Below, piece by piece: positions 1 to 64,000 of a stretch of 64,000 bases of DNA. Source of the DNA: Faecalibacterium prausnitzii (lineage in GTDB: Bacteria > Bacillota > Clostridia > Oscillospirales > Ruminococcaceae); contig NZ_CP065377.1 of assembly GCF_019967995.1 (NCBI RefSeq), forward strand, positions 2,728,001 through 2,792,000, in the 5' to 3' direction. How positions within the stretch are numbered: the first letter of the stretch is position 1; every line of letters starts with the position of its first letter. The notes below the pieces were generated by a model. The model was not told where the DNA came from. It saw nothing but the letters and a program-made list of their open reading frames with translations, and did no database searches. The position numbers and the translations under genes were made by a program.

Positions 1-144
1 GGTGATGCCGGTGATGCAGAATGCCGCCATCTCCAAAAAGGAGAAGTCCATCCCGCCCAGCACGGCAAAGCCGTTCAGCATGGATGCCGCCGCTGCGCAC
101 AGCAGGAAAAAGTACCAGGTCTTGTGGGTGAATTTCAGTTTCAT
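1..144 (-). CDS. membrane protein, N-terminal fragment
   Basis: The first 48 codons of a gene that runs off the left edge on the minus strand. The ATG follows a GGGGAGG ribosome-binding site at about 5 bases. The protein starts MKLKFTHKTWYFFLLCAAAA and continues with a second apolar stretch (FAVLGGMDFSFLEM), so it looks like an N-terminal signal or first membrane segment. Too little is present to name a family. The start is convincing; the function is unknown. Confidence 0.6.
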   Translation of the reverse strand, partial: MKLKFTHKTWYFFLLCAAAASMLNGFAVLGGMDFSFLEMAAFCITGIT

Positions 145-278
145 TATGAGCCTCCCCGCCCATGAGACGGCATGGGCGACCGCAAATTTTAGAATTTTTC
201 CAATATTATAACACAATTTCCTGCGGGTTGTGTTACAATAAGGAAAACTCTGATCAAAAAACCATTCAGGAGGGCTCC

Positions 279-698
279 ATGAACGCTGTCATTTCCATCA
301 TCCTGCTGGCGGTGGCGCTGGGCGTCATCGTTGTGCTGCTCACCCGGCGCGAGAACACCCGCCGCAGCCAGTACGGCCCCGCCGGCCTGAGCGAGTTCCG
401 CACCGACCTGCCGCTGGACGAGTGCTTCGACCGGCTCGACCTCCACAGCGAGACCGACGAGTTCGCTTACGAGTGCCGCCGCGAGAACGACGGCGGCTTC
501 CTGCTCCACCTCACGCTCCATCAGCCCACCCAGCAGCCGCTGGATACCCTCTACACCCTCCGCCTCGACCCCGGCCGTCAGACCATCGTGACCCTCATCT
601 TCATCCGGGAATCCTTCGGCTACAAAGAGCCGCTTTTCCCGCAGGAAATGCTGGACACCTTTATGATGCAGAAGCTCCAGGCCCACCGCACAAAATAA
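279..698 (+). CDS. small single-pass membrane protein, unknown function
   Basis: A 139-residue protein starting at an ATG preceded by AGGAGGG. Residues 3-21 form one transmembrane helix (NAVISIILLAVALGVIVVLL), followed by RRENTRR, which fits a cytoplasmic C-terminal domain. The soluble part (about 30-139) is mixed alpha/beta with many acidic residues and no motif I recognise. It stands alone between a minus-strand membrane gene and a tRNA. An earlier in-frame start upstream would add residues without a ribosome-binding site, so I reject it. Function unknown. Confidence 0.7.
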   Translation: MNAVISIILLAVALGVIVVLLTRRENTRRSQYGPAGLSEFRTDLPLDECFDRLDLHSETDEFAYECRRENDGGFLLHLTLHQPTQQPLDTLYTLRLDPGRQTIVTLIFIRESFGYKEPLFPQEMLDTFMMQKLQAHRTK

Positions 699-714
699 TT
701 TTGGCCGAAAACAC

Positions 715-743
715 TTTTCATTTTCGCAGTTTTTTGCTATACT
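715..743 (+). promoter_or_regulatory. probable sigma-A promoter of the tRNA gene
   Basis: TTTTCA (715-720) and TATACT (738-743) are separated by 17 bases and lie 37 bases before the tRNA. The -10 box is good and the -35 box matches 4 of 6 positions. Confidence 0.5.
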
Positions 744-780
744 ATCTGTTGCACCCTGCTTTTTCGCCGGGTGCCTCTGC

Positions 781-857
781 GGGCCAGTAGCTCAGCTGGT
801 CAGAGCTGGCGGCTCATAACCGCTTGGTCGCGGGTTCAAGTCCTGCCTGGCCCACCA
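781..857 (+). tRNA. tRNA with CAU anticodon (Ile2-type likely, or elongator Met)
   Basis: A 77-base cloverleaf with a perfect 7-bp acceptor stem (781-787 with 847-853), D-loop AGCTGGTCA, anticodon loop CTCATAA, T-loop TTCAAGT and an encoded CCA end. The CAU anticodon can be Met or lysidine-modified Ile2. C4:G69 and C5:G68 in the acceptor stem, and the anticodon stem GGCGG/CCGCT with a G27:U43 wobble, resemble E. coli tRNA-Ile2 (recalled from memory) more than elongator tRNA-Met. I therefore lean to Ile2. It is transcribed alone, with its own promoter and terminator. Confidence 0.95.
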
Positions 858-864
858 AACAGTT

Positions 865-912
865 CGTACTCGAACCCAATTCTCTATGAGAAAGGGTTCG
901 GGTACGTTTTTT
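865..912 (+). terminator. intrinsic terminator of the tRNA gene
   Basis: A 13-14 bp stem (865-878 with 894-906, one G:T wobble) around a loop of about 15 bases, followed by six T residues. Confidence 0.85.
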
Positions 913-1294
913 GTTTATCGGAAATTCTGCGGAAGGACTACACAGAGCGTTAAACGAGCAAAGGCAGGGTATCACTATGACGGTGGTATCCTGCCTTTTG
1001 CTTTGAGGAATCAAGTTCGCTTTGTGCGAACTTGATCGCCATCTATATGGCGCATTGATGGCAATTGCTGCGTACGTGCGTACCGGGAGCCTGTACACCT
1101 CTGGCAAGGTGTAACACACTAGACTTTGTTCCAAAGTCCGTGTGCTAAGGGGTCAAGCCCCTTAGAATCCCTGCGGATTGTGTACGCACGTACGCAGAAA
1201 AATGGCAAAATTTCACTATATCGGGCTGTTCTTTCATGGTGGAGTGTGGTATACTCGGCTTAGCCCAGTAAATCGGAAGTTATGGAGGTACTTT
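913..1294. other. structured intergenic region, left part of the recombinase element
   Basis: About 380 bases without a credible gene. It holds a hairpin GGCAGGGTATCAC/GGTGGTATCCTGCC (about 962-995, G:T tolerant), a perfect 9-bp hairpin CAAGTTCGC/GCGAACTTG (about 1013-1035), and the complex inverted repeat at 1068-1197. Such stacked hairpins are common at oriT-like or recombination regions of clostridial mobile elements; their role here is inferred. Confidence 0.5.
1068..1197. repeat. 16-bp perfect inverted repeat enclosing three hairpins
   Basis: CTGCGTACGTGCGTAC at 1068-1083 returns as its exact reverse complement at 1182-1197. Between the arms lie three smaller hairpins: ACACCT/AGGTGT (1095-1112), CACAC..GACTTTG/CAAAGTC..GTGTG (1115-1144) and CTAAGGGG/CCCCTTAG (1145-1165). 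The whole could fold into a cruciform or multi-branched RNA. Confidence 0.85.
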
Positions 1295-1714
1295 ATGAAC
1301 GAGAGAGAAAAAATTATCCGATTATGGTTTGATATGTGGATTAAGAAAGCAGATTTAGGAATTGACAATATTTTTACAGATGATGTTGTATATACTGAGA
1401 GTTGGAGTCCTAAATATGAAAACCGCAAAACGGTAAAGCACTGGTTTGACGAATGGAATACACGCGGAAGTGTTCTTGTCTGGGAGATTAAGCAATTTTT
1501 TTATCAAGGCAATCAAACAATCGTGGAGTGGTATTTTAAAAGCAAAATGAATAATGGAAATGTTGAAGAATTTGACGGAATATCTTTAATTGTATGGACA
1601 CAGGATAACAAAATAAAATCATTAAAAGAGTTTGGTTGCAATCTTCATAATTACAATCCATATCGAGATAGTGATATTCCCGTATTTCGAGAAGAAAAAG
1701 CAAATTGGTTTTGA
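1295..1714 (+). CDS. NTF2-like (SnoaL-type) protein, cargo of the recombinase element
   Basis: A 139-residue protein with ATG behind GGAGG (spacing about 7). It begins MNEREKIIRLWFDMWIKK and contains the DVVYTESWSP, VKHWFDEWN and TIVEWYFKSK segments typical of the alpha+beta cone fold of the NTF2/SnoaL superfamily, in which small proteins bind or turn over small ligands. The length fits one domain. No catalytic set can be read, so the ligand is unknown. Codon use is strikingly AT-rich (AAA, TTA, ATA) against GC-rich neighbours, a sign of recent transfer. It is carried in the same orientation as the recombinase downstream. Confidence 0.7.
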   Translation: MNEREKIIRLWFDMWIKKADLGIDNIFTDDVVYTESWSPKYENRKTVKHWFDEWNTRGSVLVWEIKQFFYQGNQTIVEWYFKSKMNNGNVEEFDGISLIVWTQDNKIKSLKEFGCNLHNYNPYRDSDIPVFREEKANWF

Positions 1715-1744
1715 GAGGACTATAAATTCCAGTTTGCCGTACTC

Positions 1745-1870
1745 GTTCCAGCAGGGTTTGGGGCAGGCACGCCCCAACAAGAGCACTTCGGAAACTCACA
1801 TGAGTTGAAGAAGTGAAGTCCCGGATGGACAAGAAATTTTCAAGAATTGAAAATTTGTGGCCACGGGACG
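1745..1870. repeat. second hairpin cluster upstream of the recombinase
   Basis: TTGGGGC/GCCCCAA (1758-1764 with 1771-1777) is followed by a nested structure: GTCCCG/CGGGAC (1818-1823 with 1864-1869) encloses the perfect 10-bp hairpin AAATTTTCAA/TTGAAAATTT (1834-1843 with 1847-1856). The rest of 1715-1934 holds no gene I can support. Confidence 0.7.
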
Positions 1871-1934
1871 ATTCTTGCTCTCAGCTTTTTCACTGCGTTT
1901 CGCAATTTGCACATTTCAATCTGCTCGCAGATTG

Positions 1935-1963
1935 TTGACAAGCTGCGCTTGACCCGATAATAT
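1935..1963 (+). promoter_or_regulatory. sigma-A promoter of the recombinase
   Basis: TTGACA (1935-1940), a 17-base spacer and TAATAT (1958-1963), 36 bases before the recombinase ATG. Confidence 0.7.
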
Positions 1964-1999
1964 AAAGGCAAGTCGAATACACGCCAAGGAGGTGCAACC

Positions 2000-3643
2000 A
2001 TGACCGCCGTGATCTACGCCCGCTATTCATCTGACAGCCAGAGAGAAGCGTCCATTGAAGGACAGCTGCGCGACTGCAAGGACTACGCCGAGAAGAACGG
2101 TATCACCGTGGTCGGCACCTACATCGACCGTGCCTACTCTGCCAAGACGGATGACCGCCCGGACTTCCAGCGGATGATTAAGGACAGCGCAAAGAAAATC
2201 TTCGACGTAGTTCTGGTCTGGAAGCTGGACCGCTTTGCCCGGAACCGATTCGATGCCGTGAACTACAAGTACCAGCTGGAAAAGAACGGTGTCCATCTGG
2301 TGTCTGTCATGGAACCCATCTCGCAGGGGCCTGAAGGCATTATGGTGGAGAGTATGCTGATTGGCATGGCGGAATACTATTCCGCCGAACTCGCCCTGAA
2401 AGTGGCGCGCGGTGAGCGCGAAAATGCCCTCCAGTGCAAGTACAACGGCGGTGTGGTGCCGCTGGGCTTCACCATCGGCAAGGAGGACAGGCTGTACCAT
2501 ATCGACCCGGAAACGGCTCCTATTGTGCAGGAGATCTTCAGCCGGTACGCCGACGGCGAACCGGCTGAGAAGATTGCCGCATCCCTGAACGAGCGCGGCC
2601 TGCGTACCCGCACCGGGAAGCCGTTCGTAAAGAACAGCTTCTTCCAGATCTTCCGCAACCGCCGCTACATCGGCGAATACCGCTACAAGGACATTGTGAC
2701 GCCGGGCGGCATTCCGGCTATTGTTGATCAGGACTTGTTCGACCGGGTGCAGCAGCGTTTCGAGCAAAACAGGATCGCCCATGGTCGGCCTGCAAAAGAG
2801 GATGTGAGCTATCTGCTGACCACTAAGCTGTTCTGCGGCAAGTGCGGCACCCTGATGGGCGGCGAAAGCGGCACCAGCCACATGGGAAACACCTACTATT
2901 ACTACAAGTGCGGCAACGCCAAACGCCACGGCAAGGCGCACTGCGACCTGAAAGCCATCCGCAAAGAGCCTCTTGAACGGTTCGTGGTGGAAACTGCTAT
3001 TAAGGTGATTTTCAGCGATGAAATCATCGAACGGCTGATAGATTTGGTCATGGATGCCCAGCAGCAGGAGAACACCCGGCTGCCTGTCCTGAAAGACCAG
3101 CTCAGGGACACGGAGAAGCGGCTGGCAAACCTTCTGGAAGCCATTGAACAGGGCATCCTGACCCCGACCACCAAGCAGCGTTTGGACGAGCTGGAAGCCC
3201 GGAAAGAAGCTCTGAACACCAGCATTCTGGAAGAAGAGCTGAAAAAGCCCGTCTTGACCCGTGAGTGGATTCGGTTCTGGCTTGAAAAATTCCGCAAGGG
3301 TGACGTGGGCAGTACGGAACACCAGCGGCAGATCATTGATACCTTTGTCAACTCGGTCTACGTCTTTGATGATCGGGTCGTGCTCAACTTCAACTTCACG
3401 GACGATGCCAAGACGGTCACTCGTGAGGAAGTGTTGGGTTCGAGTGCTGTGGACAATGCTCCACCATCACCCCATGAAAAAAGACACCTCGCCATGAGGT
3501 GTCTTTTTTCATCTTCCGAACACCCATCCCGATCCCACGGCAATGCCGCTCAGGGAAGGTGCCGTTCCACAAAATCGCCGATGTCGGCAAAGACTTCGGC
3601 CCGGTTCGTCTCCACCAGAAGCTCGTGCCGGGCACCGGGGTAG
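2000..3643 (+). CDS. large serine recombinase
   Basis: A 547-residue site-specific recombinase with ATG behind AAGGAGGTG. Residues 1-150 are the resolvase catalytic domain (YARYSS, Ser10 as expected nucleophile; KLDRFARNRFD). About 155-265 is the 'Recombinase' DNA-binding domain. About 276-315 is a zinc ribbon (CGKC...CG...C), followed by a Leu/Glu-rich coiled coil. These are the parts of enzymes that integrate and excise mobile elements through a 5'-phosphoserine intermediate. The last 50 or so residues read through a hairpin (3477-3511) and 94 bases into the antisense of the next gene. The native stop may therefore have been lost, or the gene may truly end inside foreign sequence. The catalytic and DNA-binding parts look intact. 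Confidence 0.9.
   Translation: MTAVIYARYSSDSQREASIEGQLRDCKDYAEKNGITVVGTYIDRAYSAKTDDRPDFQRMIKDSAKKIFDVVLVWKLDRFARNRFDAVNYKYQLEKNGVHLVSVMEPISQGPEGIMVESMLIGMAEYYSAELALKVARGERENALQCKYNGGVVPLGFTIGKEDRLYHIDPETAPIVQEIFSRYADGEPAEKIAASLNERGLRTRTGKPFVKNSFFQIFRNRRYIGEYRYKDIVTPGGIPAIVDQDLFDRVQQRFEQNRIAHGRPAKEDVSYLLTTKLFCGKCGTLMGGESGTSHMGNTYYYYKCGNAKRHGKAHCDLKAIRKEPLERFVVETAIKVIFSDEIIERLIDLVMDAQQQENTRLPVLKDQLRDTEKRLANLLEAIEQGILTPTTKQRLDELEARKEALNTSILEEELKKPVLTREWIRFWLEKFRKGDVGSTEHQRQIIDTFVNSVYVFDDRVVLNFNFTDDAKTVTREEVLGSSAVDNAPPSPHEKRHLAMRCLFSSSEHPSRSHGNAAQGRCRSTKSPMSAKTSARFVSTRSSCRAPG
3477..3511. terminator. bidirectional terminator between recombinase core and lysophospholipase
   Basis: Stem AAAAGACACCTC/GAGGTGTCTTTT with loop GCCAT, flanked by A and T runs. 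It lies about 40 bases after the stop of the minus-strand lysophospholipase, and inside the last codons of the recombinase frame. Confidence 0.8.
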
Positions 3644-4479
3644 AACTTGACCTGCACATCCCGCATCCCGGCATCCTTCATGCTCTGCACGGCCCGCCGG
3701 ACGCCCGCGCTGCGCTCGCCCACCGGGTCGGCATCACCGGCCAGGAAGAGTACCGGCAGATCTTTCGGCATCCGGGCCAGAAAGGCCGGGTCGTACAGCC
3801 GCAGGATGCCCGTGAACATGCTGTAATAGGCATTCAGCGTAAACGTGAAGGTGCACCGCTCATCGGCGAGGTACTTGTCCACCTCGGCAGGGTCGCGGTT
3901 GAGCCAGTCGTGGGTGGTGCGGCCCTCCAGCCCCTTGTTGTAGCCCAGGAACGAAAGCTCCGCCACCAGCCTGCTGCGATGCTGCCAGCCGAAAAAGACC
4001 GCCAGCACCCGGCAGACCGTGCGGGCAAACGCGACCAGCGCTTTCGGCTGGAAGCCGGTCCCCAGGATGATGGCACCGTCCAGCTCACTGCCCCACTCGC
4101 ACAGATACTGCCGTGCATAGAACGAGCCCATGCTGTGGCCCAGCAGGAAATACGGCACACCGGGGTAGAGCTTTTTCGTCAGAACCGTCATGGCGTGAAG
4201 GTCATCCAGCACTGCCCGGTTGCCGTCCGGCTCGGCAAAATAGCCGTAGTCGGCCTTGGTCCGGATGGACCCGCCATGGCCCAGATGGTCGTTTCCGGTC
4301 ACGAGGATGCCCCGTGCGGCGAGGTACTCGGCCAGCGGCTTGTAGCGGTCGATGAACTCCACCATCCCGTGCGAGAGCTGTACGATGGCGCGCACTTCGC
4401 CCTCCGGCACACAGCGGAACGCATGAAGCATCCGCCCCGGTGCGCTCGACGGCAGCGTAAAATCGATCATCTGGCTCAT
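3550..4479 (-). CDS. alpha/beta hydrolase, lysophospholipase/monoglyceride lipase type
   Basis: A 309-residue protein. The ATG follows AAGGAGAAG. The fold is the serine-aminopeptidase-like alpha/beta hydrolase (Hydrolase_4) family. The nucleophile elbow is GHSMGS (Ser116), an acidic residue lies in LAGDADPVG (Asp249 or Asp251), the histidine is in ARHELL (His285), and the oxyanion region is QLSHGM (35-40). Family members cleave lysophospholipids or monoacylglycerols in the cytoplasm; the exact substrate is not shown here. There is no signal peptide. The gene lies 29 bases downstream of the AbrB-type gene on the same strand and may be co-transcribed with it. Its 3' end is overlapped by the antisense recombinase tail. 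Confidence 0.85.
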   Translation of the reverse strand: MSQMIDFTLPSSAPGRMLHAFRCVPEGEVRAIVQLSHGMVEFIDRYKPLAEYLAARGILVTGNDHLGHGGSIRTKADYGYFAEPDGNRAVLDDLHAMTVLTKKLYPGVPYFLLGHSMGSFYARQYLCEWGSELDGAIILGTGFQPKALVAFARTVCRVLAVFFGWQHRSRLVAELSFLGYNKGLEGRTTHDWLNRDPAEVDKYLADERCTFTFTLNAYYSMFTGILRLYDPAFLARMPKDLPVLFLAGDADPVGERSAGVRRAVQSMKDAGMRDVQVKFYPGARHELLVETNRAEVFADIGDFVERHLP

Positions 4480-4507
4480 AGCGTCTTCTCCTTTTTGCGG
4501 CCCGTGC

Positions 4508-4759
4508 TCAGAGGGCACCGATCTTCTTCCGGCAGGCGGAGCAGATGCAGTAGCCTGCGAACTGCACGGCCCGCTCATCGACGGTCCCGCAGAAGTCGCA
4601 GCTTCCCTTCGGGCGGTACTTTTTGAGGACGATGGCGTCTCCATCAACGAAGATTTCGAGCTTTGCATCCGTTTCCAGCTTCATGCTGGTGCGCAGCTCC
4701 TTGGGCAGAACGATCCGCCCCAGCGCATCGATCCCGCGAACGATTCCTGTACTTTTCAT
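4508..4759 (-). CDS. AbrB/SpoVT-type transcription regulator with zinc ribbon
   Basis: An 83-residue protein. Residues 1-46 are the swapped-hairpin AbrB DNA-binding domain (STGIVRGIDALGRIVLPKEL, then a beta strand LEIFVDGDAIVLKK). The tail holds two CxxC-like pairs (CDFCG...CICSAC) that should bind zinc. Proteins of this shape are transition-state or housekeeping regulators in clostridia. A clear promoter lies upstream and the gene is followed by the lysophospholipase, perhaps a two-gene unit. Target genes cannot be told from sequence. Confidence 0.88.
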   Translation of the reverse strand: MKSTGIVRGIDALGRIVLPKELRTSMKLETDAKLEIFVDGDAIVLKKYRPKGSCDFCGTVDERAVQFAGYCICSACRKKIGAL

Positions 4760-4872
4760 TTTGTGCTTCTCCTTTTTCTAATTCGCACTGCTTCTCGTAT
4801 TTTCCTCATTTTTCCGGGCCACGCTGCCCGGCCACAAATCCGGTGATAGGAAAATTGTTCCAGTGCTTCATT

Positions 4873-4901
4873 AGTATACAAAATAGTTCCTGCTTCGTCA
4901 A
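4873..4901 (-). promoter_or_regulatory. sigma-A promoter of the AbrB-type gene
   Basis: On the minus strand TTGACG (4901-4896), a 17-base spacer and TATACT (4878-4873). The leader to the ATG is about 113 bases. Confidence 0.7.
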
Positions 4902-4953
4902 CGCTTGCGGTCCTTTTCGACAAAAACTTCCCGGATGTTTTTGGAATGGGCAC

Positions 4954-4985
4954 AAAAACGCCCGAAGGCAGTCCGCCTCCGGGCG
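4954..4985 (-). terminator. intrinsic terminator of the lipoprotein gene
   Basis: Stem CGCCCG/CGGGCG (4959-4964 with 4980-4985) with an inner AGGC/GCCT, followed on the minus strand by five T residues. It is 25 bases beyond the lipoprotein stop. Confidence 0.75.
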
Positions 4986-5010
4986 AAAAGTTCCGGTTCT
5001 TGGGATTTTT

Positions 5011-6504
5011 TTAAGATTTTTTGCTGCTCGTCCCACGCTTCGAGCCGTTCCGTCCCGGCACCAGAAACAGGGCATCTTCGTCCGGGATGGGGCACGTTTT
5101 GCCGCCGCAGCAGGCAGAGAGCGACACGGCGACCAGAGACACCTTTTCCGTATCCGACAGGTGCCCGTAGACCCAGATCTCCGCCGAGGCCCCCGGCTTC
5201 AGCACGGTGCTCCGGGCCGACGTGACAACGTAGCAGGGATATTCGTCCGTCTGCGCTCCGTTCGTCAGATAACAGAGCGAACCGATCCAGCGGCTCTTTG
5301 TGCCGTTCTGGTAAAGCCGGTCTTCCCGGAACGTCCCATCCGCAGCATCCGTAAACTGTGCGGCGGTATTTTCCAGGTCCAGCGTCTCCTTTGTGTGGTT
5401 CTTCACCTGGAAGTGCACACAGAAACCGGACGGCGTCAGGGTCTGCCCCAGCACAGTAAACTCCGGGAACGCCGCGGACGTATCCGGCTCCTGCACTTCT
5501 GACGAAGCAGGCGTCCCGGACGCTGCCGGTGTTTCCGGGGCCGACGGTGCGCTGGATGCAGGCGGCGAGGCCGGTGCCTCGGATGCAGCGGGGTGTTCGG
5601 ACCCAGCTGACGTCTCCGGCTGCGAGGACGGTTCGGACACAGCCGGGCTGCCCGGCGATGCCGTGGGCTGCGAAGCGGCGGGCGGCTCCGAGACGGCAGG
5701 GCGTTCCGACGCGGCCGGGCGCTCAGAGCTGGCCGGCGGCTCCGGCTTTGCGGACGGTGCCGAAGCGGCGGTACTGCCCGACGGCGCAGCCGACTCCGCA
5801 GGGGCCTGCGGCTTCTTCTTCGGCGTCAGGCTGCCGATGGCCTGCTCCTTCCACAGAAAATCCGCCCGTGTCCAGCTGCCTTCGCTGGCCGGGAGGAATA
5901 CATACCCATACGCCACCGCGCTCTGCCCCGGCTGCAAGGCTTCGGCTGCGCTTTCAAGGGCTGCAATGACCGGCTTTTTCACCACGGTCTCCTGCGTCGT
6001 CCGGAGCACCGCCGTCAGATGTTCTGCGGCCTTGCCCGCAGCGACCCGGTCCGCAGACATGCCGTCCACTGCGTTGTCCACCGTCACGTTCCCAAGCGAT
6101 GCGCTGGTGTTGAACGCATGGACGACCTGTTCCGTCGTATTTTCCACGCGGACTTTGACCACGATGAGGGTGCCCTCCTGCCCGGAGCAGACCGCCGATA
6201 CGCTGGTGTAGTCCATCGGCTCACAGCTGAGAAAGTCTTCCACCTCCGGTTCCTGCGGCGATTGAGCTTCCGACTCAGACACGGCTGTCGAACTGGACAC
6301 CGATTCTGGTTCCGAAGGCGCGGGTGTCGCCGGGGAAGAAGCCGTGTCCTCGTCCGTTCTGCCCGCCGCCGGAGCAGACGCGGGCGGTTCCGGTGCAGCT
6401 GCCCCGCCTCCGCCGCAGCCGGTCAGCAGCAGAACGGCCAGACAGAGCAGCACCGCAAGTGCCCTGCTCTTTTGCCGCACTGCATCGAACGATTTTGGTT
6501 TCAT
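5011..6504 (-). CDS. secreted lipoprotein with Ser/Ala/Pro-rich linker, unknown function
   Basis: A 497-residue protein. The start is placed at an ATG behind GGAGG. Residues 1-30 are a lipoprotein signal with lipobox LLTGC followed by Gly residues, so it should be anchored to the outer face of the membrane. A first beta-rich domain (about 85-210; VVKVRVENTTEQVVH) and a second one at the C-terminus (about 345-480; VHFQVKNHTKETLDLEN) resemble DUF4352/DUF5067-type immunoglobulin-like domains that share the VxN(H/T)T signature. Between them is a low-complexity linker of imperfect 8-10 residue units (PAASE, PAVSE, PASS), probably spanning the wall. The role is unknown. Confidence 0.75.
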   Translation of the reverse strand: MKPKSFDAVRQKSRALAVLLCLAVLLLTGCGGGGAAAPEPPASAPAAGRTDEDTASSPATPAPSEPESVSSSTAVSESEAQSPQEPEVEDFLSCEPMDYTSVSAVCSGQEGTLIVVKVRVENTTEQVVHAFNTSASLGNVTVDNAVDGMSADRVAAGKAAEHLTAVLRTTQETVVKKPVIAALESAAEALQPGQSAVAYGYVFLPASEGSWTRADFLWKEQAIGSLTPKKKPQAPAESAAPSGSTAASAPSAKPEPPASSERPAASERPAVSEPPAASQPTASPGSPAVSEPSSQPETSAGSEHPAASEAPASPPASSAPSAPETPAASGTPASSEVQEPDTSAAFPEFTVLGQTLTPSGFCVHFQVKNHTKETLDLENTAAQFTDAADGTFREDRLYQNGTKSRWIGSLCYLTNGAQTDEYPCYVVTSARSTVLKPGASAEIWVYGHLSDTEKVSLVAVSLSACCGGKTCPIPDEDALFLVPGRNGSKRGTSSKKS

Positions 6505-6689
6505 CGCCTCCACCTCCGCCTGAATGTGTTGAAATGTGTCGTTTTTATTTGACCGTTTTCTGCGCCGTTTGTCAATCGTTTCGGCAGCGTTTCGCTCCAA
6601 AGTTTTTCTCCGAAAATTGGGCAGATTCGACGATTTTGGTCGTTTTCGGGAGAGAACGCCCCCTTCCGGCCGTTCTTCGCGTCTCCTCG

Positions 6690-6718
6690 TTGACAAAATC
6701 GCGCTGAACAGTTAAACT
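6690..6718 (+). promoter_or_regulatory. sigma-A promoter of gltX
   Basis: Perfect TTGACA (6690-6695), 17-base spacer, TAAACT (6713-6718); 53 bases before the gltX start. Confidence 0.75.
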
Positions 6719-6771
6719 AAAGGGTAGCAATTCACAAATTTATTTGCCGATATAGATAAGGAGCGTTTTTT

Positions 6772-8241
<1,470 letters not shown>

Positions 8242-8259
8242 ATCTTCTAAAATTTCCAA

Positions 8260-8297
8260 AAAGCTCTGCGGTTTTTGTACGCCGCAGGGCTTTTTTC
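8260..8297 (+). terminator. intrinsic terminator of gltX
   Basis: Stem AAGCTCTGCGG/CCGCAGGGCTT (8260-8270 with 8282-8292) followed by a T run. Confidence 0.85.
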
Positions 8298-8402
8298 TTG
8301 GTTTTAGCAAAAGGATGCCGCTTCGCTTCACCCTCCCAAAAACCGCCCGGCGGCCGCGCTACAGTATATGCACAAGGCGCGGGAAACAGAACAACACAAA
8401 CG

Positions 8403-8429
8403 ATCCCCGCCGGAAAGCGGGGATTTTTT
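8403..8429 (+). promoter_or_regulatory. terminator-shaped hairpin overlapping the spoIIE-like ribosome-binding site
   Basis: A perfect 8-bp stem ATCCCCGC/GCGGGGAT (8403-8410 with 8417-8424) with a 6-base loop is followed by TTTTT, and the ATG starts at 8430. The only purine-rich element that could serve as ribosome-binding site (GCGGGG) is within the stem. This could be a terminator, with the gene starting from a processed or read-through RNA, or a switch hiding the site. Confidence 0.7.
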
Positions 8430-10715
8430 ATGCACGATCTTCTCAGGCAGGATGCCCTTCATCCCTTTGCGGCGGCGCTGCTGCCGCGCGCAGCCGTCCG
8501 CCCGGCTCTGCGGCAGGGTTCGGCTTTTCTGGCCGGGCTGCTCGGCGGCTGGGCGGTGCTGTATGGGGCGCTCATTCCCTTCGGGCTAGGGCTGACGCTC
8601 GGATTTGCGGAGGACTGCTTCGCCGCCTGTGCGGCCGGGGCAGTGCTGGGGCTGCTGCTCCATGGGTTCGGGGCGCTGTCGCTGGACAGCATCTGTCTGC
8701 TCTGCGCCATCGGGGCCGCTGTAGCGGCACGGTGGCTCTGGCCGGGTCGGTTCCGGCCCGCCCTGCTGGCGAGCTGCGGAGCCCTGGGGCTGGGAGCCGT
8801 CTGCTTTGCCTTCGGCCCCACCGGCGGCGGGATCGACCTGCTGCTCACCTGCGGAGCAGACGCCCTGCTGGCGGGGGCGCTGGGCTTTGCCCTGCGGCGG
8901 TTCCCGCCCGAAACGCCCGGCGCGGGGATGCTGCTCGTCGGGGCCGCTGCCGCTGCGGCCCTGGGCGGGGTCGCACTGGGGCCGGTCTGCCTTGGCGTCG
9001 TGTTCTGCGCCGCGCTGGAAGCCGCCCTCTGCTGCCGGGGCCAGGGGAAAGCCGCCCTTGCCTGCTGTGCCGTGCTGGGTGCAGCACTCTGCGGGGCGGA
9101 TGCCTCCCTCGGCCCGGCGGCAGCCGGGCTCTCCTGCGCCAGTGCAGCGGCTGCTCTGCTGGCCCCCGGACGCCGGGTGGAAGCCTTTGCCGCCTATGCG
9201 GGCGGCTGTGTGACGGGGGTGCTCTGCGTCCAGCCGCCCGGCAGTGCCTTTGGCTTTGCCTTCAGCGCCGGGGCGGGGCTAGGGCTGGCCGCGCTGCTGC
9301 CCGGCGGCTGGCTGGCCCCGGTGCCCGCAGACGAACCGGACGCACCGGAGGAGCGGCCCCGCTTTTCGGCCGCGGCCACCCGACTGGAAGCGGTAGCTGA
9401 AAGCCTGTCCTCCCTCGCGGAGACCGTCAACGAGGTCTACGACGCCCTGCCCCACCGGTGCGAGACCTTCCGCTGGGTCATCGACAACGCCCATGATGCG
9501 CTCTGCTTCAACTGCGGGCGGCGGGAGAGCTGCTGGAAGCAGGAATACACCGCAACGCTGGACGGCATGAACGCCCTGCGACCCATTCTGGAACGGAACG
9601 GCCATCTGGAGACCGGCGACCTCCCAGCCCAGCTGGGGCGCTGCATCCACCCGGCGGCGCTCTGCGCAGCGGTGAACAAATCCTTCGCGCTCTACCGCAG
9701 CCGGAAGGAGACCCGCGTCCACGCCGAAGCCATGCGCACAGCCCTGACTGAGCAGTACAGCGCTGTGGCCGACGCGCTGGGGGTGCTGAGTGAACAGCTG
9801 GGCCGCCCCGGCACACCGGAACCCTATAAATCCGGGCGGGTGGCCGACTTTTTTGCCAGCCTCGGCACCCCGCCGCTGGAATCTGCCGTCACGCTGGACG
9901 ACCTGGGCCGGACGCGGGCCGCTGTCACCCTGCCCCGCACCCGGTTCTCTGCCCCGGAGCTGGCCGCACTGGCACAGGAGGTCGGGCGGCTCTGCCGCCG
10001 CACCTTCGACCCGCCCCAGGTGCTCTCCTGCAAGGGGATGACGACCCTGCTCTTCTGCGAAAAGCCCGCTCTGCGGGCCGTCTTCGGGTCTGCCGGGAGC
10101 GCCGCGCGGGGCAGCATCTCCGGCGATGCGGTCCAGCAGTTCTGCAGCCCTACCGCCGCGCAGATGATCCTCTGCGACGGCATGGGCACCGGACGCCCGG
10201 CCGCTGTGGACGGCAACCTGGCCGCAGAATTGACGGCCCGCCTGCTCAAGGCAGGCTTCACCGCCGAGCTGGCCGCACGGCTGGTCAACGTAGCACTGGC
10301 CCTCAAGAGCGATGAGGAGAGCGGCGCGACCCTCGATCTCATCAGCGTGGACCTCTATACCGGCACAGCCCGGTTGTTCAAGGCCGGGGCCGCACCGGGT
10401 TTTCTGGTCCACGGCGGGCGGGCACGGCCTGTGGGGGATGCCAGCCTGCCCATCGGCATCCTGGGCGGGGTGAACGGGCAGAGCCGGGTGGTGCATCTGG
10501 CGGCGGGCGATTACGCCGTGCTGGTATCGGACGGCCTGCTCGTGGACGGCACCGGCTGGGTGCTCAAGCAGCTGGAGCTCTCTGCTGCCGCAGCCGACCC
10601 GCCCGAAGTGCTGGCCAAAACGCTGGTGGAAACGGCCCGCGCCCGCGCCGAGGCGACCGGCCGCCCCGACGACATCACCGCAGCCGTGCTCCGGCTGGAA
10701 GCCTGCGGGCGTTGA
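8430..10715 (+). CDS. spoIIE: SpoIIE-like membrane PP2C phosphatase
   Basis: A 761-residue protein (B. subtilis SpoIIE: 827). About residues 30-300 are very apolar, with multiple membrane helices. A central regulatory region follows (about 320-555), with FNCGRRESCW as a cysteine-rich segment. The C-terminal PP2C/SpoIIE domain begins near 560 and includes CDGMGTG (about residue 580), VSDGLLVDG and the metal-binding DDITAAVLR end. In spore formers SpoIIE dephosphorylates SpoIIAA to free sigma-F at the polar septum. No spoIIAA/AB/sigF genes are nearby. The start was chosen as the first ATG after the hairpin; no ordinary ribosome-binding site is free. It could be a true sporulation gene or a repurposed paralogue. 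Confidence 0.85.
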   Translation: MHDLLRQDALHPFAAALLPRAAVRPALRQGSAFLAGLLGGWAVLYGALIPFGLGLTLGFAEDCFAACAAGAVLGLLLHGFGALSLDSICLLCAIGAAVAARWLWPGRFRPALLASCGALGLGAVCFAFGPTGGGIDLLLTCGADALLAGALGFALRRFPPETPGAGMLLVGAAAAAALGGVALGPVCLGVVFCAALEAALCCRGQGKAALACCAVLGAALCGADASLGPAAAGLSCASAAAALLAPGRRVEAFAAYAGGCVTGVLCVQPPGSAFGFAFSAGAGLGLAALLPGGWLAPVPADEPDAPEERPRFSAAATRLEAVAESLSSLAETVNEVYDALPHRCETFRWVIDNAHDALCFNCGRRESCWKQEYTATLDGMNALRPILERNGHLETGDLPAQLGRCIHPAALCAAVNKSFALYRSRKETRVHAEAMRTALTEQYSAVADALGVLSEQLGRPGTPEPYKSGRVADFFASLGTPPLESAVTLDDLGRTRAAVTLPRTRFSAPELAALAQEVGRLCRRTFDPPQVLSCKGMTTLLFCEKPALRAVFGSAGSAARGSISGDAVQQFCSPTAAQMILCDGMGTGRPAAVDGNLAAELTARLLKAGFTAELAARLVNVALALKSDEESGATLDLISVDLYTGTARLFKAGAAPGFLVHGGRARPVGDASLPIGILGGVNGQSRVVHLAAGDYAVLVSDGLLVDGTGWVLKQLELSAAAADPPEVLAKTLVETARARAEATGRPDDITAAVLRLEACGR

Positions 10716-10740
10716 TTTATTCACAAATAGGGACTATAAT
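10712..10740 (+). promoter_or_regulatory. sigma-A promoter of the pectinesterase gene
   Basis: TTGATT (10712-10717), 17-base spacer, perfect TATAAT (10735-10740), 32 bases before the start. The -35 box overlaps the spoIIE-like stop codon. Confidence 0.8.
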
Positions 10741-10772
10741 AACACTATCTTTTTTGTGGGAGGTCCCTTTCT

Positions 10773-11720
10773 ATGCTGCACCTTACCGTTGCGCAGGACG
10801 GAAGCGGCGATTACGCTTCGGTGTCCGAGGCCGTGCTGGCCGTGCCTTATGAACTGGAAGCCGAGATCGTCATCGGGCCCGGCGTCTACCGGGAAAAGCT
10901 GGTCTGCGAAAAACGCTGCATCACCCTGCGGGGTGCCGGTGCCGACCAGACCATCCTCGTCTGGGCCGACGGCGGCAAACTGCCCCACCCGGACGGGCGG
11001 CCCACCCACACCTTCCGCAGCTACACGGCCTTCTTCAGCGGGGAGAGCCTCACCGTGGAGGACCTGACCATCGCCAACGATGCCGGGCCGGGCAGTCTGG
11101 TGGGGCAGGCCATCGCAGCCTATGTGGATAGCGCGCGGGCCGTGTTCCGCCGGGTGAAGCTGCTGGGCAATCAGGACACCCTGTTCTGCGCCCCGCTGCC
11201 CGAAAAAGAGCGGGAGAAGGACGGTTTCCTCGGCCCCCGCACCTTTGCGCCCCGGCGGGCCTCCGCGCAATATTACCAGAACTGTGAGATCGCGGGCGAC
11301 ATCGACTTCATCTTCGGCGGGGCAGACGCCCTGTTCGAGCAGTGCACTCTGCGCACCGTGAACAACCACATCCCCCGCAGCTTCGTCACGGCACCGTCCG
11401 GCCCGGCGGACGGGCTGGGCTTTGTCTTCTGGGACTGCGATCTCGTCTCGGACTGCCCGGCCGGGACGGTCTATCTGGGCCGGCCCTGGCGCCCTACCGG
11501 CAAGACCACCGTGCTGGACTGCCGCCTCGGTGCCCACATCGCCCCCGACGGCTTCTCGCCCTGGAACGACCGCACCGACACCGGCCTTGCCTCCTTTGCG
11601 GAGAAGGGCAGTTCCGGCGCAGGGGCTGCGCCCCGCCCGGCCTGGGTGAACGAACCCTCCGCCGCCGATGCGGCCGCACTGCTGGCCCGTGCCCGGAAGC
11701 GCTGCCGCCCGGAAGTTTAA
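10773..11720 (+). CDS. pectinesterase-family protein
   Basis: A 315-residue right-handed beta-helix protein (CE8 family), which removes methyl esters from polygalacturonate. The start follows GGGAGG. Family marks: GSGDYASVSEAV at the N-terminus, GNQDTL (acid/base Asp), GDIDFIFGGADALFE (nucleophile Asp) and YLGRPWRPT (substrate-binding Arg). No signal peptide is present, so it should act in the cytoplasm on imported methylated oligogalacturonides. No pectate lyase or GH28 gene is adjacent. A 51-residue membrane protein follows 18 bases downstream in the same transcript. Confidence 0.92.
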   Translation: MLHLTVAQDGSGDYASVSEAVLAVPYELEAEIVIGPGVYREKLVCEKRCITLRGAGADQTILVWADGGKLPHPDGRPTHTFRSYTAFFSGESLTVEDLTIANDAGPGSLVGQAIAAYVDSARAVFRRVKLLGNQDTLFCAPLPEKEREKDGFLGPRTFAPRRASAQYYQNCEIAGDIDFIFGGADALFEQCTLRTVNNHIPRSFVTAPSGPADGLGFVFWDCDLVSDCPAGTVYLGRPWRPTGKTTVLDCRLGAHIAPDGFSPWNDRTDTGLASFAEKGSSGAGAAPRPAWVNEPSAADAAALLARARKRCRPEV

Positions 11721-11738
11721 GAAAAAAGGAACGTCACG

Positions 11739-11894
11739 ATGAAAAAGCTCCCCAACGCCGTCAAATGGCTCATCATTCTGGCCGTGCTGGCCCTCATGGG
11801 CTGGATGCTGGTCCAGGTCAACGACCGCGCCTCCCGTGTCAAGATGCCCGACCCGGACAACAGCCTGGGCATCTACCGTTCTGCCAACTCGTAA
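11739..11894 (+). CDS. 51-residue single-pass membrane protein
   Basis: The ATG is preceded by AAAAAAGGAACG. The peptide has one membrane helix (about 9-26: KWLIILAVLALMGWMLVQV) and a polar tail ending NSLGIYRSANS. It follows the pectinesterase gene and ends directly before a shared terminator. Function unknown; coding is supported by the ribosome-binding site, placement and clean topology. Confidence 0.6.
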   Translation: MKKLPNAVKWLIILAVLALMGWMLVQVNDRASRVKMPDPDNSLGIYRSANS

Positions 11895-11900
11895 CAAAAA

Positions 11901-11931
11901 AATCCTGCGCTTTTGCGCAGGATTTTTTTGT
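11901..11931. terminator. bidirectional terminator
   Basis: Perfect 10-bp stem AATCCTGCGC/GCGCAGGATT with TTTT loop, A run before and T run after. It serves the pectinesterase unit (plus) and the sensor kinase (minus). Confidence 0.9.
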
Positions 11932-13439
11932 TACTCTGAAGTCATGATGAACCAGAACGTCGTTCCTTTGCCCACGGTGCTCTGCACACCGAAGCGGAAG
12001 CCGTGCTGCTGGAAAATGGCTTTTGTGATGGACAGACCCAGGCCCGTGCCCTGCTTGCCCGCATCGGAGCGGGAGCGGTAGTAGCGGTCAAAGATATAGG
12101 GCAGGTCCTCCGCGGCGATGCCGGGGCCGTGATCCTCGACCTCGACCCGGACGCCCTCGGCAGATGGTGCGGCCCGCAGCACGAAGATGCCGTCCGCTCC
12201 CATGTGGTGCATCGCGTTGCCCAGCAGGTTGTGCAGCGCCCGCTGCATCATGTTGGGGTCGGCGTAGACGGGCAGTTCCTCGTCCGGCAGCTCCAGTTTC
12301 AGCTGCCAGCCGTTCTGGGCACAGACGGCGTCGTACCGTTCGCTGACCTCGTCGCAGAGCTGGCCCATATCGAAATGGACTTTCTCGCATTTTTCCGCGC
12401 CGCTCGTCACCTTGCTCAGTTCCATGACGCTGGAGACCAGAGCCGTCAGGCGGTCGGCCTCGTCCACGATAATGTTCATCTGCTCGTCGCGGTGGGCCTT
12501 GTCGTCGCCGGTGATGTCGCGCACTGTCTCGGCGTAGCCCTTGATGAGGGTGAGCGGGGTGCGCAGGTCGTGGGAGACATTGGCCAGCAGGTCCCGCTGC
12601 ATCTGGGAAGCCCGCTGGACTTCCTTCGCCATGTGGTTGAAATCCTCGGCCAGGTCGCCAAGTTCATCGTTCCGGCCCGTTTCCACATGGACGGCATAAT
12701 CGCCCTGGGCCACCTGCCGCGCCGCACCGGAGAGCTGACGCAGCGGCTTTGTGAACCACTCGCTGAACATCCACGCCGCGCTCATCGAGAAGGCGAAGAT
12801 GAGCGCCGCCGCCAGCGGCAGCACGGTACTCATCACCTCGCCCGCCTCGGACACGTGCATCAGAGTGGTGCTCACCAGCACCGTATAGGCCCCATCGGCG
12901 GTCATCCGGCCCACGACCAGCTGATTGTAGGCCGACGGCTTGGCCGCCGGGAGCACACGGGCGAAGGCCCCGTTCTCGCGGCAGTACTGCCGCACCTGCC
13001 GGGCGGTGGAATAAGCGATGTCGTCATCCAGCGTATCGGGGAACGACTTCTGGTGCAGGCTGCAATAGGAGAGGTTCTCGTATTTTTTGATGGTGCGGAG
13101 CGTTGCGTCCGAAATATCCACGCAAAAGCTGCTCAGTTCCCCGTTGGAATAGATGTCGCTGCCCAGCTGGCTGAAGAAATCGTCGTTCGTCACCTTGATG
13201 CCGCCGAACGCCCAGTACGAGAGGATCTCCCCCTTTGCGATGGCGTCGTCCATCTCGGCCACGATCATCTCGGCCTCTGCCGTCAGCTGCTTCTGGATGT
13301 GTTTGGTGTACAGCGGCTCCAGCAGCTGGGTGCTCAGGAACCAGAACAACCCCAGCAGCAGCAGGCAGATCAGGCACAAGAACCACATCATCTGCCCGCG
13401 GATGCCGATGGAACGCCGCTTTTTTCCCAGTTGCCGCAT
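11931..13439 (-). CDS. two-component sensor histidine kinase
   Basis: A 502-residue kinase. The ATG at 13439 is 8 bases behind GGAGGAG; a TTG one codon earlier is possible. Helix 1 (about 17-40) and helix 2 (about 225-245) bracket an extracellular sensor domain of some 180 residues. A HAMP follows (KPLRQLSGAARQVAQGD), then the DHp box NVSHDLRTPLT with the phospho-accepting His, and an HATPase_c domain with N box NLLGNAMHHM, DHGPGIA and GTGLGLSI. It should phosphorylate the response regulator encoded 18 bases upstream. The ligand is unknown. Confidence 0.93.
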   Translation of the reverse strand: MRQLGKKRRSIGIRGQMMWFLCLICLLLLGLFWFLSTQLLEPLYTKHIQKQLTAEAEMIVAEMDDAIAKGEILSYWAFGGIKVTNDDFFSQLGSDIYSNGELSSFCVDISDATLRTIKKYENLSYCSLHQKSFPDTLDDDIAYSTARQVRQYCRENGAFARVLPAAKPSAYNQLVVGRMTADGAYTVLVSTTLMHVSEAGEVMSTVLPLAAALIFAFSMSAAWMFSEWFTKPLRQLSGAARQVAQGDYAVHVETGRNDELGDLAEDFNHMAKEVQRASQMQRDLLANVSHDLRTPLTLIKGYAETVRDITGDDKAHRDEQMNIIVDEADRLTALVSSVMELSKVTSGAEKCEKVHFDMGQLCDEVSERYDAVCAQNGWQLKLELPDEELPVYADPNMMQRALHNLLGNAMHHMGADGIFVLRAAPSAEGVRVEVEDHGPGIAAEDLPYIFDRYYRSRSDAGKQGTGLGLSITKAIFQQHGFRFGVQSTVGKGTTFWFIMTSE

Positions 13440-13457
13440 CAACTGCGCTCCTCCGTT

Positions 13458-14144
13458 TTATCGTGCCGCATCGGGGTCGAACTTGTAGCCGATGCCCCAG
13501 ACCGTGGCGATGTAGCCCCGGCACTTGCCCAGGTGGCCGCGCAGCATCTTGACGTGGGTGTCCACGGTGCGGTCCTCGCCGAAGTAATCGTAGTTCCACA
13601 CCTTCTGCAAGATCTTTTCGCGGCTGAGGGCGATGCCCTTGTTCGATGCCAGGAAGACCAGCAGGTCGAACTCCTTGGGCGTTAGGCTCACTTCTTCGCC
13701 CGCCACGCGGACGGTGTGGCTGGCCGTGTCGATGGTCAGGTCGCCGAAGGTCATGGTGCCGTCGGAAGCCTCGCTCCGGGGCATGGTGCGGTTGAGCACG
13801 GCCCGGACACGGGCCACCAGCTCGCGCGGGGAGAACGGCTTGACCACATAGTCGTCCGCGCCGCCCTCCAGGCCCGCCAGTTTATCGTATTCCTCGCCGC
13901 GTGCGGTCAGGATGATGACCGGCGTGTTGATGTGGCGGGTGCGCATCTCCCGCAGGCAGGTCATGCCGTCCATGAACGGCATCATCACATCCAGGATCAC
14001 CAGATCGTATCCGCCGCCGCTCAGCAGCGAAAGCGCCGCCGAGCCATCGCCTGCCTCCTCGCAGACATAGCCCGCATATTGCAGATGCTCCCGGATCAGT
14101 TCCCGGATGCGGGGTTCATCATCAACGATCAGAATTTTTGCCAT
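13458..14144 (-). CDS. OmpR/PhoB-family response regulator
   Basis: A 228-residue regulator. The receiver domain covers 1-120 with acidic pocket VDDE, phospho-acceptor Asp52 in LDVMMP, the conserved Thr in LTARGEE and Lys in VVKPFSP. A winged-helix DNA-binding domain covers about 130-225 (LTPKEFDLLVFLASN, VWNYDYFGEDRTVDTHVKMLR, GIGYKF). It forms an operon with the sensor kinase downstream. A 9-bp direct repeat lies at its own promoter and may be its binding site. Confidence 0.95.
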   Translation of the reverse strand: MAKILIVDDEPRIRELIREHLQYAGYVCEEAGDGSAALSLLSGGGYDLVILDVMMPFMDGMTCLREMRTRHINTPVIILTARGEEYDKLAGLEGGADDYVVKPFSPRELVARVRAVLNRTMPRSEASDGTMTFGDLTIDTASHTVRVAGEEVSLTPKEFDLLVFLASNKGIALSREKILQKVWNYDYFGEDRTVDTHVKMLRGHLGKCRGYIATVWGIGYKFDPDAAR

Positions 14145-14188
14145 CTATGGCTCCCTCCTCACTCAAAAGTGTCTGATATTCTGAGGTT

Positions 14189-14226
14189 ATCATACCGCGA
14201 AGTTTGGAAATTTCTGTGAAGTTTGG
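14189..14226 (-). promoter_or_regulatory. promoter with direct repeat upstream of the response regulator gene
   Basis: The -10 box TATGAT reads on the minus strand at 14194-14189. Immediately upstream GAAGTTTGG (plus-strand spelling) occurs twice, at 14199-14207 and 14218-14226, a 19-base period. Tandem direct repeats over the -35 region are typical of OmpR-family binding sites; autoregulation is inferred. Confidence 0.5.
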
Positions 14227-14345
14227 GTGAATGCTTTGGAAAACCCGAACACATTCAGTATACCACGACTGGCCGGTGCAATCCAAACGAATTTCCGTCC
14301 CTGCCGCGAAAACGCGCAGATCGTTCGTTTTTTCGTCCGGATTTC

Positions 14346-14374
14346 TTGACAAGGCGGGCCGCACCCTTTATAGT
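14346..14374 (+). promoter_or_regulatory. sigma-A promoter of the flippase-glycosyltransferase pair
   Basis: Perfect TTGACA (14346-14351), 17-base spacer, TATAGT (14369-14374); 50 bases before the flippase start. Confidence 0.75.
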
Positions 14375-14423
14375 AAAAAACAGAATGAAAAATGTATGCC
14401 TTCCCGGAGGCGTTGGAGTTTCT

Positions 14424-15929
14424 ATGAAATTCAAGAACCTTTCCCGCGTGGAGCGGAACATGCTCACCGGCCTGTTCTGCCAGTTTGTGACCATCCTGCT
14501 GAGTTTTCTCATGCCCCGGCTCTATCTGACCTATTACGGTTCCGGCGTCAACGGTGAGCTGAACACCATCAAGCAGCTGTTCGCCTACCTCTACCTGCTC
14601 GAAGCCGGGGTCGGCCTGGCCACCACCCAGGCGCTCTACCGCCCGGTGGCGATGGAAGAACACCAGACTGTGAGCGAGATCCTGGCCGCCACCGACCACT
14701 ATTACCGCCGCACCGGCACACTGTATGCCCTCATCGTGGTGGCCATCGGCGTCGTGTACCCCATGGTGGTGCATTTCACCCTGCCGCGCGGCGTCGTGCT
14801 GCTGTACACCATCCTGTACGGCCTGCCCTCCGTCACCAGCTTTTTTGTGCAGGGCAAGTACCGCCTGCTGATGGATGTGGACGGCCGCCGCTATGTGCTC
14901 AGCAACCTGGAGACTGCCACCAATCTGATCTCTGGCATCGGCAAGGTGCTGGTGCTGATGCTCACCCGGAACCTTCTGGCCATGCAGCTGCTGTACTGCC
15001 TGTGCTCCATGCTGCCCATCCCGGTCATCCTGTGGTACACCCACAAGAACTACCCCTGGATCGACCACCACGCCAAACCGGATTACTCCGCCGTCGCCCA
15101 GAAGAACTCGGTGCTGATGCACCAGCTGTCCGGCGTTATCTTCAACAACACGGACATGGTGCTGCTGTCCTACTTCTGCAATTTCCAGCTCGTCAGCGTC
15201 TACAGCATCTACAACATGTTCTTCGTCCAGATCATCTTCGTGATGAACCTGTTCCTCAACAGCATCTCGTTCCGGATGGGCCAGATCTTCCACACCGACC
15301 GGGAGCGGTTCCTTGGCCTGTTCGACCTGTGCGAGACGCTGTATCTGGCCTTTGTCGCGTTCTGCTACACCATGACGGCGGCTTTTCTGCTGCCGGTCAT
15401 CCGCATCTACACCAGCGGCATTCAGGACACCAACTACATCGACGCCTTCCTGCTGCTGCTCTTCGCCCTCAAGGCCGTACTGGAGAGCGGCAAAAGCATC
15501 TACCACCAGGCCGTTCAGTTTGAAGGCGCGTTCCAGCAGACCCGCTGGCATGCGCTGGTCGAAATGGCCATCAATCTGTCCGTCACCCTCCTCGGCATCC
15601 AGTTCTTCGGCATCTACGGCTGCCTGTTCGGCACCCTGGCCGCGCTGCTCTGCCGCACGGTGCTCGTCTTCCGCTACACCTACCAGAACATTCTGCACCA
15701 GCGCATGGCCCGCCCCGCCCTGAAATGGGTCTGTGATCTGGGCCTGATGGCCCTCATCCTGCGCATCGTGGGCATCCAGAGCCGCCCGGAACTCAGCCTG
15801 CCGGGCGTCATCGGCGTAGCCCTGCTGCATATGATCTGGATCGGCGCTGCCTTCGCGGGCGCTGCCTTCCTGTTTGACCACGACCTGCTGCACAAGCTCC
15901 GAACGTTGCGCAGCAGCATCCGATCCTGA
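14424..15929 (+). CDS. polysaccharide flippase (MATE/Wzx-like)
   Basis: A 501-residue integral membrane protein with about 12-14 helices, of the polysaccharide-biosynthesis/MviN-like superfamily (N-terminus ERNMLTGLFCQFVTILLSFL). Such proteins flip lipid-linked sugars across the membrane for surface polysaccharides. The ATG follows GGAG. A glycosyltransferase gene starts 16 bases after the stop, and the two form a small glycan unit without the rest of a capsule cluster. The substrate cannot be predicted. Confidence 0.85.
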   Translation: MKFKNLSRVERNMLTGLFCQFVTILLSFLMPRLYLTYYGSGVNGELNTIKQLFAYLYLLEAGVGLATTQALYRPVAMEEHQTVSEILAATDHYYRRTGTLYALIVVAIGVVYPMVVHFTLPRGVVLLYTILYGLPSVTSFFVQGKYRLLMDVDGRRYVLSNLETATNLISGIGKVLVLMLTRNLLAMQLLYCLCSMLPIPVILWYTHKNYPWIDHHAKPDYSAVAQKNSVLMHQLSGVIFNNTDMVLLSYFCNFQLVSVYSIYNMFFVQIIFVMNLFLNSISFRMGQIFHTDRERFLGLFDLCETLYLAFVAFCYTMTAAFLLPVIRIYTSGIQDTNYIDAFLLLLFALKAVLESGKSIYHQAVQFEGAFQQTRWHALVEMAINLSVTLLGIQFFGIYGCLFGTLAALLCRTVLVFRYTYQNILHQRMARPALKWVCDLGLMALILRIVGIQSRPELSLPGVIGVALLHMIWIGAAFAGAAFLFDHDLLHKLRTLRSSIRS

Positions 15930-15945
15930 GCCGGAGGTTTTGTTT

Positions 15946-16701
15946 ATGAGCATCCCGAAAGTTCTCCACTACTGCTGGTTTGGCGGCGCGCCCAAACCCA
16001 AAAACATCCAGAACTGCATCCGCAGCTGGAAAAAATACTGCCCGGACTATGAGATCATCGAGTGGAACGAGCAGAACTTCGACGTTTCCCAGTCACTTTA
16101 CACCCGGCAGGCCTACGATGCCCGCCGCTGGGCCTTTGTGGCCGACTATGCCCGCCTGAAGATCCTGTACGAGCAGGGCGGCATCTACATGGACACCGAC
16201 GTCGAGCTGCTCCGCCCGCTGGACGACCTGCTGGCGTATCCGGCCTTCTTCGGCTTCCAGCACAACAACGAGGTCGCCACCGGCCTTGGCTTCGGGGCCG
16301 AGGCCCGCAGCCCGGTGGTGAAAGCCCTGCTGGATGATTACGACAGCCTGCCCTTCCTGCTGCCGGACGGCAGCTGCGACCTGACCCCCTGCCCGAAACG
16401 AAATCTTCCCATCTTTGCCCGGTTCGGCATCCGGGCCGACGGCACCCGCCAGTCCACCCCGGAGATGGAAGTCTTTCCGGTGGAGTATTTCTGCCCGGTG
16501 GCCTATGCCGGTTCCACCTGCGACATCACCCCCAATACCTACTCCATCCACCATTACCATTCCAGCTGGAAGGAGAAGAGCCGGGCCATGCGGTTCGACG
16601 AAGAGGTGATGGAGCCGCTCCTCGGCGCAAAGTTCTATTACCGGTACTACCGTCCGTTCCGCCGCGCTCTGGGTGCGCGGCGGAAAAAATGGCGCACCTG
16701 A
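15946..16701 (+). CDS. GT32-type glycosyltransferase
   Basis: A 251-residue enzyme beginning MSIPKVLHYCWFGGAPKP, the hallmark of capsular/OCH1-like GT32 transferases. The RWAFVADYARLKILYEQGG stretch and the metal-binding DxD motif (YMDTDVELL, near residue 85) are clear. It probably adds a hexose to a lipid-linked glycan in the cytoplasm, which the co-transcribed flippase would export. Ribosome-binding site: CCGGAGG. Donor and acceptor are unknown. Confidence 0.9.
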   Translation: MSIPKVLHYCWFGGAPKPKNIQNCIRSWKKYCPDYEIIEWNEQNFDVSQSLYTRQAYDARRWAFVADYARLKILYEQGGIYMDTDVELLRPLDDLLAYPAFFGFQHNNEVATGLGFGAEARSPVVKALLDDYDSLPFLLPDGSCDLTPCPKRNLPIFARFGIRADGTRQSTPEMEVFPVEYFCPVAYAGSTCDITPNTYSIHHYHSSWKEKSRAMRFDEEVMEPLLGAKFYYRYYRPFRRALGARRKKWRT

Positions 16702-16709
16702 ACCCTCCC

Positions 16710-16744
16710 GCAAGCGGCTCTGTTCCGGGCCGCTTGCTTTTTGT
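16710..16744 (+). terminator. intrinsic terminator of the glycan pair
   Basis: Stem GCAAGCGGC/GCCGCTTGC (16710-16718 with 16729-16737) and a T-rich tail. Confidence 0.85.
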
Positions 16745-16763
16745 TTACCCCGCCGGGGCGCGC

Positions 16764-16793
16764 TTGCACTTTCCGGCACAGTTGTGCTATACT
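16764..16793 (+). promoter_or_regulatory. sigma-A promoter of the propeller gene
   Basis: TTGCAC (16764-16769), 18-base spacer, TATACT (16788-16793). Confidence 0.6.
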
Positions 16794-16843
16794 GAAACGA
16801 TACGAATACCCATCTGTTTTTGACCAGAGGAAGGGAGTCCTCC

Positions 16844-18136
16844 ATGCGGATCGGACTTGTTGAATTGCTGCTCATCCTGCTCATCGCATCGCTGACCATC
16901 GGCCCCAGTGCGGCGCTCTGGGTGGACCGCTGGATGCGCCGCGCCCAGAAGACCAGCGCTGCAGCGGCCCGCCGCCGGGCAGCGCAGGAGGCCCAGCGTG
17001 CCGCCGAGCGGGAAGAGGTGCTGCAGCGGTTCCAGAAGCTGAGCATCGTCTTTGTGCTCTGCGCTGCGGCGGCCCTCATCTGGGGGCTGGTGCTGCGGCC
17101 CATCGAGGCCGCGCCCACGCCCTACACCGCCCCGGACGTCCGACAGGAGACCGGGGCGCAGACCGCCGCCGAAGGCGGCGTTCTGGAACTGGCCCCCTAC
17201 ACGGAGATCTCCGCCCTGCGGGAGAACAACGGCTGGCTCTACGCCGCCGCCAAATCCGGCAAGAACGGCTGCCTGCTGCGGATGCAGCCGGACGGCACCG
17301 GCCGGACCGAAGTGCTGACAACGGCAGGCGAGATCACCGATTTCGCCTTTGCACCGGACGGCACCATCTGGATGACAACGTTGGAATCGGAGGGCGGGCG
17401 GCTCTACCGGGTGAACAGCGACCAGTGGGGCGTGACGGTGGAACTCATCGTGAGCCAGATCGACGGCCGCGCCCTCTCCTGCCCCACGGCAGTGGCTGCC
17501 GCATCGGACGGCGCGGTCTACTTCACCGACCTTGCCGCCGCCCGCGCCCAGCACGGCGTGGAGAGCGCCCTGCGCACCGAACTGACTGCCCACACCGGCA
17601 CCGGAAGCGTCTACGTCTACGACCCCGCCGCCCGCACGGTGGAGACTGTCCTGACCGGCATTGCCGGGGCCTCCGGCCTTGCGCTGGATGAGGCAGCGGA
17701 GACGCTCTATGTCTCCGACCTGGGGAGCCGCTGCGTCTGGGCGGTGGACACCGCCGCCCGCGACCTAACGGCTGGGGGCAAAGGCTGCTCGACCCATCTG
17801 TACGGTCTGCCCGGCTACCCCGGTGCCCTGGCGCTGGACGCGGACGGCACGCTCTACATCAGCTACCGCTGGGCCCGGTCCGGCTGGCTGGAAGACCACG
17901 CCGGGCGCACTCTGCTGCGGGGCATGGCCCTGCGGCTGAGCCAGACGATGCAGGAGGGGCTGTTCTCCCTCTCGGCCAGCGACATCCGCGCCGAGGCGGT
18001 CGCACCCGCCAGCGGCAGCTGGCAGCGGACGATCCCCGGCGGCAGCTCCGGCAGCACCACGGCGCTCTGCCCGGTGGGCAGCCGGGTCTATCTGGCCATT
18101 TCCGGGGAAACAAAACTGCACTGGGTCAGGGTGTGA
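16844..18136 (+). CDS. membrane-anchored strictosidine-synthase/SMP-30-like beta-propeller with TatA-like N-terminus
   Basis: A 430-residue protein starting behind AGGAAGGGAG. Residues 1-25 (RIGLVELLLILLIASLTIGP) closely mimic the start of TatA/TatB (xIGxxELLxILxxxxxxxGP). A charged amphipathic stretch rich in Ala/Arg follows (30-65), then a second helix (about 68-88). About residues 110-430 form a beta-propeller: repeated FAPDGTIW, YVYDPAARTVETVL, GLALDEAAETLYVSD, YGLPGYPGALALDADGTLYIS. The order matches strictosidine-synthase-like/APMAP and SMP-30 propellers, which are lactonases or sugar-binding proteins. The propeller should lie outside if both helices insert. Catalytic activity is not established. 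Confidence 0.7.
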   Translation: MRIGLVELLLILLIASLTIGPSAALWVDRWMRRAQKTSAAAARRRAAQEAQRAAEREEVLQRFQKLSIVFVLCAAAALIWGLVLRPIEAAPTPYTAPDVRQETGAQTAAEGGVLELAPYTEISALRENNGWLYAAAKSGKNGCLLRMQPDGTGRTEVLTTAGEITDFAFAPDGTIWMTTLESEGGRLYRVNSDQWGVTVELIVSQIDGRALSCPTAVAAASDGAVYFTDLAAARAQHGVESALRTELTAHTGTGSVYVYDPAARTVETVLTGIAGASGLALDEAAETLYVSDLGSRCVWAVDTAARDLTAGGKGCSTHLYGLPGYPGALALDADGTLYISYRWARSGWLEDHAGRTLLRGMALRLSQTMQEGLFSLSASDIRAEAVAPASGSWQRTIPGGSSGSTTALCPVGSRVYLAISGETKLHWVRV

Positions 18137-18248
18137 CCCCTCTCCGTCCCGCTTTGCGGGCCGGGCCGGTCTTTTACAAAACGCGCAGGCCCACCATGTC
18201 AAAAGGCGGCGGGCCCTGCGTGCAAGGGTAGATATGAGGTGAATCCAT

Positions 18249-18809
18249 ATGACGGAAGCATTCAAACAGCAGATCGAAACCGAGGCACGGCAGGCCGTGA
18301 CCGAACTTCTGGCGCAGGCCGGGCTGCGCAAAGGCGATGTCTTTGTCGTGGGCTGCTCGTCCAGCGAGATCGTCGGCGGGCACATCGGCAAGGACAGCAG
18401 CCTGGAAGCCGCACAGGCCGTCTATGCCGGCATCGCGCCGGTGCTGGCCGAAAACGGCATCTGGCTGGCCGCGCAGTGCTGCGAGCACCTGAACCGCGCC
18501 CTCATCATCGAGCGGGAAGCCGCCGAGAAATACGGCTGGGAGGAAGTCTGCGTCGTGCCCCGCCCCCACGCGGGCGGCAGCTGGGCCACCACCTGCTGGA
18601 AGCAGTTCCAGGACCCCATCGCAGTGGAGGAGATCCGCGCCCATGCGGGCATTGACATCGGCGGCACCCTCATCGGGATGCACCTGCGCCGGGTGGCTGT
18701 GCCGGTGCGGCTGAACCTTTCCCGGATCGGCGAAGCGAACATTCTCTGCGCCCGCACCCGCCCGAAGCTCATCGGCGGCGAGCGCGCCAGATATACGGAG
18801 GAGGACTGA
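18249..18809 (+). CDS. YwlG/UPF0340 family protein
   Basis: A 186-residue protein of the DUF436/TIGR01440 family. It is recognised by GCSSSEIVGGHIGKDSS near residue 35, QCCEHLNRAL, and PHAGGSWAT. The family is widespread in Firmicutes and its biochemical role is not settled; the conserved Cys, His and Glu residues suggest a catalytic or metal site. The gene is followed after 5 bases by the yggS-like gene, which suggests a shared transcript. Confidence 0.88.
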   Translation: MTEAFKQQIETEARQAVTELLAQAGLRKGDVFVVGCSSSEIVGGHIGKDSSLEAAQAVYAGIAPVLAENGIWLAAQCCEHLNRALIIEREAAEKYGWEEVCVVPRPHAGGSWATTCWKQFQDPIAVEEIRAHAGIDIGGTLIGMHLRRVAVPVRLNLSRIGEANILCARTRPKLIGGERARYTEED

Positions 18810-18814
18810 GTTGT

Positions 18815-19534
18815 ATGGCTGAAAAAACGCTGGAAGAGATGCGGGAAGCCGTTGCCGCCATCCGGGAGACCATGGCCGCTGCGGCCCGCGAGGCCGGGCG
18901 CGACCCCGCCGAGGTGCAGCTCTGCGCTGCCTGCAAGACCCGCACAGCGGAAACCGTGGCGGCCAGTGCTGCCCTGCCCATTGACGTGTTTGGCGAAAAC
19001 CATGTGCAGGAGCTTTGCGCAAACTTTGACGCCGGGGCCTACTGCGGCAAACCGAGCCACTTCATCGGCCATTTGCAGACCAATAAGATCAAAAAAGTGC
19101 TGGGCCGCGCCAGCCTCATCCAGAGCGTGGACAGTGAGCATCTGCTTGCCGCCATTGAGAAGGAAGCCGCCAGGGCGGGCCTTGTCCAGAACGTGCTGCT
19201 GGAAGTGAACATCGGCGGCGAGGCGTCAAAGTCCGGCGTTTCGCCGGAACAGCTCTGGCCCCTGCTGGACACTGCCGCCGCACAGGAGCACATCCGGGTC
19301 TGCGGCCTGATGGCCATCCCGCCCGTCAACGATGACGACGCCCGGAACCGCGCTTATTTAGCGGCGGTGCACAAGCTGTTCGTGCAGGCCGGAGAGCGCG
19401 GCTATGCCAACGTGAAGATGGAGACCCTCTCCATGGGCATGAGCGGCGACTACGAGAACGCCATCCGCGAGGGTGCCACCCTTGTCCGCATCGGCACCGC
19501 CATTTACGGCGAGCGGGATTATCGTAAAAAGTAA
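18815..19534 (+). CDS. YggS/PROSC-family PLP-homeostasis protein
   Basis: A 239-residue TIM-barrel protein that binds pyridoxal phosphate and buffers its free level in the cytoplasm. The PLP lysine lies in AACKTRTAE (near 35). Other family marks are FGENHVQE, HFIGHLQTNKIK, NIGGEASKSG and the end GMSGDYENAIREGATLVRIG. The ribosome-binding site is the GGAGGA in the final codons of the ywlG-like gene. It is usually found near sepF and division genes; here it sits with ywlG. Confidence 0.95.
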   Translation: MAEKTLEEMREAVAAIRETMAAAAREAGRDPAEVQLCAACKTRTAETVAASAALPIDVFGENHVQELCANFDAGAYCGKPSHFIGHLQTNKIKKVLGRASLIQSVDSEHLLAAIEKEAARAGLVQNVLLEVNIGGEASKSGVSPEQLWPLLDTAAAQEHIRVCGLMAIPPVNDDDARNRAYLAAVHKLFVQAGERGYANVKMETLSMGMSGDYENAIREGATLVRIGTAIYGERDYRKK

Positions 19535-19540
19535 CGTTAC

Positions 19541-19585
19541 GACCCTCTCCGTCCGCGCTGGCGCGCTGCCTGAGAGGGTCAAAAA
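19541..19585 (+). terminator. hairpin after yggS (GACCCTCTC inverted repeat)
   Basis: Perfect 9-bp arms GACCCTCTC (19541-19549) and GAGAGGGTC (19572-19580), then AAAAA. It can end transcription toward the minus strand, where the A run becomes T. On the plus strand it separates yggS from the ABC gene. The arms match those of the repeat at 29442-29577. Confidence 0.55.
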
Positions 19586-19596
19586 TAGGAGAAACC

Positions 19597-21396
19597 ATGC
19601 CAAAAACACAGATTCGATCCACCCAGGACCCCGCCGCACACCACACCAGCAGCCGCGCCCTCATCCGGCGCTTTCTGCCGTATCTGGCCAGGTACAAGGG
19701 CGTCCTCTTCTTTGACCTGTTCTGCGCAGCGCTGACCACCCTGTGCGACATCATCCTGCCCAAGATCATGAGCGCCATCACCAACTCGGCCATGGGGGTG
19801 GGCATCACCCTGACGGCCGGCATCGTGCTCAAGCTGGCAGGCATCTATTTCGTGCTCCGCATCATTGATGGAGCGGCGCAGTATTTCATGTCCAGCATCG
19901 GCCACATCATGGGCGTCCACATCGAGACCGACATGCGCCGCGATGCCTTCGACCACCTGCTGCTGCTCGACCACACCTATTACAACAACACCAAGGTCGG
20001 CACCATCATGGGCCGCATCACCAACGACCTGTTCGATGTGACCGAGTTCGCCCACCACTGCCCGGAGGAATTTTTCATCGCCTTCATCAAGATCCTGGCG
20101 TCCTTCATCATCCTCTGCCGGGCCAGCATCCCGCTGACTCTGGCGGTCTTCGCCTGTGTGCCGCTGATGGGAGTCGTCTCGGTCAAGCTGAACCAGAAGC
20201 TCCGCGCCCGGTTCCGCCAGCAGCGCGTCCAGATCGGCGAGCTGAATGCCACCATCGAGGACAGCCTGCTGGGGCAGGGCGTCGTCAAGGCCTTTGCCGC
20301 CGAGGACCAGGAGCGCGAAAAATTTGCGCAGGGCAACAAAGACTTTGAGCAGATCAAGACCCTTGGCTACTACGCCATGGCTGCGTTCAACACCTCCACC
20401 CGCCTGTTCGACGGCCTGATGTATCTGGTGGTCATCCTGGCGGGCGGTCTGTCGCTGGTCAACGGCAAGATCACCGCCGGTGACCTTGTGGCCTATATGC
20501 TCTACGTCACCACCCTCATCGCCACCATCCGCCGCATCGTCGAGTTCGCCGAGCAGTTCCAGCGCGGCATGACCGGCATCGAGCGCTTTGCCGAGATCAT
20601 GGACACCCCGGTGCCCATCCACGACGCCCCCGACGCCAAGCCCCTTCAGCCCGGCCCCGGTGCCATCCGGTTCGAGGATGTCAGCTTCGAGTACCCGGAC
20701 GACCACAACAAGGTCCTGCACCACGTCAGCCTCGACATCAAAGCCGGTGAGCGACTGGCGCTGGTCGGCCCCTCCGGCGGCGGCAAGACGACCCTGTGCA
20801 ACCTTATCCCCCGCTTCTACGATGTGACCGGCGGCCGCATCCTCATCGACGGGCAGGACATCCAGCACGTCACCCTCAAGAGCCTGCGCGAGGACATCGG
20901 CATCGTCCAGCAGGACGTGTATCTGTTCAGCGGCTCGGTGGCGGACAACATCGCCTACGGCAAGCCCGGTGCCTCCCGTGAGGAGATCATCGAAGCGGCC
21001 CGTCTGGCCGGTGCCGAGCGGTTCATCCTCGCCCTGAAGAACGGCTTCGACACCTACGTCGGTGAGCGCGGCGTCAAGCTCTCCGGCGGCCAGAAGCAGC
21101 GCATCGCCATCGCCCGCGTCTTCCTGAAGAACCCGCCCATCCTGATCCTGGACGAGGCCACCAGCGCCCTGGACAACGAGAGCGAGATCCTGGTGGGCCA
21201 GAGCCTTGAAAAGCTGGCCCACGGCCGCACCACCCTGACCATCGCCCACCGCCTGACCACCATCAAGAACTACGACCGCATCCTCGTCCTCGGTTCCGAC
21301 GGCATCGAGGAATCCGGCACCCACGATGAGCTTCTCGCACAGCACGGCGTCTACTACCGCCTGTGGAACCAGCTGCCGGGAAAAGATACGCTGTAA
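19597..21396 (+). CDS. ABC exporter, fused permease and ATPase
   Basis: A 599-residue half-transporter with ATG behind TAGGAG. Six helices lie in residues 35-320 (ABC transporter type-1 domain). The nucleotide-binding domain spans about 355-595: Walker A GPSGGGKTT, Q-loop, signature LSGGQKQR, Walker B LILDEATSALD, H-loop IAHRLTTI. It is of the multidrug/lipid exporter type (MsbA/BmrA-like) and probably acts as a homodimer, since no partner ATPase gene is adjacent. Substrate unknown. Confidence 0.93.
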   Translation: MPKTQIRSTQDPAAHHTSSRALIRRFLPYLARYKGVLFFDLFCAALTTLCDIILPKIMSAITNSAMGVGITLTAGIVLKLAGIYFVLRIIDGAAQYFMSSIGHIMGVHIETDMRRDAFDHLLLLDHTYYNNTKVGTIMGRITNDLFDVTEFAHHCPEEFFIAFIKILASFIILCRASIPLTLAVFACVPLMGVVSVKLNQKLRARFRQQRVQIGELNATIEDSLLGQGVVKAFAAEDQEREKFAQGNKDFEQIKTLGYYAMAAFNTSTRLFDGLMYLVVILAGGLSLVNGKITAGDLVAYMLYVTTLIATIRRIVEFAEQFQRGMTGIERFAEIMDTPVPIHDAPDAKPLQPGPGAIRFEDVSFEYPDDHNKVLHHVSLDIKAGERLALVGPSGGGKTTLCNLIPRFYDVTGGRILIDGQDIQHVTLKSLREDIGIVQQDVYLFSGSVADNIAYGKPGASREEIIEAARLAGAERFILALKNGFDTYVGERGVKLSGGQKQRIAIARVFLKNPPILILDEATSALDNESEILVGQSLEKLAHGRTTLTIAHRLTTIKNYDRILVLGSDGIEESGTHDELLAQHGVYYRLWNQLPGKDTL

Positions 21397-21413
21397 CCCG
21401 AAATCTCTGTACG

Positions 21414-21455
21414 AAAAAAGCGAAGCCGCTGAACATTCAACGGCTTCGCTTTTTG
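21414..21455. terminator. bidirectional terminator between ABC exporter and glucokinase
   Basis: Stem AAGCGAAGCCG/CGGCTTCGCTT (21418-21428 with 21441-21451) with flanking A and T runs, between converging genes. Confidence 0.9.
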
Positions 21456-21472
21456 TTGTGGAGAAGTTCGGC

Positions 21473-22423
21473 TTATTCGCCCACGATGAGACGGACGGCA
21501 CCATAGATGCCGGCGTCATTGCCGAGGCTTGCGGCCTTGATGGGGGTCTCGCGGCAGGAGCGGAAGGCGTATTCCTTGAAGTGCTTGACCAGCGGGTCGA
21601 ACAGGACATCGCCTGCGCGGGCCACGCCGCCGCCGACGAGGAACATTTCAGGGTCGGTTGTGGAGGCGATGCTGGCCAGCGCCATGCCCAGCGTGTTGGA
21701 CATATCCTCGACCTCGCGGGAGGCCAGCGCATCGCCATTGCGGGCAGCATCAAAGACGTCCTTGGCGGCAAAATCGGTGCCGCGCAGGACGCACTCCACC
21801 TCCGGGTTCTCGTCCAGCAGCTTCTTCATGCAGCGGACGACGCCGGTGGCGCTGGAGTACTGCTCCAGACAGCCGCGCTTGCCGCAGCCGCAGACGGCCG
21901 TCTCGTGCGGATCGACCGTGATGTGGCCGATCTCGCCGCCCGCACCGTGGGCACCATCAATGACCTTGCCGTTGACGATGACGCCGCCGCCGACACCGGT
22001 GCCCAGCGTGACCATGACTGCGCTGCGGCAGCCCTTGGCGGTGCCCATCCAGATCTCGCCCAGGGCGGCGACGTTGGCGTCGTTGCCGACAAGGACCTTC
22101 AGGCCGTCCAGCAGGCCGGACAGCTGGGCGGAAACGTTCCGCTCGCCCCAGCCGCCGAGGTTGGCACAGACGATGGGCACGACGCTGGAGTTCAGAACCG
22201 GGCCGGGCACACCGATGCCCACGCCCTCGACCTGCTCTGCGGCGATCTCCTTCTCGGTCATCTTGCCGTGAATGGCGTCGGCCAGATTTTCGAGGATGTG
22301 CTCACCGGCGTTGGAGGTGTCGGTAGGCACCTCCCACTTTTCCAGCAGTGCGCCGGACGTTGTGAACAGACCGACCTTTGCGGTGGTGCCGCCCAGATCA
22401 ATGCCAAATGCGTATTCTTTCAT
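21473..22423 (-). CDS. glcK: ROK-family glucokinase
   Basis: A 316-residue sugar kinase that phosphorylates glucose with ATP in the cytoplasm. The ATP-binding phosphate-1 loop is GIDLGGTTAKVG near the start. The substrate-binding GNDANVAALGE includes the catalytic Asp. The zinc-binding ROK signature is CGCGKRGCLEQYSS. The length matches bacterial glucokinases of the ROK type. A monocistronic gene with AAGGGG upstream. Other hexoses (ManNAc, allose) are possible within ROK, but the overall match is to glucokinase. Confidence 0.9.
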   Translation of the reverse strand: MKEYAFGIDLGGTTAKVGLFTTSGALLEKWEVPTDTSNAGEHILENLADAIHGKMTEKEIAAEQVEGVGIGVPGPVLNSSVVPIVCANLGGWGERNVSAQLSGLLDGLKVLVGNDANVAALGEIWMGTAKGCRSAVMVTLGTGVGGGVIVNGKVIDGAHGAGGEIGHITVDPHETAVCGCGKRGCLEQYSSATGVVRCMKKLLDENPEVECVLRGTDFAAKDVFDAARNGDALASREVEDMSNTLGMALASIASTTDPEMFLVGGGVARAGDVLFDPLVKHFKEYAFRSCRETPIKAASLGNDAGIYGAVRLIVGE

Positions 22424-22573
22424 GATTCATTTACCCCTTTTCCGCAGCGGTCGCCCGCTGATCATTTTACCTTGTTGCCATTATAACATATTCTGCCGCA
22501 GATGGGGAGCCATTTTTTCGGATTTTTCCAGTCTCGTGCGGGGCGCAGCTGTGTTCTGTGGGCCGCAGGGCGC

Positions 22574-22608
22574 AAAAAACGCGCCCGCCGCAAGGCAGAG
22601 CGCGTTTT
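22574..22608 (-). terminator. intrinsic terminator of the tat operon
   Basis: Stem AAAACGCGC/GCGCGTTTT (22576-22584 with 22600-22608), followed on the minus strand by a T6 run; 25 bases past the tatC stop. Confidence 0.85.
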
Positions 22609-22632
22609 CGCTGCAATGAAAGGCCAGAAGGC

Positions 22633-23436
22633 TTATTCCTCGTCGGGTTCGTCCTCTTCCTCGTCGTCCTCATCATCGTCCGTTCTGGGCTTGTAGAAGA
22701 TGCCGCTCAGGAAGATGCTGACGAAGTACAGCAGGCACATGGGCACTGCCACGAAGCACTGGGACACGATGTCCGGCGGGGTGATGATGGCTGCGACCAG
22801 GAAGATGAGCACGATGGCAACGCCGCGGCCCTTCTTCATGATCTCCGGGTTTGCGATGCCCATCTTGGCCAGAATGATGGTGACCAGCGGCATCTCAAAG
22901 ACGCAGCCGAAGATGATGAACATCGTCAGGCAGAGGTTGATGTAGCTCTCGATGCTGATGGACGCCGTGATGTAATCGGTGCCTTCCAGCGTGACCAGGA
23001 AGTTCAGCATAAAGGGCAGGGTGACCTTATAGGCGAACAGGATGCCGATGCAGAACAGCATCAGGCCGAGCAGCAGCACCAGCTTGAAGAAGAAGCTCTC
23101 GCTCCGCTTCAGGCCCGGCTTTGCAAAGGCGTAGATCTGATACAGCGCCACCGGCACGGTGATGACCACCGCCGCGATCAGCGAGACGCGGAAGTACTGC
23201 ATCAGCTTCTCCTGCGGGGCCAGGAAGACGAAGGTGTAGTTCGCATTCCGGGCCATGGCCGTCAGCAGATCGATCAGTTTGTCCGAAACTGCCAGAAAAC
23301 CGATCACACCCACCACAAACACGACTGCGCAGATGATCAGCCGGTTCCGCAGCTCTTTCAGGTGGCCGGTCAGCGTCATGCTGCCGTCCTCCGACATGAC
23401 TTCGGCTTTCTTTTTGCGCTTAACGTTTGTAGCCAC
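22633..23436 (-). CDS. tatC: twin-arginine translocase subunit TatC
   Basis: A 267-residue protein with six membrane helices that binds twin-arginine signal peptides and forms the receptor of the Tat pathway. The N-terminal MTLTGHLKELRNRLII contains the conserved Glu/Leu/Arg signature. The typical PF..YQI-like segment is present as VPVALYQIYAFAKPGLKRSE. The C-terminus ends in a very acidic tail (DDDEDDEEEDEPDEE). The gene follows tatA by 3 bases, so the two are co-translated. Confidence 0.95.
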   Translation of the reverse strand: MATNVKRKKKAEVMSEDGSMTLTGHLKELRNRLIICAVVFVVGVIGFLAVSDKLIDLLTAMARNANYTFVFLAPQEKLMQYFRVSLIAAVVITVPVALYQIYAFAKPGLKRSESFFFKLVLLLGLMLFCIGILFAYKVTLPFMLNFLVTLEGTDYITASISIESYINLCLTMFIIFGCVFEMPLVTIILAKMGIANPEIMKKGRGVAIVLIFLVAAIITPPDIVSQCFVAVPMCLLYFVSIFLSGIFYKPRTDDDEDDEEEDEPDEE

Positions 23437-23439
23437 GAA

Positions 23440-23646
23440 TTACTCCTCGTCCTTCTTCTCAGCCTTGTCCTCAGACTGGGTCTCGGTCTTCTTGACTTCG
23501 CCGTTGTCATCGACGTCGTCCATGCCTTCCTTGAAGTTCTTCATGGTCTTGCCGAACATCTTGCCCAGCTTCGGCAGGTTCTTGGGTCCAAAGATGACCA
23601 GAACGATGATCAGAACGATGATAAGCTCCTGAGGTCCGATTCTCAT
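23440..23646 (-). CDS. tatA: twin-arginine translocase subunit TatA
   Basis: A 68-residue protein with the TatA pattern: RIGPQELIIVLIIVLVIFGP, the membrane helix, then hinge KNLPKLGKMFGK and an amphipathic helix with an acidic/Lys tail. It polymerises to form the translocation pore or weakened membrane patch. The start is chosen by AAAGGAG and the canonical N-terminus; a longer upstream reading has no ribosome-binding site. Confidence 0.95.
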   Translation of the reverse strand: MRIGPQELIIVLIIVLVIFGPKNLPKLGKMFGKTMKNFKEGMDDVDDNGEVKKTETQSEDKAEKKDEE

Positions 23647-23743
23647 AATAAAATCTCCTTTTTCCTCTTGCCGCGCCGTGCGGGCGGGCTGATTTACAAT
23701 GTATCGTACAACCGCGGGCGCGGGTGCATCCAAATAGGGGCTG

Positions 23744-24295
23744 TTATGCCTTGGCCTCTTCCGCCGGGGCAGCGGCCTCGGCTTCCTGGGCGGGGGCAGC
23801 TTCCGCAGCCGGGGCGGGCGCTTCCGTTTCGGCGGGCTTTTCTGCGGCCTTCACGGGTTCCGCAGCCTCAGCCGGTGCTTCCTCCGCCTTCGCAGACTCT
23901 TCTGCGGGAGCAGCCTCGGCCTTGGCAGGCTCTTCGGGCAGCTCCTCCACGGCATCTTCCAGCTCGGTGACCTCTTCGGCCTCCTCGGCCTTCTTGGCCT
24001 CTTCCTTGCTGGTCTTGCCGATGTTGGTGAAGCTCTTGGTCACATCCTTCATGCTGTCGTCGATGTCCTTCTTGAGGTCCGTCAGGGGGGCGACCGCCTC
24101 CTTGATGGGAGCCTGGATCTCGTTCAGCGGCTCGACGACGTTCTTCTGGATCTCTTCGGAGGCTGCGCCGGTGTACTTCTTCAGCTCACGCAGCATCTTG
24201 CCGAGCTTGCGTGCGTACTCCGGCAGCTTATCCGGGCCGATGACCACGAACGCAACGATCACGACAAGGATCAGCTCTGTAAAACCAATTTTCAT
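23744..24295 (-). CDS. tatB: TatB-like (second TatA/B family) protein with long acidic-Ala tail
   Basis: A 183-residue protein. The start is KIGFTELILVVIVAFVVIGPDKLPEYARKLG, a TatA/B helix plus hinge. An amphipathic region continues to about residue 90, and the rest (about 105-183) is a low-complexity Ala/Glu/Pro/Lys tail. The Glu in FTEL and the longer amphipathic helix favour TatB, which works with TatC in signal-peptide recognition, although many Firmicutes use only TatA-type proteins. It is the first gene of the tat operon, with AAAGGAATT upstream. Confidence 0.8.
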   Translation of the reverse strand: MKIGFTELILVVIVAFVVIGPDKLPEYARKLGKMLRELKKYTGAASEEIQKNVVEPLNEIQAPIKEAVAPLTDLKKDIDDSMKDVTKSFTNIGKTSKEEAKKAEEAEEVTELEDAVEELPEEPAKAEAAPAEESAKAEEAPAEAAEPVKAAEKPAETEAPAPAAEAAPAQEAEAAAPAEEAKA

Positions 24296-24520
24296 AGCGT
24301 TCCAATTCCTTTCCTCAAACACAGGCCGTTCTTTTTGGGGTCTGCATTGCTGTACGGTTCTGGGGTTTGGCGCAGCGGTGCGCCTTTCGTTGCCCTATGT
24401 ATACCGGATGTCAATGAACTGTATATGAATTTATTTTGAACAGTTTATGAACAAGACAGATTTGTCCCTCTTTTTCTAAACAAAGTCAAAATTTCAGCGA
24501 TTATATTACAGTCCGGAAAT

Positions 24521-24551
24521 CAAAAAACAGCCCCGGCGTCATGTCCGGGGC
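24521..24551 (-). terminator. intrinsic terminator of the FAH-family gene
   Basis: Stem GCCCCGG/CCGGGGC (24530-24536 with 24545-24551), then T6 on the minus strand. The remaining AT-rich 24296-24520 holds no gene; it is the upstream region of the tat operon. Confidence 0.85.
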
Positions 24552-24566
24552 CGTCGTTCTCACCGT

Positions 24567-25451
24567 TCAACGGACTGGGTTCGTCAGGGTTCCGATGCCG
24601 TCGATCTCGCACCGCACGACATCGCCGGGGACGAGGAACTGCGGCGGGTCCATCCCCATGCCGACGCCCGCCGGGGTGCCGGTGGCGATGAGGGTGCCCG
24701 CCTTCAGGGTCATCCCCTGCGAAAGCTCCGCGATGACGTGGTCGATGTCAAAAATCTGCAGGCCGGTGTTGGAGTCCTGCCGCTTCTCGCCATTGACGAA
24801 GCTGCGGATGCCCAGTCTGGGCGGATAGGTCTCGAACTCGTCCGCCGTGACGATGCAGGGCCCGATGGGTGTGAAGCCGTCCAGACTCTTGCCGAAATAC
24901 CACTGCTTGTGGGCCGTCTGGACATCGCGGGCCGAGACGTCGTTCAGGATGGTGTAGCCGAAGACGACGTCCTTCGTCTGCCCGGCAGGCACATCTTTGG
25001 CATCTCTGCCCAGCACCACAGCCAGCTCGCATTCGTAGTCCAGCTTCTTCACAAGGTCGGTGTGGGCCTCGATGAAGCCGCCGTCCGGCACCGCCCGCGT
25101 GACCCGCTTGGAAAAGTAGATGGCATTCTGATGCCGGGTCGCAAAGGCGTCGGCGGAATACTTTTCCGCCTCGTCCGAGTGGGCCATGTAGTTGATGCCC
25201 AGGCAGATGACGTCCTGCGCCGGGACCGGGATGGGGCTTTCCAGCGTGACGGCCTCGATGGGCAGGGCCGGGATACCCGCAATGGCCAGCGACAGGCCCG
25301 CCCGCACCTGCGGGGTCAGGAACGGGATGGCGTCGGACAGCGTCTCATAGCGCAGGCCCAGCCAGCTCAGCGGCCAGACCTGACGGCCATCTGCCGACAG
25401 GATGGCCGGGTCTTCGATGCCGTCCGGCAGACGGCAGGTGACAAAGCGCAT
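24567..25451 (-). CDS. fumarylacetoacetate hydrolase family protein
   Basis: A 294-residue FAH-fold enzyme. Metal- and substrate-binding marks are LGINYMAHSDE, LDYECELAVVLGRDAKDV, GYTILNDVSARDVQ and KSLDGFTPIGP. The N-terminal part (1-75) is the usual FAH_N cap. Family members hydrolyse or decarboxylate/hydrate 2-oxo acids (acylpyruvases, oxaloacetate decarboxylases, 2-hydroxyhepta-2,4-diene-1,7-dioate isomerases), so the substrate is open. The DJ-1/PfpI gene lies 15 bases upstream and is probably in the same transcript. Confidence 0.88.
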   Translation of the reverse strand: MRFVTCRLPDGIEDPAILSADGRQVWPLSWLGLRYETLSDAIPFLTPQVRAGLSLAIAGIPALPIEAVTLESPIPVPAQDVICLGINYMAHSDEAEKYSADAFATRHQNAIYFSKRVTRAVPDGGFIEAHTDLVKKLDYECELAVVLGRDAKDVPAGQTKDVVFGYTILNDVSARDVQTAHKQWYFGKSLDGFTPIGPCIVTADEFETYPPRLGIRSFVNGEKRQDSNTGLQIFDIDHVIAELSQGMTLKAGTLIATGTPAGVGMGMDPPQFLVPGDVVRCEIDGIGTLTNPVR

Positions 25452-25466
25452 GGGGGAAGCCTCCTC

Positions 25467-26018
25467 TCAGTGCCGATAGGCGATGGCGTTTTGGATGCGG
25501 TCAGCTTCCGCCGGGCCGGCCAGCTGGCGGACCAGCTCCAGCGCAAAGGGGATGGCGCCGCCGAGACCGTAGCTGGTGGTGATGCTGCCATCCACCACGA
25601 CCTCTTCGTCGTGGACGACGGCCCCGGCCAGCTTGTCCTGGAACCCGGCGTGGGCGGTGGCGTTCCGACCCTCCAGCAGGCCCAGCGAAGCCAGGATGCT
25701 GGGGGCCGCGCAGATGGCCGCCACCTTCCGGCCTGCCCTGGCAAAGGCGGTGCAGGTGTCGGTCACGGTCTTGTTGGCGGCAAGGTTCGGGGTGCCGGGG
25801 ATGCCGCCGGGCAGGACGACCATGTCCACGTCGGAATAATCCACCTCTTCGGCCAGAGCGTCGGCGGTCAGGTGGATGTTATGGCTGCTGACCAGCTCCC
25901 TGCGGCCCATGGCAGACGCCACGATGACCTCGACTTTGGCGCGGCGGAGAAGGTCCACCACCAGCAATGCCTCACACTCCTCGGTGCCATCGGCGAAAAA
26001 GACAACTGCTTTGCTCAT
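25467..26018 (-). CDS. DJ-1/PfpI family protein (YajL/ThiJ type)
   Basis: A 183-residue protein starting at ATG behind AAGGAG. The reactive cysteine sits in the nucleophile elbow AAICAAPS, and the upstream Glu is in FADGTEECE, as in DJ-1-type proteins. VVLPGGIPG and GLGGAIPFALELV are family landmarks. Reported activities include glyoxalase, deglycase or chaperone functions; which applies is unknown. It is followed by the FAH gene. Confidence 0.9.
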   Translation of the reverse strand: MSKAVVFFADGTEECEALLVVDLLRRAKVEVIVASAMGRRELVSSHNIHLTADALAEEVDYSDVDMVVLPGGIPGTPNLAANKTVTDTCTAFARAGRKVAAICAAPSILASLGLLEGRNATAHAGFQDKLAGAVVHDEEVVVDGSITTSYGLGGAIPFALELVRQLAGPAEADRIQNAIAYRH

Positions 26019-26124
26019 TGTATCTGCTCCTTCCTGCGGCCCTGCTGTGCGCTGTGCGCAGCAGGGGATAAAAAAGCGCACCGCGGGCGGAGTGCTCCCC
26101 TGCCCCGCCGTGCGCGGTCCTGCA

Positions 26125-26424
26125 TTATTCCTCGGTGGGTGCCTCGGCCTTTTCTTCCAGCAGGCGGCGCAGCACGCTGTCCTCCCTGCTGATGACCCGG
26201 CTGACCCGGCTGATGATGGCGCTGGACGCGCCGATGTTGCCCATGATGCTGGTGTAGCTCTGCTTGCTGACCAGCTTTTCTGCGATGTTGTAGCGCTGCT
26301 CCATTGCACTCAGCTCGGCGTAGCTGCACACATCCTGCAAAAAGCGATAGCATTCTTCCGGCGTTTTCAGTTCCAGCAGTGCCGAATACAGGCCGGACTC
26401 TCCGGTGGGATGATCTTTTGCCAT
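26125..26424 (-). CDS. TrpR-like regulator, YerC/YecD family
   Basis: A 99-residue all-helical protein. The central part, CYRFLQDVCSYAELSAMEQR...IMGNIGASSAIISRVSRVI, matches the TrpR/YerC helix-turn-helix (residues about 40-80). YerC proteins are Trp-repressor homologues of Firmicutes. The start is placed at the ATG for MAKDHPTGESG. A palindrome overlaps its probable promoter, so autoregulation is plausible. It could regulate the downstream DJ-1 and FAH genes, but they have their own spacing of about 106 bases. Confidence 0.85.
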   Translation of the reverse strand: MAKDHPTGESGLYSALLELKTPEECYRFLQDVCSYAELSAMEQRYNIAEKLVSKQSYTSIMGNIGASSAIISRVSRVISREDSVLRRLLEEKAEAPTEE

Positions 26425-26484
26425 GGCTCGTTTCCTCCCTTGTCGTTTTGGTGGGGGTCTGGCCCGCGATGGGCACTTCATTGC

Positions 26485-26521
26485 ACTACATTAGTGTAGT
26501 ACAAACGCAGGAAAATTGCAA
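26485..26521 (-). promoter_or_regulatory. promoter with palindromic operator upstream of the TrpR-like gene
   Basis: The perfect palindrome ACTACA-TTAG-TGTAGT (26485-26500) overlaps a minus-strand -10 box TACACT (26498-26493), 17 bases from a -35 box TTGCAA (26521-26516). The layout fits a repressor operator. The minus-strand spelling GTACTACACTAATGTAGTGC resembles Trp-repressor operator style. Confidence 0.55.
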
Positions 26522-26530
26522 TGGGAAATT

Positions 26531-27022
26531 TCAGAGCATCTTTTCCATTTCGGTCAGCTGCATGGAGATGCCGCCCACCGCGTTCTCCACGGGCTTGAGC
26601 AGCCGGTAGCCCCGCGCCTTGAAGAACTGCTGCACCGGCAGGCACTTGGTGTGCACCTCGCAGCAGACGCGGCCCCGGCCCTCGCCGCGGGCCAGCCGCT
26701 CGCAGGAGGCCACGATGTCGCGGCCGATGGCCTTGCCCCGGTACTCCGGCTTCAGATAGAGGTGGAGCAGGTGCAGGGCGGTGTTCTCCATCTTCCAGGC
26801 AAAGTAGCCGATGAGCTTGTCGCCCAGAAAGACGAGGAAGTAGTTCACATCGCGGTCGATGTCCTCTTCGATGGCGTCGGCGCTCTGCAGCGTCTCCACC
26901 AGCGCGTCCAGCTGCTTCGCCGGGTAATAGCGCTTGTAGACCTCGTGCCAGAGCTCGCTGGCGAGGTCGGCGGTCATGTGGATATATTTGGCCTTTGCGA
27001 CCAGCTTGTAATCGGGTTTCAT
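26531..27022 (-). CDS. GNAT-family N-acetyltransferase
   Basis: A 163-residue protein with the acetyl-CoA pyrophosphate-binding motif in LKPEYRGKAIGRDIVAS (near residue 95) and beta-strand YFLVFLGDKLIGYFAWKME before it. The C-terminal KCLPVQQFFKARGYRLL is a typical GNAT motif B. Ribosome-binding site: AGGAG. The acceptor substrate is unknown. A monocistronic gene. Confidence 0.88.
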   Translation of the reverse strand: MKPDYKLVAKAKYIHMTADLASELWHEVYKRYYPAKQLDALVETLQSADAIEEDIDRDVNYFLVFLGDKLIGYFAWKMENTALHLLHLYLKPEYRGKAIGRDIVASCERLARGEGRGRVCCEVHTKCLPVQQFFKARGYRLLKPVENAVGGISMQLTEMEKML

Positions 27023-27108
27023 AGTTCTCCTATTCGTTGTTCAGGGTGAGCCCGCCGGGCGGGGTTTTTCTTATTGTACCATACGCCGCGCCAAAGTGCA
27101 AAACAAAA

Positions 27109-27143
27109 AGGCGGCTGCGCCTTCCAAAAAAGCGCAGCCGCCT
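27109..27143 (-). terminator. intrinsic terminator of the 60-residue membrane protein gene
   Basis: Perfect 12-bp stem AGGCGGCTGCGC/GCGCAGCCGCCT (27109-27120 with 27132-27143), with TTTTTG on the minus strand. Confidence 0.85.
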
Positions 27144-27173
27144 GATTGTCGTTTTACCTGGGAACGAGATGTT

Positions 27174-27356
27174 TTACAGCGCGGTCTTGATGTTGTGATG
27201 AGTGGAGCTGTAACGAACAACTGCTTCCATCAGGGCGAGAGGCCACAGAATGACCTTGCCCAGGATCTCGGCCGGCTTGACACATACCGTGTCCATGCTG
27301 TTGATGCCGAACAGGATCAGACATGCGATACCACAGCCCAGAATGTAATAGTACAT
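27174..27356 (-). CDS. 60-residue membrane protein, unknown function
   Basis: The ATG at 27356 lies 7 bases after AGGAGG; an earlier TTG would overlap that site. The peptide begins MYYYILGCGIACLILFGINS (one helix) and has a second apolar stretch (EILGKVILWPLALMEAVV). It has its own terminator. No family is recognised. Confidence 0.6.
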   Translation of the reverse strand: MYYYILGCGIACLILFGINSMDTVCVKPAEILGKVILWPLALMEAVVRYSSTHHNIKTAL

Positions 27357-27790
27357 AATCAAACCTCCTATATCTTTCTACGGGTCTTGGACCCGAAGTT
27401 CAGTACACAGCGGGGCGTTTTCTGCTCTCCGCATCCTTACTATACCGCAATTTCAATCTAAAGTCAATATCCGAAATCGTGAAACAATTGAAAGCTTTTG
27501 TTGAAATTCGTTTTACTCATCGAAGTAAAGTGTAAAAGCTTGCTTTGCTTTATAAATGTGAAGTCAGTGTTCTGAATTGGCCGCGAGCCGGAAACAATTT
27601 GTTCATATTTGGGGTCAAAACGCCCCGGAAACCGGCGTTTTGTTTTCTCTGTAAGTACAGGAAACAGCGCACAAAAGTCCTGCTTGAAGTTTGTGCAGAA
27701 TGCCATGCAATAACAGCTGTTCCTCCCTCGTTTACAAGTTAAGGAAAGTCGTGTCGGAATTTTTGTTTTCGAAAGCCGGAGGGCCCCATC
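27357..27790. other. AT-rich gene-free interval
   Basis: About 430 bases, clearly more AT-rich than the flanks, between divergent genes. The only structure I see is a short hairpin AAAACGCC/GGCGTTTT (27617-27624 with 27634-27641), terminator-like in either direction. Open frames here lack ribosome-binding sites. It probably holds the promoters of the two divergent genes. Confidence 0.5.
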
Positions 27791-28762
27791 ATGAAAGAAA
27801 AACTCTGCAAAAAGATCCTGGGTTTTCTACTCGCCTCCCTGCTCCTGCTGACCGTTTCGCCGCCTGCCTTCGCGGATATGGGGCCGAAACCGTCGGTCAC
27901 GCTCAGGCTCTACATCTACAACGACCAGAATTACGCCGTGACTCTGCTGGGCAATACAGAATCCACCGGCCCATGGAGCGCCCCCAGCGCATACGGGGAC
28001 TGGATGGGTTCCCGCGAGGTGTGGGAAGCCTTTCAGGCTTACGATGCGCCGGAGGGGTACTACTTCCTCGGCTACTTCGAGGAATACTTCGGCGACACCG
28101 AACAGACCTTCACCTGGGGGTACTACCCGCCCCAGAAATTCTATGTGCTCCTTTATAATATGGACACCGGGGTCTTTTCCATTAGCAAAGAGCCGGTCCA
28201 GCGGTATGCGTTCGACAGCGAATGGCAGGTGCTGTTCGACCCGGAGGACGGCTGGATGCACGTCTACACCAACCGGACCGACAGCGACCAGATTTCCCTG
28301 TTCACCTCCCGGTTACTCATCACGCTGATTCTGGAGCTGGCGCTGGGTGCCCTGGTGTTCGGCCTGCGCGAAAAAGCCCAGCAGAACCTCATCGGCGGGG
28401 TCAATCTGGCCACGCAGCTTGCACTGAACCTTGTTCTCCACTACGGGCTGTTTTATCTCGGCCCCTGGGCGGGCTTTGCGCTCTACGCCGGAATGGAAGT
28501 GCTGGTCTTCGCGGTGGAAGTCTCCGCCTACTGCCGCTGGCTGCCCTGGCCGGAGGGCAAAACACCCCGCCCGGTGCTCTACGCCCTGACGGCCAACCTG
28601 CTCTCGTTCGGCGTCGGCTGGCTTTTGAACGAGCACCTGACGAACGCCCAGATCCGGTGGCTCAGCCTTGCGGCCCTGTTCCTGTGGTACACGGTGCCCA
28701 AGTTGGCGGGAAAAACGTGTCTTTTTAAGCAAAACGCACAAGAAAACGACAAAAGATTGTGA
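27791..28762 (+). CDS. membrane protein with signal peptide and polytopic C-terminal half, unknown function
   Basis: A 323-residue protein. A signal peptide (about 1-29: LGFLLASLLLLTVSPPAFA) precedes an extracellular beta-rich domain beginning DMGPKPSVTLRLYIYND, to about residue 170. About five membrane helices follow (175-315). The aromatic-rich outer part (GYYFLGYFEEYFGDTEQTFTWGYYPP) may bind a ligand. Ribosome-binding site: GGAGGG. I do not recognise a characterised family. Confidence 0.75.
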   Translation: MKEKLCKKILGFLLASLLLLTVSPPAFADMGPKPSVTLRLYIYNDQNYAVTLLGNTESTGPWSAPSAYGDWMGSREVWEAFQAYDAPEGYYFLGYFEEYFGDTEQTFTWGYYPPQKFYVLLYNMDTGVFSISKEPVQRYAFDSEWQVLFDPEDGWMHVYTNRTDSDQISLFTSRLLITLILELALGALVFGLREKAQQNLIGGVNLATQLALNLVLHYGLFYLGPWAGFALYAGMEVLVFAVEVSAYCRWLPWPEGKTPRPVLYALTANLLSFGVGWLLNEHLTNAQIRWLSLAALFLWYTVPKLAGKTCLFKQNAQENDKRL

Positions 28763-28772
28763 TTTTCCATTC

Positions 28773-28801
28773 TTGTTGCCAGAGAAGAAATGCGTTATAA
28801 T
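28773..28801 (+). promoter_or_regulatory. sigma-A promoter of the lectin gene
   Basis: TTGTTG (28773-28778), 17-base spacer, perfect TATAAT (28796-28801), 43 bases before the start. Confidence 0.7.
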
Positions 28802-28844
28802 AGAACCATCAAATCGGCGGATACCGGAAAGGAGAACATGCTCT

Positions 28845-29432
28845 ATGGCAAAAGCATCGCAGGTCGTTTTAATGGAAAATGAATTTTACCTGATCAAAGC
28901 CCCGAACGGGAAGGTGTTGGAGGTAAAGAACTTCAATACCGAGAACGGCGCTGCGATCGGGTTGTGGGATTACGCAGGCCATCCGTGGCAGCAGTGGCAG
29001 TTCGTGGACGCCGGTGAGGGCCGCTGGCGCATCCAGAACCGGTTCACAGGCAAGTTCATCGATCTGGCGCTCGGCGGCGTGGTCGAGGGCACCTGGCTGC
29101 ACCAGTGGAGCCGCAGCAGCGGGCTGAGCCAGTGCTGGGCGCTGGAACCCACCCGCAGCGGCCGCACCCGCATCCGGAACGTGCTGGCTGACAAGTACAT
29201 CGACCTCGTGGGCATGAACACCGCGAACGGTGCCCAGGCCCAGATCTGGAACTACGTCTCCGGCGGCAATCAGGAGTGGAATCTTGTCCGCGTGGACCCC
29301 GCTTCCACCCAGATCAACGCGCGCGGCAACGAGGCGCACGACCCGGAACCCACCCCCTCGCAGCGCAAGCACCAGAACGATCTGGTCCGCAAGCTGAACA
29401 ATGCCGGCAAGGGCCGCGCTGCACGGAAATAA
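28845..29432 (+). CDS. ricin-type beta-trefoil lectin, apparently cytoplasmic
   Basis: A 195-residue protein. Residues about 10-150 form a RICIN domain with three QxW-type repeats (WQQWQF, LSQCWALE, NQEWNLV) and the linked FYLIKAPNGKVLEV, GKFIDLALGG and DKYIDLVGMN strands. The C-terminal 40 residues are charged and probably disordered. Such domains bind galactose-type sugars. No signal peptide is present and no enzyme domain is attached, so a sugar-binding role inside the cell, or export by an unknown route, must be assumed. The ATG at 28838 is out of frame. Confidence 0.85.
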   Translation: MAKASQVVLMENEFYLIKAPNGKVLEVKNFNTENGAAIGLWDYAGHPWQQWQFVDAGEGRWRIQNRFTGKFIDLALGGVVEGTWLHQWSRSSGLSQCWALEPTRSGRTRIRNVLADKYIDLVGMNTANGAQAQIWNYVSGGNQEWNLVRVDPASTQINARGNEAHDPEPTPSQRKHQNDLVRKLNNAGKGRAARK

Positions 29433-29441
29433 AAAAGAACG

Positions 29442-29577
29442 AAAAGACCCTCTCAGTCTCGCATCCGCTCGCCAGCTCCCCCGTCGGGGGAGCTTTGATG
29501 CTGACAGAACTCAACATCAAAACCTCGCTCTTCGGCAGAGGCGGCATTGCGGAGCAATGACGGAGAGGGTCTCTTTT
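29442..29577. repeat. dispersed hairpin repeat, copy with terminal inverted repeats
   Basis: Outer arms AGACCCTCTC (29445-29454) and GAGAGGGTCT (29563-29572) are perfect inverted repeats. Inside is the perfect 9-bp hairpin AGCTCCCCC/GGGGGAGCT (29474-29482 with 29486-29494) and the core CTCTCAGTCTCGC...CGCCAGCTCCC shared with copies at 34531-34588 and 58721-58780. Its length of about 135 bases and terminal inverted repeats resemble a MITE-like element. Confidence 0.75.
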
Positions 29578-29626
29578 ATCGTAATTTTCAAAAATAGTGC
29601 CTATCAAAACGGCATATTTGCGATAT

Positions 29627-29668
29627 GCAGTTTGCGGATGTTGCTTGTGCATTAAAAACGCAAACTGC
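29627..29668. repeat. inverted repeat upstream of the NUDIX gene
   Basis: GCAGTTTGCG (29627-29636) and its exact reverse complement CGCAAACTGC (29659-29668), 22 bases apart, 26 bases before the start codon. It could be an operator or a leader hairpin. Confidence 0.5.
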
Positions 29669-29693
29669 TATATTATCAGAAGGAGAACGCTTC

Positions 29694-30212
29694 ATGAACC
29701 CTGAATTTCCCATGCGGAACACGACGCTGTGCTATCTGGAGCAGGACGGCAAGTGGCTGATGCTCCACCGCGTCACCAAGAAAAACGACATGAACCACGA
29801 CAAATGGATCGGCGTGGGCGGCAAGTTCGAGCCGTTCGAAAGCCCGGAAGACTGCCTGCTGCGCGAGGTGCAGGAAGAGACCGGCCTTCAGCTGACCCGC
29901 TTCCGCTGCCGGGGCATCGTGACCTTCATTCTGGGCCGTCTAACCGAGTACATGCACCTTTACACCGCAGACGGCTGGACCGGTGAACTGATCCGGGACC
30001 CCGCCCGCAACGAAGGGGTGCTGGAATGGGTGCCGACGGACACCGTCGAAACGCTGCCCATCTGGGAGGGCGACAAGATCTTCCTCCGCCTGCTCAAAGA
30101 GGACTGCCCGTTCTTCTCCCTCAAGCTGACCTATGAGGGGGATACTTTAACGGAGGCGGTCCTCGATGGAAAACGCATTTTTTCCGCTGCCAAAAAACCG
30201 CAGGGCCTTTGA
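29694..30212 (+). CDS. NUDIX hydrolase, MutT/8-oxo-dGTPase type
   Basis: A 172-residue protein. The full Nudix box GKFEPFE-x7-REVQEETGL (about residues 44-66) is intact, with both Glu residues of the REVQEE metal site. The phrase DKWIGVGGKFE before it is typical of 8-oxo-dGTP diphosphatases of the MTH1/MutT kind, which clean oxidised nucleotides from the pool. Start behind AAGGAG. The exact nucleotide substrate is inferred. Confidence 0.9.
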   Translation: MNPEFPMRNTTLCYLEQDGKWLMLHRVTKKNDMNHDKWIGVGGKFEPFESPEDCLLREVQEETGLQLTRFRCRGIVTFILGRLTEYMHLYTADGWTGELIRDPARNEGVLEWVPTDTVETLPIWEGDKIFLRLLKEDCPFFSLKLTYEGDTLTEAVLDGKRIFSAAKKPQGL

Positions 30213-30220
30213 CGGCCGGT

Positions 30221-31279
30221 TTAATTCAGTTTCAGGTCTCCCTCTCTGATCCAGCCCAGCTTGCGCTCGATCTCGCAGAAGACGACGCTCAGCACGGCGG
30301 GCAGGACGAAGCAGATCAGCAGCATGGCTGCCCAGTCCATCGGGGTGATGGCAGCCTTGGTGCCTGCCGCGATGTCGTTGACCCAGCCGGTGTAGACGCC
30401 AATCTGGCCCACCAGACCGCAGGTTCCCATGCCGGAGGAGACCGCCGCACCGTTCATCTCAAAGTGAAACAGGCAGGTGGCCAGCGGGCCGGTGATGGCC
30501 GAGGCCAGCGTGGGAGCGATCCAGATGCGGGGGTTCTTGATGATGTTGCCCATCTGGAGCATACTGGTGCCCAGACCCTGACTGACCAGACCGCCGACGC
30601 CGTTTTCCTTGTAGCTCATGACCGCAAAGCCCACCATCTGGGCGCAGCAGCCCGCCACAGCGGCACCGCCGGCCAGACCGGTCAGGCCCAGTGCCGCACA
30701 GATGGCGGCGGAGGAGATGGGCAGCGTCAGCGCCACGCCCACGATGACCGACACGAGGATGCCCATGACCAGCGGGGCCTGCTCGGTGGCCCACATGATG
30801 AGGGTGCCCACCTGGCTTGCCGCTGCGCCGATGGGCGCTGCGATGAGCATGGACAGGCCGACGCCTGCAAAGATCGTGACCAACGGGGTGGCGAGGATGT
30901 CGATCTTCGTCTCCTTGCTCACGGCCTTGCCCAGCTCCGCCGCGACGATGGCGATGATGAGGACGGCCAGCGGGCCGCCGGCCCCGCCCAGTGCATTGGC
31001 CGAGTAGCCCACCGTGATGAGGCTGAACAGCACCAGCGGCGGGCAGTGCAGCGCCCAGCCGATGGCGCAGGCCATGGCCGGGCCGCTCATGGCCGTGGCG
31101 TAGCCGCCCAGGTCCACCAGCACGTCCAGGCCGGTCTGCTGGCCCAGCGTCTTGATGATGGTGCCGATGAGCAGGCTGGCGAACAGGCCCTGTGCCATCG
31201 CGCCCAGCGCCTCGATGAGGTAGCGCTGCGGGGTGATGACGATATCTTTTCGTTTCAAAAACTCCTTGAAGCTTGCCAT
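30221..31279 (-). CDS. PTS EIIC-type membrane permease (PTS_EIIC_2), orphan
   Basis: A 352-residue protein with about 9-10 membrane helices, beginning MASFKEFLKRKDIVITPQRYLIEALGAMAQGLFASLLIG, typical of the PTS_EIIC_2 family. LVDLGGYATAMSGPAMACAIGWAL and IWIAPTLASAITGPLATC-like segments agree. EIIC subunits move sugars coupled to phosphorylation by EIIA/EIIB, but none of those is next to it. Its substrate is unknown. Start behind AGAGGAAAA. Confidence 0.8.
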   Translation of the reverse strand: MASFKEFLKRKDIVITPQRYLIEALGAMAQGLFASLLIGTIIKTLGQQTGLDVLVDLGGYATAMSGPAMACAIGWALHCPPLVLFSLITVGYSANALGGAGGPLAVLIIAIVAAELGKAVSKETKIDILATPLVTIFAGVGLSMLIAAPIGAAASQVGTLIMWATEQAPLVMGILVSVIVGVALTLPISSAAICAALGLTGLAGGAAVAGCCAQMVGFAVMSYKENGVGGLVSQGLGTSMLQMGNIIKNPRIWIAPTLASAITGPLATCLFHFEMNGAAVSSGMGTCGLVGQIGVYTGWVNDIAAGTKAAITPMDWAAMLLICFVLPAVLSVVFCEIERKLGWIREGDLKLN

Positions 31280-31637
31280 AGAATTTTCCTCTTTTCTTCT
31301 CCGGTCATTTCTGCAACCGGACTGCATGTCCATCATCATACCATACACCTGTCAAGACAGCAAGAGAAAAACGCTTTTTTCGTGAAAAGAACCAAATTTT
31401 GAAGCGCTGGATGCAATTTTTCCGCAGGCTGAACCGTATTGCCTGTGGAGCGATTTTTCTCTTTTCCGTTCGCTGTTTTTCCTTCGCACCGCCGCAAAGA
31501 AGATTGACGGATACCGGGGTTGGGTGTATACTGGAAGAGTGAAATCAGGATTTCTGGATCGGTCCCGATTCTACCGGGCTTTGCGGACCGCACGGCGGCT
31601 GCACGTCCGATCTTATTTGGAGGCAAAAGCAAACGGC
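31280..31637. other. divergent promoter interval between EIIC and lysozyme genes
   Basis: No gene in about 360 bases. Minus strand: TTGCTG (31363-31358) and TATGAT (31340-31335) with 17-base spacing for the EIIC gene. Plus strand: TTGACG (31504-31509) and TATACT (31527-31532) with 17-base spacing for the lysozyme gene. Confidence 0.6.
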
Positions 31638-33197
31638 ATGAAACACAAATTTCCATCGGTTCCGGATCGTACATCCGATCAAAACACCCGCCGCAATGCG
31701 GGGCAGGCCATTGCCGCCTTTGTCATGGCGCTGGCTCTAACCGTGGGCGGCGCGGGCACCACCATCCTGCTGGCTACCCAGCCTGCGGGGCTGACCGTCG
31801 CGCCTGCGGCGGTGGAGTGGGAGGCCCCCGCCATCAGCCTTCAGCCGGAGAAGAGCGCCTCCACGGAGGCCGCTTCGGAGAGCACGGCGGAAGCGTCTGC
31901 TTCCAGCGCCGCTGCGGAAGAGACCGCACCGTCACAGGCCCCTGCTTCCTCTGCCGCGGTGCCTGTGACCCCGACGGAGGCTGAGGTGCCTGCTTCCAGC
32001 ACCGAACCTGCGGCGGAAGCCCCCGTTGAAGAAGCTCCTGCCGCTGTGCCGGACGAGACCCCTGCGGAGCCGTCCGCTGAGACTCCCGCCGCCGACCCGA
32101 TGGCCGGTCCTGCTGAGGAGAACGACCACGAAAACGCCCTCTTCCCCCACTTCGTGCAGGAGACTGCGGAACTGGCCGCCGAAGATCCGCTGAGCGCCCC
32201 GGTGGAAACGCTGGAAGCGGAGGCCGCCGAGACCCCCGCCGCCTCTGAGAACGGCGAGGCTGTCGCTTCCGCCGGGATCTCCGATACCAACGGCACCATC
32301 CTGCTGACGCCGGAAGAGATCCGCGCCGCACTGGACGCCGGAACGCTGGACGAAAGCAGCGTCTCCGCCCAGTGCCTTGACAGCGAGAACGGCTTCCTGA
32401 AATGGCTGTGGAACCTGCTGTTCGGCAAAAAAGAGGAAGACAAGCCCTCCACACCTGCACCGCGCCCCACCTACTCCGGCTGGCGGACCGTGAACGGCAA
32501 GACCTATTATTATGAGCAAAACACCACCGACCCCGTCACCGGCATCCGCTCCATCGACAACAAGCTCTATTACTTTGATGCCAATGGCGTCCAGCAGAAC
32601 GCCACCTTCGGCATCGACGTCTCCAAATACCAGTCCAGCATCAACTTTGAGCAGGCCAAGCAGGCCGGTGTCGAGTTCGTCATCATCCGCATCGGCTACC
32701 GCGGCTACGGTTCCGGTACACTGGTGCAGGACCCCAAGTTCGAAGAGCATTTCACCAATGCCCGGAACGCCGGTCTGCGGGTGGGCGTCTACTGCTTCAC
32801 CCAGGCCGTCAATGAGAACGAAGCCCGCGAGGAAGCGCAGGCCTGCGTGTATGTGCTGAACGGCCGCCAGCTGGACTACCCCATCTACTTTGACACCGAG
32901 GCTTCCGGTTCCGGCTCCGGCCGTGCCGATGGTCTGGGCGTGGAGGACCGCACCAAGTGCGCGGTCGCCTTCTGCGAAGAGATCAAGGCTCTGGGCTATC
33001 AGCCCGGCGTCTACGCCTCCACCACCTGGTTCCGCAAGCGCCTTGACATGAGCCGGCTGACCCAGTACAACATCTGGAATGCCCACTACAACGTCGCCAG
33101 CAGCCCCATCGCCTGCAACATGTGGCAGGGCAGCTGCACCGCCCGCATCCCCGGCTACGGTGGCCAGATCGACGTGAACATCAGCTACATGGGCTGA
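31638..33197 (+). CDS. GH25 lysozyme with wall-binding repeat and long linker
   Basis: A 519-residue peptidoglycan hydrolase. Residues about 20-45 are a signal or membrane anchor (GQAIAAFVMALALTVGGAG). About 50-275 are an Ala/Pro/Glu/Ser-rich linker. About 275-315 hold one choline-binding-like wall repeat (WRTVNGKTYYYEQN, NKLYYFDANG). From 323 on is GH25: GIDVSKYQ (catalytic Asp), YPIYFDTEASG and WNAHYN. It cleaves the MurNAc-GlcNAc bond for wall turnover. The ribosome-binding site GGAGG is 14 bases from the ATG, longer than usual, which may lower expression. Confidence 0.92.
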   Translation: MKHKFPSVPDRTSDQNTRRNAGQAIAAFVMALALTVGGAGTTILLATQPAGLTVAPAAVEWEAPAISLQPEKSASTEAASESTAEASASSAAAEETAPSQAPASSAAVPVTPTEAEVPASSTEPAAEAPVEEAPAAVPDETPAEPSAETPAADPMAGPAEENDHENALFPHFVQETAELAAEDPLSAPVETLEAEAAETPAASENGEAVASAGISDTNGTILLTPEEIRAALDAGTLDESSVSAQCLDSENGFLKWLWNLLFGKKEEDKPSTPAPRPTYSGWRTVNGKTYYYEQNTTDPVTGIRSIDNKLYYFDANGVQQNATFGIDVSKYQSSINFEQAKQAGVEFVIIRIGYRGYGSGTLVQDPKFEEHFTNARNAGLRVGVYCFTQAVNENEAREEAQACVYVLNGRQLDYPIYFDTEASGSGSGRADGLGVEDRTKCAVAFCEEIKALGYQPGVYASTTWFRKRLDMSRLTQYNIWNAHYNVASSPIACNMWQGSCTARIPGYGGQIDVNISYMG

Positions 33198-33210
33198 GTT
33201 CGGAAGACAC

Positions 33211-33247
33211 AAAAGACCCTCCCGGAAATTTTCCGGGAGGGTCTTTC
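33211..33247. terminator. bidirectional terminator between lysozyme and dnaJ
   Basis: A 15-bp stem AAGACCCTCCCGGAA/TTCCGGGAGGGTCTT (33213-33227 with 33231-33245) with loop ATT, between converging genes. Confidence 0.92.
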
Positions 33248-33258
33248 TGTTTCTGGTG

Positions 33259-34431
33259 TCAGTTGAACAGGTCTTTCAGCTTTTTGAAGAAGCCCTTGCG
33301 CTTTTCGTAGTTTTCTTCTTTCAGGGTGCCCTCGAATTTCTTCAGGGCGTCGCGCTGGGCCTTGTTCAGCTTCTTGGGGATCTCGACCTCGCACTTGACG
33401 TACATGTCGCCCCGGCCACGGCCGTTCAGATACTGGATGCCCTTCCCGCGCAGGCGGAAGGTGGTCCCGCTCTGGGTGCCTTCAGGGACGGTATACTCCA
33501 CCTTGCCGTCAATGGACGGTACGGTGATCTCATCGCCGAGAACGGCCTGGCTGTAGGTGATGGGCACCGTGACCCAGACGTCGTAGCCATCGCGCTGGAA
33601 CACCTCGCTGGGCCGCACCGTGACCATCACGATGACGTCGCCTGCGGGGCCGCCGTTGGCACCGGCATCGCCCATTCCGCGCAGTGCAAAGCTCTGATCG
33701 TCGTCGATGCCCATGGGGATGGACACCTCCAGCGTCTTCCGGGTGGCCGTCTTGCCGGAGCCGTGGCAGACCTTGCAGGGGTTCTTGACCAGCTTGCCCT
33801 TGCCGCCGCAGCGGGAGCAGGGCTGCTGGGTCTGCATCACACCAAAGGGTGTGCGCTGCTGGCGGATGACATAGCCGCGGCCGCCGCAGTCGGGGCAGGT
33901 CTCCGGGCTGGAGCCTGCCGCACAGCCGGAGCCATGGCACTCCGTGCACTCCTGCTGGCGGGTGATGGTGATGTTCTTCTTGCAGCCGTGGACGGCCTCG
34001 TCAAACGACAGGGTGATCCGGACACGGATGTCCTGGCCCTTGCGGGGGGCGTTGGGGTTGGCCTGGCGGGACGATGCACCGCCAAAGCCGCCGAACCCAC
34101 CGCCGAAGATATCGCCGAAGATGTCGCCCAGATCGACGCCATCGCCGCCGAACCCGCCAAAGCCGCCTGCACCGCCGCCGTTCTGGGCTGCGTAGCTGGG
34201 GTCAACGCCTGCAAAACCATACTGGTCGTACATCTGGCGTTTCTTCGGGTCCGAAAGCACCTCGTTGGCTTCGTTGACTTCCTTGAATTTTTCCTCAGCG
34301 TCCTTGTCGCCGGGGTTGTAGTCCGGGTGGTACTTCATTGCCAGCTTGCGGTAGGCCTTTTTGATCTCCGCATCCGTGGCCGATTTGGATACCCCCAGCA
34401 CTTCGTAGTAATCACGCTTTTCCTGTGCCAT
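33259..34431 (-). CDS. dnaJ: co-chaperone DnaJ
   Basis: A 390-residue type I J-protein. J domain at 1-70 with HPD at 35-37; Gly/Phe-rich linker (about 70-140); four zinc-finger repeats [24 protein letters not shown] and CKVCHGSG; then the two client-binding beta domains. It delivers unfolded clients to DnaK and stimulates its ATPase. The ATG is preceded by AGAGGTG; a start two codons earlier is less likely. It is the last gene of the hrcA-grpE-dnaK-dnaJ order, separated from dnaK by about 255 bases with a dispersed repeat. Confidence 0.97.
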
Positions 34432-34530
34432 ATCCACTCACCTCTCGTATCGTAGCAACCTCCCCCTGACAGCAGCGCGCTCCCGTTTCCCACAGCGGGA
34501 AACATCCAGCAATCTGCGCAATGCTGGCCG

Positions 34531-34588
34531 ACCTGCCAAGGGCTCCCCGGCTGGGGAGCTGGCGAGTGTCAGCGAGACTGAGAGGTTT
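34531..34588. repeat. dispersed hairpin repeat, copy between dnaJ and dnaK
   Basis: The core CTGCCAAGGGCTCCCCGG..CTGGGGAGCTGGCGAG..GACTGAGAGGTTT is the reverse complement of the core of the 29442-29577 copy and near-identical to the 58721-58780 copy. Upstream at 34485-34527 two further hairpins occur (GTTTCCC/GGGAAAC and CCAGCA/TGCTGG). Confidence 0.7.
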
Positions 34589-34599
34589 AACCCACAAAG

Positions 34600-34628
34600 G
34601 CCGCTCCGGCAAAACCGGAGCGGCTTTT
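34600..34628 (-). terminator. hairpin after dnaK
   Basis: Perfect 10-bp stem GCCGCTCCGG/CCGGAGCGGC (34600-34609 with 34615-34624) with loop CAAAA. The T run is short on the minus strand, so it may only partly stop transcription into dnaJ. Confidence 0.6.
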
Positions 34629-34687
34629 GCTTATATCTCAGCGCACATCCGCCGGTTTGGCCGGACATGTGCTGCCTGTATCAAAAC

Positions 34688-36517
34688 TTAGACTTCCTTG
34701 AAGTCTGCATCGACGACGCCGTCGTCATTGGGCTTCTGCTGGTTGGCTGCACCGGCATCGGGGCCCGGCTGTGCGCCTGCGGCCTGCTGTGCGGCAGCAG
34801 CTGCCTGATACATCTTCTCGAAGACGTGGCTCAGCGCATCCTGCTTTGCCTTGATGTCGTCGATGGAGCCGGACTGCACAGCGGTCTTCAGGTCGGCCAG
34901 CTTTGCCTCGGCCTCGCTCTTGACGTCTGCGGGCATCTTGTCGCCGTTCTCCTTCAGCATCTTCTCGGTCTGGAAGACCATCTGGTCGGCACCGTTGCGG
35001 ATATCGACCTCTTCGCGCTTCTTCTTATCGTCTGCTGCGAACTGCTCTGCTTCCTTGACGGCCTTGTCGATGTCGTCCTTGGACATGTTGGTGGAAGCCG
35101 TGATGGTGATGTTCTGCTCCTTGCCGGTGCCCAGGTCCTTTGCGCTGACCTTCACGATGCCGTTTGCATCGATATCGAAGGTGACTTCGATCTGAGGCAC
35201 ACCACGGGGAGCCGGAGCGATGCCATCCAGGTGGAAGACACCCAGGCTCTTGTTGTCGCGTGCGAACTCACGCTCGCCCTGCAGAACGTTGATCTCGACC
35301 GAGGGCTGGTTGTCGGCAGCGGTGGAGAAGACCTGGCTCTTGTGGGTGGGGATGGTGGTGTTGCGCTCGATGATCTTGGTGCAGACGCCGCCCAGGGTCT
35401 CAATGCCCAGGCTCAGCGGGGTGACATCCAGCAGCAGCAGGCCCTTGACGTCGCCCTGCAGGACACCGCCCTGAATGGCAGCACCGACTGCCACGCACTC
35501 GTCGGGGTTGATGCCCTTGAAGGGCTCGCAGTTCAGTTCCTTCTTCACGGCGTCGTAGACGGCGGGGATACGGGTCGAACCACCGACCATCAGGACCTTC
35601 TTCAGGTCAGAAGCGCGCAGGCCTGCATCCTGCAGAGCCTTGCGGACAGGGGTCATGGTGCGGTCGACCAGATCTGCGGTCAGCTCGTTGAACTTTGCGC
35701 GGGTCAGGGTCATATCCAGATGCTTGGGGCCGGTCGCATCGGCGGTGATGAAGGGCAGGTTGATCTGGGTGCTCATTGCGCTGGACAGCTCGATCTTTGC
35801 CTTCTCAGCCGCTTCCTTCAGGCGCTGAGCAGCCATCTTGTCCTTGCGCAGGTCGATGCCGTTCTCGGTCTGGAAAGCGTCTGCCATCCAGTCGATGACG
35901 CGCTGGTCGAAGTCATCGCCGCCCAGGTGGGTATCGCCGTTGGTGGCCAGAACTTCGGTGACGCCGTCGCCCATCTCGATGATGGAGACATCGAAGGTGC
36001 CGCCGCCCAGGTCGTAGACCATGATCTTCTGGTCGTCTTCCTTATCGATGCCGTAGGCCAGAGAAGCAGCGGTCGGCTCGTTGATGATACGCTTGACGTT
36101 CAGGCCGGCAATGGTGCCTGCGTCCTTGGTGGCCTGACGCTGGCTGTCGTTGAAGTATGCGGGGACGGTGATGACTGCCTCGGTGACAGGCTCACCCAGA
36201 TAAGCCTCGGCGTCTGCCTTCAGCTTCTGCAGGATCATGGCGCTGACCTGCTGGGGGGTGTACTCCTTGCCGTTCAGGGTGACTTTGTGGTCGGTGCCCA
36301 TCTGGCGCTTGATGGAAGAAACGGTGTTCTCCGGGTTGGTGATGGCCTGACGCTTTGCGACCTGGCCGACCAGACGGTCGCCGGTCTTGGTGAAGCCGAC
36401 AACGGACGGGGTGGTGCGGGCACCCTCAGAGTTTGCGATGACGACGGGTTCGCCGCCCTCCATAACAGCCACACAGCTGTTGGTGGTGCCAAGGTCGATA
36501 CCAATGATCTTACTCAT
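34688..36517 (-). CDS. dnaK: Hsp70 chaperone DnaK
   Basis: A 609-residue Hsp70. ATPase domain 1-360 starts [19 protein letters not shown] and contains [13 protein letters not shown] and the [11 protein letters not shown] motif. The linker [12 protein letters not shown] and substrate-binding domain follow; the lid ends in the usual Ala/Gln-rich tail ([14 protein letters not shown]). The start is at the ATG behind GAGGAGC. It works with GrpE and DnaJ and is under CIRCE/HrcA control through the operon promoter. Confidence 0.98.
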
Positions 36518-36615
36518 AATGAAAGCTCCTCTCAAATCAGAACGTATTTGTTTATATGATGCTCAAAGTGGATAAGCGGATGTTTATTTGAAAACCCTTG
36601 CGGGTCTTTGCGAAG

Positions 36616-37236
36616 TTACTCGGCCACCACAACGGTCGCATGGCGGACGATCTTGTCGCCCAGCTTGTAGCCCTTCTGGTAGACGGTGACCACCGTGCCG
36701 CTCTCCTGGCCCTCTTCGGCGGGGACCTGCTGCACGGCGTTCATGAAATTGGGGTCGAACGGCTTGCCCAGGGATTCGATCTCCTCCACATGGAGGACAT
36801 CCAGTGCCTTGGCCGCCTTGTCCAGCGTCATGGTCACACCCTTTTTGTAATTCTCGTCGGTGGTGGGGGCGTTGGCCGCCATCTCCAGCGTATCCAGGAT
36901 GGGGATGATCTGGTTGACCGCAAAGGAGATGCCATCGTTGAACTTCTGGTCCGCTTCGCGGGCGGTGCGCTTGCGGTAGTTGTCGTACTCGGCAGCCATC
37001 CGCAGCAGCTTTTCTTTGGTCTGGGCCGCTTCCTGCTCCGCTGCTTCCAGCTTTGCCTTTGCAGCTTCCAGGTCGCGGTTTTTCTTGAACCAGCCGTCCT
37101 TCTTCGCATCCTTGGGTTCCGCTGTCTCGGATGCGGGCGCAGCCTGTTCAGCGGCTGCTTCGGGTGCGGCCTGCTCAGCGGTCTTTGGCTCTGCGGCGGG
37201 TTCCGCCTGCGGGGTCTTCTTGGTTTCTTCGCTCAT
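36616..37236 (-). CDS. grpE: nucleotide exchange factor GrpE
   Basis: A 206-residue protein. The N-terminal third is a disordered Ala/Glu/Pro-rich stretch. A long coiled coil follows (about 55-105; KAKLEAAEQEAAQTKEKLLR, then AAEYDNYRKRTAREA), and a C-terminal beta domain (GKPFDPNFMNAV, VVTVYQKGYKLGDKIVRHA). It releases ADP from DnaK. Its ATG overlaps the hrcA stop as ATGA, which implies translational coupling. Confidence 0.96.
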   Translation of the reverse strand: MSEETKKTPQAEPAAEPKTAEQAAPEAAAEQAAPASETAEPKDAKKDGWFKKNRDLEAAKAKLEAAEQEAAQTKEKLLRMAAEYDNYRKRTAREADQKFNDGISFAVNQIIPILDTLEMAANAPTTDENYKKGVTMTLDKAAKALDVLHVEEIESLGKPFDPNFMNAVQQVPAEEGQESGTVVTVYQKGYKLGDKIVRHATVVVAE

Positions 37237-38306
37237 TCCAGGTCCTCCTTATAGATCACAGTCCGCCGGGGTGCGGCTGCCTGCGGGGTATCTTTTCGTT
37301 TGCCGCTCATACCCTCGCCGAGCTGGTCGGCAAAGGTGTGGAGCAGAGGCATCAGCTTTTGGAAGGGCATCCGGGTCGGCCCGATGAGTGCCACCGAGCC
37401 CCACAGCCCGCCGCCGACCAGATAACGGTCGCTGACGATGCACAGGCCGGGGATCTGCGGCTCAATGTCCTCGCCCAGCAGGATGCTCTCGCTCTGCTCT
37501 GTGGGCGGGGCGATGAGCCGGGCGGCCGCTTCCTCATCGCTCAGCAGGCTGAGGATGGAACCGACCTTGCCTTCCAGCTGGGGCCAGTCGAGCAGGTACT
37601 GCTCGCCGCCCAGATAGACGTGCGGTTTGGTGGAATCCTGCAGGATGGCCGCTGCCGCCGACACCACTGGCACCAGCTCCGGGTTGATCTGGCCGCACAG
37701 CTCTGCAAGGAGCCGGGGCGAAAGATCCATGGGAGCCACGAATGTCAGGTTCCGGTTGAGCAGGGCGGCCAGCGCCGCAGCATCCTCACGCGAGAGGCCG
37801 GTGCGCACCCGCGCCACGCGGGTCCGGACGTAGCCGGCCGTGGTCACTGCCAGCACTGCCGCCGCGCTGCGGCCTACCTGCACCACCTCATAATGGGCGA
37901 TGCAGAGGTCCTCGGCACAGGGAGTGCTGATGGCTGCGGTGCAGCCGCTGATCTGAGCCAGCGCCCGTGCGGCACCCTGGGCGAGCTTTTCAGGCTCGTG
38001 GTCCAGGCTGGCGAACACGGCGTCCACCCGTGCGCGGGTCACGCGGTCCAGCGGCTGGTCATCCGTCAGCAGATTGTCCAGATAATAACGGTAGCCCTTG
38101 GCACTGGGCACACGGCCCGCGCTGGTGTGGGGCTGCTCCAGCAGGCCCAGCTTGGTCAGCGCCGCCATCTCGTTGCGCAGCGTCGCACTGGAAACTGCCA
38201 TATCAAAGTAGTTTGCCAGCACACTGCTGCCCACAGGCTCCCCTTCGAGACCATACAGCGCCACGATCGCCTGCAAGACTCGCTGCTTGCGTGCATCCAT
38301 CGTCAT
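37233..38306 (-). CDS. hrcA: heat-shock repressor HrcA
   Basis: A 357-residue repressor. The winged-helix DNA-binding domain is at 1-80 (RKQRVLQAIVALYGLEGEPVG, SSATLRNEMAALTKLGLLEQ). A GAF-like central domain and the HrcA-specific C-terminal region (LIGPTRMPFQKLMPLL) follow. It binds the CIRCE element upstream and shuts off hrcA-grpE-dnaK-dnaJ until heat draws off GroEL. The start was chosen at the ATG behind AAGGAGG; longer readings lack a site. Confidence 0.96.
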   Translation of the reverse strand: MTMDARKQRVLQAIVALYGLEGEPVGSSVLANYFDMAVSSATLRNEMAALTKLGLLEQPHTSAGRVPSAKGYRYYLDNLLTDDQPLDRVTRARVDAVFASLDHEPEKLAQGAARALAQISGCTAAISTPCAEDLCIAHYEVVQVGRSAAAVLAVTTAGYVRTRVARVRTGLSREDAAALAALLNRNLTFVAPMDLSPRLLAELCGQINPELVPVVSAAAAILQDSTKPHVYLGGEQYLLDWPQLEGKVGSILSLLSDEEAAARLIAPPTEQSESILLGEDIEPQIPGLCIVSDRYLVGGGLWGSVALIGPTRMPFQKLMPLLHTFADQLGEGMSGKRKDTPQAAAPRRTVIYKEDLE

Positions 38307-38338
38307 AGCGCCTGCCTCCTTCGTTTGCTTTTTGTTCT

Positions 38339-38365
38339 TTAGCACTCTGTCTTCCTGAGTGCTAA
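38339..38365. promoter_or_regulatory. CIRCE operator
   Basis: Perfect TTAGCACTC-N9-GAGTGCTAA palindrome, the HrcA binding site, between the promoter and the hrcA start. Confidence 0.98.
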
Positions 38366-38369
38366 GACC

Positions 38370-38397
38370 ATTATATCCAATTTTTCCGCGCTGTCAA
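38370..38397 (-). promoter_or_regulatory. sigma-A promoter of the hrcA operon
   Basis: On the minus strand TTGACA (38397-38392), 16-base spacer, TATAAT (38375-38370), both perfect matches. The CIRCE element begins 5 bases downstream of the -10 box. Confidence 0.95.
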
Positions 38398-38439
38398 TAG
38401 GTTCGCAGAAAAGTTTTGAAAGATTCACAAATTGGTCAT

Positions 38440-38477
38440 AAGCAAACGGCCCACGCCGAGGCGCAGGCCGTTTGCTT
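38440..38477. terminator. hairpin after the SpoVT-like gene
   Basis: Perfect 12-bp stem AAGCAAACGGCC/GGCCGTTTGCTT (38440-38451 with 38466-38477), just past the SpoVT-like stop. T runs are short in both directions. Confidence 0.65.
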
Positions 38478-38488
38478 TTATAAGGTAT

Positions 38489-39031
38489 TTACTCTTCCAT
38501 CTGTTTTGCCAGAAACGCCGCCGCCACTGCTGCGGCCTTTTCCTGCGCGGCATCCGGCTGTGCCGCCCGGTCCTCGGTCAGAAAGCCCACGGCACCGGTC
38601 ACATCCCCCGCCGCGATGATGGGGCAGACACAGAGCAGAGCGCGCTGCGCCCCCTCGCAGGGCAGGAGGGCCTTTTCCGGGTCGCCGTCGCTGGCGTAGA
38701 GCTTCCGGCTGTCCATCAGCTTTTCCAGCGGCTGGCTGACGCTGCGGTCCACAAGGTCCCGCCGCCCGGCACCGGACGCCGCCAGGATGCGGTCCCGGTC
38801 ACAGACGAAGGCTGTCAGTGCGAAGCTCTTGCTCAGCGCATCCACATACTGCGTCGTCACGCTGCTCAACTCTCCCACCGGCGAATACTTCTTGAAGATG
38901 ACCTCGCCGTCGCCGGTCGTGAAGATCTCCAGCGGGTCTCCCCGGCGGATGCGCTGGGTGCGGCGGATCTCCTTGGGGATGACGACCCTCCCCAGCTCAT
39001 CAATGCGGCGGACGATCCCGGTTGCTTTCAT
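38489..39031 (-). CDS. spoVT: SpoVT-like transcription regulator (AbrB plus GAF)
   Basis: A 180-residue protein. The AbrB-like DNA-binding domain is at 1-50 (MKATGIVRRIDELGRVVIPKE, PLEIFTTGDGEVIFKKY). A GAF-like regulatory domain covers about 60-175 (LTAFVCDRDRILAASG, ALLCVCPIIAAGDVTGAVG). This layout and length match B. subtilis SpoVT, a late sporulation/germination regulator. In non-sporing clostridia homologues act more generally, so the target is open. The ATG follows GGGAG. Confidence 0.88.
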   Translation of the reverse strand: MKATGIVRRIDELGRVVIPKEIRRTQRIRRGDPLEIFTTGDGEVIFKKYSPVGELSSVTTQYVDALSKSFALTAFVCDRDRILAASGAGRRDLVDRSVSQPLEKLMDSRKLYASDGDPEKALLPCEGAQRALLCVCPIIAAGDVTGAVGFLTEDRAAQPDAAQEKAAAVAAAFLAKQMEE

Positions 39032-39116
39032 AACACATTCTCCCTTTCTCGGTCCCACGTTTCCTTGGTTCCCAGATTTCGTTTCCTGTGGTTATTTTGT
39101 GGTAGAGAAAGGAGAA

Positions 39117-40634
39117 TTATTCAAGCGCGAAGCTCTGCCTGCGGGAGCTTCCCTGTTTTTGCTTGTCCTCATACATCCGGTGGTCTGCCAGGATGCGGAT
39201 GTCGCGGACGTCGGCCCGGTCGGCCGGGTAGCAGGCCGAACCGCAGCTGGTGCCAATGCAGATGGTCCGGCCGTCCAGCACATAGGGCTGCCGGATGACC
39301 GATTTGATGGTCTCGATCCGCTGGGCGCACCCGTCTGCATCGACTTCGCCGTTCACGATCAGGGCAAACTCATCGCCGCCGATGCGGAACGCAAGGTCGC
39401 TGCTCCGCACACAGCTCCGCAGCCGGTCGGCCACGGCCCGGAGCAGCTGGTCGCCCACATCGTGGCCGTAGGTGTCGTTGACCGGCTTGAACCGGTCCAG
39501 ATCCAGATAGAACAGAGCAAAGGGCTGGCGCGCCTTTTCCTTCTGCTTCAGGGTGCTGTTGAAGCACCGCTCGTTGAACAGGCCGGTCAGGCCGTCGGTG
39601 TTGGCCAGCCCCTCCAGTTTCCGTCGTTCCAGCGCTTCGGTGCGGAGGGCGTTTTCTTTTTCTTCCATTTCCAGTGCCGCATCCAGCTTGACCGACCGCA
39701 CCATCGCCACGGCCACGCTGCCCATCAAAAAAAGCAGCAGCAGGATGGTAGCCGTCTGGATCTTCCGCATCCCGGCATCGACGACATCGCGCTCCACGAT
39801 ACCCACGACGGTCAGGTCCTGAAAGCCCACCGGCTGATAGACCAGATAATAGCCCTTGCCGCCGTACCGATACCCGGTGCTGCCGCTGCCGCCGCTGCGC
39901 ACGTTCTCCCGCATGGCGGCAAAGCCGTCGGCATCGACCTTGGCATTTTTCTCCAGAAAATCGAACAGGTTCGTCATCCAGGATTCGATCTCACTCTTCG
40001 GCTCCTCGGACAGCATCACGCTGCCGTCCGGGTAGATGATGTAGCAGTCGCTCTGGCCGTTGTAGGCATGGCCGCCGATCATCTCTTCCAGCGTTGCATT
40101 GTTGTAGCTGACGGCAATGCAGGTGTAGGTCACACCGGAGACCTCGACCGGCCGGATGGGCACGGTGAACACGACCCGGCGCTCGCCCGTGTCCATGATA
40201 TAGCTGCTCACGCTGGAGTGGCCGGTCGCATACGTCGCTGCAAACGCGCCCCACTGTCCCTGCGCCTCTCCGCTCTCTCCGGCGGCTTTCAGATACTGGT
40301 TGGACTCGTTGAACAGGTACAGCTCACTGTACCGCCAGGTCGTTTTTTCGCGGTTGAAGTGGCGCAGACTGGCCCGGATGGCCGTTTCGTCTGCCTCCTG
40401 CAAGCTGTTGCCCCACTCGCTCAGAACGTTCCAGTTGCGCTGCGCGAACATGGTAAACGTCTTGTTCACCTGCTCGTAGGTCTCCAGCAGGTTTTGGGTG
40501 CTCTCCCGATAGAACTGGCGCTGCACATATACCAGATAGCCCACAATGTTGAAAAGGCACACCACCACCAGGAGCGCAAGCGCAGCGGCTCGCCGTCTGC
40601 TTCTCCCCATCCTATGATCCCATGACATATTCAT
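39117..40634 (-). CDS. diguanylate cyclase with extracellular Cache-type sensor
   Basis: A 505-residue membrane enzyme. Helix 1 (about 15-37) and helix 2 (about 303-325) enclose an extracellular sensor of about 265 residues that looks like a dCache domain (ELYLFNESNQYLKAAG, CYIIYPDGSVML). The cytoplasmic GGDEF domain (about 350-500) has NDTYGHDVGDQLLRAVA and the active site RIGGDEFALI, with RSSD five residues before GGDEF as a product-inhibition I-site. It should make cyclic di-GMP in response to an outside ligand. GGGGG lies 4 bases before the ATG; a second ATG two codons later is also possible. Confidence 0.92.
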   Translation of the reverse strand: MNMSWDHRMGRSRRRAAALALLVVVCLFNIVGYLVYVQRQFYRESTQNLLETYEQVNKTFTMFAQRNWNVLSEWGNSLQEADETAIRASLRHFNREKTTWRYSELYLFNESNQYLKAAGESGEAQGQWGAFAATYATGHSSVSSYIMDTGERRVVFTVPIRPVEVSGVTYTCIAVSYNNATLEEMIGGHAYNGQSDCYIIYPDGSVMLSEEPKSEIESWMTNLFDFLEKNAKVDADGFAAMRENVRSGGSGSTGYRYGGKGYYLVYQPVGFQDLTVVGIVERDVVDAGMRKIQTATILLLLFLMGSVAVAMVRSVKLDAALEMEEKENALRTEALERRKLEGLANTDGLTGLFNERCFNSTLKQKEKARQPFALFYLDLDRFKPVNDTYGHDVGDQLLRAVADRLRSCVRSSDLAFRIGGDEFALIVNGEVDADGCAQRIETIKSVIRQPYVLDGRTICIGTSCGSACYPADRADVRDIRILADHRMYEDKQKQGSSRRQSFALE

Positions 40635-40862
40635 CGTACCCCCGAATTTTTTCGAGAGAAGTTAAAATTTCTTAGCCGCATCTTTGCTGCATCGCTTCAA
40701 ATCTACCAGATTCTTCCTCTTCTGTCAATGCTCTTCCATAGTTTTTCCCGTTTGAACTCTGGCCGTTTTTTCCGGTTTATGCTATACTGGGTCTGTTCTT
40801 CAGGCCCTGCGCCGCGCGGGAGGGTTCCGGCGGCTTTTTCTCTTTTCAGAAAGGATCGTTTC

Positions 40863-42131
40863 ATGCAACAGATCGTGATCTTAGGCGGCGGTGCAGCCGG
40901 GATGGCGGCGGCACTGGCCGCAGCACAGGCGGCCCCCGCCGGGGCAGTGCGCGTCACCGTGCTGGACCGCAACCCCCGCTGCGGCAAAAAGCTGCTGGCC
41001 ACCGGCAACGGCCGGTGCAACCTCAGCAACACCGGCATCGCGCCGGAGTGTTATTTCACCGCAGACCCAAAGGCGCTGGCCCCGCTGCTGAACGCCGTGA
41101 ACACCGCCGCGCCGCTGGAATGGTTCCGGGCGCTGGGGCTTTACACCCGCACCGACGAAGCCGGGCGGGTCTACCCGTATTCCAATCAGGCGGCGGACGT
41201 CCTTGCCCTGCTGGAGGGCCACATGGCCCGGCTGGGGGTGGAGGTGCGCACCGGCTGCACTGTCAACACCCTGAGCCAGAACCGGAACGGCTACGCCGTC
41301 CTCTTCGACAGTACCGAGCGCAGCAACGAGACGCTCCATGCCGATGCCGTCATCTGCGCCATGGGCGGCAATGCAGGCCCGCAGTTCGGAACCGATGGCT
41401 TTGGCACCCGCTTTGCCGCCCAGTGCGGCGGAAAGCTGGAACCGCTCTACCCCTGCCTGACCGCCTTGCAGACGGCCCGGCCCAACAAAGCACTGGCCGG
41501 CATCCGGGTCAAGGCCCGCGCCGCGCTGCTCGACCTGGACCGCCACACCCTGCTGGCCGAGGAGACGGGCGAGGTGCAGTTCACCGACTACGGCCTGTCC
41601 GGCATCTGCATCATGCAGCTGTCCGGCCTGCTGGCCCCCCGGCGCGGCCCGAAGCGCCCCGCTGTGGAGCTGGACCTCTTCCCCGCGCTGGACGAGGCCG
41701 CGCTGACGGCCCTGTTCGCTGCGCGGGTGCCCCTGCTGCCGGGCCGGACGCCCGCTGATTTCTGGACGGGGCTGCTCAACCCCAAACTGGGCCGCGCCCT
41801 CTGGGCAGCGGCCCGCCTGCCGGACACACCGCTGGACACCCTGCCCGATGCCGCCTGGCAGGTGCTGGCCAACACGGCCAAGCACTGGCTCTTCGAAGAC
41901 CTGACCCCCTGCGGCTGGAAACAGGCCCAGACCACCGGCGGCGGCCTGAGCCTGACCGAGCTGGAGCCCAGCTTCCAGTTCAAGGGCTGTCCGGGGCTGT
42001 ACTTCGTGGGCGAAACGCTGGACTGCGCCGGGATGTGCGGCGGCTTCAACCTGCACTGGGCCTTCGGCAGCGGCATCACCGCCGGGCGGGACGCCGTGCG
42101 CACCCTGCGCCGCCCGCACAAAAAGAGATGA
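40863..42131 (+). CDS. FAD/NAD(P)-dependent oxidoreductase, BaiN/HI0933 family
   Basis: A 422-residue flavoprotein. The FAD-binding GGGAAGMAAAL is at residues 8-18, the family mark GNGRCNLSN near 55, and the C-terminal GFNLHWAFGSGITAGRDA. The family includes BaiN of bile-acid 7-dehydroxylation and aminoacetone-oxidase-like proteins; most members have no proven substrate. Start behind AAAGGAT. Monocistronic, with a strong terminator. Confidence 0.9.
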   Translation: MQQIVILGGGAAGMAAALAAAQAAPAGAVRVTVLDRNPRCGKKLLATGNGRCNLSNTGIAPECYFTADPKALAPLLNAVNTAAPLEWFRALGLYTRTDEAGRVYPYSNQAADVLALLEGHMARLGVEVRTGCTVNTLSQNRNGYAVLFDSTERSNETLHADAVICAMGGNAGPQFGTDGFGTRFAAQCGGKLEPLYPCLTALQTARPNKALAGIRVKARAALLDLDRHTLLAEETGEVQFTDYGLSGICIMQLSGLLAPRRGPKRPAVELDLFPALDEAALTALFAARVPLLPGRTPADFWTGLLNPKLGRALWAAARLPDTPLDTLPDAAWQVLANTAKHWLFEDLTPCGWKQAQTTGGGLSLTELEPSFQFKGCPGLYFVGETLDCAGMCGGFNLHWAFGSGITAGRDAVRTLRRPHKKR

Positions 42132-42133
42132 CA

Positions 42134-42184
42134 AGACCCGGCCCTCTCCTGCACGTCTGCCGGAGAGGGCCGGGTCTTTTTGCG
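42134..42184. terminator. bidirectional terminator
   Basis: A 17-bp stem (42134-42150 with 42163-42179) with a T5 tail, between the converging oxidoreductase and symporter genes. Confidence 0.92.
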
Positions 42185-42188
42185 TTCT

Positions 42189-43694
42189 TTATTCGTTTGC
42201 GGCTTTGTCCAGCGTGGCTTCCTCTGCTTCTTCCTCCTTCTGATACTCTGCAAAGGCCGACCACATGGGTTCGACCTGCTTGCCGTGGAACTTGCGGTCC
42301 ACATAGTTCCGGGTGATGGCCGCAACCGTTCCCGACAGGCTCAGCACACCGATCAGGTTCGGCAGCATCATCAGGCCGTTGAAGGTATCGGACAGGTCCC
42401 ACGCGAGGTCGAGCTTCATCGTCGCACCCACCAGCACCATGGCCACGAAGACCACCTGATAGCCCATGCTGGCCTTGGTGCCGAACAGATATTCAAAGGC
42501 TTTGGTGCCGTAGTGGCTCCAGCCCAGCACCGTGGAATAGGCGAACAGCAGGATGGACACCGCGATGAACTTGGGGCCAAAACTGCCGAACACGGTGGAG
42601 AAGGCTTCGCCCACCAGCGCAGAGCCCTGCACCTCGGTGAGCATCCGGCCGGTGTTCAGGTCCACGAAGCCGGACGTCAGGATGACCAGCGCCGTCAGGG
42701 TGCAGACCACGATGGTATCGGCAAAGACCTCAAAAATGCCCCACATGCCCTGCTGCACCGGCTCCTTGACGTTGGAGGACGCGTGCACCATGACCGACGA
42801 GCCGAGGCCCGCCTCGTTGGAGAATGCGCCGCGCTTGAAGCCCCAGGTGATGGCGCGGGACACACCGTAGCCCAGCACACCGCCGCCCGCCGCCTGCATG
42901 GCGAAAGCGCCTTTGAAGATGGCCGCGAACGCAGCCGGGATCGCCGTAACATGGGTCAGCACAACCGTCAGCGCACCCAGGATGTAGAACAGCGCCATCA
43001 GCGGAACGACCTTTTCCGTCACGGCCGCCACACGCTTCAAGCCGCCCAGGATGACCAGCGCGGACAGCACCGCCAACAGGATGCCGGTGAGGAGATTCGG
43101 CACCTGGAAGGCCGCATTCATGTTGCCTGCAATGGAGTTGATCTGGCTCATGTTGCCGATGCCAAAGGAGGCCAGCACACAGAAGCAGGCGAACAGCACC
43201 GCCAGCACCCGGCCCAGCTTTTTGCAGCCCTTCTTGCTGCCCAGACCGTCGGCCAGATAGTACATCGCGCCGCCGGACCACTCGCCGTCGGCGTTCTTGC
43301 GGCGGTAAAAGATGCCCAGAACGTTTTCCGAGTAGTTGGTCATCATGCCCAGGATGGCCATGGCCCACATCCAGAAGATGGCACCCGGCCCGCCGCTGAG
43401 GATGGCCGTTGCCACGCCCACGATGTTGCCGGTGCCGATGGTCGCCGCCAGCGCGGTGCACAGGCTTTGGAACTGGCTGATGGCCTTATCGTTCTTTTCG
43501 GTATGGGCCGTGATGTCCCGGTCGGTGAAGATGGCACCGATGGTGTTCCGCAGCCAGTACCGGAAATGCCCGAACTGGAAAAAACCGGTGCGCACCGACA
43601 TCACAAATCCGGTGCCGAACAGCAGCGCCAGCCCCACCGGCCCCCAGACGATGCCGTTGACAACTCCATTCACGCTCGTAATGGTCTCTAACAT
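42189..43694 (-). CDS. alanine/glycine:cation symporter (AGCS family)
   Basis: A 501-residue transporter with about 11 helices. Start at ATG behind GAGGGGGAA; a longer reading would add residues without a site. Family marks are GTGNIVGVATAILSGGPGA near 95, FSNEAGLGSSVMVHA near 300 and GWSHYGTKAFEYLFG. It imports alanine or glycine with Na+ (or H+). Monocistronic. Confidence 0.93.
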   Translation of the reverse strand: MLETITSVNGVVNGIVWGPVGLALLFGTGFVMSVRTGFFQFGHFRYWLRNTIGAIFTDRDITAHTEKNDKAISQFQSLCTALAATIGTGNIVGVATAILSGGPGAIFWMWAMAILGMMTNYSENVLGIFYRRKNADGEWSGGAMYYLADGLGSKKGCKKLGRVLAVLFACFCVLASFGIGNMSQINSIAGNMNAAFQVPNLLTGILLAVLSALVILGGLKRVAAVTEKVVPLMALFYILGALTVVLTHVTAIPAAFAAIFKGAFAMQAAGGGVLGYGVSRAITWGFKRGAFSNEAGLGSSVMVHASSNVKEPVQQGMWGIFEVFADTIVVCTLTALVILTSGFVDLNTGRMLTEVQGSALVGEAFSTVFGSFGPKFIAVSILLFAYSTVLGWSHYGTKAFEYLFGTKASMGYQVVFVAMVLVGATMKLDLAWDLSDTFNGLMMLPNLIGVLSLSGTVAAITRNYVDRKFHGKQVEPMWSAFAEYQKEEEAEEATLDKAANE

Positions 43695-43945
43695 GATCGT
43701 TCCCCCTCTGCAAAACAAAAAGCGGACAGAACGCCAAAGGCTCTGCCCGCAAAACGCAGCTTCCCGCACAGGGGGCTCCTGCTGCTGGCAAGCTTTTTGT
43801 TTCAATTTATTCTGAGGTTTCATCTTTGATGCAAAGCGGATGAATTTTATTTTCGTATGACTTTTTCGCACAGCCCGCGTTTTTTGTATAATCCGCAGAC
43901 GGCGGGGCCATCCTTTCCGTAACACCGGCAAAGGAGGGAAGCGGA

Positions 43946-44863
43946 ATGCACAAAGGCGGGTGGAAGCCGTTCTGGGCTGCACTGGGGGCGGCGCTTCTGG
44001 TGCTGCTGCCGCTGGTGGGCGGCACCGTCCTGCTCACCCGGCAGATGCTGCGCCAGCAATGGCTGATGCAGACCGCCGAGCCGCAGCGGGGCGTGCCCAT
44101 CGACCTGCCCAAAGCCGACGACCGGATGACGCTGCTGCTCTGCACCGCCGGGGAGCAGCCCGGCTTCGTGCTGTTCTACCTGAACGCGCCCCAGAACGCC
44201 GCCCATCTGCTGGCGGTGCCGGGGCAGCTGACGGTGCCGTTCGGCGGCGGCGAAGCCTCGCTGGCCCAGTGCTATGCAGCGGCCGGCCCGGCGCGGTGCC
44301 GTCAGGCCCTGCTGGAAACGCTGGCCCTGCCGGAAGACACTTTGTATCTGGCCCTCTCGCCCGCCGTGCTCGAAACACTGGCGGCGCGGTATGGGGCCGT
44401 GCGGGTCAGCCTTTCGGGCGCACTGACCGCCGAGGAGCTGAACGCCCTCGGCCAGAGCCCCAGCGTCCAGACCTTCCGCGCACGGGAAGCATCGGATCTT
44501 CTGACCGGGCTGGACGCCGACGGCCTTTTACCGCCCAGCCGCCGGGCCGCAGCCCGCGCCGCCGTGTGGGACGCCTTTTTCCGCCAGAACTTCGAGTTGC
44601 TGCCCTCCACCCTGCCGGAGGCCTTGCGCAGCCAGAGTTCCTCCCTGCTGACCGACTTTGCAGCCCAGGACTACACCCTGCTGGGCGACATCCTCGAATT
44701 TCTCGTGAACCGCGCGGCGGTGTTCCAGTCGGACGCCCTGCCCGGCGCGTGGGACCGCAAGGCGGGCACTTACACCGTCACCGAGGCGTCCCGCGCAGCG
44801 GTGCAGACCTTCCTCAACGTCTCCCCCACCGAGGGGCAGGCGTCGTCCGCCAGCGAGCCGTAG
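43946..44863 (+). CDS. LytR-CpsA-Psr-like membrane protein, degenerate
   Basis: A 305-residue protein with one N-terminal helix (about 8-32) and an outside domain. ADDRMTLLLCT, LAVPGQLTV, the GGGEASLAQCYAAAG stretch and the ALPEDTLYLALSP...RYGAVRVSLSG order follow the layout of LCP phosphotransferases that attach teichoic acids or capsules to peptidoglycan. The usual catalytic Arg/Asp set (SIPRDT, GLPxDYY-type) is only partly matched, so it may be inactive or a distant relative. Its last 94 bases overlap the 3' end of the convergent regulator gene. Confidence 0.6.
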   Translation: MHKGGWKPFWAALGAALLVLLPLVGGTVLLTRQMLRQQWLMQTAEPQRGVPIDLPKADDRMTLLLCTAGEQPGFVLFYLNAPQNAAHLLAVPGQLTVPFGGGEASLAQCYAAAGPARCRQALLETLALPEDTLYLALSPAVLETLAARYGAVRVSLSGALTAEELNALGQSPSVQTFRAREASDLLTGLDADGLLPPSRRAAARAAVWDAFFRQNFELLPSTLPEALRSQSSSLLTDFAAQDYTLLGDILEFLVNRAAVFQSDALPGAWDRKAGTYTVTEASRAAVQTFLNVSPTEGQASSASEP

Positions 44864-46212
44864 CCCAGCACCAGTGTGCCCGCAAGGCCGCGGGCGCTGC
44901 CGGTCAGGTCGTAGTCGCTCAGCAGGCTCAGCCGGACGCCCTCGGCCTCGGCAGCAGCCCGGAGCGCTGCATCCGGCGGGGCATCCCGGAGCGCCGCCAG
45001 CAGATGCAGACCGGTGTGCAGGCCGGAAAAACGAAGCGCTCCCGGCGCGAAGGCTGCGTTCAGCGCCCGGACCAGCGCATCCCGCCGGGCCTTATAGGCC
45101 ACCCGCTCCCGCGCCAGATGCCGGGTGAAATATCCCTCGTTGATGAACCGGGCCAGCGTCTGCTGCTCGAACCGGCTGACCGGGCTGGAATAGAGCCGGT
45201 ACGCTGCCCGCCACGCCGGGAGCAGCTGGACCGGGAGCACCATGTAGGCGATGCGGATGCTGGGGGCCAGACTGCGGGAGCAGGTGGAAAGGTAGACCAC
45301 CGGGCCGTCGGCCCCGGCCATGCCCTGCAGGCTGGGCAGCGGGCGGGTGTCGAAGCGGAACTCGGAGTCGTAGTCGTCCTCAATGATGTAGCGCTCCCCC
45401 GGCCTGCGGGCGGCCCAGTGGAGCAGCTCGGCCCGGCGTCCGGCGGGCATGGTGGCCCCGGTGGGGAACTGGTGGCTGGGGGTCACATAACAGACCACCG
45501 CGCCGGAGCGAGACAGCGCCTCGATGGACAGGCCGTCCGCATCCACAGGCAGGCAACAGCAGGAGACGCCGTTGTTCTCCAGCACCCGCCGGGCGCGGGG
45601 GTAGCCGGGGTTCTCCACCGCCGCCGGGCCGGGCAGCAGCGGGGCCAGCAGACCCAGCAGATATTCCAGACCTGCCCCTACGATGATCTGCTCCGCCTGG
45701 CACTGCACGCCCCGGTATTCTTCCAGATAATCCGCCAGCGCCTGCCGCAGCTCGATGTCCCCCTGCGCGTCGCCGTGGGTCAGCAGTTCGGGCGAGGAGT
45801 AGAGCAGCTCCTTCTGGAGCCGTGCCCAGGTGCGGAACGGGAAGAGGGCCGGGTCCACCCCCCGCGTGGAGAGGTCATACCGCACCGGCTGCACCGGCGG
45901 TCCCGCCTCCGGCTGAGGCAGGACCGCAGCGGGCGGCGGCGCGGCCGGGCGGATGGGCAGGGCCAGATATTCTTGTACATAAAAGCCGCTGCGCTCCCGC
46001 GATTCCAGATATCCTTCCGCCGCGAGCAGCTGGTAAGCTGCATCCACGGTGTTCACCGAGACGGACAGTTCCGCCGCCAGCCGCCGCTTGCCGGGCATCC
46101 GGGTGCCCGCCGGAATGGCCCCGGTGCGCATCTCCTCGGCCAGGCTCTCGTAGAGCTGCTCATACAGCGGCACCGCCGAGGCCGCATCCAGTGCTGTCGT
46201 CAAATGGAACAC
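44770..46212 (-). CDS. pdxR: MocR/PdxR-type GntR regulator with aminotransferase domain
   Basis: A 480-residue protein. The start is set at GTG (46212), because AGGAGGGG lies right before it; the ATG at 46236 has GAGGG only one base away. An N-terminal GntR winged helix covers 1-75 (PLYEQLYESLAEEMRTGAIP, AELSVSVNTVDAAYQLL) and a fold-type I aminotransferase domain covers 110-475. The PLP lysine of PdxR would lie in the VYLSTCSRSLAPSIRIAYM region, where Ser replaces the usual Lys; see findings. The ECF S-component gene is divergent and is the likely target. The symbol rests on context. Confidence 0.75.
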   Translation of the reverse strand: MFHLTTALDAASAVPLYEQLYESLAEEMRTGAIPAGTRMPGKRRLAAELSVSVNTVDAAYQLLAAEGYLESRERSGFYVQEYLALPIRPAAPPPAAVLPQPEAGPPVQPVRYDLSTRGVDPALFPFRTWARLQKELLYSSPELLTHGDAQGDIELRQALADYLEEYRGVQCQAEQIIVGAGLEYLLGLLAPLLPGPAAVENPGYPRARRVLENNGVSCCCLPVDADGLSIEALSRSGAVVCYVTPSHQFPTGATMPAGRRAELLHWAARRPGERYIIEDDYDSEFRFDTRPLPSLQGMAGADGPVVYLSTCSRSLAPSIRIAYMVLPVQLLPAWRAAYRLYSSPVSRFEQQTLARFINEGYFTRHLARERVAYKARRDALVRALNAAFAPGALRFSGLHTGLHLLAALRDAPPDAALRAAAEAEGVRLSLLSDYDLTGSARGLAGTLVLGYGSLADDACPSVGETLRKVCTAARDASVTV

Positions 46213-46406
46213 AAAACCCCTCCTCTTTTTGGGCATTCCCTCAAACTGACCCCATAAAAAAACTATATTCTGGGTATTTTCACGGGGCCAGTTTTGCGTA
46301 TAATAGGAGCATACCCGCTGTACACCCAAATGTCAAGTGGTTTTATGGGTAAATTGGAACATTTCGGTCTCCCGGCAGGTCTTTGTGAAAATTGGAGGGA
46401 ATCATC

Positions 46407-47063
46407 ATGTCAACCACCGCAATGTGGCTGCTTCTGGCAGTCGTTGTCATTGTCATTGTCTTTGCAAGTGTGCTGTACAAGCGCACCTTTACCGTCCACG
46501 AGCTGGCGCTCACCGGCGTCATGGCCGCGCTGAGCCTGGTGGCCTATCTGTTCTTCCGGGTGCCGTTCTACGGCGGCTCCTCGTTCCATCTGGGCAACAC
46601 CTTCACCGCGCTGACTGCCCTGCTGCTGGACGGCGTGTCCGGCGGTCTGGCCGGTGCCATCGGTCTGGCTCTGGCCGACATCCTGGCCGGTGATCCGGGC
46701 TATGCCGTCACCACCTTCGTGCTGAAGTTCCTCATCGGCATCACCTGCGGCGCGGTGGCCCACAAGGTGTTCAAGCTCCGCGACCTCGACCGCCACAGCT
46801 CCGGCTACCTGGTCAAGGTCATCGTGGCTGCCGGTTCCGGCCTGCTGCTGAACGTCTTCACCGACCCGTTCCTCGGCTACTTCCGCAACGTTTACATCTT
46901 CGGTCAGGAGTACACCGTAGCCCAGGCCCTGACCAAGATCGCCGGCGGTGTCACCTTCGTGAACAGCGTAGCCTCTACCGTCTGCGTCGTCCTCCTCTAC
47001 CTTGCCCTGCGTCCGGCCCTCGACCGCGCCGGTCTGCTGCCCAAGGGGGAGAAGAAGAACTAA
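46407..47063 (+). CDS. ECF transporter S component, probably vitamin B6 (PdxU-like)
   Basis: A 218-residue protein with about six helices. KRTFTVHELALTGVMAALSLVAYLF (near 30) with its A-rich helix 1 is typical of S components that dock on EcfT; GNTFTALTALLLDGVSGGLAGAIGL agrees. S components carry vitamin specificity. Divergence from a PdxR-like gene suggests pyridoxine or a related vitamer (inference). The energising EcfA1-A2-T module is at 61.4-64 kb. Ribosome-binding site: TTGGAGGG. Confidence 0.75.
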   Translation: MSTTAMWLLLAVVVIVIVFASVLYKRTFTVHELALTGVMAALSLVAYLFFRVPFYGGSSFHLGNTFTALTALLLDGVSGGLAGAIGLALADILAGDPGYAVTTFVLKFLIGITCGAVAHKVFKLRDLDRHSSGYLVKVIVAAGSGLLLNVFTDPFLGYFRNVYIFGQEYTVAQALTKIAGGVTFVNSVASTVCVVLLYLALRPALDRAGLLPKGEKKN

Positions 47064-47100
47064 GCCTTTCCCCTGCCTCTCCACAGGTCTCTACACAAAA

Positions 47101-47147
47101 GCCCGCCCCCGGTGCCGCACATCTGCGCAGCACCGGGGGCGGGTCAT
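47101..47147. terminator. terminator between ECF S component and RlmA
   Basis: A 14-bp stem CCCGCCCCCGGTGC/GCACCGGGGGCGGG (47102-47115 with 47130-47143) between converging genes. The T tail is poor. Confidence 0.7.
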
Positions 47148-47987
47148 TTATTGCTCTTTTTCAAATACGAGGAAGCGGAACGCGATGTCGGTGGTCAGCT
47201 CCGGCAGGGCGGCCAGACGGGCCGCGCCGTCGCGGGGCGTTTTCCAGTAGTAGGGCGTCATGGCGAAGAGCGCTTCCAGCTGGGCGGCGGGCACCGTGAT
47301 GGTCCCGGAGACCTCCCGCTCCCCGATGGAGCGGAAGCCTTCATACGCCACCTGCTGCACCGGGTTTTTGTAGGGCGTCTCGTAGAGGACGGCCTTCATC
47401 TGGTACAGATGCTCCGCGCCGGGCACGACGTAGAGCATCCGCCCGCCGGGGCGCAGGACCCGCAAAAACTCCTCCCGCGCAAAGGGCGAGAAGCAGTTCA
47501 GCAGCAGGTCGGCCCATCCGGTGCGGACCGGCTGGGCAAAGCTGGATGCCACTGCATAGCGGGCCGTGGGCAGTGCCTTCGCCGCCAGCCGGACTGCCGG
47601 TTTGGCGATGTCGAACCCCGCCAGCTCCAGCGGCTGCCCGGCCGCATCAAACTGCCGGGTGATGCAGCGGTCGTACCAGCCCTCTCCGCAGCCTGCATCC
47701 AGCAGGTGCAGCGGGGCCTCCGGCCCGGCCGGGAGACCGTATTCCAGACACAGCTCCCCCACCGCCTGCCCAAAGATGCCATAGTATCCGGCATTCAGAA
47801 AGGCGCGGCGGGCGGCGACCATCTCTTTGCTGTCGCCGGGGGCCTTGGTGCGCATGCTCTGCACCGGCAGCAGGTGCCAGTAGCCCTCTCTGGCGCGGTC
47901 AAAGCAGTGGCCGGAGGGGCATTTCAGATCCTGCTCCCCGGTCAGCGGCCCGCCGCACAGCGGGCACTGCCATGGCTCAGACTTCAT
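47148..47987 (-). CDS. rlmA: 23S rRNA (guanine) methyltransferase RlmA-type
   Basis: A 279-residue protein with an N-terminal zinc ribbon (CPLCGGPL...CPSGHCFD) and a class I SAM-binding fold ([11 protein letters not shown], residues about 95-105). These match RlmA(I)/(II), which methylates G745 or G748 in 23S rRNA domain II. Its ATG overlaps the end of the helicase gene by 11 bases, so translation is coupled. Confidence 0.9.
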
Positions 47988-49917
47988 CGCTGTGATCCTC
48001 GATGGGAGCCGTTGCGCCGCCGTGGGCGTTCATATACTCTTCGAAGTTGGTGAACTTCTGCTGCGGCGGGCGGCGGCTGATGAGGACCAGACCCGGATCT
48101 TCGTCCCGGCTGGGCGCACTGTTCCGGCTGCGGCTGCGGGAGGCCTCCTGCTTCGGGGCACGGGGTGCGCGGGCGGGCTGGCCCGCAGTGCTGCGCTCCG
48201 TGCGACCCTTGCCGGTGTTGGCACTGCCTGCGGCGTTCTGTGCCGGGCGGGCCGGGCGCTCCGTCCGCTCGGCGCGGCCCCCGCGAGCCGGGCGGCTGGC
48301 GCTGCCCGGCTGGGCATTGCGGCGGTTCTGGCTGTTCGGGGCGGTCTGGGTGTTCTCGCCTTTGGCGCTGCCGGCCGGGGCCGCCGTTTTTGCGGCGGGC
48401 TGGGCTGCGGGCGCATTGGGCTTTTTGGCCGGGCGCAGCGGCGTCGCTTCCGGTGCGCTCACAAAGTGGGGGTCGAACTTGGGCTGGGCGTTGCTGCCGC
48501 GATTCGGGGCGGCATTGCTGCCCTCGCGGCGGGGGCGGCTGTTGTTGGAGCGGCGGTTTTCGCTGCGCCCGCCGGGGGTGCGCTTCTGGTTTTCATCCAT
48601 GGATGGTTCCTCTTTCGGTTGAGATTTCATCGGCTCTGCCTTGGCAGCAGCCGTTTTTTCTTTTTTGGGCCGGGCCGGTTTTGCCGCCTTGGCGGGCTTT
48701 TCCGGCTGGGCGGCAGGCGCTTCGGCCTCCGCCTTGGGCTTTTTGCCCCGCACAGGCGGCTCCTTTTTGGCTGGGGCGGGCACACCGTCCCACGGGTGGC
48801 CGGACACCACCGGGATCTTCCGGCGGTTCAGCTTTTCGATCCCGGCCAGATACTCCTGCTCCTCCGGGGCGCAGAAGCTGATGGCCGTGCCGTCGGCACC
48901 GGCGCGGGCCGTGCGGCCGATGCGGTGGACGTACGTTTCCGGCACTTCGGGCAGGTCGTAGTTAAAGACATGGGACAGCTCGCTGATGTCGATGCCGCGC
49001 GCGGCGATATCGGTGGCCACCAGCACCTTGGTATCCCCGGCCTTGAAGCCCTCCAGCGCCGCCACGCGGGCAGACTGGCTCTTGTTGCCGTGGATGGCCG
49101 CTGCCGGGATGCCCTGCTTGTTCAGGTCTTTGGCGATCTTATCCGCGCCGTGCTTGGTGCGGCTGAAGACCAGCGCGTTCTGCACCGGCGGTTTCAGATT
49201 CTGGATGAGCCAGGGCAGCAGGAACTTCTTGTTGCCCTTCTCGACGAAATACAGGCTCTGGTCGATGCGGTCCACGGTGCTGGACACCGGGTCCACCTTG
49301 ACGAAGGCAGGGTCGTGCAGGATACCAGCCGCCAGCTGCTCGATCTCCTTGGGCATGGTGGCGCTGAACATCAGGTTCTGGCGCTGGGCGGGCAGCTTGG
49401 CGATGACTTTTTTCACGTCATGCACAAAGCCCATGTCCAGCATCCGGTCGGCCTCGTCCAGCACGAAGATCTCGATATGGGAGAGGTCGATGAGGCCCTG
49501 CCCCACCAGGTCGTTCAGGCGGCCGGGGCAGGCGATGAGGATATCGACGCCCTTCTTGAGGGCCGCGACCTGCGGAGCCTGGCCCACGCCGCCAAAGATC
49601 ACGGTGCTGCGCTGGTTCAGGTACTTGCCGTACAGCTCAAAGCTCTCGCCGATCTGCAGCGCCAGCTCGCGGGTGGGGGTCAGGATCAGGGCACGGACGG
49701 CCCCTTTCTTTTTGGCCGGGGCCGCCGTCAGGCGGTCCAGCATGGGCAGCGCAAAGGCTGCGGTCTTGCCGGTGCCCGTCTGGGCGCAGCCCATCAAATC
49801 CCTCCCGGCCAGCACCGGCGGGATGGCCGATGCCTGAATGGGCGAGGGGGATTCGTAGCCCGCCTCCGCAACGGCACGCAGCAGCGGGGCGGACAGATTC
49901 AGTTCGTTAAAAGTCAT
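47977..49917 (-). CDS. DEAD-box RNA helicase with long basic tail
   Basis: A 646-residue helicase. The core (1-375) has the Q motif, [24 protein letters not shown] and [10 protein letters not shown]. Residues about 420-620 are a low-complexity Lys/Arg/Pro/Ala/Asn tail, typical of RhlE/CshA-like proteins that bind RNA and phase-separate. It is expected to work in ribosome assembly or mRNA decay; the rlmA gene downstream overlaps its stop, which suggests a ribosome-assembly link. ATG behind ATAGGAG. Confidence 0.95.
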
Positions 49918-49984
49918 GGTTCTCCTATTGTCCATGAAATGCTTCCGCCTCGCCCTGCCGGGGAGACCTTTGCATTTCATTCTG

Positions 49985-51277
49985 TTACTCTTTGATTTTC
50001 CGGCACTCGATGTAATACCGTTTTTCTTCCGCATGGCCCATGCTGAAGGTCTTGCGGGGCAGCACACCGCCCATCACGACGCCCTTGAACAGGTCGCTCT
50101 TGTCGAACGGCGGCAGCAGGAAGGCCACGCCGCCCTGCTTGCACAGGGCGCGGACCGCAGGCTCATCGTGGACGTAATCCACGCGGGCCTCAATGTGGCG
50201 GGCCATGAAGTATTCGATGAAGGCGTCGATGGTGCCGACGGTCAGCGGGGCCACGGGATGCTCGAAGCTGAGCACATTGGCGACGTGGGGGCCTGCCAGC
50301 GTGAAGGACTGCTGCCGGGCATCGCCGAAGCAGATGCCTGCATTGTGGGAGTCGCTCCACGCGATGAGGGCCAGCAGCACCGCGCCGCAGTCCACGTTGA
50401 ACAGCACCCGGTGGATCGGCTCGATCTCGATGGCGGGCGAGTGGACGTTGCACACCTCGGCCAGGCACCAGCGGGCCGGGTGGTTTGCCTGCTGCTCCGG
50501 GGGCAGGGTCTGCTTCAGCTCCTCCCAGTAGGCCTTGGCCGATGCCAGCGAGTGGTTGCCGTCGCCCACGGCCAGCGTCAGCGGGGCTGCGCCCCTGGCC
50601 TGCGGATACCGGGCATCAAAGACTTCCTGACGGCCCAGCCCCTGCAGGGCCGTGTCGATCTGGGCCAGCAGAGCCGGGTCTTCCACGGCCCAGCCCGCGA
50701 TGTGCCCGCCGCCCAGCATCAGTTCGCCTTCGTAGACCTTGCGCAGCGCGTCTTTCTTCGCCCCGATGGGCTCGATGAGGGTGCAGTCCGGGTCGTCGGC
50801 CAGCATCATGACGTGGGGCGTTTCCAGGCTGGCCCCGCGCCGGACGGCCATCCGGGGTGGGATGCGGCTCTCGACCGTGTGTTCGCTGGGGCGCACCTCC
50901 GGCTGGGCACCCTCGGCGTAGCTGTAGGCTTCAAGGTCGATCTTCCCCACCAGCCCCTGCCGGATGCGGCCGCTCTGCTCGGTGCGCTCCACATAAATAA
51001 AGCCGTCCACCGCACGGGTCAGCACCGTGCGGAGATAGTCGTCCATGGTCTCATGGATCTTCTGGATGCGGCCGGTCACGCCGCTCTCTTCCAGATACAC
51101 TTCCGGCAGGACCAGGTTCAGGGTGCTGGGCGAACCTGCCGCCGTCCGGGCCGCTTTTTCCCAATAGGAGCGGTCGCTCGTAAACTGATCGCAGGCCACG
51201 CAGCCCCACTGCTCCAGCGGGATATTCTCCGCCGGAAGCAGGATGTGTGCCGGAGAAAAGCACGATGTTTTGTTCAT
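49985..51277 (-). CDS. DUF1015 family protein
   Basis: A 430-residue protein of the DUF1015 family, recognised by [14 protein letters not shown] near residue 235. It also has the [12 protein letters not shown] stretch and the order RYYIEC at the end. The function of the family is not settled, and it is often encoded beside D-3-phosphoglycerate dehydrogenase and serine genes, which are not here. Cytoplasmic. Preceded by the DUF4015-like gene on the same strand. Confidence 0.85.
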
Positions 51278-51321
51278 ATCACATTCCTCCCTCTCGCGTT
51301 ATTGAAAGGAAACCGTAGTTT

Positions 51322-52443
51322 TTATTCATAGGATCCGGCCGCATTGTCCCGCACGACCACATGCTCGACGCCCGCTTCGGTCTGCGCCTGCACCAGAGCA
51401 GCGCGCTCCTCGGCGGTCATGGTGGAGGCCGAAGGCACCCGCACCACAAGGTTCTTCACGCCCAGCTGCGCGGCCGGGACGCCCAGCGTGCTGGAGGTGT
51501 CGGCCACCTCGGCCAGCGTATAGCTGTACCACAGGGTCACACGGTTGCCGAAGCGCTGCTCCCAGACCGCCATATCGGCCCGCAGCTGGTCGGCACGGCT
51601 CACGCCGTTGGTGGTGCCATAGTCCTGCTTGCTGCTGGTGGAGGCCGGGAACTGGACGTTCTCCAGCACCACCTGTTCGAACCCGGCGGTGTGCAGCTCG
51701 TCGATGAGGTCGCCGATGTACTGGACGGCTGCGTCCGCATAGGGGTTCAGCCAGGGCTTGCCGTCGGCAGACGCCTTGTTGTCCAGCCAGAGATAGGCCT
51801 GCCCCTTATATCCAATGGCCATGGCGTGGTCGGCGCGGGCACCGGCCGGGTCGCGGAAGGCGGCGAGCTTCGCCACCGGGATGAGGCCCTCTTCCCGGAA
51901 GATAGCGGCCACCCTGGCCGGGTCCACGGTCACGCTGGCCGGACTGGCCGCAGCGGCGGGCACCTGAGACGCATAATAGACCACGCCGGTGGCGTCCTTC
52001 AGGGTCACGACGGCATATTTCACGCCCTGCGAGGCCAGCTGCTGCGCCGCAGCGCGGATGGAGGCCTCCTCCGTCAGGGCCGTGATGTCGGCCTCGGCCC
52101 AGCTGCCGTCCACGATAGCGGTGCCGTCCACAGCGGGCGTCACCACCTCCGGCTGCACCTCCGAAGAAGCGGCCGGTTCACTCGCCGCAGAGGACGCCGG
52201 GCGCTCCGCCACGGACGATGCGCTCGCGCTGGCGGGGGAGGAGGCGGAAAGATCCCGGTTGCGCACCACGGTGTACCAGGTATGCGTTGCCCAGTCCAGC
52301 ACATGGGGAGCTGCCAGCCAGGCCGCGCCCAGCATCACGAGGACCAGCACGGCGATGCCGATCCCCTTTTTCACCCGCATCTCGCGGCTGTAAAAGCTGC
52401 GCCGATAGCGCTTGACCTTCTGGCGTTTCGGATATTTTGCCAT
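51322..52443 (-). CDS. membrane-anchored DUF4015-like (putative glycoside hydrolase) protein
   Basis: A 373-residue protein with a Lys/Arg-rich cytoplasmic start, one helix (about 28-48), a Ser/Ala-rich linker (about 66-95), and a TIM-barrel-like outside domain. ITALTEEASIRAAAQQLASQG, YAVVTLKDATGVVYY, YLWLDNK..GKPWLNPY and QVVLENVQFP fit the DUF4015/putative glycoside hydrolase family. The Asp/Glu acids of a retaining enzyme are not certain. ATG behind GGGAGGGTGG. 26 bases after rnfA, so possibly co-transcribed. Confidence 0.75.
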   Translation of the reverse strand: MAKYPKRQKVKRYRRSFYSREMRVKKGIGIAVLVLVMLGAAWLAAPHVLDWATHTWYTVVRNRDLSASSPASASASSVAERPASSAASEPAASSEVQPEVVTPAVDGTAIVDGSWAEADITALTEEASIRAAAQQLASQGVKYAVVTLKDATGVVYYASQVPAAAASPASVTVDPARVAAIFREEGLIPVAKLAAFRDPAGARADHAMAIGYKGQAYLWLDNKASADGKPWLNPYADAAVQYIGDLIDELHTAGFEQVVLENVQFPASTSSKQDYGTTNGVSRADQLRADMAVWEQRFGNRVTLWYSYTLAEVADTSSTLGVPAAQLGVKNLVVRVPSASTMTAEERAALVQAQTEAGVEHVVVRDNAAGSYE

Positions 52444-52469
52444 AATCAACCACCCTCCCTTGGGGTCTT

Positions 52470-53078
52470 TTACAAGATCACAGAATGGCCGGTAAAGCCA
52501 TAGATGGCCAGTGCCAGCACCCCGATGTAGATCAGCGTGACGGGCAGGCCGCGGAATGCCTCCGGGATGGCCCGGCTGCGCAGACGGTTCTGTGCTTCCG
52601 TCACCAGCATGACGGCCAGCAGATAGCCCAGGCCGCTGCCCAGGCCGAAGCCGAGGGATTGTTCCAGCGTGAAACTCTGGGTGCGCTCGACCAGCACTGT
52701 GCCCAGCACACCGCTGTTGACGGCGGCCACAGGCAGGATGCGGATGAGCTGGCCGCTGCGGGGGCCTTTTGCCAGCTTGAGGACCAGCAGCTCAAACAGG
52801 CAGACCGCCGCGATGCAGGTCAGATACATCACCGGGCGCAGCTGGGCGCGGTTGGGCAGCGGGGCAATGAAGCTGCCCGCAAAATAGACCAGCGGAGCCA
52901 CCAGCACCTGCGTGATGCAGAGCATCAGGGCAAACCACCAGCTGCTCGTCCGCTCGTCGCCGACGAGCTGGACCAGCCGGGACACGCCCAGACTGCGGGT
53001 GAAGACGGCGTTCTGGGCAAAGATGGCCAGAACGGCATAGTTGAAGAAGACGCCTACCAGGTGCAGCACGTCGCTCAT
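52470..53078 (-). CDS. rnfA: RnfA-like membrane protein lacking cluster cysteines
   Basis: A 202-residue protein with six helices, homologous to RnfA/RsxA/NqrE. NYAVLAIF...FTRSLGVS aligns with the helix that in E. coli RsxA (recalled from memory) reads NNFVLVKFLGLCPFMGVS: the Cys is Ala24 here. The second site, LPLITTNCAVLG in RsxA, reads LPVAAVNSGVLG: the Cys is Ser122. Both ligands of the intramembrane [2Fe-2S] cluster are therefore missing. Its ATG overlaps the rnfE stop (ATGA). Function may differ from electron transfer. Confidence 0.8.
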   Translation of the reverse strand: MSDVLHLVGVFFNYAVLAIFAQNAVFTRSLGVSRLVQLVGDERTSSWWFALMLCITQVLVAPLVYFAGSFIAPLPNRAQLRPVMYLTCIAAVCLFELLVLKLAKGPRSGQLIRILPVAAVNSGVLGTVLVERTQSFTLEQSLGFGLGSGLGYLLAVMLVTEAQNRLRSRAIPEAFRGLPVTLIYIGVLALAIYGFTGHSVIL

Positions 53079-53800
53079 TGTTCTGCCTCCTTCCGGTTCT
53101 CCTGCGGATGCACGGCCAGATAGCCGCGCGCCTCATTTTTCAGGTATTTCTGCCGCTTGCGGGCCAGTGCGCGCCAGATGGCGCACACCACGCCCAGCAC
53201 GATGAAACCGCCCGCCGGCATCCCGGCCATGGGCAGGACAGAGCGGCCGAGCGGGATGCCGAACACGCTGCCGAGGGCCAGCCACTCGCGCACACAGCCC
53301 AACAGCAGCAGGATCAGCGCATAGCCCAGCGTGATGCGCAGACCTTTGGAAACAGCCTTGTGCATCGTTTCCTGCACACGGCCGAAGCGGTAGGTCAGCA
53401 GCGGCTCCACCACCAGCAGAGGCAGGTAGATGCCCAGCGTCAGCAGGTCGGTGCCGAAGAGGGCGTTCAGGATGGGATACACCGCCAGATACACCACGGC
53501 GGCGCTGCCGCTGTAGACAAAGGCGCGGGGCAGCAGCTTCTTTTCCAGCTCTTCGGGGACCGGGCGCTCGTCCCGCAGGGGGCACAGACGGCTGAGCAGG
53601 CAGGCCAGCATCCGCGAGGGCGTCAGCAGCAGGGCCACGGCCACCGCCAGCATCACGGCGTTTCTGCCGCTGGTGGCCAGCACCACCAGCGGAGCCAGGC
53701 CCATGCCCTGCATGACGACCGGGTTATTTTTGAAGACGCGGTCATGGTGTGCGAACTTTTCGGGGTCGCGGGTGATCATTTCTGCAACGTGACGTTTCAT
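53075..53800 (-). CDS. rnfE: RnfE-like membrane protein lacking cluster cysteines
   Basis: A 241-residue relative of RnfE/RsxE/NqrD. VFKNNPVVMQGMGLAPLV aligns with WKNNSALVQLLGLCPLL of E. coli RsxE (recalled from memory): Cys becomes Ala36. The second site, IPLIVTNCIVVGR, becomes LPLLVVEPLLTYR: Asn-Cys becomes Glu132-Pro133. The fold and REWLALGSVFG are kept. The start overlaps the rnfD stop (ATGA). Confidence 0.8.
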   Translation of the reverse strand: MKRHVAEMITRDPEKFAHHDRVFKNNPVVMQGMGLAPLVVLATSGRNAVMLAVAVALLLTPSRMLACLLSRLCPLRDERPVPEELEKKLLPRAFVYSGSAAVVYLAVYPILNALFGTDLLTLGIYLPLLVVEPLLTYRFGRVQETMHKAVSKGLRITLGYALILLLLGCVREWLALGSVFGIPLGRSVLPMAGMPAGGFIVLGVVCAIWRALARKRQKYLKNEARGYLAVHPQENRKEAEQ

Positions 53801-54801
53801 TCCGCATCCTCCTTCCAGCCCAGCAGACGGTACAGGCGGGTCTCGGTGCGGTCCAGCCAGCCGGAAATGCTGTTGACCGTGAGCAGTGCAAAGCAGACCC
53901 CGGTATCATAGACGCCAAAGTAGCGGAAGCCCATGGTCGCGGCACCCACCAGCACACCGTACAAAATGCGCCCGATGCGGTGATGGGCACAGGTATAGGG
54001 CTCGTTCAGCAGGAAGACCGCGCTGAACAGCATCGCGCCGGTCAGCAGCTCATCCCGCACACACTGCAAACGGGGGAGCAGGCTGGCCGCAAAGGAAGTG
54101 TCCAACAGGCCCACCTGCCGGGGGAACAGAAACGCGATGAGGGCGCTCGTCACCAGAAAGCTGACGGCGGCACTCAGGCGGGTATCCTTCTGATACCACA
54201 GGAACAGCCCGCAGGCCAGAATGACCAGCGCCGCACCGGTGCCCATAGGGGCGGCATACTCGCCCAGCACCAGCGAGATCGGGCTGAGGTTCAGGATGCC
54301 GCCGCTGCGCAGGGTCCGGGAGATGGTATCCGACACCGGCACAGCCGACGCATCCCACAGGGGGATGGCGGTATACGGCTGGGGGTACTGGAACACCTGT
54401 TCCGGCCAGGACACCGCCGCGATGACGTAGCCCACCGCCGCCGGGTGGAACGGGTAGCTGCCGTAACCGCCGAAGACCTCCTTGCCGATAAAGACACCGG
54501 CCAGGACCGCCGCAATGAGGACGTACCAATCCACCGTGGCGGGCATGAGCAGCGCGATGAGGAGCGCGAAGCTCTCGCTGGAAAAATCGTTGGACTGGTA
54601 AACGCGCCGGCGCAGCAGTGAGACCAGACGGTCGCACAGATTGCCGGTGATCACCGCCGCGCCGCAGAGCAGCAACGGCCGCAGCCCGTAGAAATAGCAG
54701 GACATGCACAGCAGCGGGACGGCCATCCAGCAGACATGCCGGTAGTAGCGGCCCGTCCGGGTCAGTTCCCGCTGCTGCGCCCGGATCAAAGTTTCATCCA
54801 T
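53797..54801 (-). CDS. rnfD: RnfD-like membrane protein
   Basis: A 334-residue protein with about 10 helices, homologous to RnfD/RsxD/NqrB. The GYGSYPFHPAAVGYVI and LLTGAMLFSAVFLLNEPYT segments align with E. coli RsxD (YGGLGQNPFNPAMIGYVV, LLSGATMLGAFF; recalled from memory). The covalent-FMN region, DGISQATPL in RsxD, reads DTISRTLRS, so the Ala-Thr of the attachment motif is not kept. It begins 13 bases after rpe and is translationally coupled with rnfE. rnfB, rnfC and rnfG are absent nearby. Confidence 0.8.
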   Translation of the reverse strand: MDETLIRAQQRELTRTGRYYRHVCWMAVPLLCMSCYFYGLRPLLLCGAAVITGNLCDRLVSLLRRRVYQSNDFSSESFALLIALLMPATVDWYVLIAAVLAGVFIGKEVFGGYGSYPFHPAAVGYVIAAVSWPEQVFQYPQPYTAIPLWDASAVPVSDTISRTLRSGGILNLSPISLVLGEYAAPMGTGAALVILACGLFLWYQKDTRLSAAVSFLVTSALIAFLFPRQVGLLDTSFAASLLPRLQCVRDELLTGAMLFSAVFLLNEPYTCAHHRIGRILYGVLVGAATMGFRYFGVYDTGVCFALLTVNSISGWLDRTETRLYRLLGWKEDAE

Positions 54802-54814
54802 GGCTCAGCACCTC

Positions 54815-55465
54815 TCACAGCGCAGCCAGACGACGCACAGCCGCTGCCGGGTCTGCCGCACCAAAGACGGCGCTGCCCGCCACCAGAATGTCCGCACCGG
54901 CCTCCACGCAGAGCGGAGCCGTGGCGTCGTCCACGCCGCCGTCCACTTCCAGAAGGAAATGGGCGCTCCGTCTGGCCCGCTCTTCGCGCAGCCAGCGCAG
55001 CTTTTCCAGCGCCGAGGGCATGAACTTCTGCCCGCCGAAACCCGGCTCCACGCTCATGACCAGAACGAGATCCAGCTGGTCCAGATACGGAGCCAGCGCC
55101 TCCGGGGCCGTGCCCGGCTTGATGGTCAGGCCGACCTTGCACCCCTGCGCCTTGATGGCGTCGATGGTCTGCTGGATATCGTCCTCACATTCCAGATGGA
55201 AATTCTGCAGCGTGGCCCCCGCCTTTGCAAACGGCTCGGCATAAGCCAGCGGGTGGCTGATCATCAGGTGCACATCGTAGAACGCCGCGGGCATCCCCTT
55301 GTGCAGGCTCTTCAGCACCGGCACACCAAAGCTGATGTTGGGCACGAAATGGCCGTCCATCACATCGTAGTGCAGCATCTGCGCCCCGGCGTCCAGCACC
55401 ATCCGGCAGTCTGCGCCCAGCTTCGTGAAATCGGCTGAAAGGATCGAAGGACTTACAATCGTCAT
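54815..55465 (-). CDS. rpe: ribulose-phosphate 3-epimerase
   Basis: A 216-residue TIM barrel of the pentose phosphate pathway, interconverting ribulose 5-phosphate and xylulose 5-phosphate. Metal-site residues lie in the usual places: PSILSADF, DVMDGHFVPN, VHLMI, MSVEPGFGGQ and VDGGV. The ribosome-binding site is GGAG. It is the first gene of a run with rnfD-rnfE-rnfA. Confidence 0.95.
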   Translation of the reverse strand: MTIVSPSILSADFTKLGADCRMVLDAGAQMLHYDVMDGHFVPNISFGVPVLKSLHKGMPAAFYDVHLMISHPLAYAEPFAKAGATLQNFHLECEDDIQQTIDAIKAQGCKVGLTIKPGTAPEALAPYLDQLDLVLVMSVEPGFGGQKFMPSALEKLRWLREERARRSAHFLLEVDGGVDDATAPLCVEAGADILVAGSAVFGAADPAAAVRRLAAL

Positions 55466-55655
55466 GTTCGTTTGTACTCTCCGTTATTTTTTCAAAAAGT
55501 TTTGCCATGCGTCCTGTTTTTGTGCTCCGCACAGGGACAGAATTCAGGGTAGACATAGCTATTCTTAGTTTACATGAAAACGCAGAAAAAATCAAATCCG
55601 CAGCCGTGTTTTTCACGGAAAAGTCGCAAAAATCCCTTTTGCGGCCCCCATCATG

Positions 55656-55699
55656 CAAAAAACAGCCAAGCCGTTCCACGCTACGGAACAGCCTGGCTG
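55656..55699 (-). terminator. intrinsic terminator of the second two-component operon
   Basis: Outer CAGCCA/TGGCTG (55663-55668 with 55694-55699) and inner GTTCC/GGAAC (55673-55677 with 55685-55689), then T6 on the minus strand. Confidence 0.85.
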
Positions 55700-55707
55700 T
55701 GCAGGAT

Positions 55708-57222
55708 TCAGTTGACCGGCTTCATGCTGGCGGGGTCTTCCACCGGCACCGGACGGCCCGCTTCGTCGGGCAGACGCTTGATCTCGCCGGGGTTGGGCGG
55801 GCAGGTGGGCAGGGTGAACACGAACCGGCACCACTCGCCCTGCTGGCTCTCGACCCGGATCTGGCCGCCGGACAGGTTGACCAGCACCTTGCAGATGTTC
55901 AGGCCCAGGCCTGCGCCGCGGGCGTGGAGGCCGCGGGAGCGGTCTTCCTTATAGAAGCGCTGGAACACATATGGCAGCGCCTCTGGGCTGATGCCCTGGC
56001 CGGAATTCCAGATGGAGACCTCCACCTCCGGGCCCAGCTTCTCGACGTGGAACCGGATGGTCCCGCCCGCCGGGGTGAACTTGATGGCGTTGTCCAGAAG
56101 GTTGTACGCCACCTGATGAATGAGGTCGGGGTCGGCATAGACCAGAACTTTTTCGTCCATGGTCAGGCCCTCCAGCTCGATCATGCCGTCGTTGATCCGC
56201 TGTTCTGCCGAGAGCGCCACGCCGGTCAGGGTCTCCCAGATGTTGAACATCCGGGCGTTCACCTGATACTCGCCGCTTTCCAGCTTGGACAGGTCCAGCA
56301 TGTTCTGGATGAGCCGGGCCAGACGGCCGGTCTCCTCACTGACCAGCTGCAAATAATGGTTCTGCATGTCGGGCGGGATGGTGCCGTCCAGAATGCCGTC
56401 GATGAAGCCCTTGATGGTGGTCATCGGGGTGCGCAGCTCGTGGGCGATGTTGCCCATGAACTGGCCGCGTGAATTGTCGTTGGACTGGATGTTTTCGGCC
56501 ATCTGGTTGAAGGTGTGGGCCAGGTCCACGACCTCGCCTTCGCCCTCGACCCCCTCAACGCGGACCGAGAGATCCCCGCCGCCGAACCGCTGCGCAGCCT
56601 CGGTGATCTTTTGCAGCGGGTCGGTGAGCCGCCGCATCAGGACGCTTGTCAGCACACTGGCGCAGAGCAGCATGATGCAGGCCGAGAAGAAGAAGTTCGA
56701 CCAGAACTCCTCCTTGAAATCGGTCAGCCGTGCACCGGACGAGCACAGGAAGAGATAGCCGCTGCAAGCGCCGTTGTCGTCCATCATTTTCCGCACGGAA
56801 ACGTAGCTTTTTTCGGTCAGGACGCCATCCAGCGTGCTCAGGACATGGTAGGGCTTCTCATCCCCCACCCTGGCCATCAGGGCTTGCGGCACGGCATCCT
56901 CCGCCAGCTGCGCCGGGTTGGAGGTGATGAGGACATGGCCGTCCTCATCGGTCAGGAACAGATAGGCTTCGGCGCTCTCGCCGATGATCTCCAGCTTGGT
57001 GCTCAGCGCGTCCAGTTCCTCGCCCTTGGGCAGGGCCGCCTGCTGGACCACGTAGTCTGCCGCCCGCCGGGTGACCTCGGCCACGCTGTCCAGCGCTTCG
57101 TACCGCTCCTGCGCAAAGTAGCGGTTGAACAGGACCCACTCCGAGCAGCCCATCACCGCCGTGCCCAGCACCAGAAGGGTCGCCACCACCGAAAAGAAGG
57201 TGACGGAAATACTTTTGCGCAT
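55708..57222 (-). CDS. two-component sensor histidine kinase
   Basis: A 504-residue kinase. Helices at about 8-30 and 175-195 enclose an extracellular sensor. A HAMP follows (RRLTDPLQKITEAAQRFGGG), then the H box NIAHELRTPMTT. N box NLLDNAIKFTPAGG, NSGQGISPE and GAGLGLNICKV are all present. Its ATG shares a base with the stop of the response regulator (TAATG), so translation is coupled. The signal is unknown; it may be of the PhoR/WalK class. Confidence 0.95.
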   Translation of the reverse strand: MRKSISVTFFSVVATLLVLGTAVMGCSEWVLFNRYFAQERYEALDSVAEVTRRAADYVVQQAALPKGEELDALSTKLEIIGESAEAYLFLTDEDGHVLITSNPAQLAEDAVPQALMARVGDEKPYHVLSTLDGVLTEKSYVSVRKMMDDNGACSGYLFLCSSGARLTDFKEEFWSNFFFSACIMLLCASVLTSVLMRRLTDPLQKITEAAQRFGGGDLSVRVEGVEGEGEVVDLAHTFNQMAENIQSNDNSRGQFMGNIAHELRTPMTTIKGFIDGILDGTIPPDMQNHYLQLVSEETGRLARLIQNMLDLSKLESGEYQVNARMFNIWETLTGVALSAEQRINDGMIELEGLTMDEKVLVYADPDLIHQVAYNLLDNAIKFTPAGGTIRFHVEKLGPEVEVSIWNSGQGISPEALPYVFQRFYKEDRSRGLHARGAGLGLNICKVLVNLSGGQIRVESQQGEWCRFVFTLPTCPPNPGEIKRLPDEAGRPVPVEDPASMKPVN

Positions 57223-57920
57223 TACTGACGCACCTCGAACTTATAGCCCACGCCCCAGACGGTCTTGAGCTCCCACTTGTCGGAGGCACCGGCCAGCTTC
57301 TCGCGCAGGCGCTTGACATGGACGTCGATGGTGCGGCTGTCGCCGTAGTATTCGAAGCCCCACACCTCGTCCAGCAGCTGGTCGCGGGTATAGACGCGGT
57401 TCGGGTGGGAGGCCAGACAGTTGAGCAGCTCCAGCTCCTTGGGGGGAGCCTCCACCACCTTGCCCTTGACCCGCAGCTCGTAGCTGTTCATATCCAGGCG
57501 GAGGTTGTCGAACTCGATGACGCCCTCGGTGCTCTCGGCAGCCGCCGTGCTGGTCTGGCAGCGGCGCAGCACCGCCTTGATGCGGGCCACGACCTCTTTT
57601 GCGTCAAAGGGCTTGACCATGTAGTCGTCCGCGCCCAGTTCCAGGCCCAGCACCTTGTCAAAGGTCTCGCCCTTGGCCGTGAGCATCATCACCGGCGTAT
57701 TGCCCAGCTTGCGGATGCGGCGGCAGACTTCCAGACCGTCCATCCTGGGCATCATCACATCCAGCAGGACCATGTCCGGCTTGACCTGATTGAACTTTTC
57801 CAGACCTTCCTCGCCGTCGTTGGCGATGGTGACCTGATAGCCCTCCTTGGTCAGATAGAGCCGCAGCAGCTCGCAGATATTGACGTCGTCATCCACGACA
57901 AGGATCTTTTCGTTTGCCAT
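57222..57920 (-). CDS. OmpR/PhoB-family response regulator
   Basis: A 232-residue regulator. Receiver at 1-120: VVDDD, phospho-acceptor Asp54 in LDVMMP, LTAKGE, MVKPFD. Winged helix at about 135-230 (PPKELELLNCLASHPN, VWGFEYYGDSRTIDVHVKRLR). The start is set at the ATG behind AGGAGG; an ATG seven codons earlier has no site. A terminator-like hairpin lies in the leader. Confidence 0.96.
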   Translation of the reverse strand: MANEKILVVDDDVNICELLRLYLTKEGYQVTIANDGEEGLEKFNQVKPDMVLLDVMMPRMDGLEVCRRIRKLGNTPVMMLTAKGETFDKVLGLELGADDYMVKPFDAKEVVARIKAVLRRCQTSTAAAESTEGVIEFDNLRLDMNSYELRVKGKVVEAPPKELELLNCLASHPNRVYTRDQLLDEVWGFEYYGDSRTIDVHVKRLREKLAGASDKWELKTVWGVGYKFEVRQ

Positions 57921-57951
57921 GAGTGTTCCTCCTGTATCCATGTAGCGTTCT

Positions 57952-57977
57952 TAAAAATCGTCCCACAGCCTGGGACG
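57952..57977 (-). promoter_or_regulatory. terminator-like hairpin in the response regulator leader
   Basis: Stem CGTCCCA/TGGGACG (57959-57965 with 57971-57977) followed on the minus strand by ATTTTTAA, about 32 bases before the start. A perfect TATAAT lies upstream on the same strand (about 58012-58007), so the hairpin is inside the transcript. Confidence 0.5.
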
Positions 57978-58095
57978 GGTGTTTTCAAAGAGTCCCTATC
58001 TTCTATTATACGGAACAGTTATGACAAAATAAAGAAGGTTTTGTATGATTTTTGGGATTTGGGTGGAGGTTTCCGCAAACTGGTTGTGTTCTCCG

Positions 58096-58124
58096 TTGCT
58101 CTGGCCCATGGATTGTGGTATAAT
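58096..58124 (+). promoter_or_regulatory. sigma-A promoter of the ruvC gene
   Basis: TTGCTC (58096-58101), 17-base spacer, perfect TATAAT (58119-58124), 32 bases before the start. Confidence 0.75.
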
Positions 58125-58155
58125 GGATTGATTATAATAGGAAAGGTATCGCAGA

Positions 58156-58668
58156 ATGAGAGTTTTGGGCATCGACCCTGGGTATGCCATCGTGGGATGG
58201 GGCGTTGTGGACTATGCAGGCAACCGGTTTGCGCCGGTGGATTTCGGCGCGGTGTGCACCGATGCCGGGGTGCCGTTCGAGCGGCGGCTGGATGAGGTGT
58301 ATGTCGGCATCCGGGAGGTCATCGAGCGGACACAGCCGGAGGTGCTGGCGATCGAAAAGCTGTTCTACCAGCACAACCAGACTACCGTCATCGGCGTGGC
58401 CGAGGCGCGCGGCGTCATCCTGCTGGCGGCGGCGCAGGCGGGCCTGCCCATCTACGAGTACACCCCCATGCAGGTGAAACAGGCCGTCACCGGCTACGGC
58501 AAGGCCGTGAAGAAACAGGTGCAGGAGATGACCCGCATCCTGCTGCATCTGCCTGCGATCCCCAAACCGGACGACACCGCTGATGCTCTGGCGATGGCCA
58601 TCACGTTCTGCCACACCAACGGCAACCAGCTCAACCGGTTCCGCCGCCAGGGCGTGGGGCCGATCTGA
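58156..58668 (+). CDS. ruvC: Holliday-junction endonuclease RuvC
   Basis: A 170-residue RNase H-fold nuclease that cuts Holliday junctions together with RuvAB. Acidic catalytic residues are in GIDPGYAIVGWG (Asp7), VLAIEKLFYQ (Glu66 region) and KPDDTADALAMAI (Asp pair near 140). Ribosome-binding site: AGGAAAGG. It is followed by a dispersed repeat and then ruvA and ruvB. Confidence 0.97.
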   Translation: MRVLGIDPGYAIVGWGVVDYAGNRFAPVDFGAVCTDAGVPFERRLDEVYVGIREVIERTQPEVLAIEKLFYQHNQTTVIGVAEARGVILLAAAQAGLPIYEYTPMQVKQAVTGYGKAVKKQVQEMTRILLHLPAIPKPDDTADALAMAITFCHTNGNQLNRFRRQGVGPI

Positions 58669-58720
58669 AGCGGAAGCTTTTAGAATGAGGGCAGCGCACT
58701 GCATTTGCCGGGCCTGCCCG

Positions 58721-58780
58721 ACCTGCCAAAGGCTCCCCTGACAGGGGAGCTGGCAGCGCGAATGCGCTGACTGAGAGGTT
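58721..58780. repeat. dispersed hairpin repeat forming the ruvA leader
   Basis: Outer CTGCCA/TGGCAG (58723-58728 with 58751-58756) and inner GCTCCCCT/AGGGGAGC (58732-58739 with 58743-58750). A second hairpin CAGCGC/GCGCTG (58754-58759 with 58764-58769) follows. Its end CTGAGAGGTTTT directly precedes the ruvA ATG and gives the GAGAGG ribosome-binding site. Confidence 0.8.
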
Positions 58781-58782
58781 TT

Positions 58783-59394
58783 ATGATTTACTGTCTGACT
58801 GGAAAGATCATCAAAAAGACGCTGAACGCCGTGGTGCTCAGCTGCGGCGGCGTGGGCTACTTTGCCCAGTGCCCGGCCAGCGTGGCCGGTGCGCTGCCCG
58901 GTGTGGGGAAGGACGCCACCATCTACACCGTGATGAGCGTGACCGAGAACGACGTCAGCCTGTACGGCTTTGCCACCGAGGAGCAACAGGCCTGCTTCGA
59001 GATGCTGACGGCGGTGTCAGGCGTCGGCCCCAAGGTCGGCCTTGCCATCCTGAGCGTCATGGAGCCGGACCGGGTGGCGCTGGCCATCTCGGCGGGCGAC
59101 CACAAGGCCTTCAAGGCCGCGTCCGGCGTCGGCCCCAAGCTGGCCCAGCGCATCGTGCTGGAACTGAAGGACAAGGTGGCCAAGGGCTTCGTGGAGGGCA
59201 TCAATCTGGAAGACGTGGCCGGTGCTGCGGCCGACACGCCCGCCGCTCAGGGGGCCGGGCAGGCCATTGCGGCGCTGGTGTCGCTGGGCTACAGCCAGAG
59301 CGAAGCCGCCCTGGCCGTCTCCAAGATCGACGGCACCTTGCCCGTGGAAGAGATCATCAAGCTGGCCCTGCGGGGCATGGCAGGCAGGAGGTAA
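58783..59394 (+). CDS. ruvA: Holliday-junction binding protein RuvA
   Basis: A 203-residue protein. Domain I is the OB fold at 1-62 (MIYCLTGKIIKKTLNAVVL). Two helix-hairpin-helix motifs are MLTAVSGVGPKVGLAILS and KAASGVGPKLAQRIVLEL. Domain III at the C-terminus contacts RuvB (ALVSLGYSQSEAALAVSKI). It tetramerises on junctions and loads RuvB. The ATG lies right after the repeat, which replaces a normal leader. Confidence 0.97.
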   Translation: MIYCLTGKIIKKTLNAVVLSCGGVGYFAQCPASVAGALPGVGKDATIYTVMSVTENDVSLYGFATEEQQACFEMLTAVSGVGPKVGLAILSVMEPDRVALAISAGDHKAFKAASGVGPKLAQRIVLELKDKVAKGFVEGINLEDVAGAAADTPAAQGAGQAIAALVSLGYSQSEAALAVSKIDGTLPVEEIIKLALRGMAGRR

Positions 59395-59397
59395 TCC

Positions 59398-60453
59398 ATG
59401 CAGGACGAAACCGCGCTCTATGGCGCAAAAATGATGCAGCCGGGCCTGACCACGGCGGACAACGAGGAAAACAGCCTCCGTCCCCAGCATCTGGAAGACT
59501 ACATCGGTCAGGACAAGGTCAAGCAGAACCTGAAGATCTATCTGGAAGCGGCCAAGCGCCGCGGCGAGCCGATGGATCACATCCTGCTCTACGGCCCGCC
59601 GGGCCTGGGCAAAACGACGCTGGCGGGCATCATCGCCAACGAGATGGGGGTCCAGATCCGCATCACGAGCGGCCCCGCCATCGAGAAGCCCGGCGATCTG
59701 GCCGCCCTGCTGACCAACCTGCAGGAGGGCGACGTGCTCTTCATCGACGAGATCCACCGCCTGTCCCGGCAGGTGGAAGAGGTGCTCTATCCGGCGCTGG
59801 AAGATTATGCGCTGGACATCATGATCGGCAAGGGCCCCAGCGCCCAGAGCATCCGCATCAACCTGCCCCGCTTCACGCTGGTGGGTGCCACCACCCGTGC
59901 GGGCCAGATCACCGGCCCCCTGCGGGACCGCTTCGGTGTGCTGCTCAAGCTGGAGCTGTACAGCCCCGATGAGCTGAGCCGCATCATCCAGCGCTCGGCG
60001 GGCATCCTGGATCAGCCCATCACCCCGGAGGGTGCCTACGAGCTGGCCAAGTGCAGCCGGGGCACGCCCCGTGTGGCGAACCGCTTCCTCAAGCGCGTCC
60101 GCGACTTCGCCACCGTGCTGGGCGACGGCATCATCGACCGGGATGTTTCCCTGATGAGCCTCAAACGGATGGACGTGGATGCGCTGGGTCTGGATGAGCT
60201 GGACCGCAGCCTGCTCCGCGCCATCATTGAGATGTACAACGGCGGCCCGGTGGGTCTGGAAACGCTGGCGGCAGCGCTCGGCGAAGAGGCCGTCACGCTG
60301 GAAGACCTCTGTGAGCCCTATCTGATGCAGATGGGGTTCCTGACCCGCACACCGCGCGGCCGCTGTGCCACCCGGCTCGCCTACGAACACCTTGGCCTGA
60401 AGGCCCCGGAGAGCGCCTCCCCGGAGGACAACGGCCAGCAGAGCCTGTTTTAA
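59398..60453 (+). CDS. ruvB: branch-migration helicase RuvB
   Basis: A 351-residue AAA+ ATPase. Walker A is [13 protein letters not shown], Walker [10 protein letters not shown], sensor 1 ATTRAG, and the winged-helix DNA-binding end has [35 protein letters not shown] is the typical start of the AAA domain. It drives junction movement with RuvA. It begins 3 bases after the ruvA stop. Confidence 0.98.
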
Positions 60454-60471
60454 GAGGAAAGGAGGACGCTT

Positions 60472-61347
60472 ATGCGCCCCGCAGATACATGGAAAGATTA
60501 TGAGTTGCTGGATGCCACCGGCGGCAACCGTCTGGAGCGCTGGGGCGAGACGCTGCTCGTCCGCCCCGACCCGCAGGTGGTCTGGAAGACGCCGCAGCAG
60601 AGCCCGCTCTGGGCCAAGGCGGATGCCATCTACCACCGCTCCAATCAGGGCGGCGGCGAGTGGGAGTACCGCCGCCGTCTGCCCGAAAAGTGGAAGATCT
60701 CCTGCGGCGAGGGGGAAGACAAGCTGACCCTCATCGTCAGCCCCACCGGATTCAAGCACACGGGCGTGTTCCCGGAACAGGCCGTCAACTGGGCCTGGTA
60801 TGCGAAGAAGATCCGCGCGGCGGGCCGACCCATCAAAGTGCTGAACCTGTTCGGCTACACCGGCGGCGCTACGCTGGCCTGTGCGGCGGCGGGGGCCACC
60901 GTCTGCCATGTGGATGCCTCCAAGGGCATCGTGGCCTGGGGCAAGGACAACGCCGCCGCCAGCGGTCTGGCCGACAAGCCCATCCGCTGGCTGGTGGACG
61001 ACTGCGCCAAGTTCGTCGCCCGCGAGAAGCGGCGCGGCAACACCTACGACGGCATCATCATGGACCCGCCGAGTTATGGCCGCGGCCCCGGCGGCGAGAT
61101 CTGGAAGCTGGAAGACTGCATCTACGACCTCGTCAGCCAGTGCGAAGAAGTGCTGAGCGACAAGCCGCTCTTCTTTGCCGTCAACAGCTACACCACCGGC
61201 CTGTCGCCCGCCGTCATGGAGTATATGCTCCACACGACGCTGGTGCCCCGCTTTGGCGGCAAGACCAGCTGCGATGAGATCGGCCTGCCGGTCTCGGCCA
61301 CCGGCGGCGTCGTGCCCTGCGGCGCGACCGCGATCTGGGAAGAATAA
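60472..61347 (+). CDS. class I SAM-dependent methyltransferase
   Basis: A 291-residue protein. SAM motif I is VLNLFGYTGGATLACAAAGA, motif IV is MDPPSYGRGPGGE, and a substrate region (WEYRRRLPEKWKI) precedes. It resembles the catalytic part of RlmI-type rRNA 5-methylcytosine transferases but lacks the PUA domain, so the rRNA target is only an inference. 18 bases after ruvB, with AAAGGAGG at its own start. Confidence 0.85.
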   Translation: MRPADTWKDYELLDATGGNRLERWGETLLVRPDPQVVWKTPQQSPLWAKADAIYHRSNQGGGEWEYRRRLPEKWKISCGEGEDKLTLIVSPTGFKHTGVFPEQAVNWAWYAKKIRAAGRPIKVLNLFGYTGGATLACAAAGATVCHVDASKGIVAWGKDNAAASGLADKPIRWLVDDCAKFVAREKRRGNTYDGIIMDPPSYGRGPGGEIWKLEDCIYDLVSQCEEVLSDKPLFFAVNSYTTGLSPAVMEYMLHTTLVPRFGGKTSCDEIGLPVSATGGVVPCGATAIWEE

Positions 61348-61443
61348 AAGGTTGCACGAAGACTCACCTTTTTGCAAAAAAGATATCGTATAGAATGGGG
61401 TACAGCCTTTTGAGAAGGCGCACCACCGGAAAGAGAAACACAA

Positions 61444-62283
61444 ATGGAAGAAACGATCCTGACAACGAATGCGCTGAAATTCCGCTACGACCCGGAGCAG
61501 CCGGTCTACGCCCTGAACGGCGTGTCGGTGGGGGTCCAGCGCGGCGAGTTCGTGGCCGTTCTGGGTGCGAACGGCTGCGGCAAATCCACCCTCGCAAAGC
61601 ACTTCAATGCCATCCTCCTGCCCGAAAGCGGCACCGTGCTGGTGGAGGGGATGGATACCAGAGACGAAGAGAAGATCTATGACATCCGCCAGAAGGTGGG
61701 CATGGTGTTCCAAAGCCCGGACAACCAGATCGTGGCCACCGTGGTGGAGGAAGACGTTGCCTTTGCGCTGGAGAACCTCGGCGTCCCGCCCGAAGAGATG
61801 CGCCGCCGCGTGGACGATGCCATGAAGATGGCGGGCATCTACGAGTACCGCGAGCGCGCCCCGCACAACCTTTCCGGCGGCCAGAAACAGCGCGTCGCCA
61901 TCGCGGGCGTCGTCGCCATGCGGCCCGACTGCCTCATCCTCGACGAAGCCACCGCCATGCTGGACCCGCGCGGCCGCGAGCAGGTGATGCAGACCATCCA
62001 CCGCCTGAACAAGGATCTGGGCATCACGGTCGTCGCCATCACTCATTATATGGAAGAGGCCGCGCAGGCCGACCGCGTTCTGGTCATGAGCCAGGGCCAT
62101 GTGGTGATGGAGGGCACCCCGAAAGAGGTGTTCAGCCAGACCGAGAAGGTCCGCGCCCTGCGGCTGGATGTGCCCCAGGCGGCGGAACTGCGGGACGAGC
62201 TGGTCAAGGCCGGCATCCCCATGCCGGAAGGCATCATCGACACCGGCGAATGCGCACAGGCTCTCTATGAGCTGCTGCAGTAA
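61444..62283 (+). CDS. ecfA1: ECF transporter ATPase EcfA1
   Basis: A 279-residue ABC ATPase. Walker A GANGCGKST, Q-loop VFQSPDNQIVA, signature LSGGQKQR, Walker B LILDEATAML and the H-loop ITHYMEEA. With EcfA2 and EcfT it drives vitamin import by exchangeable S components. The ribosome-binding site is weak (AAAGAGAA). 15 bases before ecfA2. Confidence 0.95.
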   Translation: MEETILTTNALKFRYDPEQPVYALNGVSVGVQRGEFVAVLGANGCGKSTLAKHFNAILLPESGTVLVEGMDTRDEEKIYDIRQKVGMVFQSPDNQIVATVVEEDVAFALENLGVPPEEMRRRVDDAMKMAGIYEYRERAPHNLSGGQKQRVAIAGVVAMRPDCLILDEATAMLDPRGREQVMQTIHRLNKDLGITVVAITHYMEEAAQADRVLVMSQGHVVMEGTPKEVFSQTEKVRALRLDVPQAAELRDELVKAGIPMPEGIIDTGECAQALYELLQ

Positions 62284-62298
62284 AGGAGGGCGGACGCA

Positions 62299-63219
62299 AT
62301 GGGAAGCATCATCAAAGTCGAACATCTGAGCTATGTGTATAACCCCGGCATGCCCAACGCCGTCACCGCGCTGGACGATGTGAGCTTCGAGGTGGAAGAG
62401 GGCGATTTCGTCGGCATCATCGGTGCCACCGGTTCCGGCAAGAGCACCCTCATCACCCACATGAACGGTCTGAACAAGCCCACCAGCGGCAAGATCTTCA
62501 TCGATGGCCGCGACCTGTGGGCCGAGCCGGAAAAGATCCGGGACTTCCGGTTCCTGACGGGGCTGGTGTTCCAGTATCCGGAATATCAGCTCTTTGAGGA
62601 GACTTGCTACAAGGACATCGCCTTCGGCCCCAAGAACATGGGGCTGGACGAGGCCGAGATCGACCGCCGCGTCCACGAGGCCGCCAGCTTTGTCGGCCTG
62701 GACGAGGCCCTGCTGGAGCGCAGCCCCTTTGAACTGTCCGGCGGCCAGAAGCGCCGCGTGGCGGTGGCGGGCGTCATGGCCATGAAGCCCCGCATCCTCG
62801 TGCTGGACGAGCCTGCCGCCGGTCTGGACCCCGAAGGCCGGGACGAGATCCTGTCCGAAGTCAAGAACTACCACAAGAAGACCGGCACCACCGTGCTGTT
62901 GGTCTCCCACAGCATGGAGGACATCGCCAAGTATGCCGACCGGGTGCTGGTCATGTCCAACAAGAAGATCGCGATGTACGACACCGTGGAGCAGGTCTTC
63001 GCCCGTGCGCCGGAGCTGCTCGCACTGGGGTTGTCGGTGCCACAGGTGACGAAGATCTTCCTGAAGCTGCGGGAGATGGGCGTGGATGTCCCGGCGGACG
63101 TGTACACCGTGCCCTATGCCGTCAAGATGATCCTGGAAGCCAAACAGCGGCGGGATGCGGGCGAGAGCCTCGTCCTGCCCCGTGAGCAGAGCCGGAAAGG
63201 GGGCGTGTCCGAATGCTGA
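62299..63219 (+). CDS. ecfA2: ECF transporter ATPase EcfA2
   Basis: A 306-residue ABC ATPase. Walker A GATGSGKST, VFQYPEYQLFEET, signature LSGGQKRR, Walker B VLDEPAAGL, and the LLVSHSMEDIA switch. The C-terminal region is typical of the EcfA2 type. Ribosome-binding site: AAAGGAGGG. The end overlaps the ecfT start by 7 bases, which supports coupled translation. Confidence 0.95.
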   Translation: MGSIIKVEHLSYVYNPGMPNAVTALDDVSFEVEEGDFVGIIGATGSGKSTLITHMNGLNKPTSGKIFIDGRDLWAEPEKIRDFRFLTGLVFQYPEYQLFEETCYKDIAFGPKNMGLDEAEIDRRVHEAASFVGLDEALLERSPFELSGGQKRRVAVAGVMAMKPRILVLDEPAAGLDPEGRDEILSEVKNYHKKTGTTVLLVSHSMEDIAKYADRVLVMSNKKIAMYDTVEQVFARAPELLALGLSVPQVTKIFLKLREMGVDVPADVYTVPYAVKMILEAKQRRDAGESLVLPREQSRKGGVSEC

Positions 63220-64000
63220 GAGACATCACCATCGGCCAGCATTTTCCGGGCAGCAGCCTTGTGCACAAATTTGACCCCCGGCTCAAGCTGGTGCTGACCA
63301 TCGCTTATATCATCCTGCTGTTCGCAGCGTCCAACCCGCTGGGTCTGACGCTGTCCATCCTCTTCCTCGTGGCGATGTATGCCGTGGCGAAGATCCCCTT
63401 CAAGCTGATCTTGAAGAGCCTGAAGCCCATCCTGCCCATCATCCTTTTTACGGCTGTGCTGAACCTCTTCTTCGTCTCCGGCGAGGGCGACCCGCTGGTG
63501 CAGTTCTGGATCTTCAAGATCTACGCCGAGGGCGTCCGCTACGCCGTGCTGATGGCCGTCCGCGTCATGGCCCTCATCGCAGGCACCAGCCTGCTGACCT
63601 ACACCACCAGCCCCATCGTGCTGACGGATGCCATCGAACAGCTGCTCAAGCCTCTGGGCAGGCTGCACTTCCCGGTGCATGAGCTTGCCATGATGATGAG
63701 CATCGCCCTCCGCTTCATCCCGACCCTCATCGAGGAGACGGATAAGATCATGAACGCCCAGAAGGCCCGTGGTGCCATGCTGGACAGCGGCACCATGACC
63801 GAGCGGATCAAGGCGCTGGTGCCGGTGCTCATCCCGCTGTTCATCTCGGCGTTCCGCCGTGCCGACGAGCTGGCCATGGCCATGGAGTGCCGCTGCTACC
63901 GCGGCGGCGATGGCCGCACCCGCCTGAAGGTGCTGCGCTGCACCCGGCAGGATTACATCGACCTCGCCGTCTGCATCGTCTGCTTTGCGCTCATCCTGTC
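63213..64000 (+). CDS. ecfT: ECF transporter scaffold EcfT (3' end cut off)
   Basis: 262 codons of the membrane scaffold are visible, starting MLRDITIGQHFPGSSLVHK. The first two thirds have four membrane helices (KLVLTIAYIILLFAASNP etc.). The conserved Arg motifs that touch the ATPases are visible as NAQKARGA and MECRCYRGG. The family length is near 265-270, so only the last residues are missing. It completes the module with EcfA1 and EcfA2. Confidence 0.95.
   Translation, partial: MLRDITIGQHFPGSSLVHKFDPRLKLVLTIAYIILLFAASNPLGLTLSILFLVAMYAVAKIPFKLILKSLKPILPIILFTAVLNLFFVSGEGDPLVQFWIFKIYAEGVRYAVLMAVRVMALIAGTSLLTYTTSPIVLTDAIEQLLKPLGRLHFPVHELAMMMSIALRFIPTLIEETDKIMNAQKARGAMLDSGTMTERIKALVPVLIPLFISAFRRADELAMAMECRCYRGGDGRTRLKVLRCTRQDYIDLAVCIVCFALIL

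Follow-up and report, generated by a model that had tools for sequence, protein, structure and literature searches.

The stretch of DNA analysed here, called the window below, comprises 64,000 nucleotides of the Faecalibacterium prausnitzii chromosome (contig NZ_CP065377.1). At positions 52470-54801, on the minus strand and between rpe and a gene for a DUF4015 protein, it carries three genes related to those for the membrane subunits of the Rnf complex, whose products we refer to as D', E' and A'. The features of the locus are as follows.

53797..54801, minus strand: D' (rnfD-like), 334 aa; PF03116; predicted RnfD/NqrB fold; covalent FMN motif absent
53075..53800, minus strand: E' (rnfE-like), 241 aa; PF02508; predicted RnfE/NqrD fold; ligand Cys absent
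52470..53078, minus strand: A' (rnfA-like), 202 aa; PF02508, Pfam 80.1 bits; ligand Cys absent
54815..55465, minus strand: rpe, ribulose-phosphate 3-epimerase; PF00834; a conserved neighbour by synteny, 13 bp upstream of D'
51322..52449, minus strand: DUF4015 protein, apparently with a membrane helix at its N terminus; PF13200; a conserved neighbour by synteny, 20 bp downstream of A', partnership unproven
55662..55700, minus strand: terminator-like hairpin of 18 pairs upstream of rpe, from a terminator scan

The D' and E' genes overlap by 4 bp, as do those of E' and A'. The terminator-like hairpin upstream of rpe suggests that rpe, D', E', A' and the DUF4015 gene may form one transcription unit, and we consider a single unit likely. 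The scan that gave this hairpin found no sigma-70-like promoter; five terminator-like sites were found in all, against 3.4 expected in shuffled sequences. D', E' and A' are full-length relatives of Rnf and Nqr subunits. Their Pfam scores lie above the cut-offs (D' 190.7, E' 88.7 and A' 80.1 bits), and D' and E' are predicted to fold like their Rnf counterparts. The curated NCBIfam cut-offs are not reached by any of the three, the scores being 138 bits against 207.05 for rnfD, 46.8 against 213.4 for rnfE and 68.8 against 229.3 for rnfA. There are no genes for RnfC, RnfG or RnfB at the locus in the window and none for NqrF or NqrC, the operon consisting of rpe, D', E', A' and the DUF4015 gene only. 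On the chromosome to which the window belongs, a single contig of 2.94 Mb, PF03116 is matched twice and PF02508 four times; these matches correspond to the trio and to a canonical rnfCDGEAB operon that begins some 15 kb away. The latter is the second, normal cluster whose existence had been raised in a first-pass annotation of the window.

Alignment of the three proteins with the genome's own canonical RnfA, RnfE and RnfD, with those of relatives and with solved Rnf and Nqr structures places the cofactor sites at the following codons.

52980..52982, minus strand: A' Ser33, first RnfA [2Fe-2S] Cys position
52713..52715, minus strand: A' Ser122, second RnfA [2Fe-2S] Cys position
53693..53695, minus strand: E' Ala36, first RnfE [2Fe-2S] Cys position
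53402..53407, minus strand: E' Glu132-Pro133, second RnfE Asn-Cys position
54445..54447, minus strand: D' His119, riboflavin Asn position (N123 of Acetobacterium woodii RnfD)
54325..54327, minus strand: D' Thr159, column of the FMN-bearing Thr (T156 of A. woodii RnfD), S-x-A-T context absent
54001..54003, minus strand: D' Glu267, riboflavin Asp position (D249 of A. woodii RnfD)

None of the four positions that provide ligands to the [2Fe-2S] cluster (0/4) is occupied by Cys. They are Ser33 and Ser122 in A' and Ala36 and Pro133 in E', where Pro133 falls in the Cys column and Glu132 in the preceding Asn column, and the Cys residues that remain (A' 54, 88 and 93; E' 67, 73, 169 and 206) all lie away from the ligand positions. 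The first-pass annotation had claimed that all four cluster Cys were replaced, and the alignment confirms this. Of the residues that it listed, Ser122, Ala36 and Glu132-Pro133 are correct; Ala24, which follows Asn23, was the product of a misalignment, the true ligand position being Ser33, and the conclusion that there is no ligand Cys is unaffected. The same annotation had found the covalent FMN motif of RnfD to be missing, and indeed S-x-A-T is absent from D', with Thr159 standing in the FMN Thr column outside any such motif. The residues assigned to riboflavin in A. woodii RnfD, given as N123 and D249 in the part of PMC11889175 that we drew on, are His119 and Glu267 in D'. According to the same part of that paper, A. 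woodii mutants in the cluster Cys, in the RnfG FMN site or in the riboflavin residues showed no (autotrophic) growth, and the mutant enzymes showed no ferredoxin-dependent NAD+ reduction. Since the four cluster ligands, the FMN motif, the riboflavin residues, RnfG and RnfB are all missing or changed here, and since the A. woodii cofactor-site mutants described there are inactive, we regard the known Rnf/Nqr electron path as closed in D'E'A'. Judged from the residues encoded, that path cannot run through the three proteins, in agreement with what had been proposed when the locus was first read.

The distribution of the module was examined by searching the family for D'; of the 148 genomes covered, 138 gave some match, canonical RnfD being counted in. 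Around chosen family matches 60 stretches were read, one of them only 20 bases long, and a scan of public genomes added as loci the best 80 of 324 candidates encoding a relative; genera among these public-genome loci include Anaerotruncus, Angelakisella, Merdimmobilis, Bittarella, Faecalispora and Hydrogenoanaerobacterium. In all, 143 loci yielded 129 distinct D' proteins. A quick maximum-likelihood tree separates 108 of the 129, chosen for diversity, from 30 canonical RnfDs by one branch with an SH-aLRT support of 100. The idea that the Cys-less forms make up a single clade is thus upheld for the D' proteins, and further Cys-less sets do occur in other genomes, both Cys being missing from E' in 125 of 125 relatives, the window included. 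A wider search with a D' profile covered 291 genomes at the level of the class and 398 at the level of the phylum. Among the loci opened from it (30 and 21 further), some of which end before RnfE or RnfA, and with weaker matches lying outside the opened set, D'-type loci are confined to the same family and to one other family of the order (f5). Within the genus, 30 of 31 genomes (that of the window included) match the DNA of the trio, a few of them in pieces only. In the 27 genus relatives whose three ORFs are all present, dN/dS lies at 0.13-0.40 for D', 0.18-0.53 for E' and 0.12-0.46 for A', and two structural residues of E' are almost invariant (Arg171 99%, Glu172 98%). The module is kept in part even in genomes of 0.7-1.0 Mb. 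D'E'A' is therefore under purifying selection, with its three multi-helix subunits intact.

The loss of cofactor sites can be followed across this clade, bearing in mind that the loci were picked by D' likeness, so that the counts describe what accompanies a D'. Cys is missing from RnfA site 1 in 121 of 122 sequences, the one exception being L176, and from both RnfE sites in every case (0/125 at site 1 and 0/125 at site 2); at RnfA site 2 it is present in 67 of 122. These counts identify Ser122 of the window as a feature of its lineage and the other three Cys losses as clade-wide. At no locus is there a Cys within three residues of all four sites. Canonical subunits in the same alignments have their Cys in every case counted (A 10/10, E 41/41), a count that leaves out the Cys-deviant canonical-type operons L237 and L238 and the shorter first copies of L134, L140 and L148. 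At the FMN site the pattern A-T-[P/V/A] is found in one of 129 D' proteins versus 48 of 48 canonical RnfDs, and [S/T]-x-A-T in one of 129 versus 41 of 48; Thr alone stands in the FMN column of 12 of the 129. We also considered whether the Na+ gate of A. woodii Rnf might have been reused. Of the residues that form its ion pairs, a like charge is kept at RnfA E88 (D/E) in 0/122, at RnfE R67 (R/K) in 14/125 and at RnfE E115 (D/E) in 64/125, and the three residues never occur together at any locus. The gate is therefore broken, and this argues against its having been taken over as a path for Na+.

C', a relative of RnfC, is encoded as well at about half of the loci; for the one C' compared, that of L085, the best solved match is RnfC of C. 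tetanomorphum (E 1e-32). When 86 loci were scored for their form (80 from the public scan and six by place), 51 had the order rpe-C'-D'-E'-A'-DUF4015, 15 had rpe-D'-E'-A'-DUF4015 as in the window, eight had rpe-C'-D'-E'-A', three were canonical and nine were other or partial forms. Two CxxCxxCxxxC ([4Fe-4S]) motifs are present in all 67 C' proteins. The strict pattern for the GGAGFP-like flavin loop is found in none of the 67, and the loose form GGxx[F/Y]P occurs once, elsewhere in the protein of L105; among canonical RnfCs the iron-sulfur motifs are present in 30 of 30 and the strict loop pattern in 25 of 30, with close variants in the other five. In the first (family) set the D' loci showed no RnfG- or RnfB-like genes, and in the complete loci of the public scan D' and E' lie so close together that no RnfG gene fits between them. 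C'D'E'A' in the relatives is thus a fuller form of the module, with two [4Fe-4S] motifs and the riboflavin Asn and without the FMN motifs or the A/E cluster ligands. From the lineage of the window C' seems to have disappeared too.

The riboflavin Asn is present in 67 of 67 D' proteins from loci with C' versus 32 of 62 from loci without it, and an acidic residue at the position of RnfE Asn107 shows the opposite tendency (39 of 57 without C' versus 2 of 65 with C'), with three changes on the tree. The presence of C' itself changes three times on the tree, and the riboflavin Asn was lost on none of the C' branches and on four of the C'-less ones (p 0.08 in a branch-length test). With so few pairs we did not accept the link between C' and riboflavin as independent evidence, and both associations, which go back to few independent events, are suggestive only. 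The presence of C' in relatives suggests that some members of the family continue to handle electrons. Across the family the redox machine can be seen stripped to differing degrees: the FMN motifs and the A/E ligands have gone throughout, and C' has gone in about half of the loci.

The single clade, the dN/dS values of 0.12-0.53 and the occurrence of the module in genomes in which no canonical Rnf is recognisable (see below) indicate a selected, non-canonical complex and not a decaying copy. As a cofactor-stripped set is kept by many related bacteria, the stripped core probably has a function other than moving electrons by the known route. We therefore favour, tentatively, the explanation that D'E'A' is a paralogous Rnf core which has lost its redox chemistry and been retained for a different task, that of a non-redox membrane transporter or channel. 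From the fold and the conservation we infer solute or ion transport to be its likeliest function, in line with the transporter or ion-conducting complex that the first-pass annotation had put forward as a possibility. The transport route might run either through D' or through A'E'. D' could act as a channel, with a fold that may be akin to that of ammonium and urea channels, the flavins presumably gone and His and Glu in what was the riboflavin pocket; A' and E', as a dimer, might still carry out the alternating-access movement that is proposed for RnfA/E in the part of PMC11889175 consulted, with Ser and the acidic Glu132 occupying what would be the former cluster site. A likeness to Amt and urea channels is described in parts of PMC12174285 for RnfD/NqrB in general and is therefore not special to D', and D' differs from the Amt/Rh and urea channels themselves in having no PF00909 match at E <= 0.01, PF03116 alone being matched. 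A more specific version is possible but rather doubtful. In it the Rnf core has reverted to a cofactor-free transporter, in which D' is a solute or ion channel of the ammonium/urea-channel fold in the vacated flavin space and A'E' is the gate, and C'D'E'A' is an intermediate with iron-sulfur clusters and perhaps riboflavin. If this is true, the module would be a naturally occurring Rnf/Nqr engine that works without redox chemistry. Two further ideas about the transported substrate were tried. Replacement of Amt by D' receives no clear support, Amt being present in 5 of 14 genomes that have the module in whole or in part and in 5 of 7 that do not have it (Fisher p 0.18). A flavin riboswitch would have hinted at flavin transport; there was no Rfam match in positions 50000-58500 of the window, and ten loci gave only one RNase P RNA and one tRNA.

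The strongest rival to a non-redox transporter applies to the C'-bearing forms. These may be a shortened redox device in which an electron carrier reduces the two [4Fe-4S] clusters of C' and electrons are handed on via riboflavin in D' to an acceptor in the membrane or to some output that senses redox state; the D'E'A' of the window would then use another partner or be a late remnant. We think this unlikely, while recognising that the invariable [4Fe-4S] motifs of C' and the riboflavin Asn retained wherever C' is present, with its losses confined to C'-less branches, are what such a device would show. The strict flavin loop, RnfG and RnfB (at the D' loci scored) and the A/E ligands are all gone, however, the lineage of the window is without C' and has His and Glu in the riboflavin pocket, and with only three changes of C' its link to riboflavin is not independent. 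The trio might also be a functionless duplicate in decay, as residues that are essential in Rnf according to parts of PMC11889175 have disappeared. This is very hard to reconcile with the full-length ORFs in 27 genus relatives and their low dN/dS, with retention across the family and a second family of the order, partly even in the smallest genomes, or with the conservation of Arg171 and Glu172 in E', and we give it almost no weight.

A role tied to the canonical complex is also improbable. The module could be an accessory of canonical Rnf, either an assembly factor, as the first-pass annotation had suggested among other roles, or an alternative membrane arm swapped in for RnfD/E/A; the nearby rnfCDGEAB operon of the same genome and a published annotation that lumps both operons (in the part of PMC10781979 seen) would fit. 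The conserved place of the module, however, is beside rpe and not beside rnf, and 13 genomes have the whole or part of it with no match to the RnfB model over the cut-off (weaker ferredoxin-like matches below that cut-off occur in all 148 genomes) and no PF02508 genes other than those of the module. Ten of the 13 are only 66-89% complete, so that the absence of canonical Rnf from them may be an assembly gap, for example in G133, whose genus-mate G017 has RnfB, and one of the 13, G022, has a second RnfD match. The clean cases are therefore the three genomes that are at least 94% complete, G102, G068 and G087. G102 has C', D' and E' together and A' elsewhere. The reduced genomes G068 and G087 have D' and one E'-type gene only, apart from each other, which indicates that the complete trio is not always needed. 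That the module serves canonical Rnf as an obligate accessory is thus very unlikely. A similarly small chance attaches to a partnership with the DUF4015 protein in a task of the cell envelope, DUF4015 replacing RnfG as the outward-facing partner. A DUF4015-like ORF is found at 97 of 129 loci (some of which are short), mostly directly after A', and has an apparent membrane helix and residues that are invariant in 97 of 97. Against this, DUF4015 lies downstream of rpe in genomes without the module (loci L273, L274, L277, L278 and L279, with L281 in the same place), and the whole or part of the module occurs without DUF4015 in G068, G087, G102, G353 and G374. The adjacency therefore seems to belong to the surroundings of rpe as such, and the case for DUF4015 as a replacement of RnfG is weakened accordingly.

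Compared with known systems, D', E' and A' (and C' in the relatives) are homologous to the corresponding subunits of the Rnf complex (RnfCDGEAB), have the same relative gene order and, for D' and E', the same predicted folds; the module differs in lacking RnfG and RnfB at the locus, the A/E [2Fe-2S] ligands, the D' FMN motif and the C' flavin loop, and in the changed riboflavin residues of the window. With regard to Na+-NQR, the three proteins are counterparts of the multi-helix core NqrB, NqrD and NqrE, at a locus without NqrC and NqrF and with the cofactor ligands absent. By function, D'E'A' would not count among the Rnf pumps. From F. duncaniae A2-165 two putative operons of this kind, rnfDEA (CG447_09840-830) and a separate rnfCDGEAB, are reported in the part of PMC10781979 that we drew on, where they are assigned the role of NADH:ferredoxin oxidoreductase. 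From its gene set and order, this rnfDEA is probably the orthologous operon. In the literature that we searched, the term rnfDEA appeared in PMC10781979 only, and a search for a cofactor-less Rnf paralog returned no paper on the lost cofactor sites. The residues found in the window would argue against the redox-pump role given to Faecalibacterium rnfDEA in the part of that source consulted. Annotation at the level of Pfam, and at least one paper, count the operon within an energy-conserving redox pump, an assignment that bears on how the metabolism of Faecalibacterium and related bacteria is modelled. The route of ions in the Rnf and Nqr pumps is disputed, RnfA/E and RnfD/NqrB being the contenders in the parts of PMC11889175 and PMC12174285 that bear on it. 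A natural core without cofactor sites, found in relatives of common gut bacteria, would allow the passage of ions or solutes to be studied separately from the flow of electrons. Loss of cluster ligands has also occurred independently in a canonical-type operon, rnfCDGEA of G322 (L238), which has lost three of the four A/E Cys and has no rnfB in the 10-kb stretch read; unlike the module described here, it keeps RnfG and the FMN motifs, and its RnfD groups among the canonical RnfDs in the tree.

The rpe-DUF4015 neighbourhood that houses the Cys-less RnfD/RnfE/RnfA module (D'-E'-A') also occurs without it. Six loci (L273, L274, L277, L278, L279 and L281), from genomes that lack the module altogether or lack it there, have DUF4015 downstream of rpe, and in two of these one small gene separates them. 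The site looks like one from which the rnf-like genes were excised, or into which they never inserted. In all 97 of 97 DUF4015 proteins of module loci five residues are invariant (Lys151, Asp200, Trp221, Trp233 and Pro236 in the window protein), and a basic tail precedes an apparent membrane helix. The invariant residues and the tail are as would be expected of a putative functional binding or active site.

Window 51322-52449, DUF4015 gene
G068:C4:173500-179500, L119, partial module in a reduced genome
G087:C2:50000-56000, L120, partial module in a reduced genome
L090 and L091, likewise for the reduced genomes
G322:C28:20500-30586, L238, rnfC-D-G-E-A operon at 3372-7822
G239:C9:68500-80500, L237, full rnfCDGEAB operon at 2887-8350
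G000:C1:2452794-2454115, FMN_bind domain cluster (L008, L009, L014) in the window's own genome

Of the module, the reduced genomes (0.7-0.9 Mb) retain only D' and one PF02508 gene of the E' type, on separate contigs. It is conceivable that a homodimer stands in for the A/E pair there.

Ligand changes also occur in canonical-type operons. L238 keeps its FMN motifs but only one of the four cysteines of the A/E cluster, and rnfB was not found in the 10 kb read. It is a separate, independent case of a lost ferredoxin entry branch. In L237, RnfA has Gly at the first ligand position, with Cys one residue upstream, and RnfE has Gly at the second; its genome has another RnfD match, on C21.

The FMN_bind domains of the cluster in the window's own genome, which possibly serves extracellular flavin-based electron transfer, are spread over two open frames (383 and 160 aa). 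The one ApbE match lies away from the cluster, at C1:2079475.
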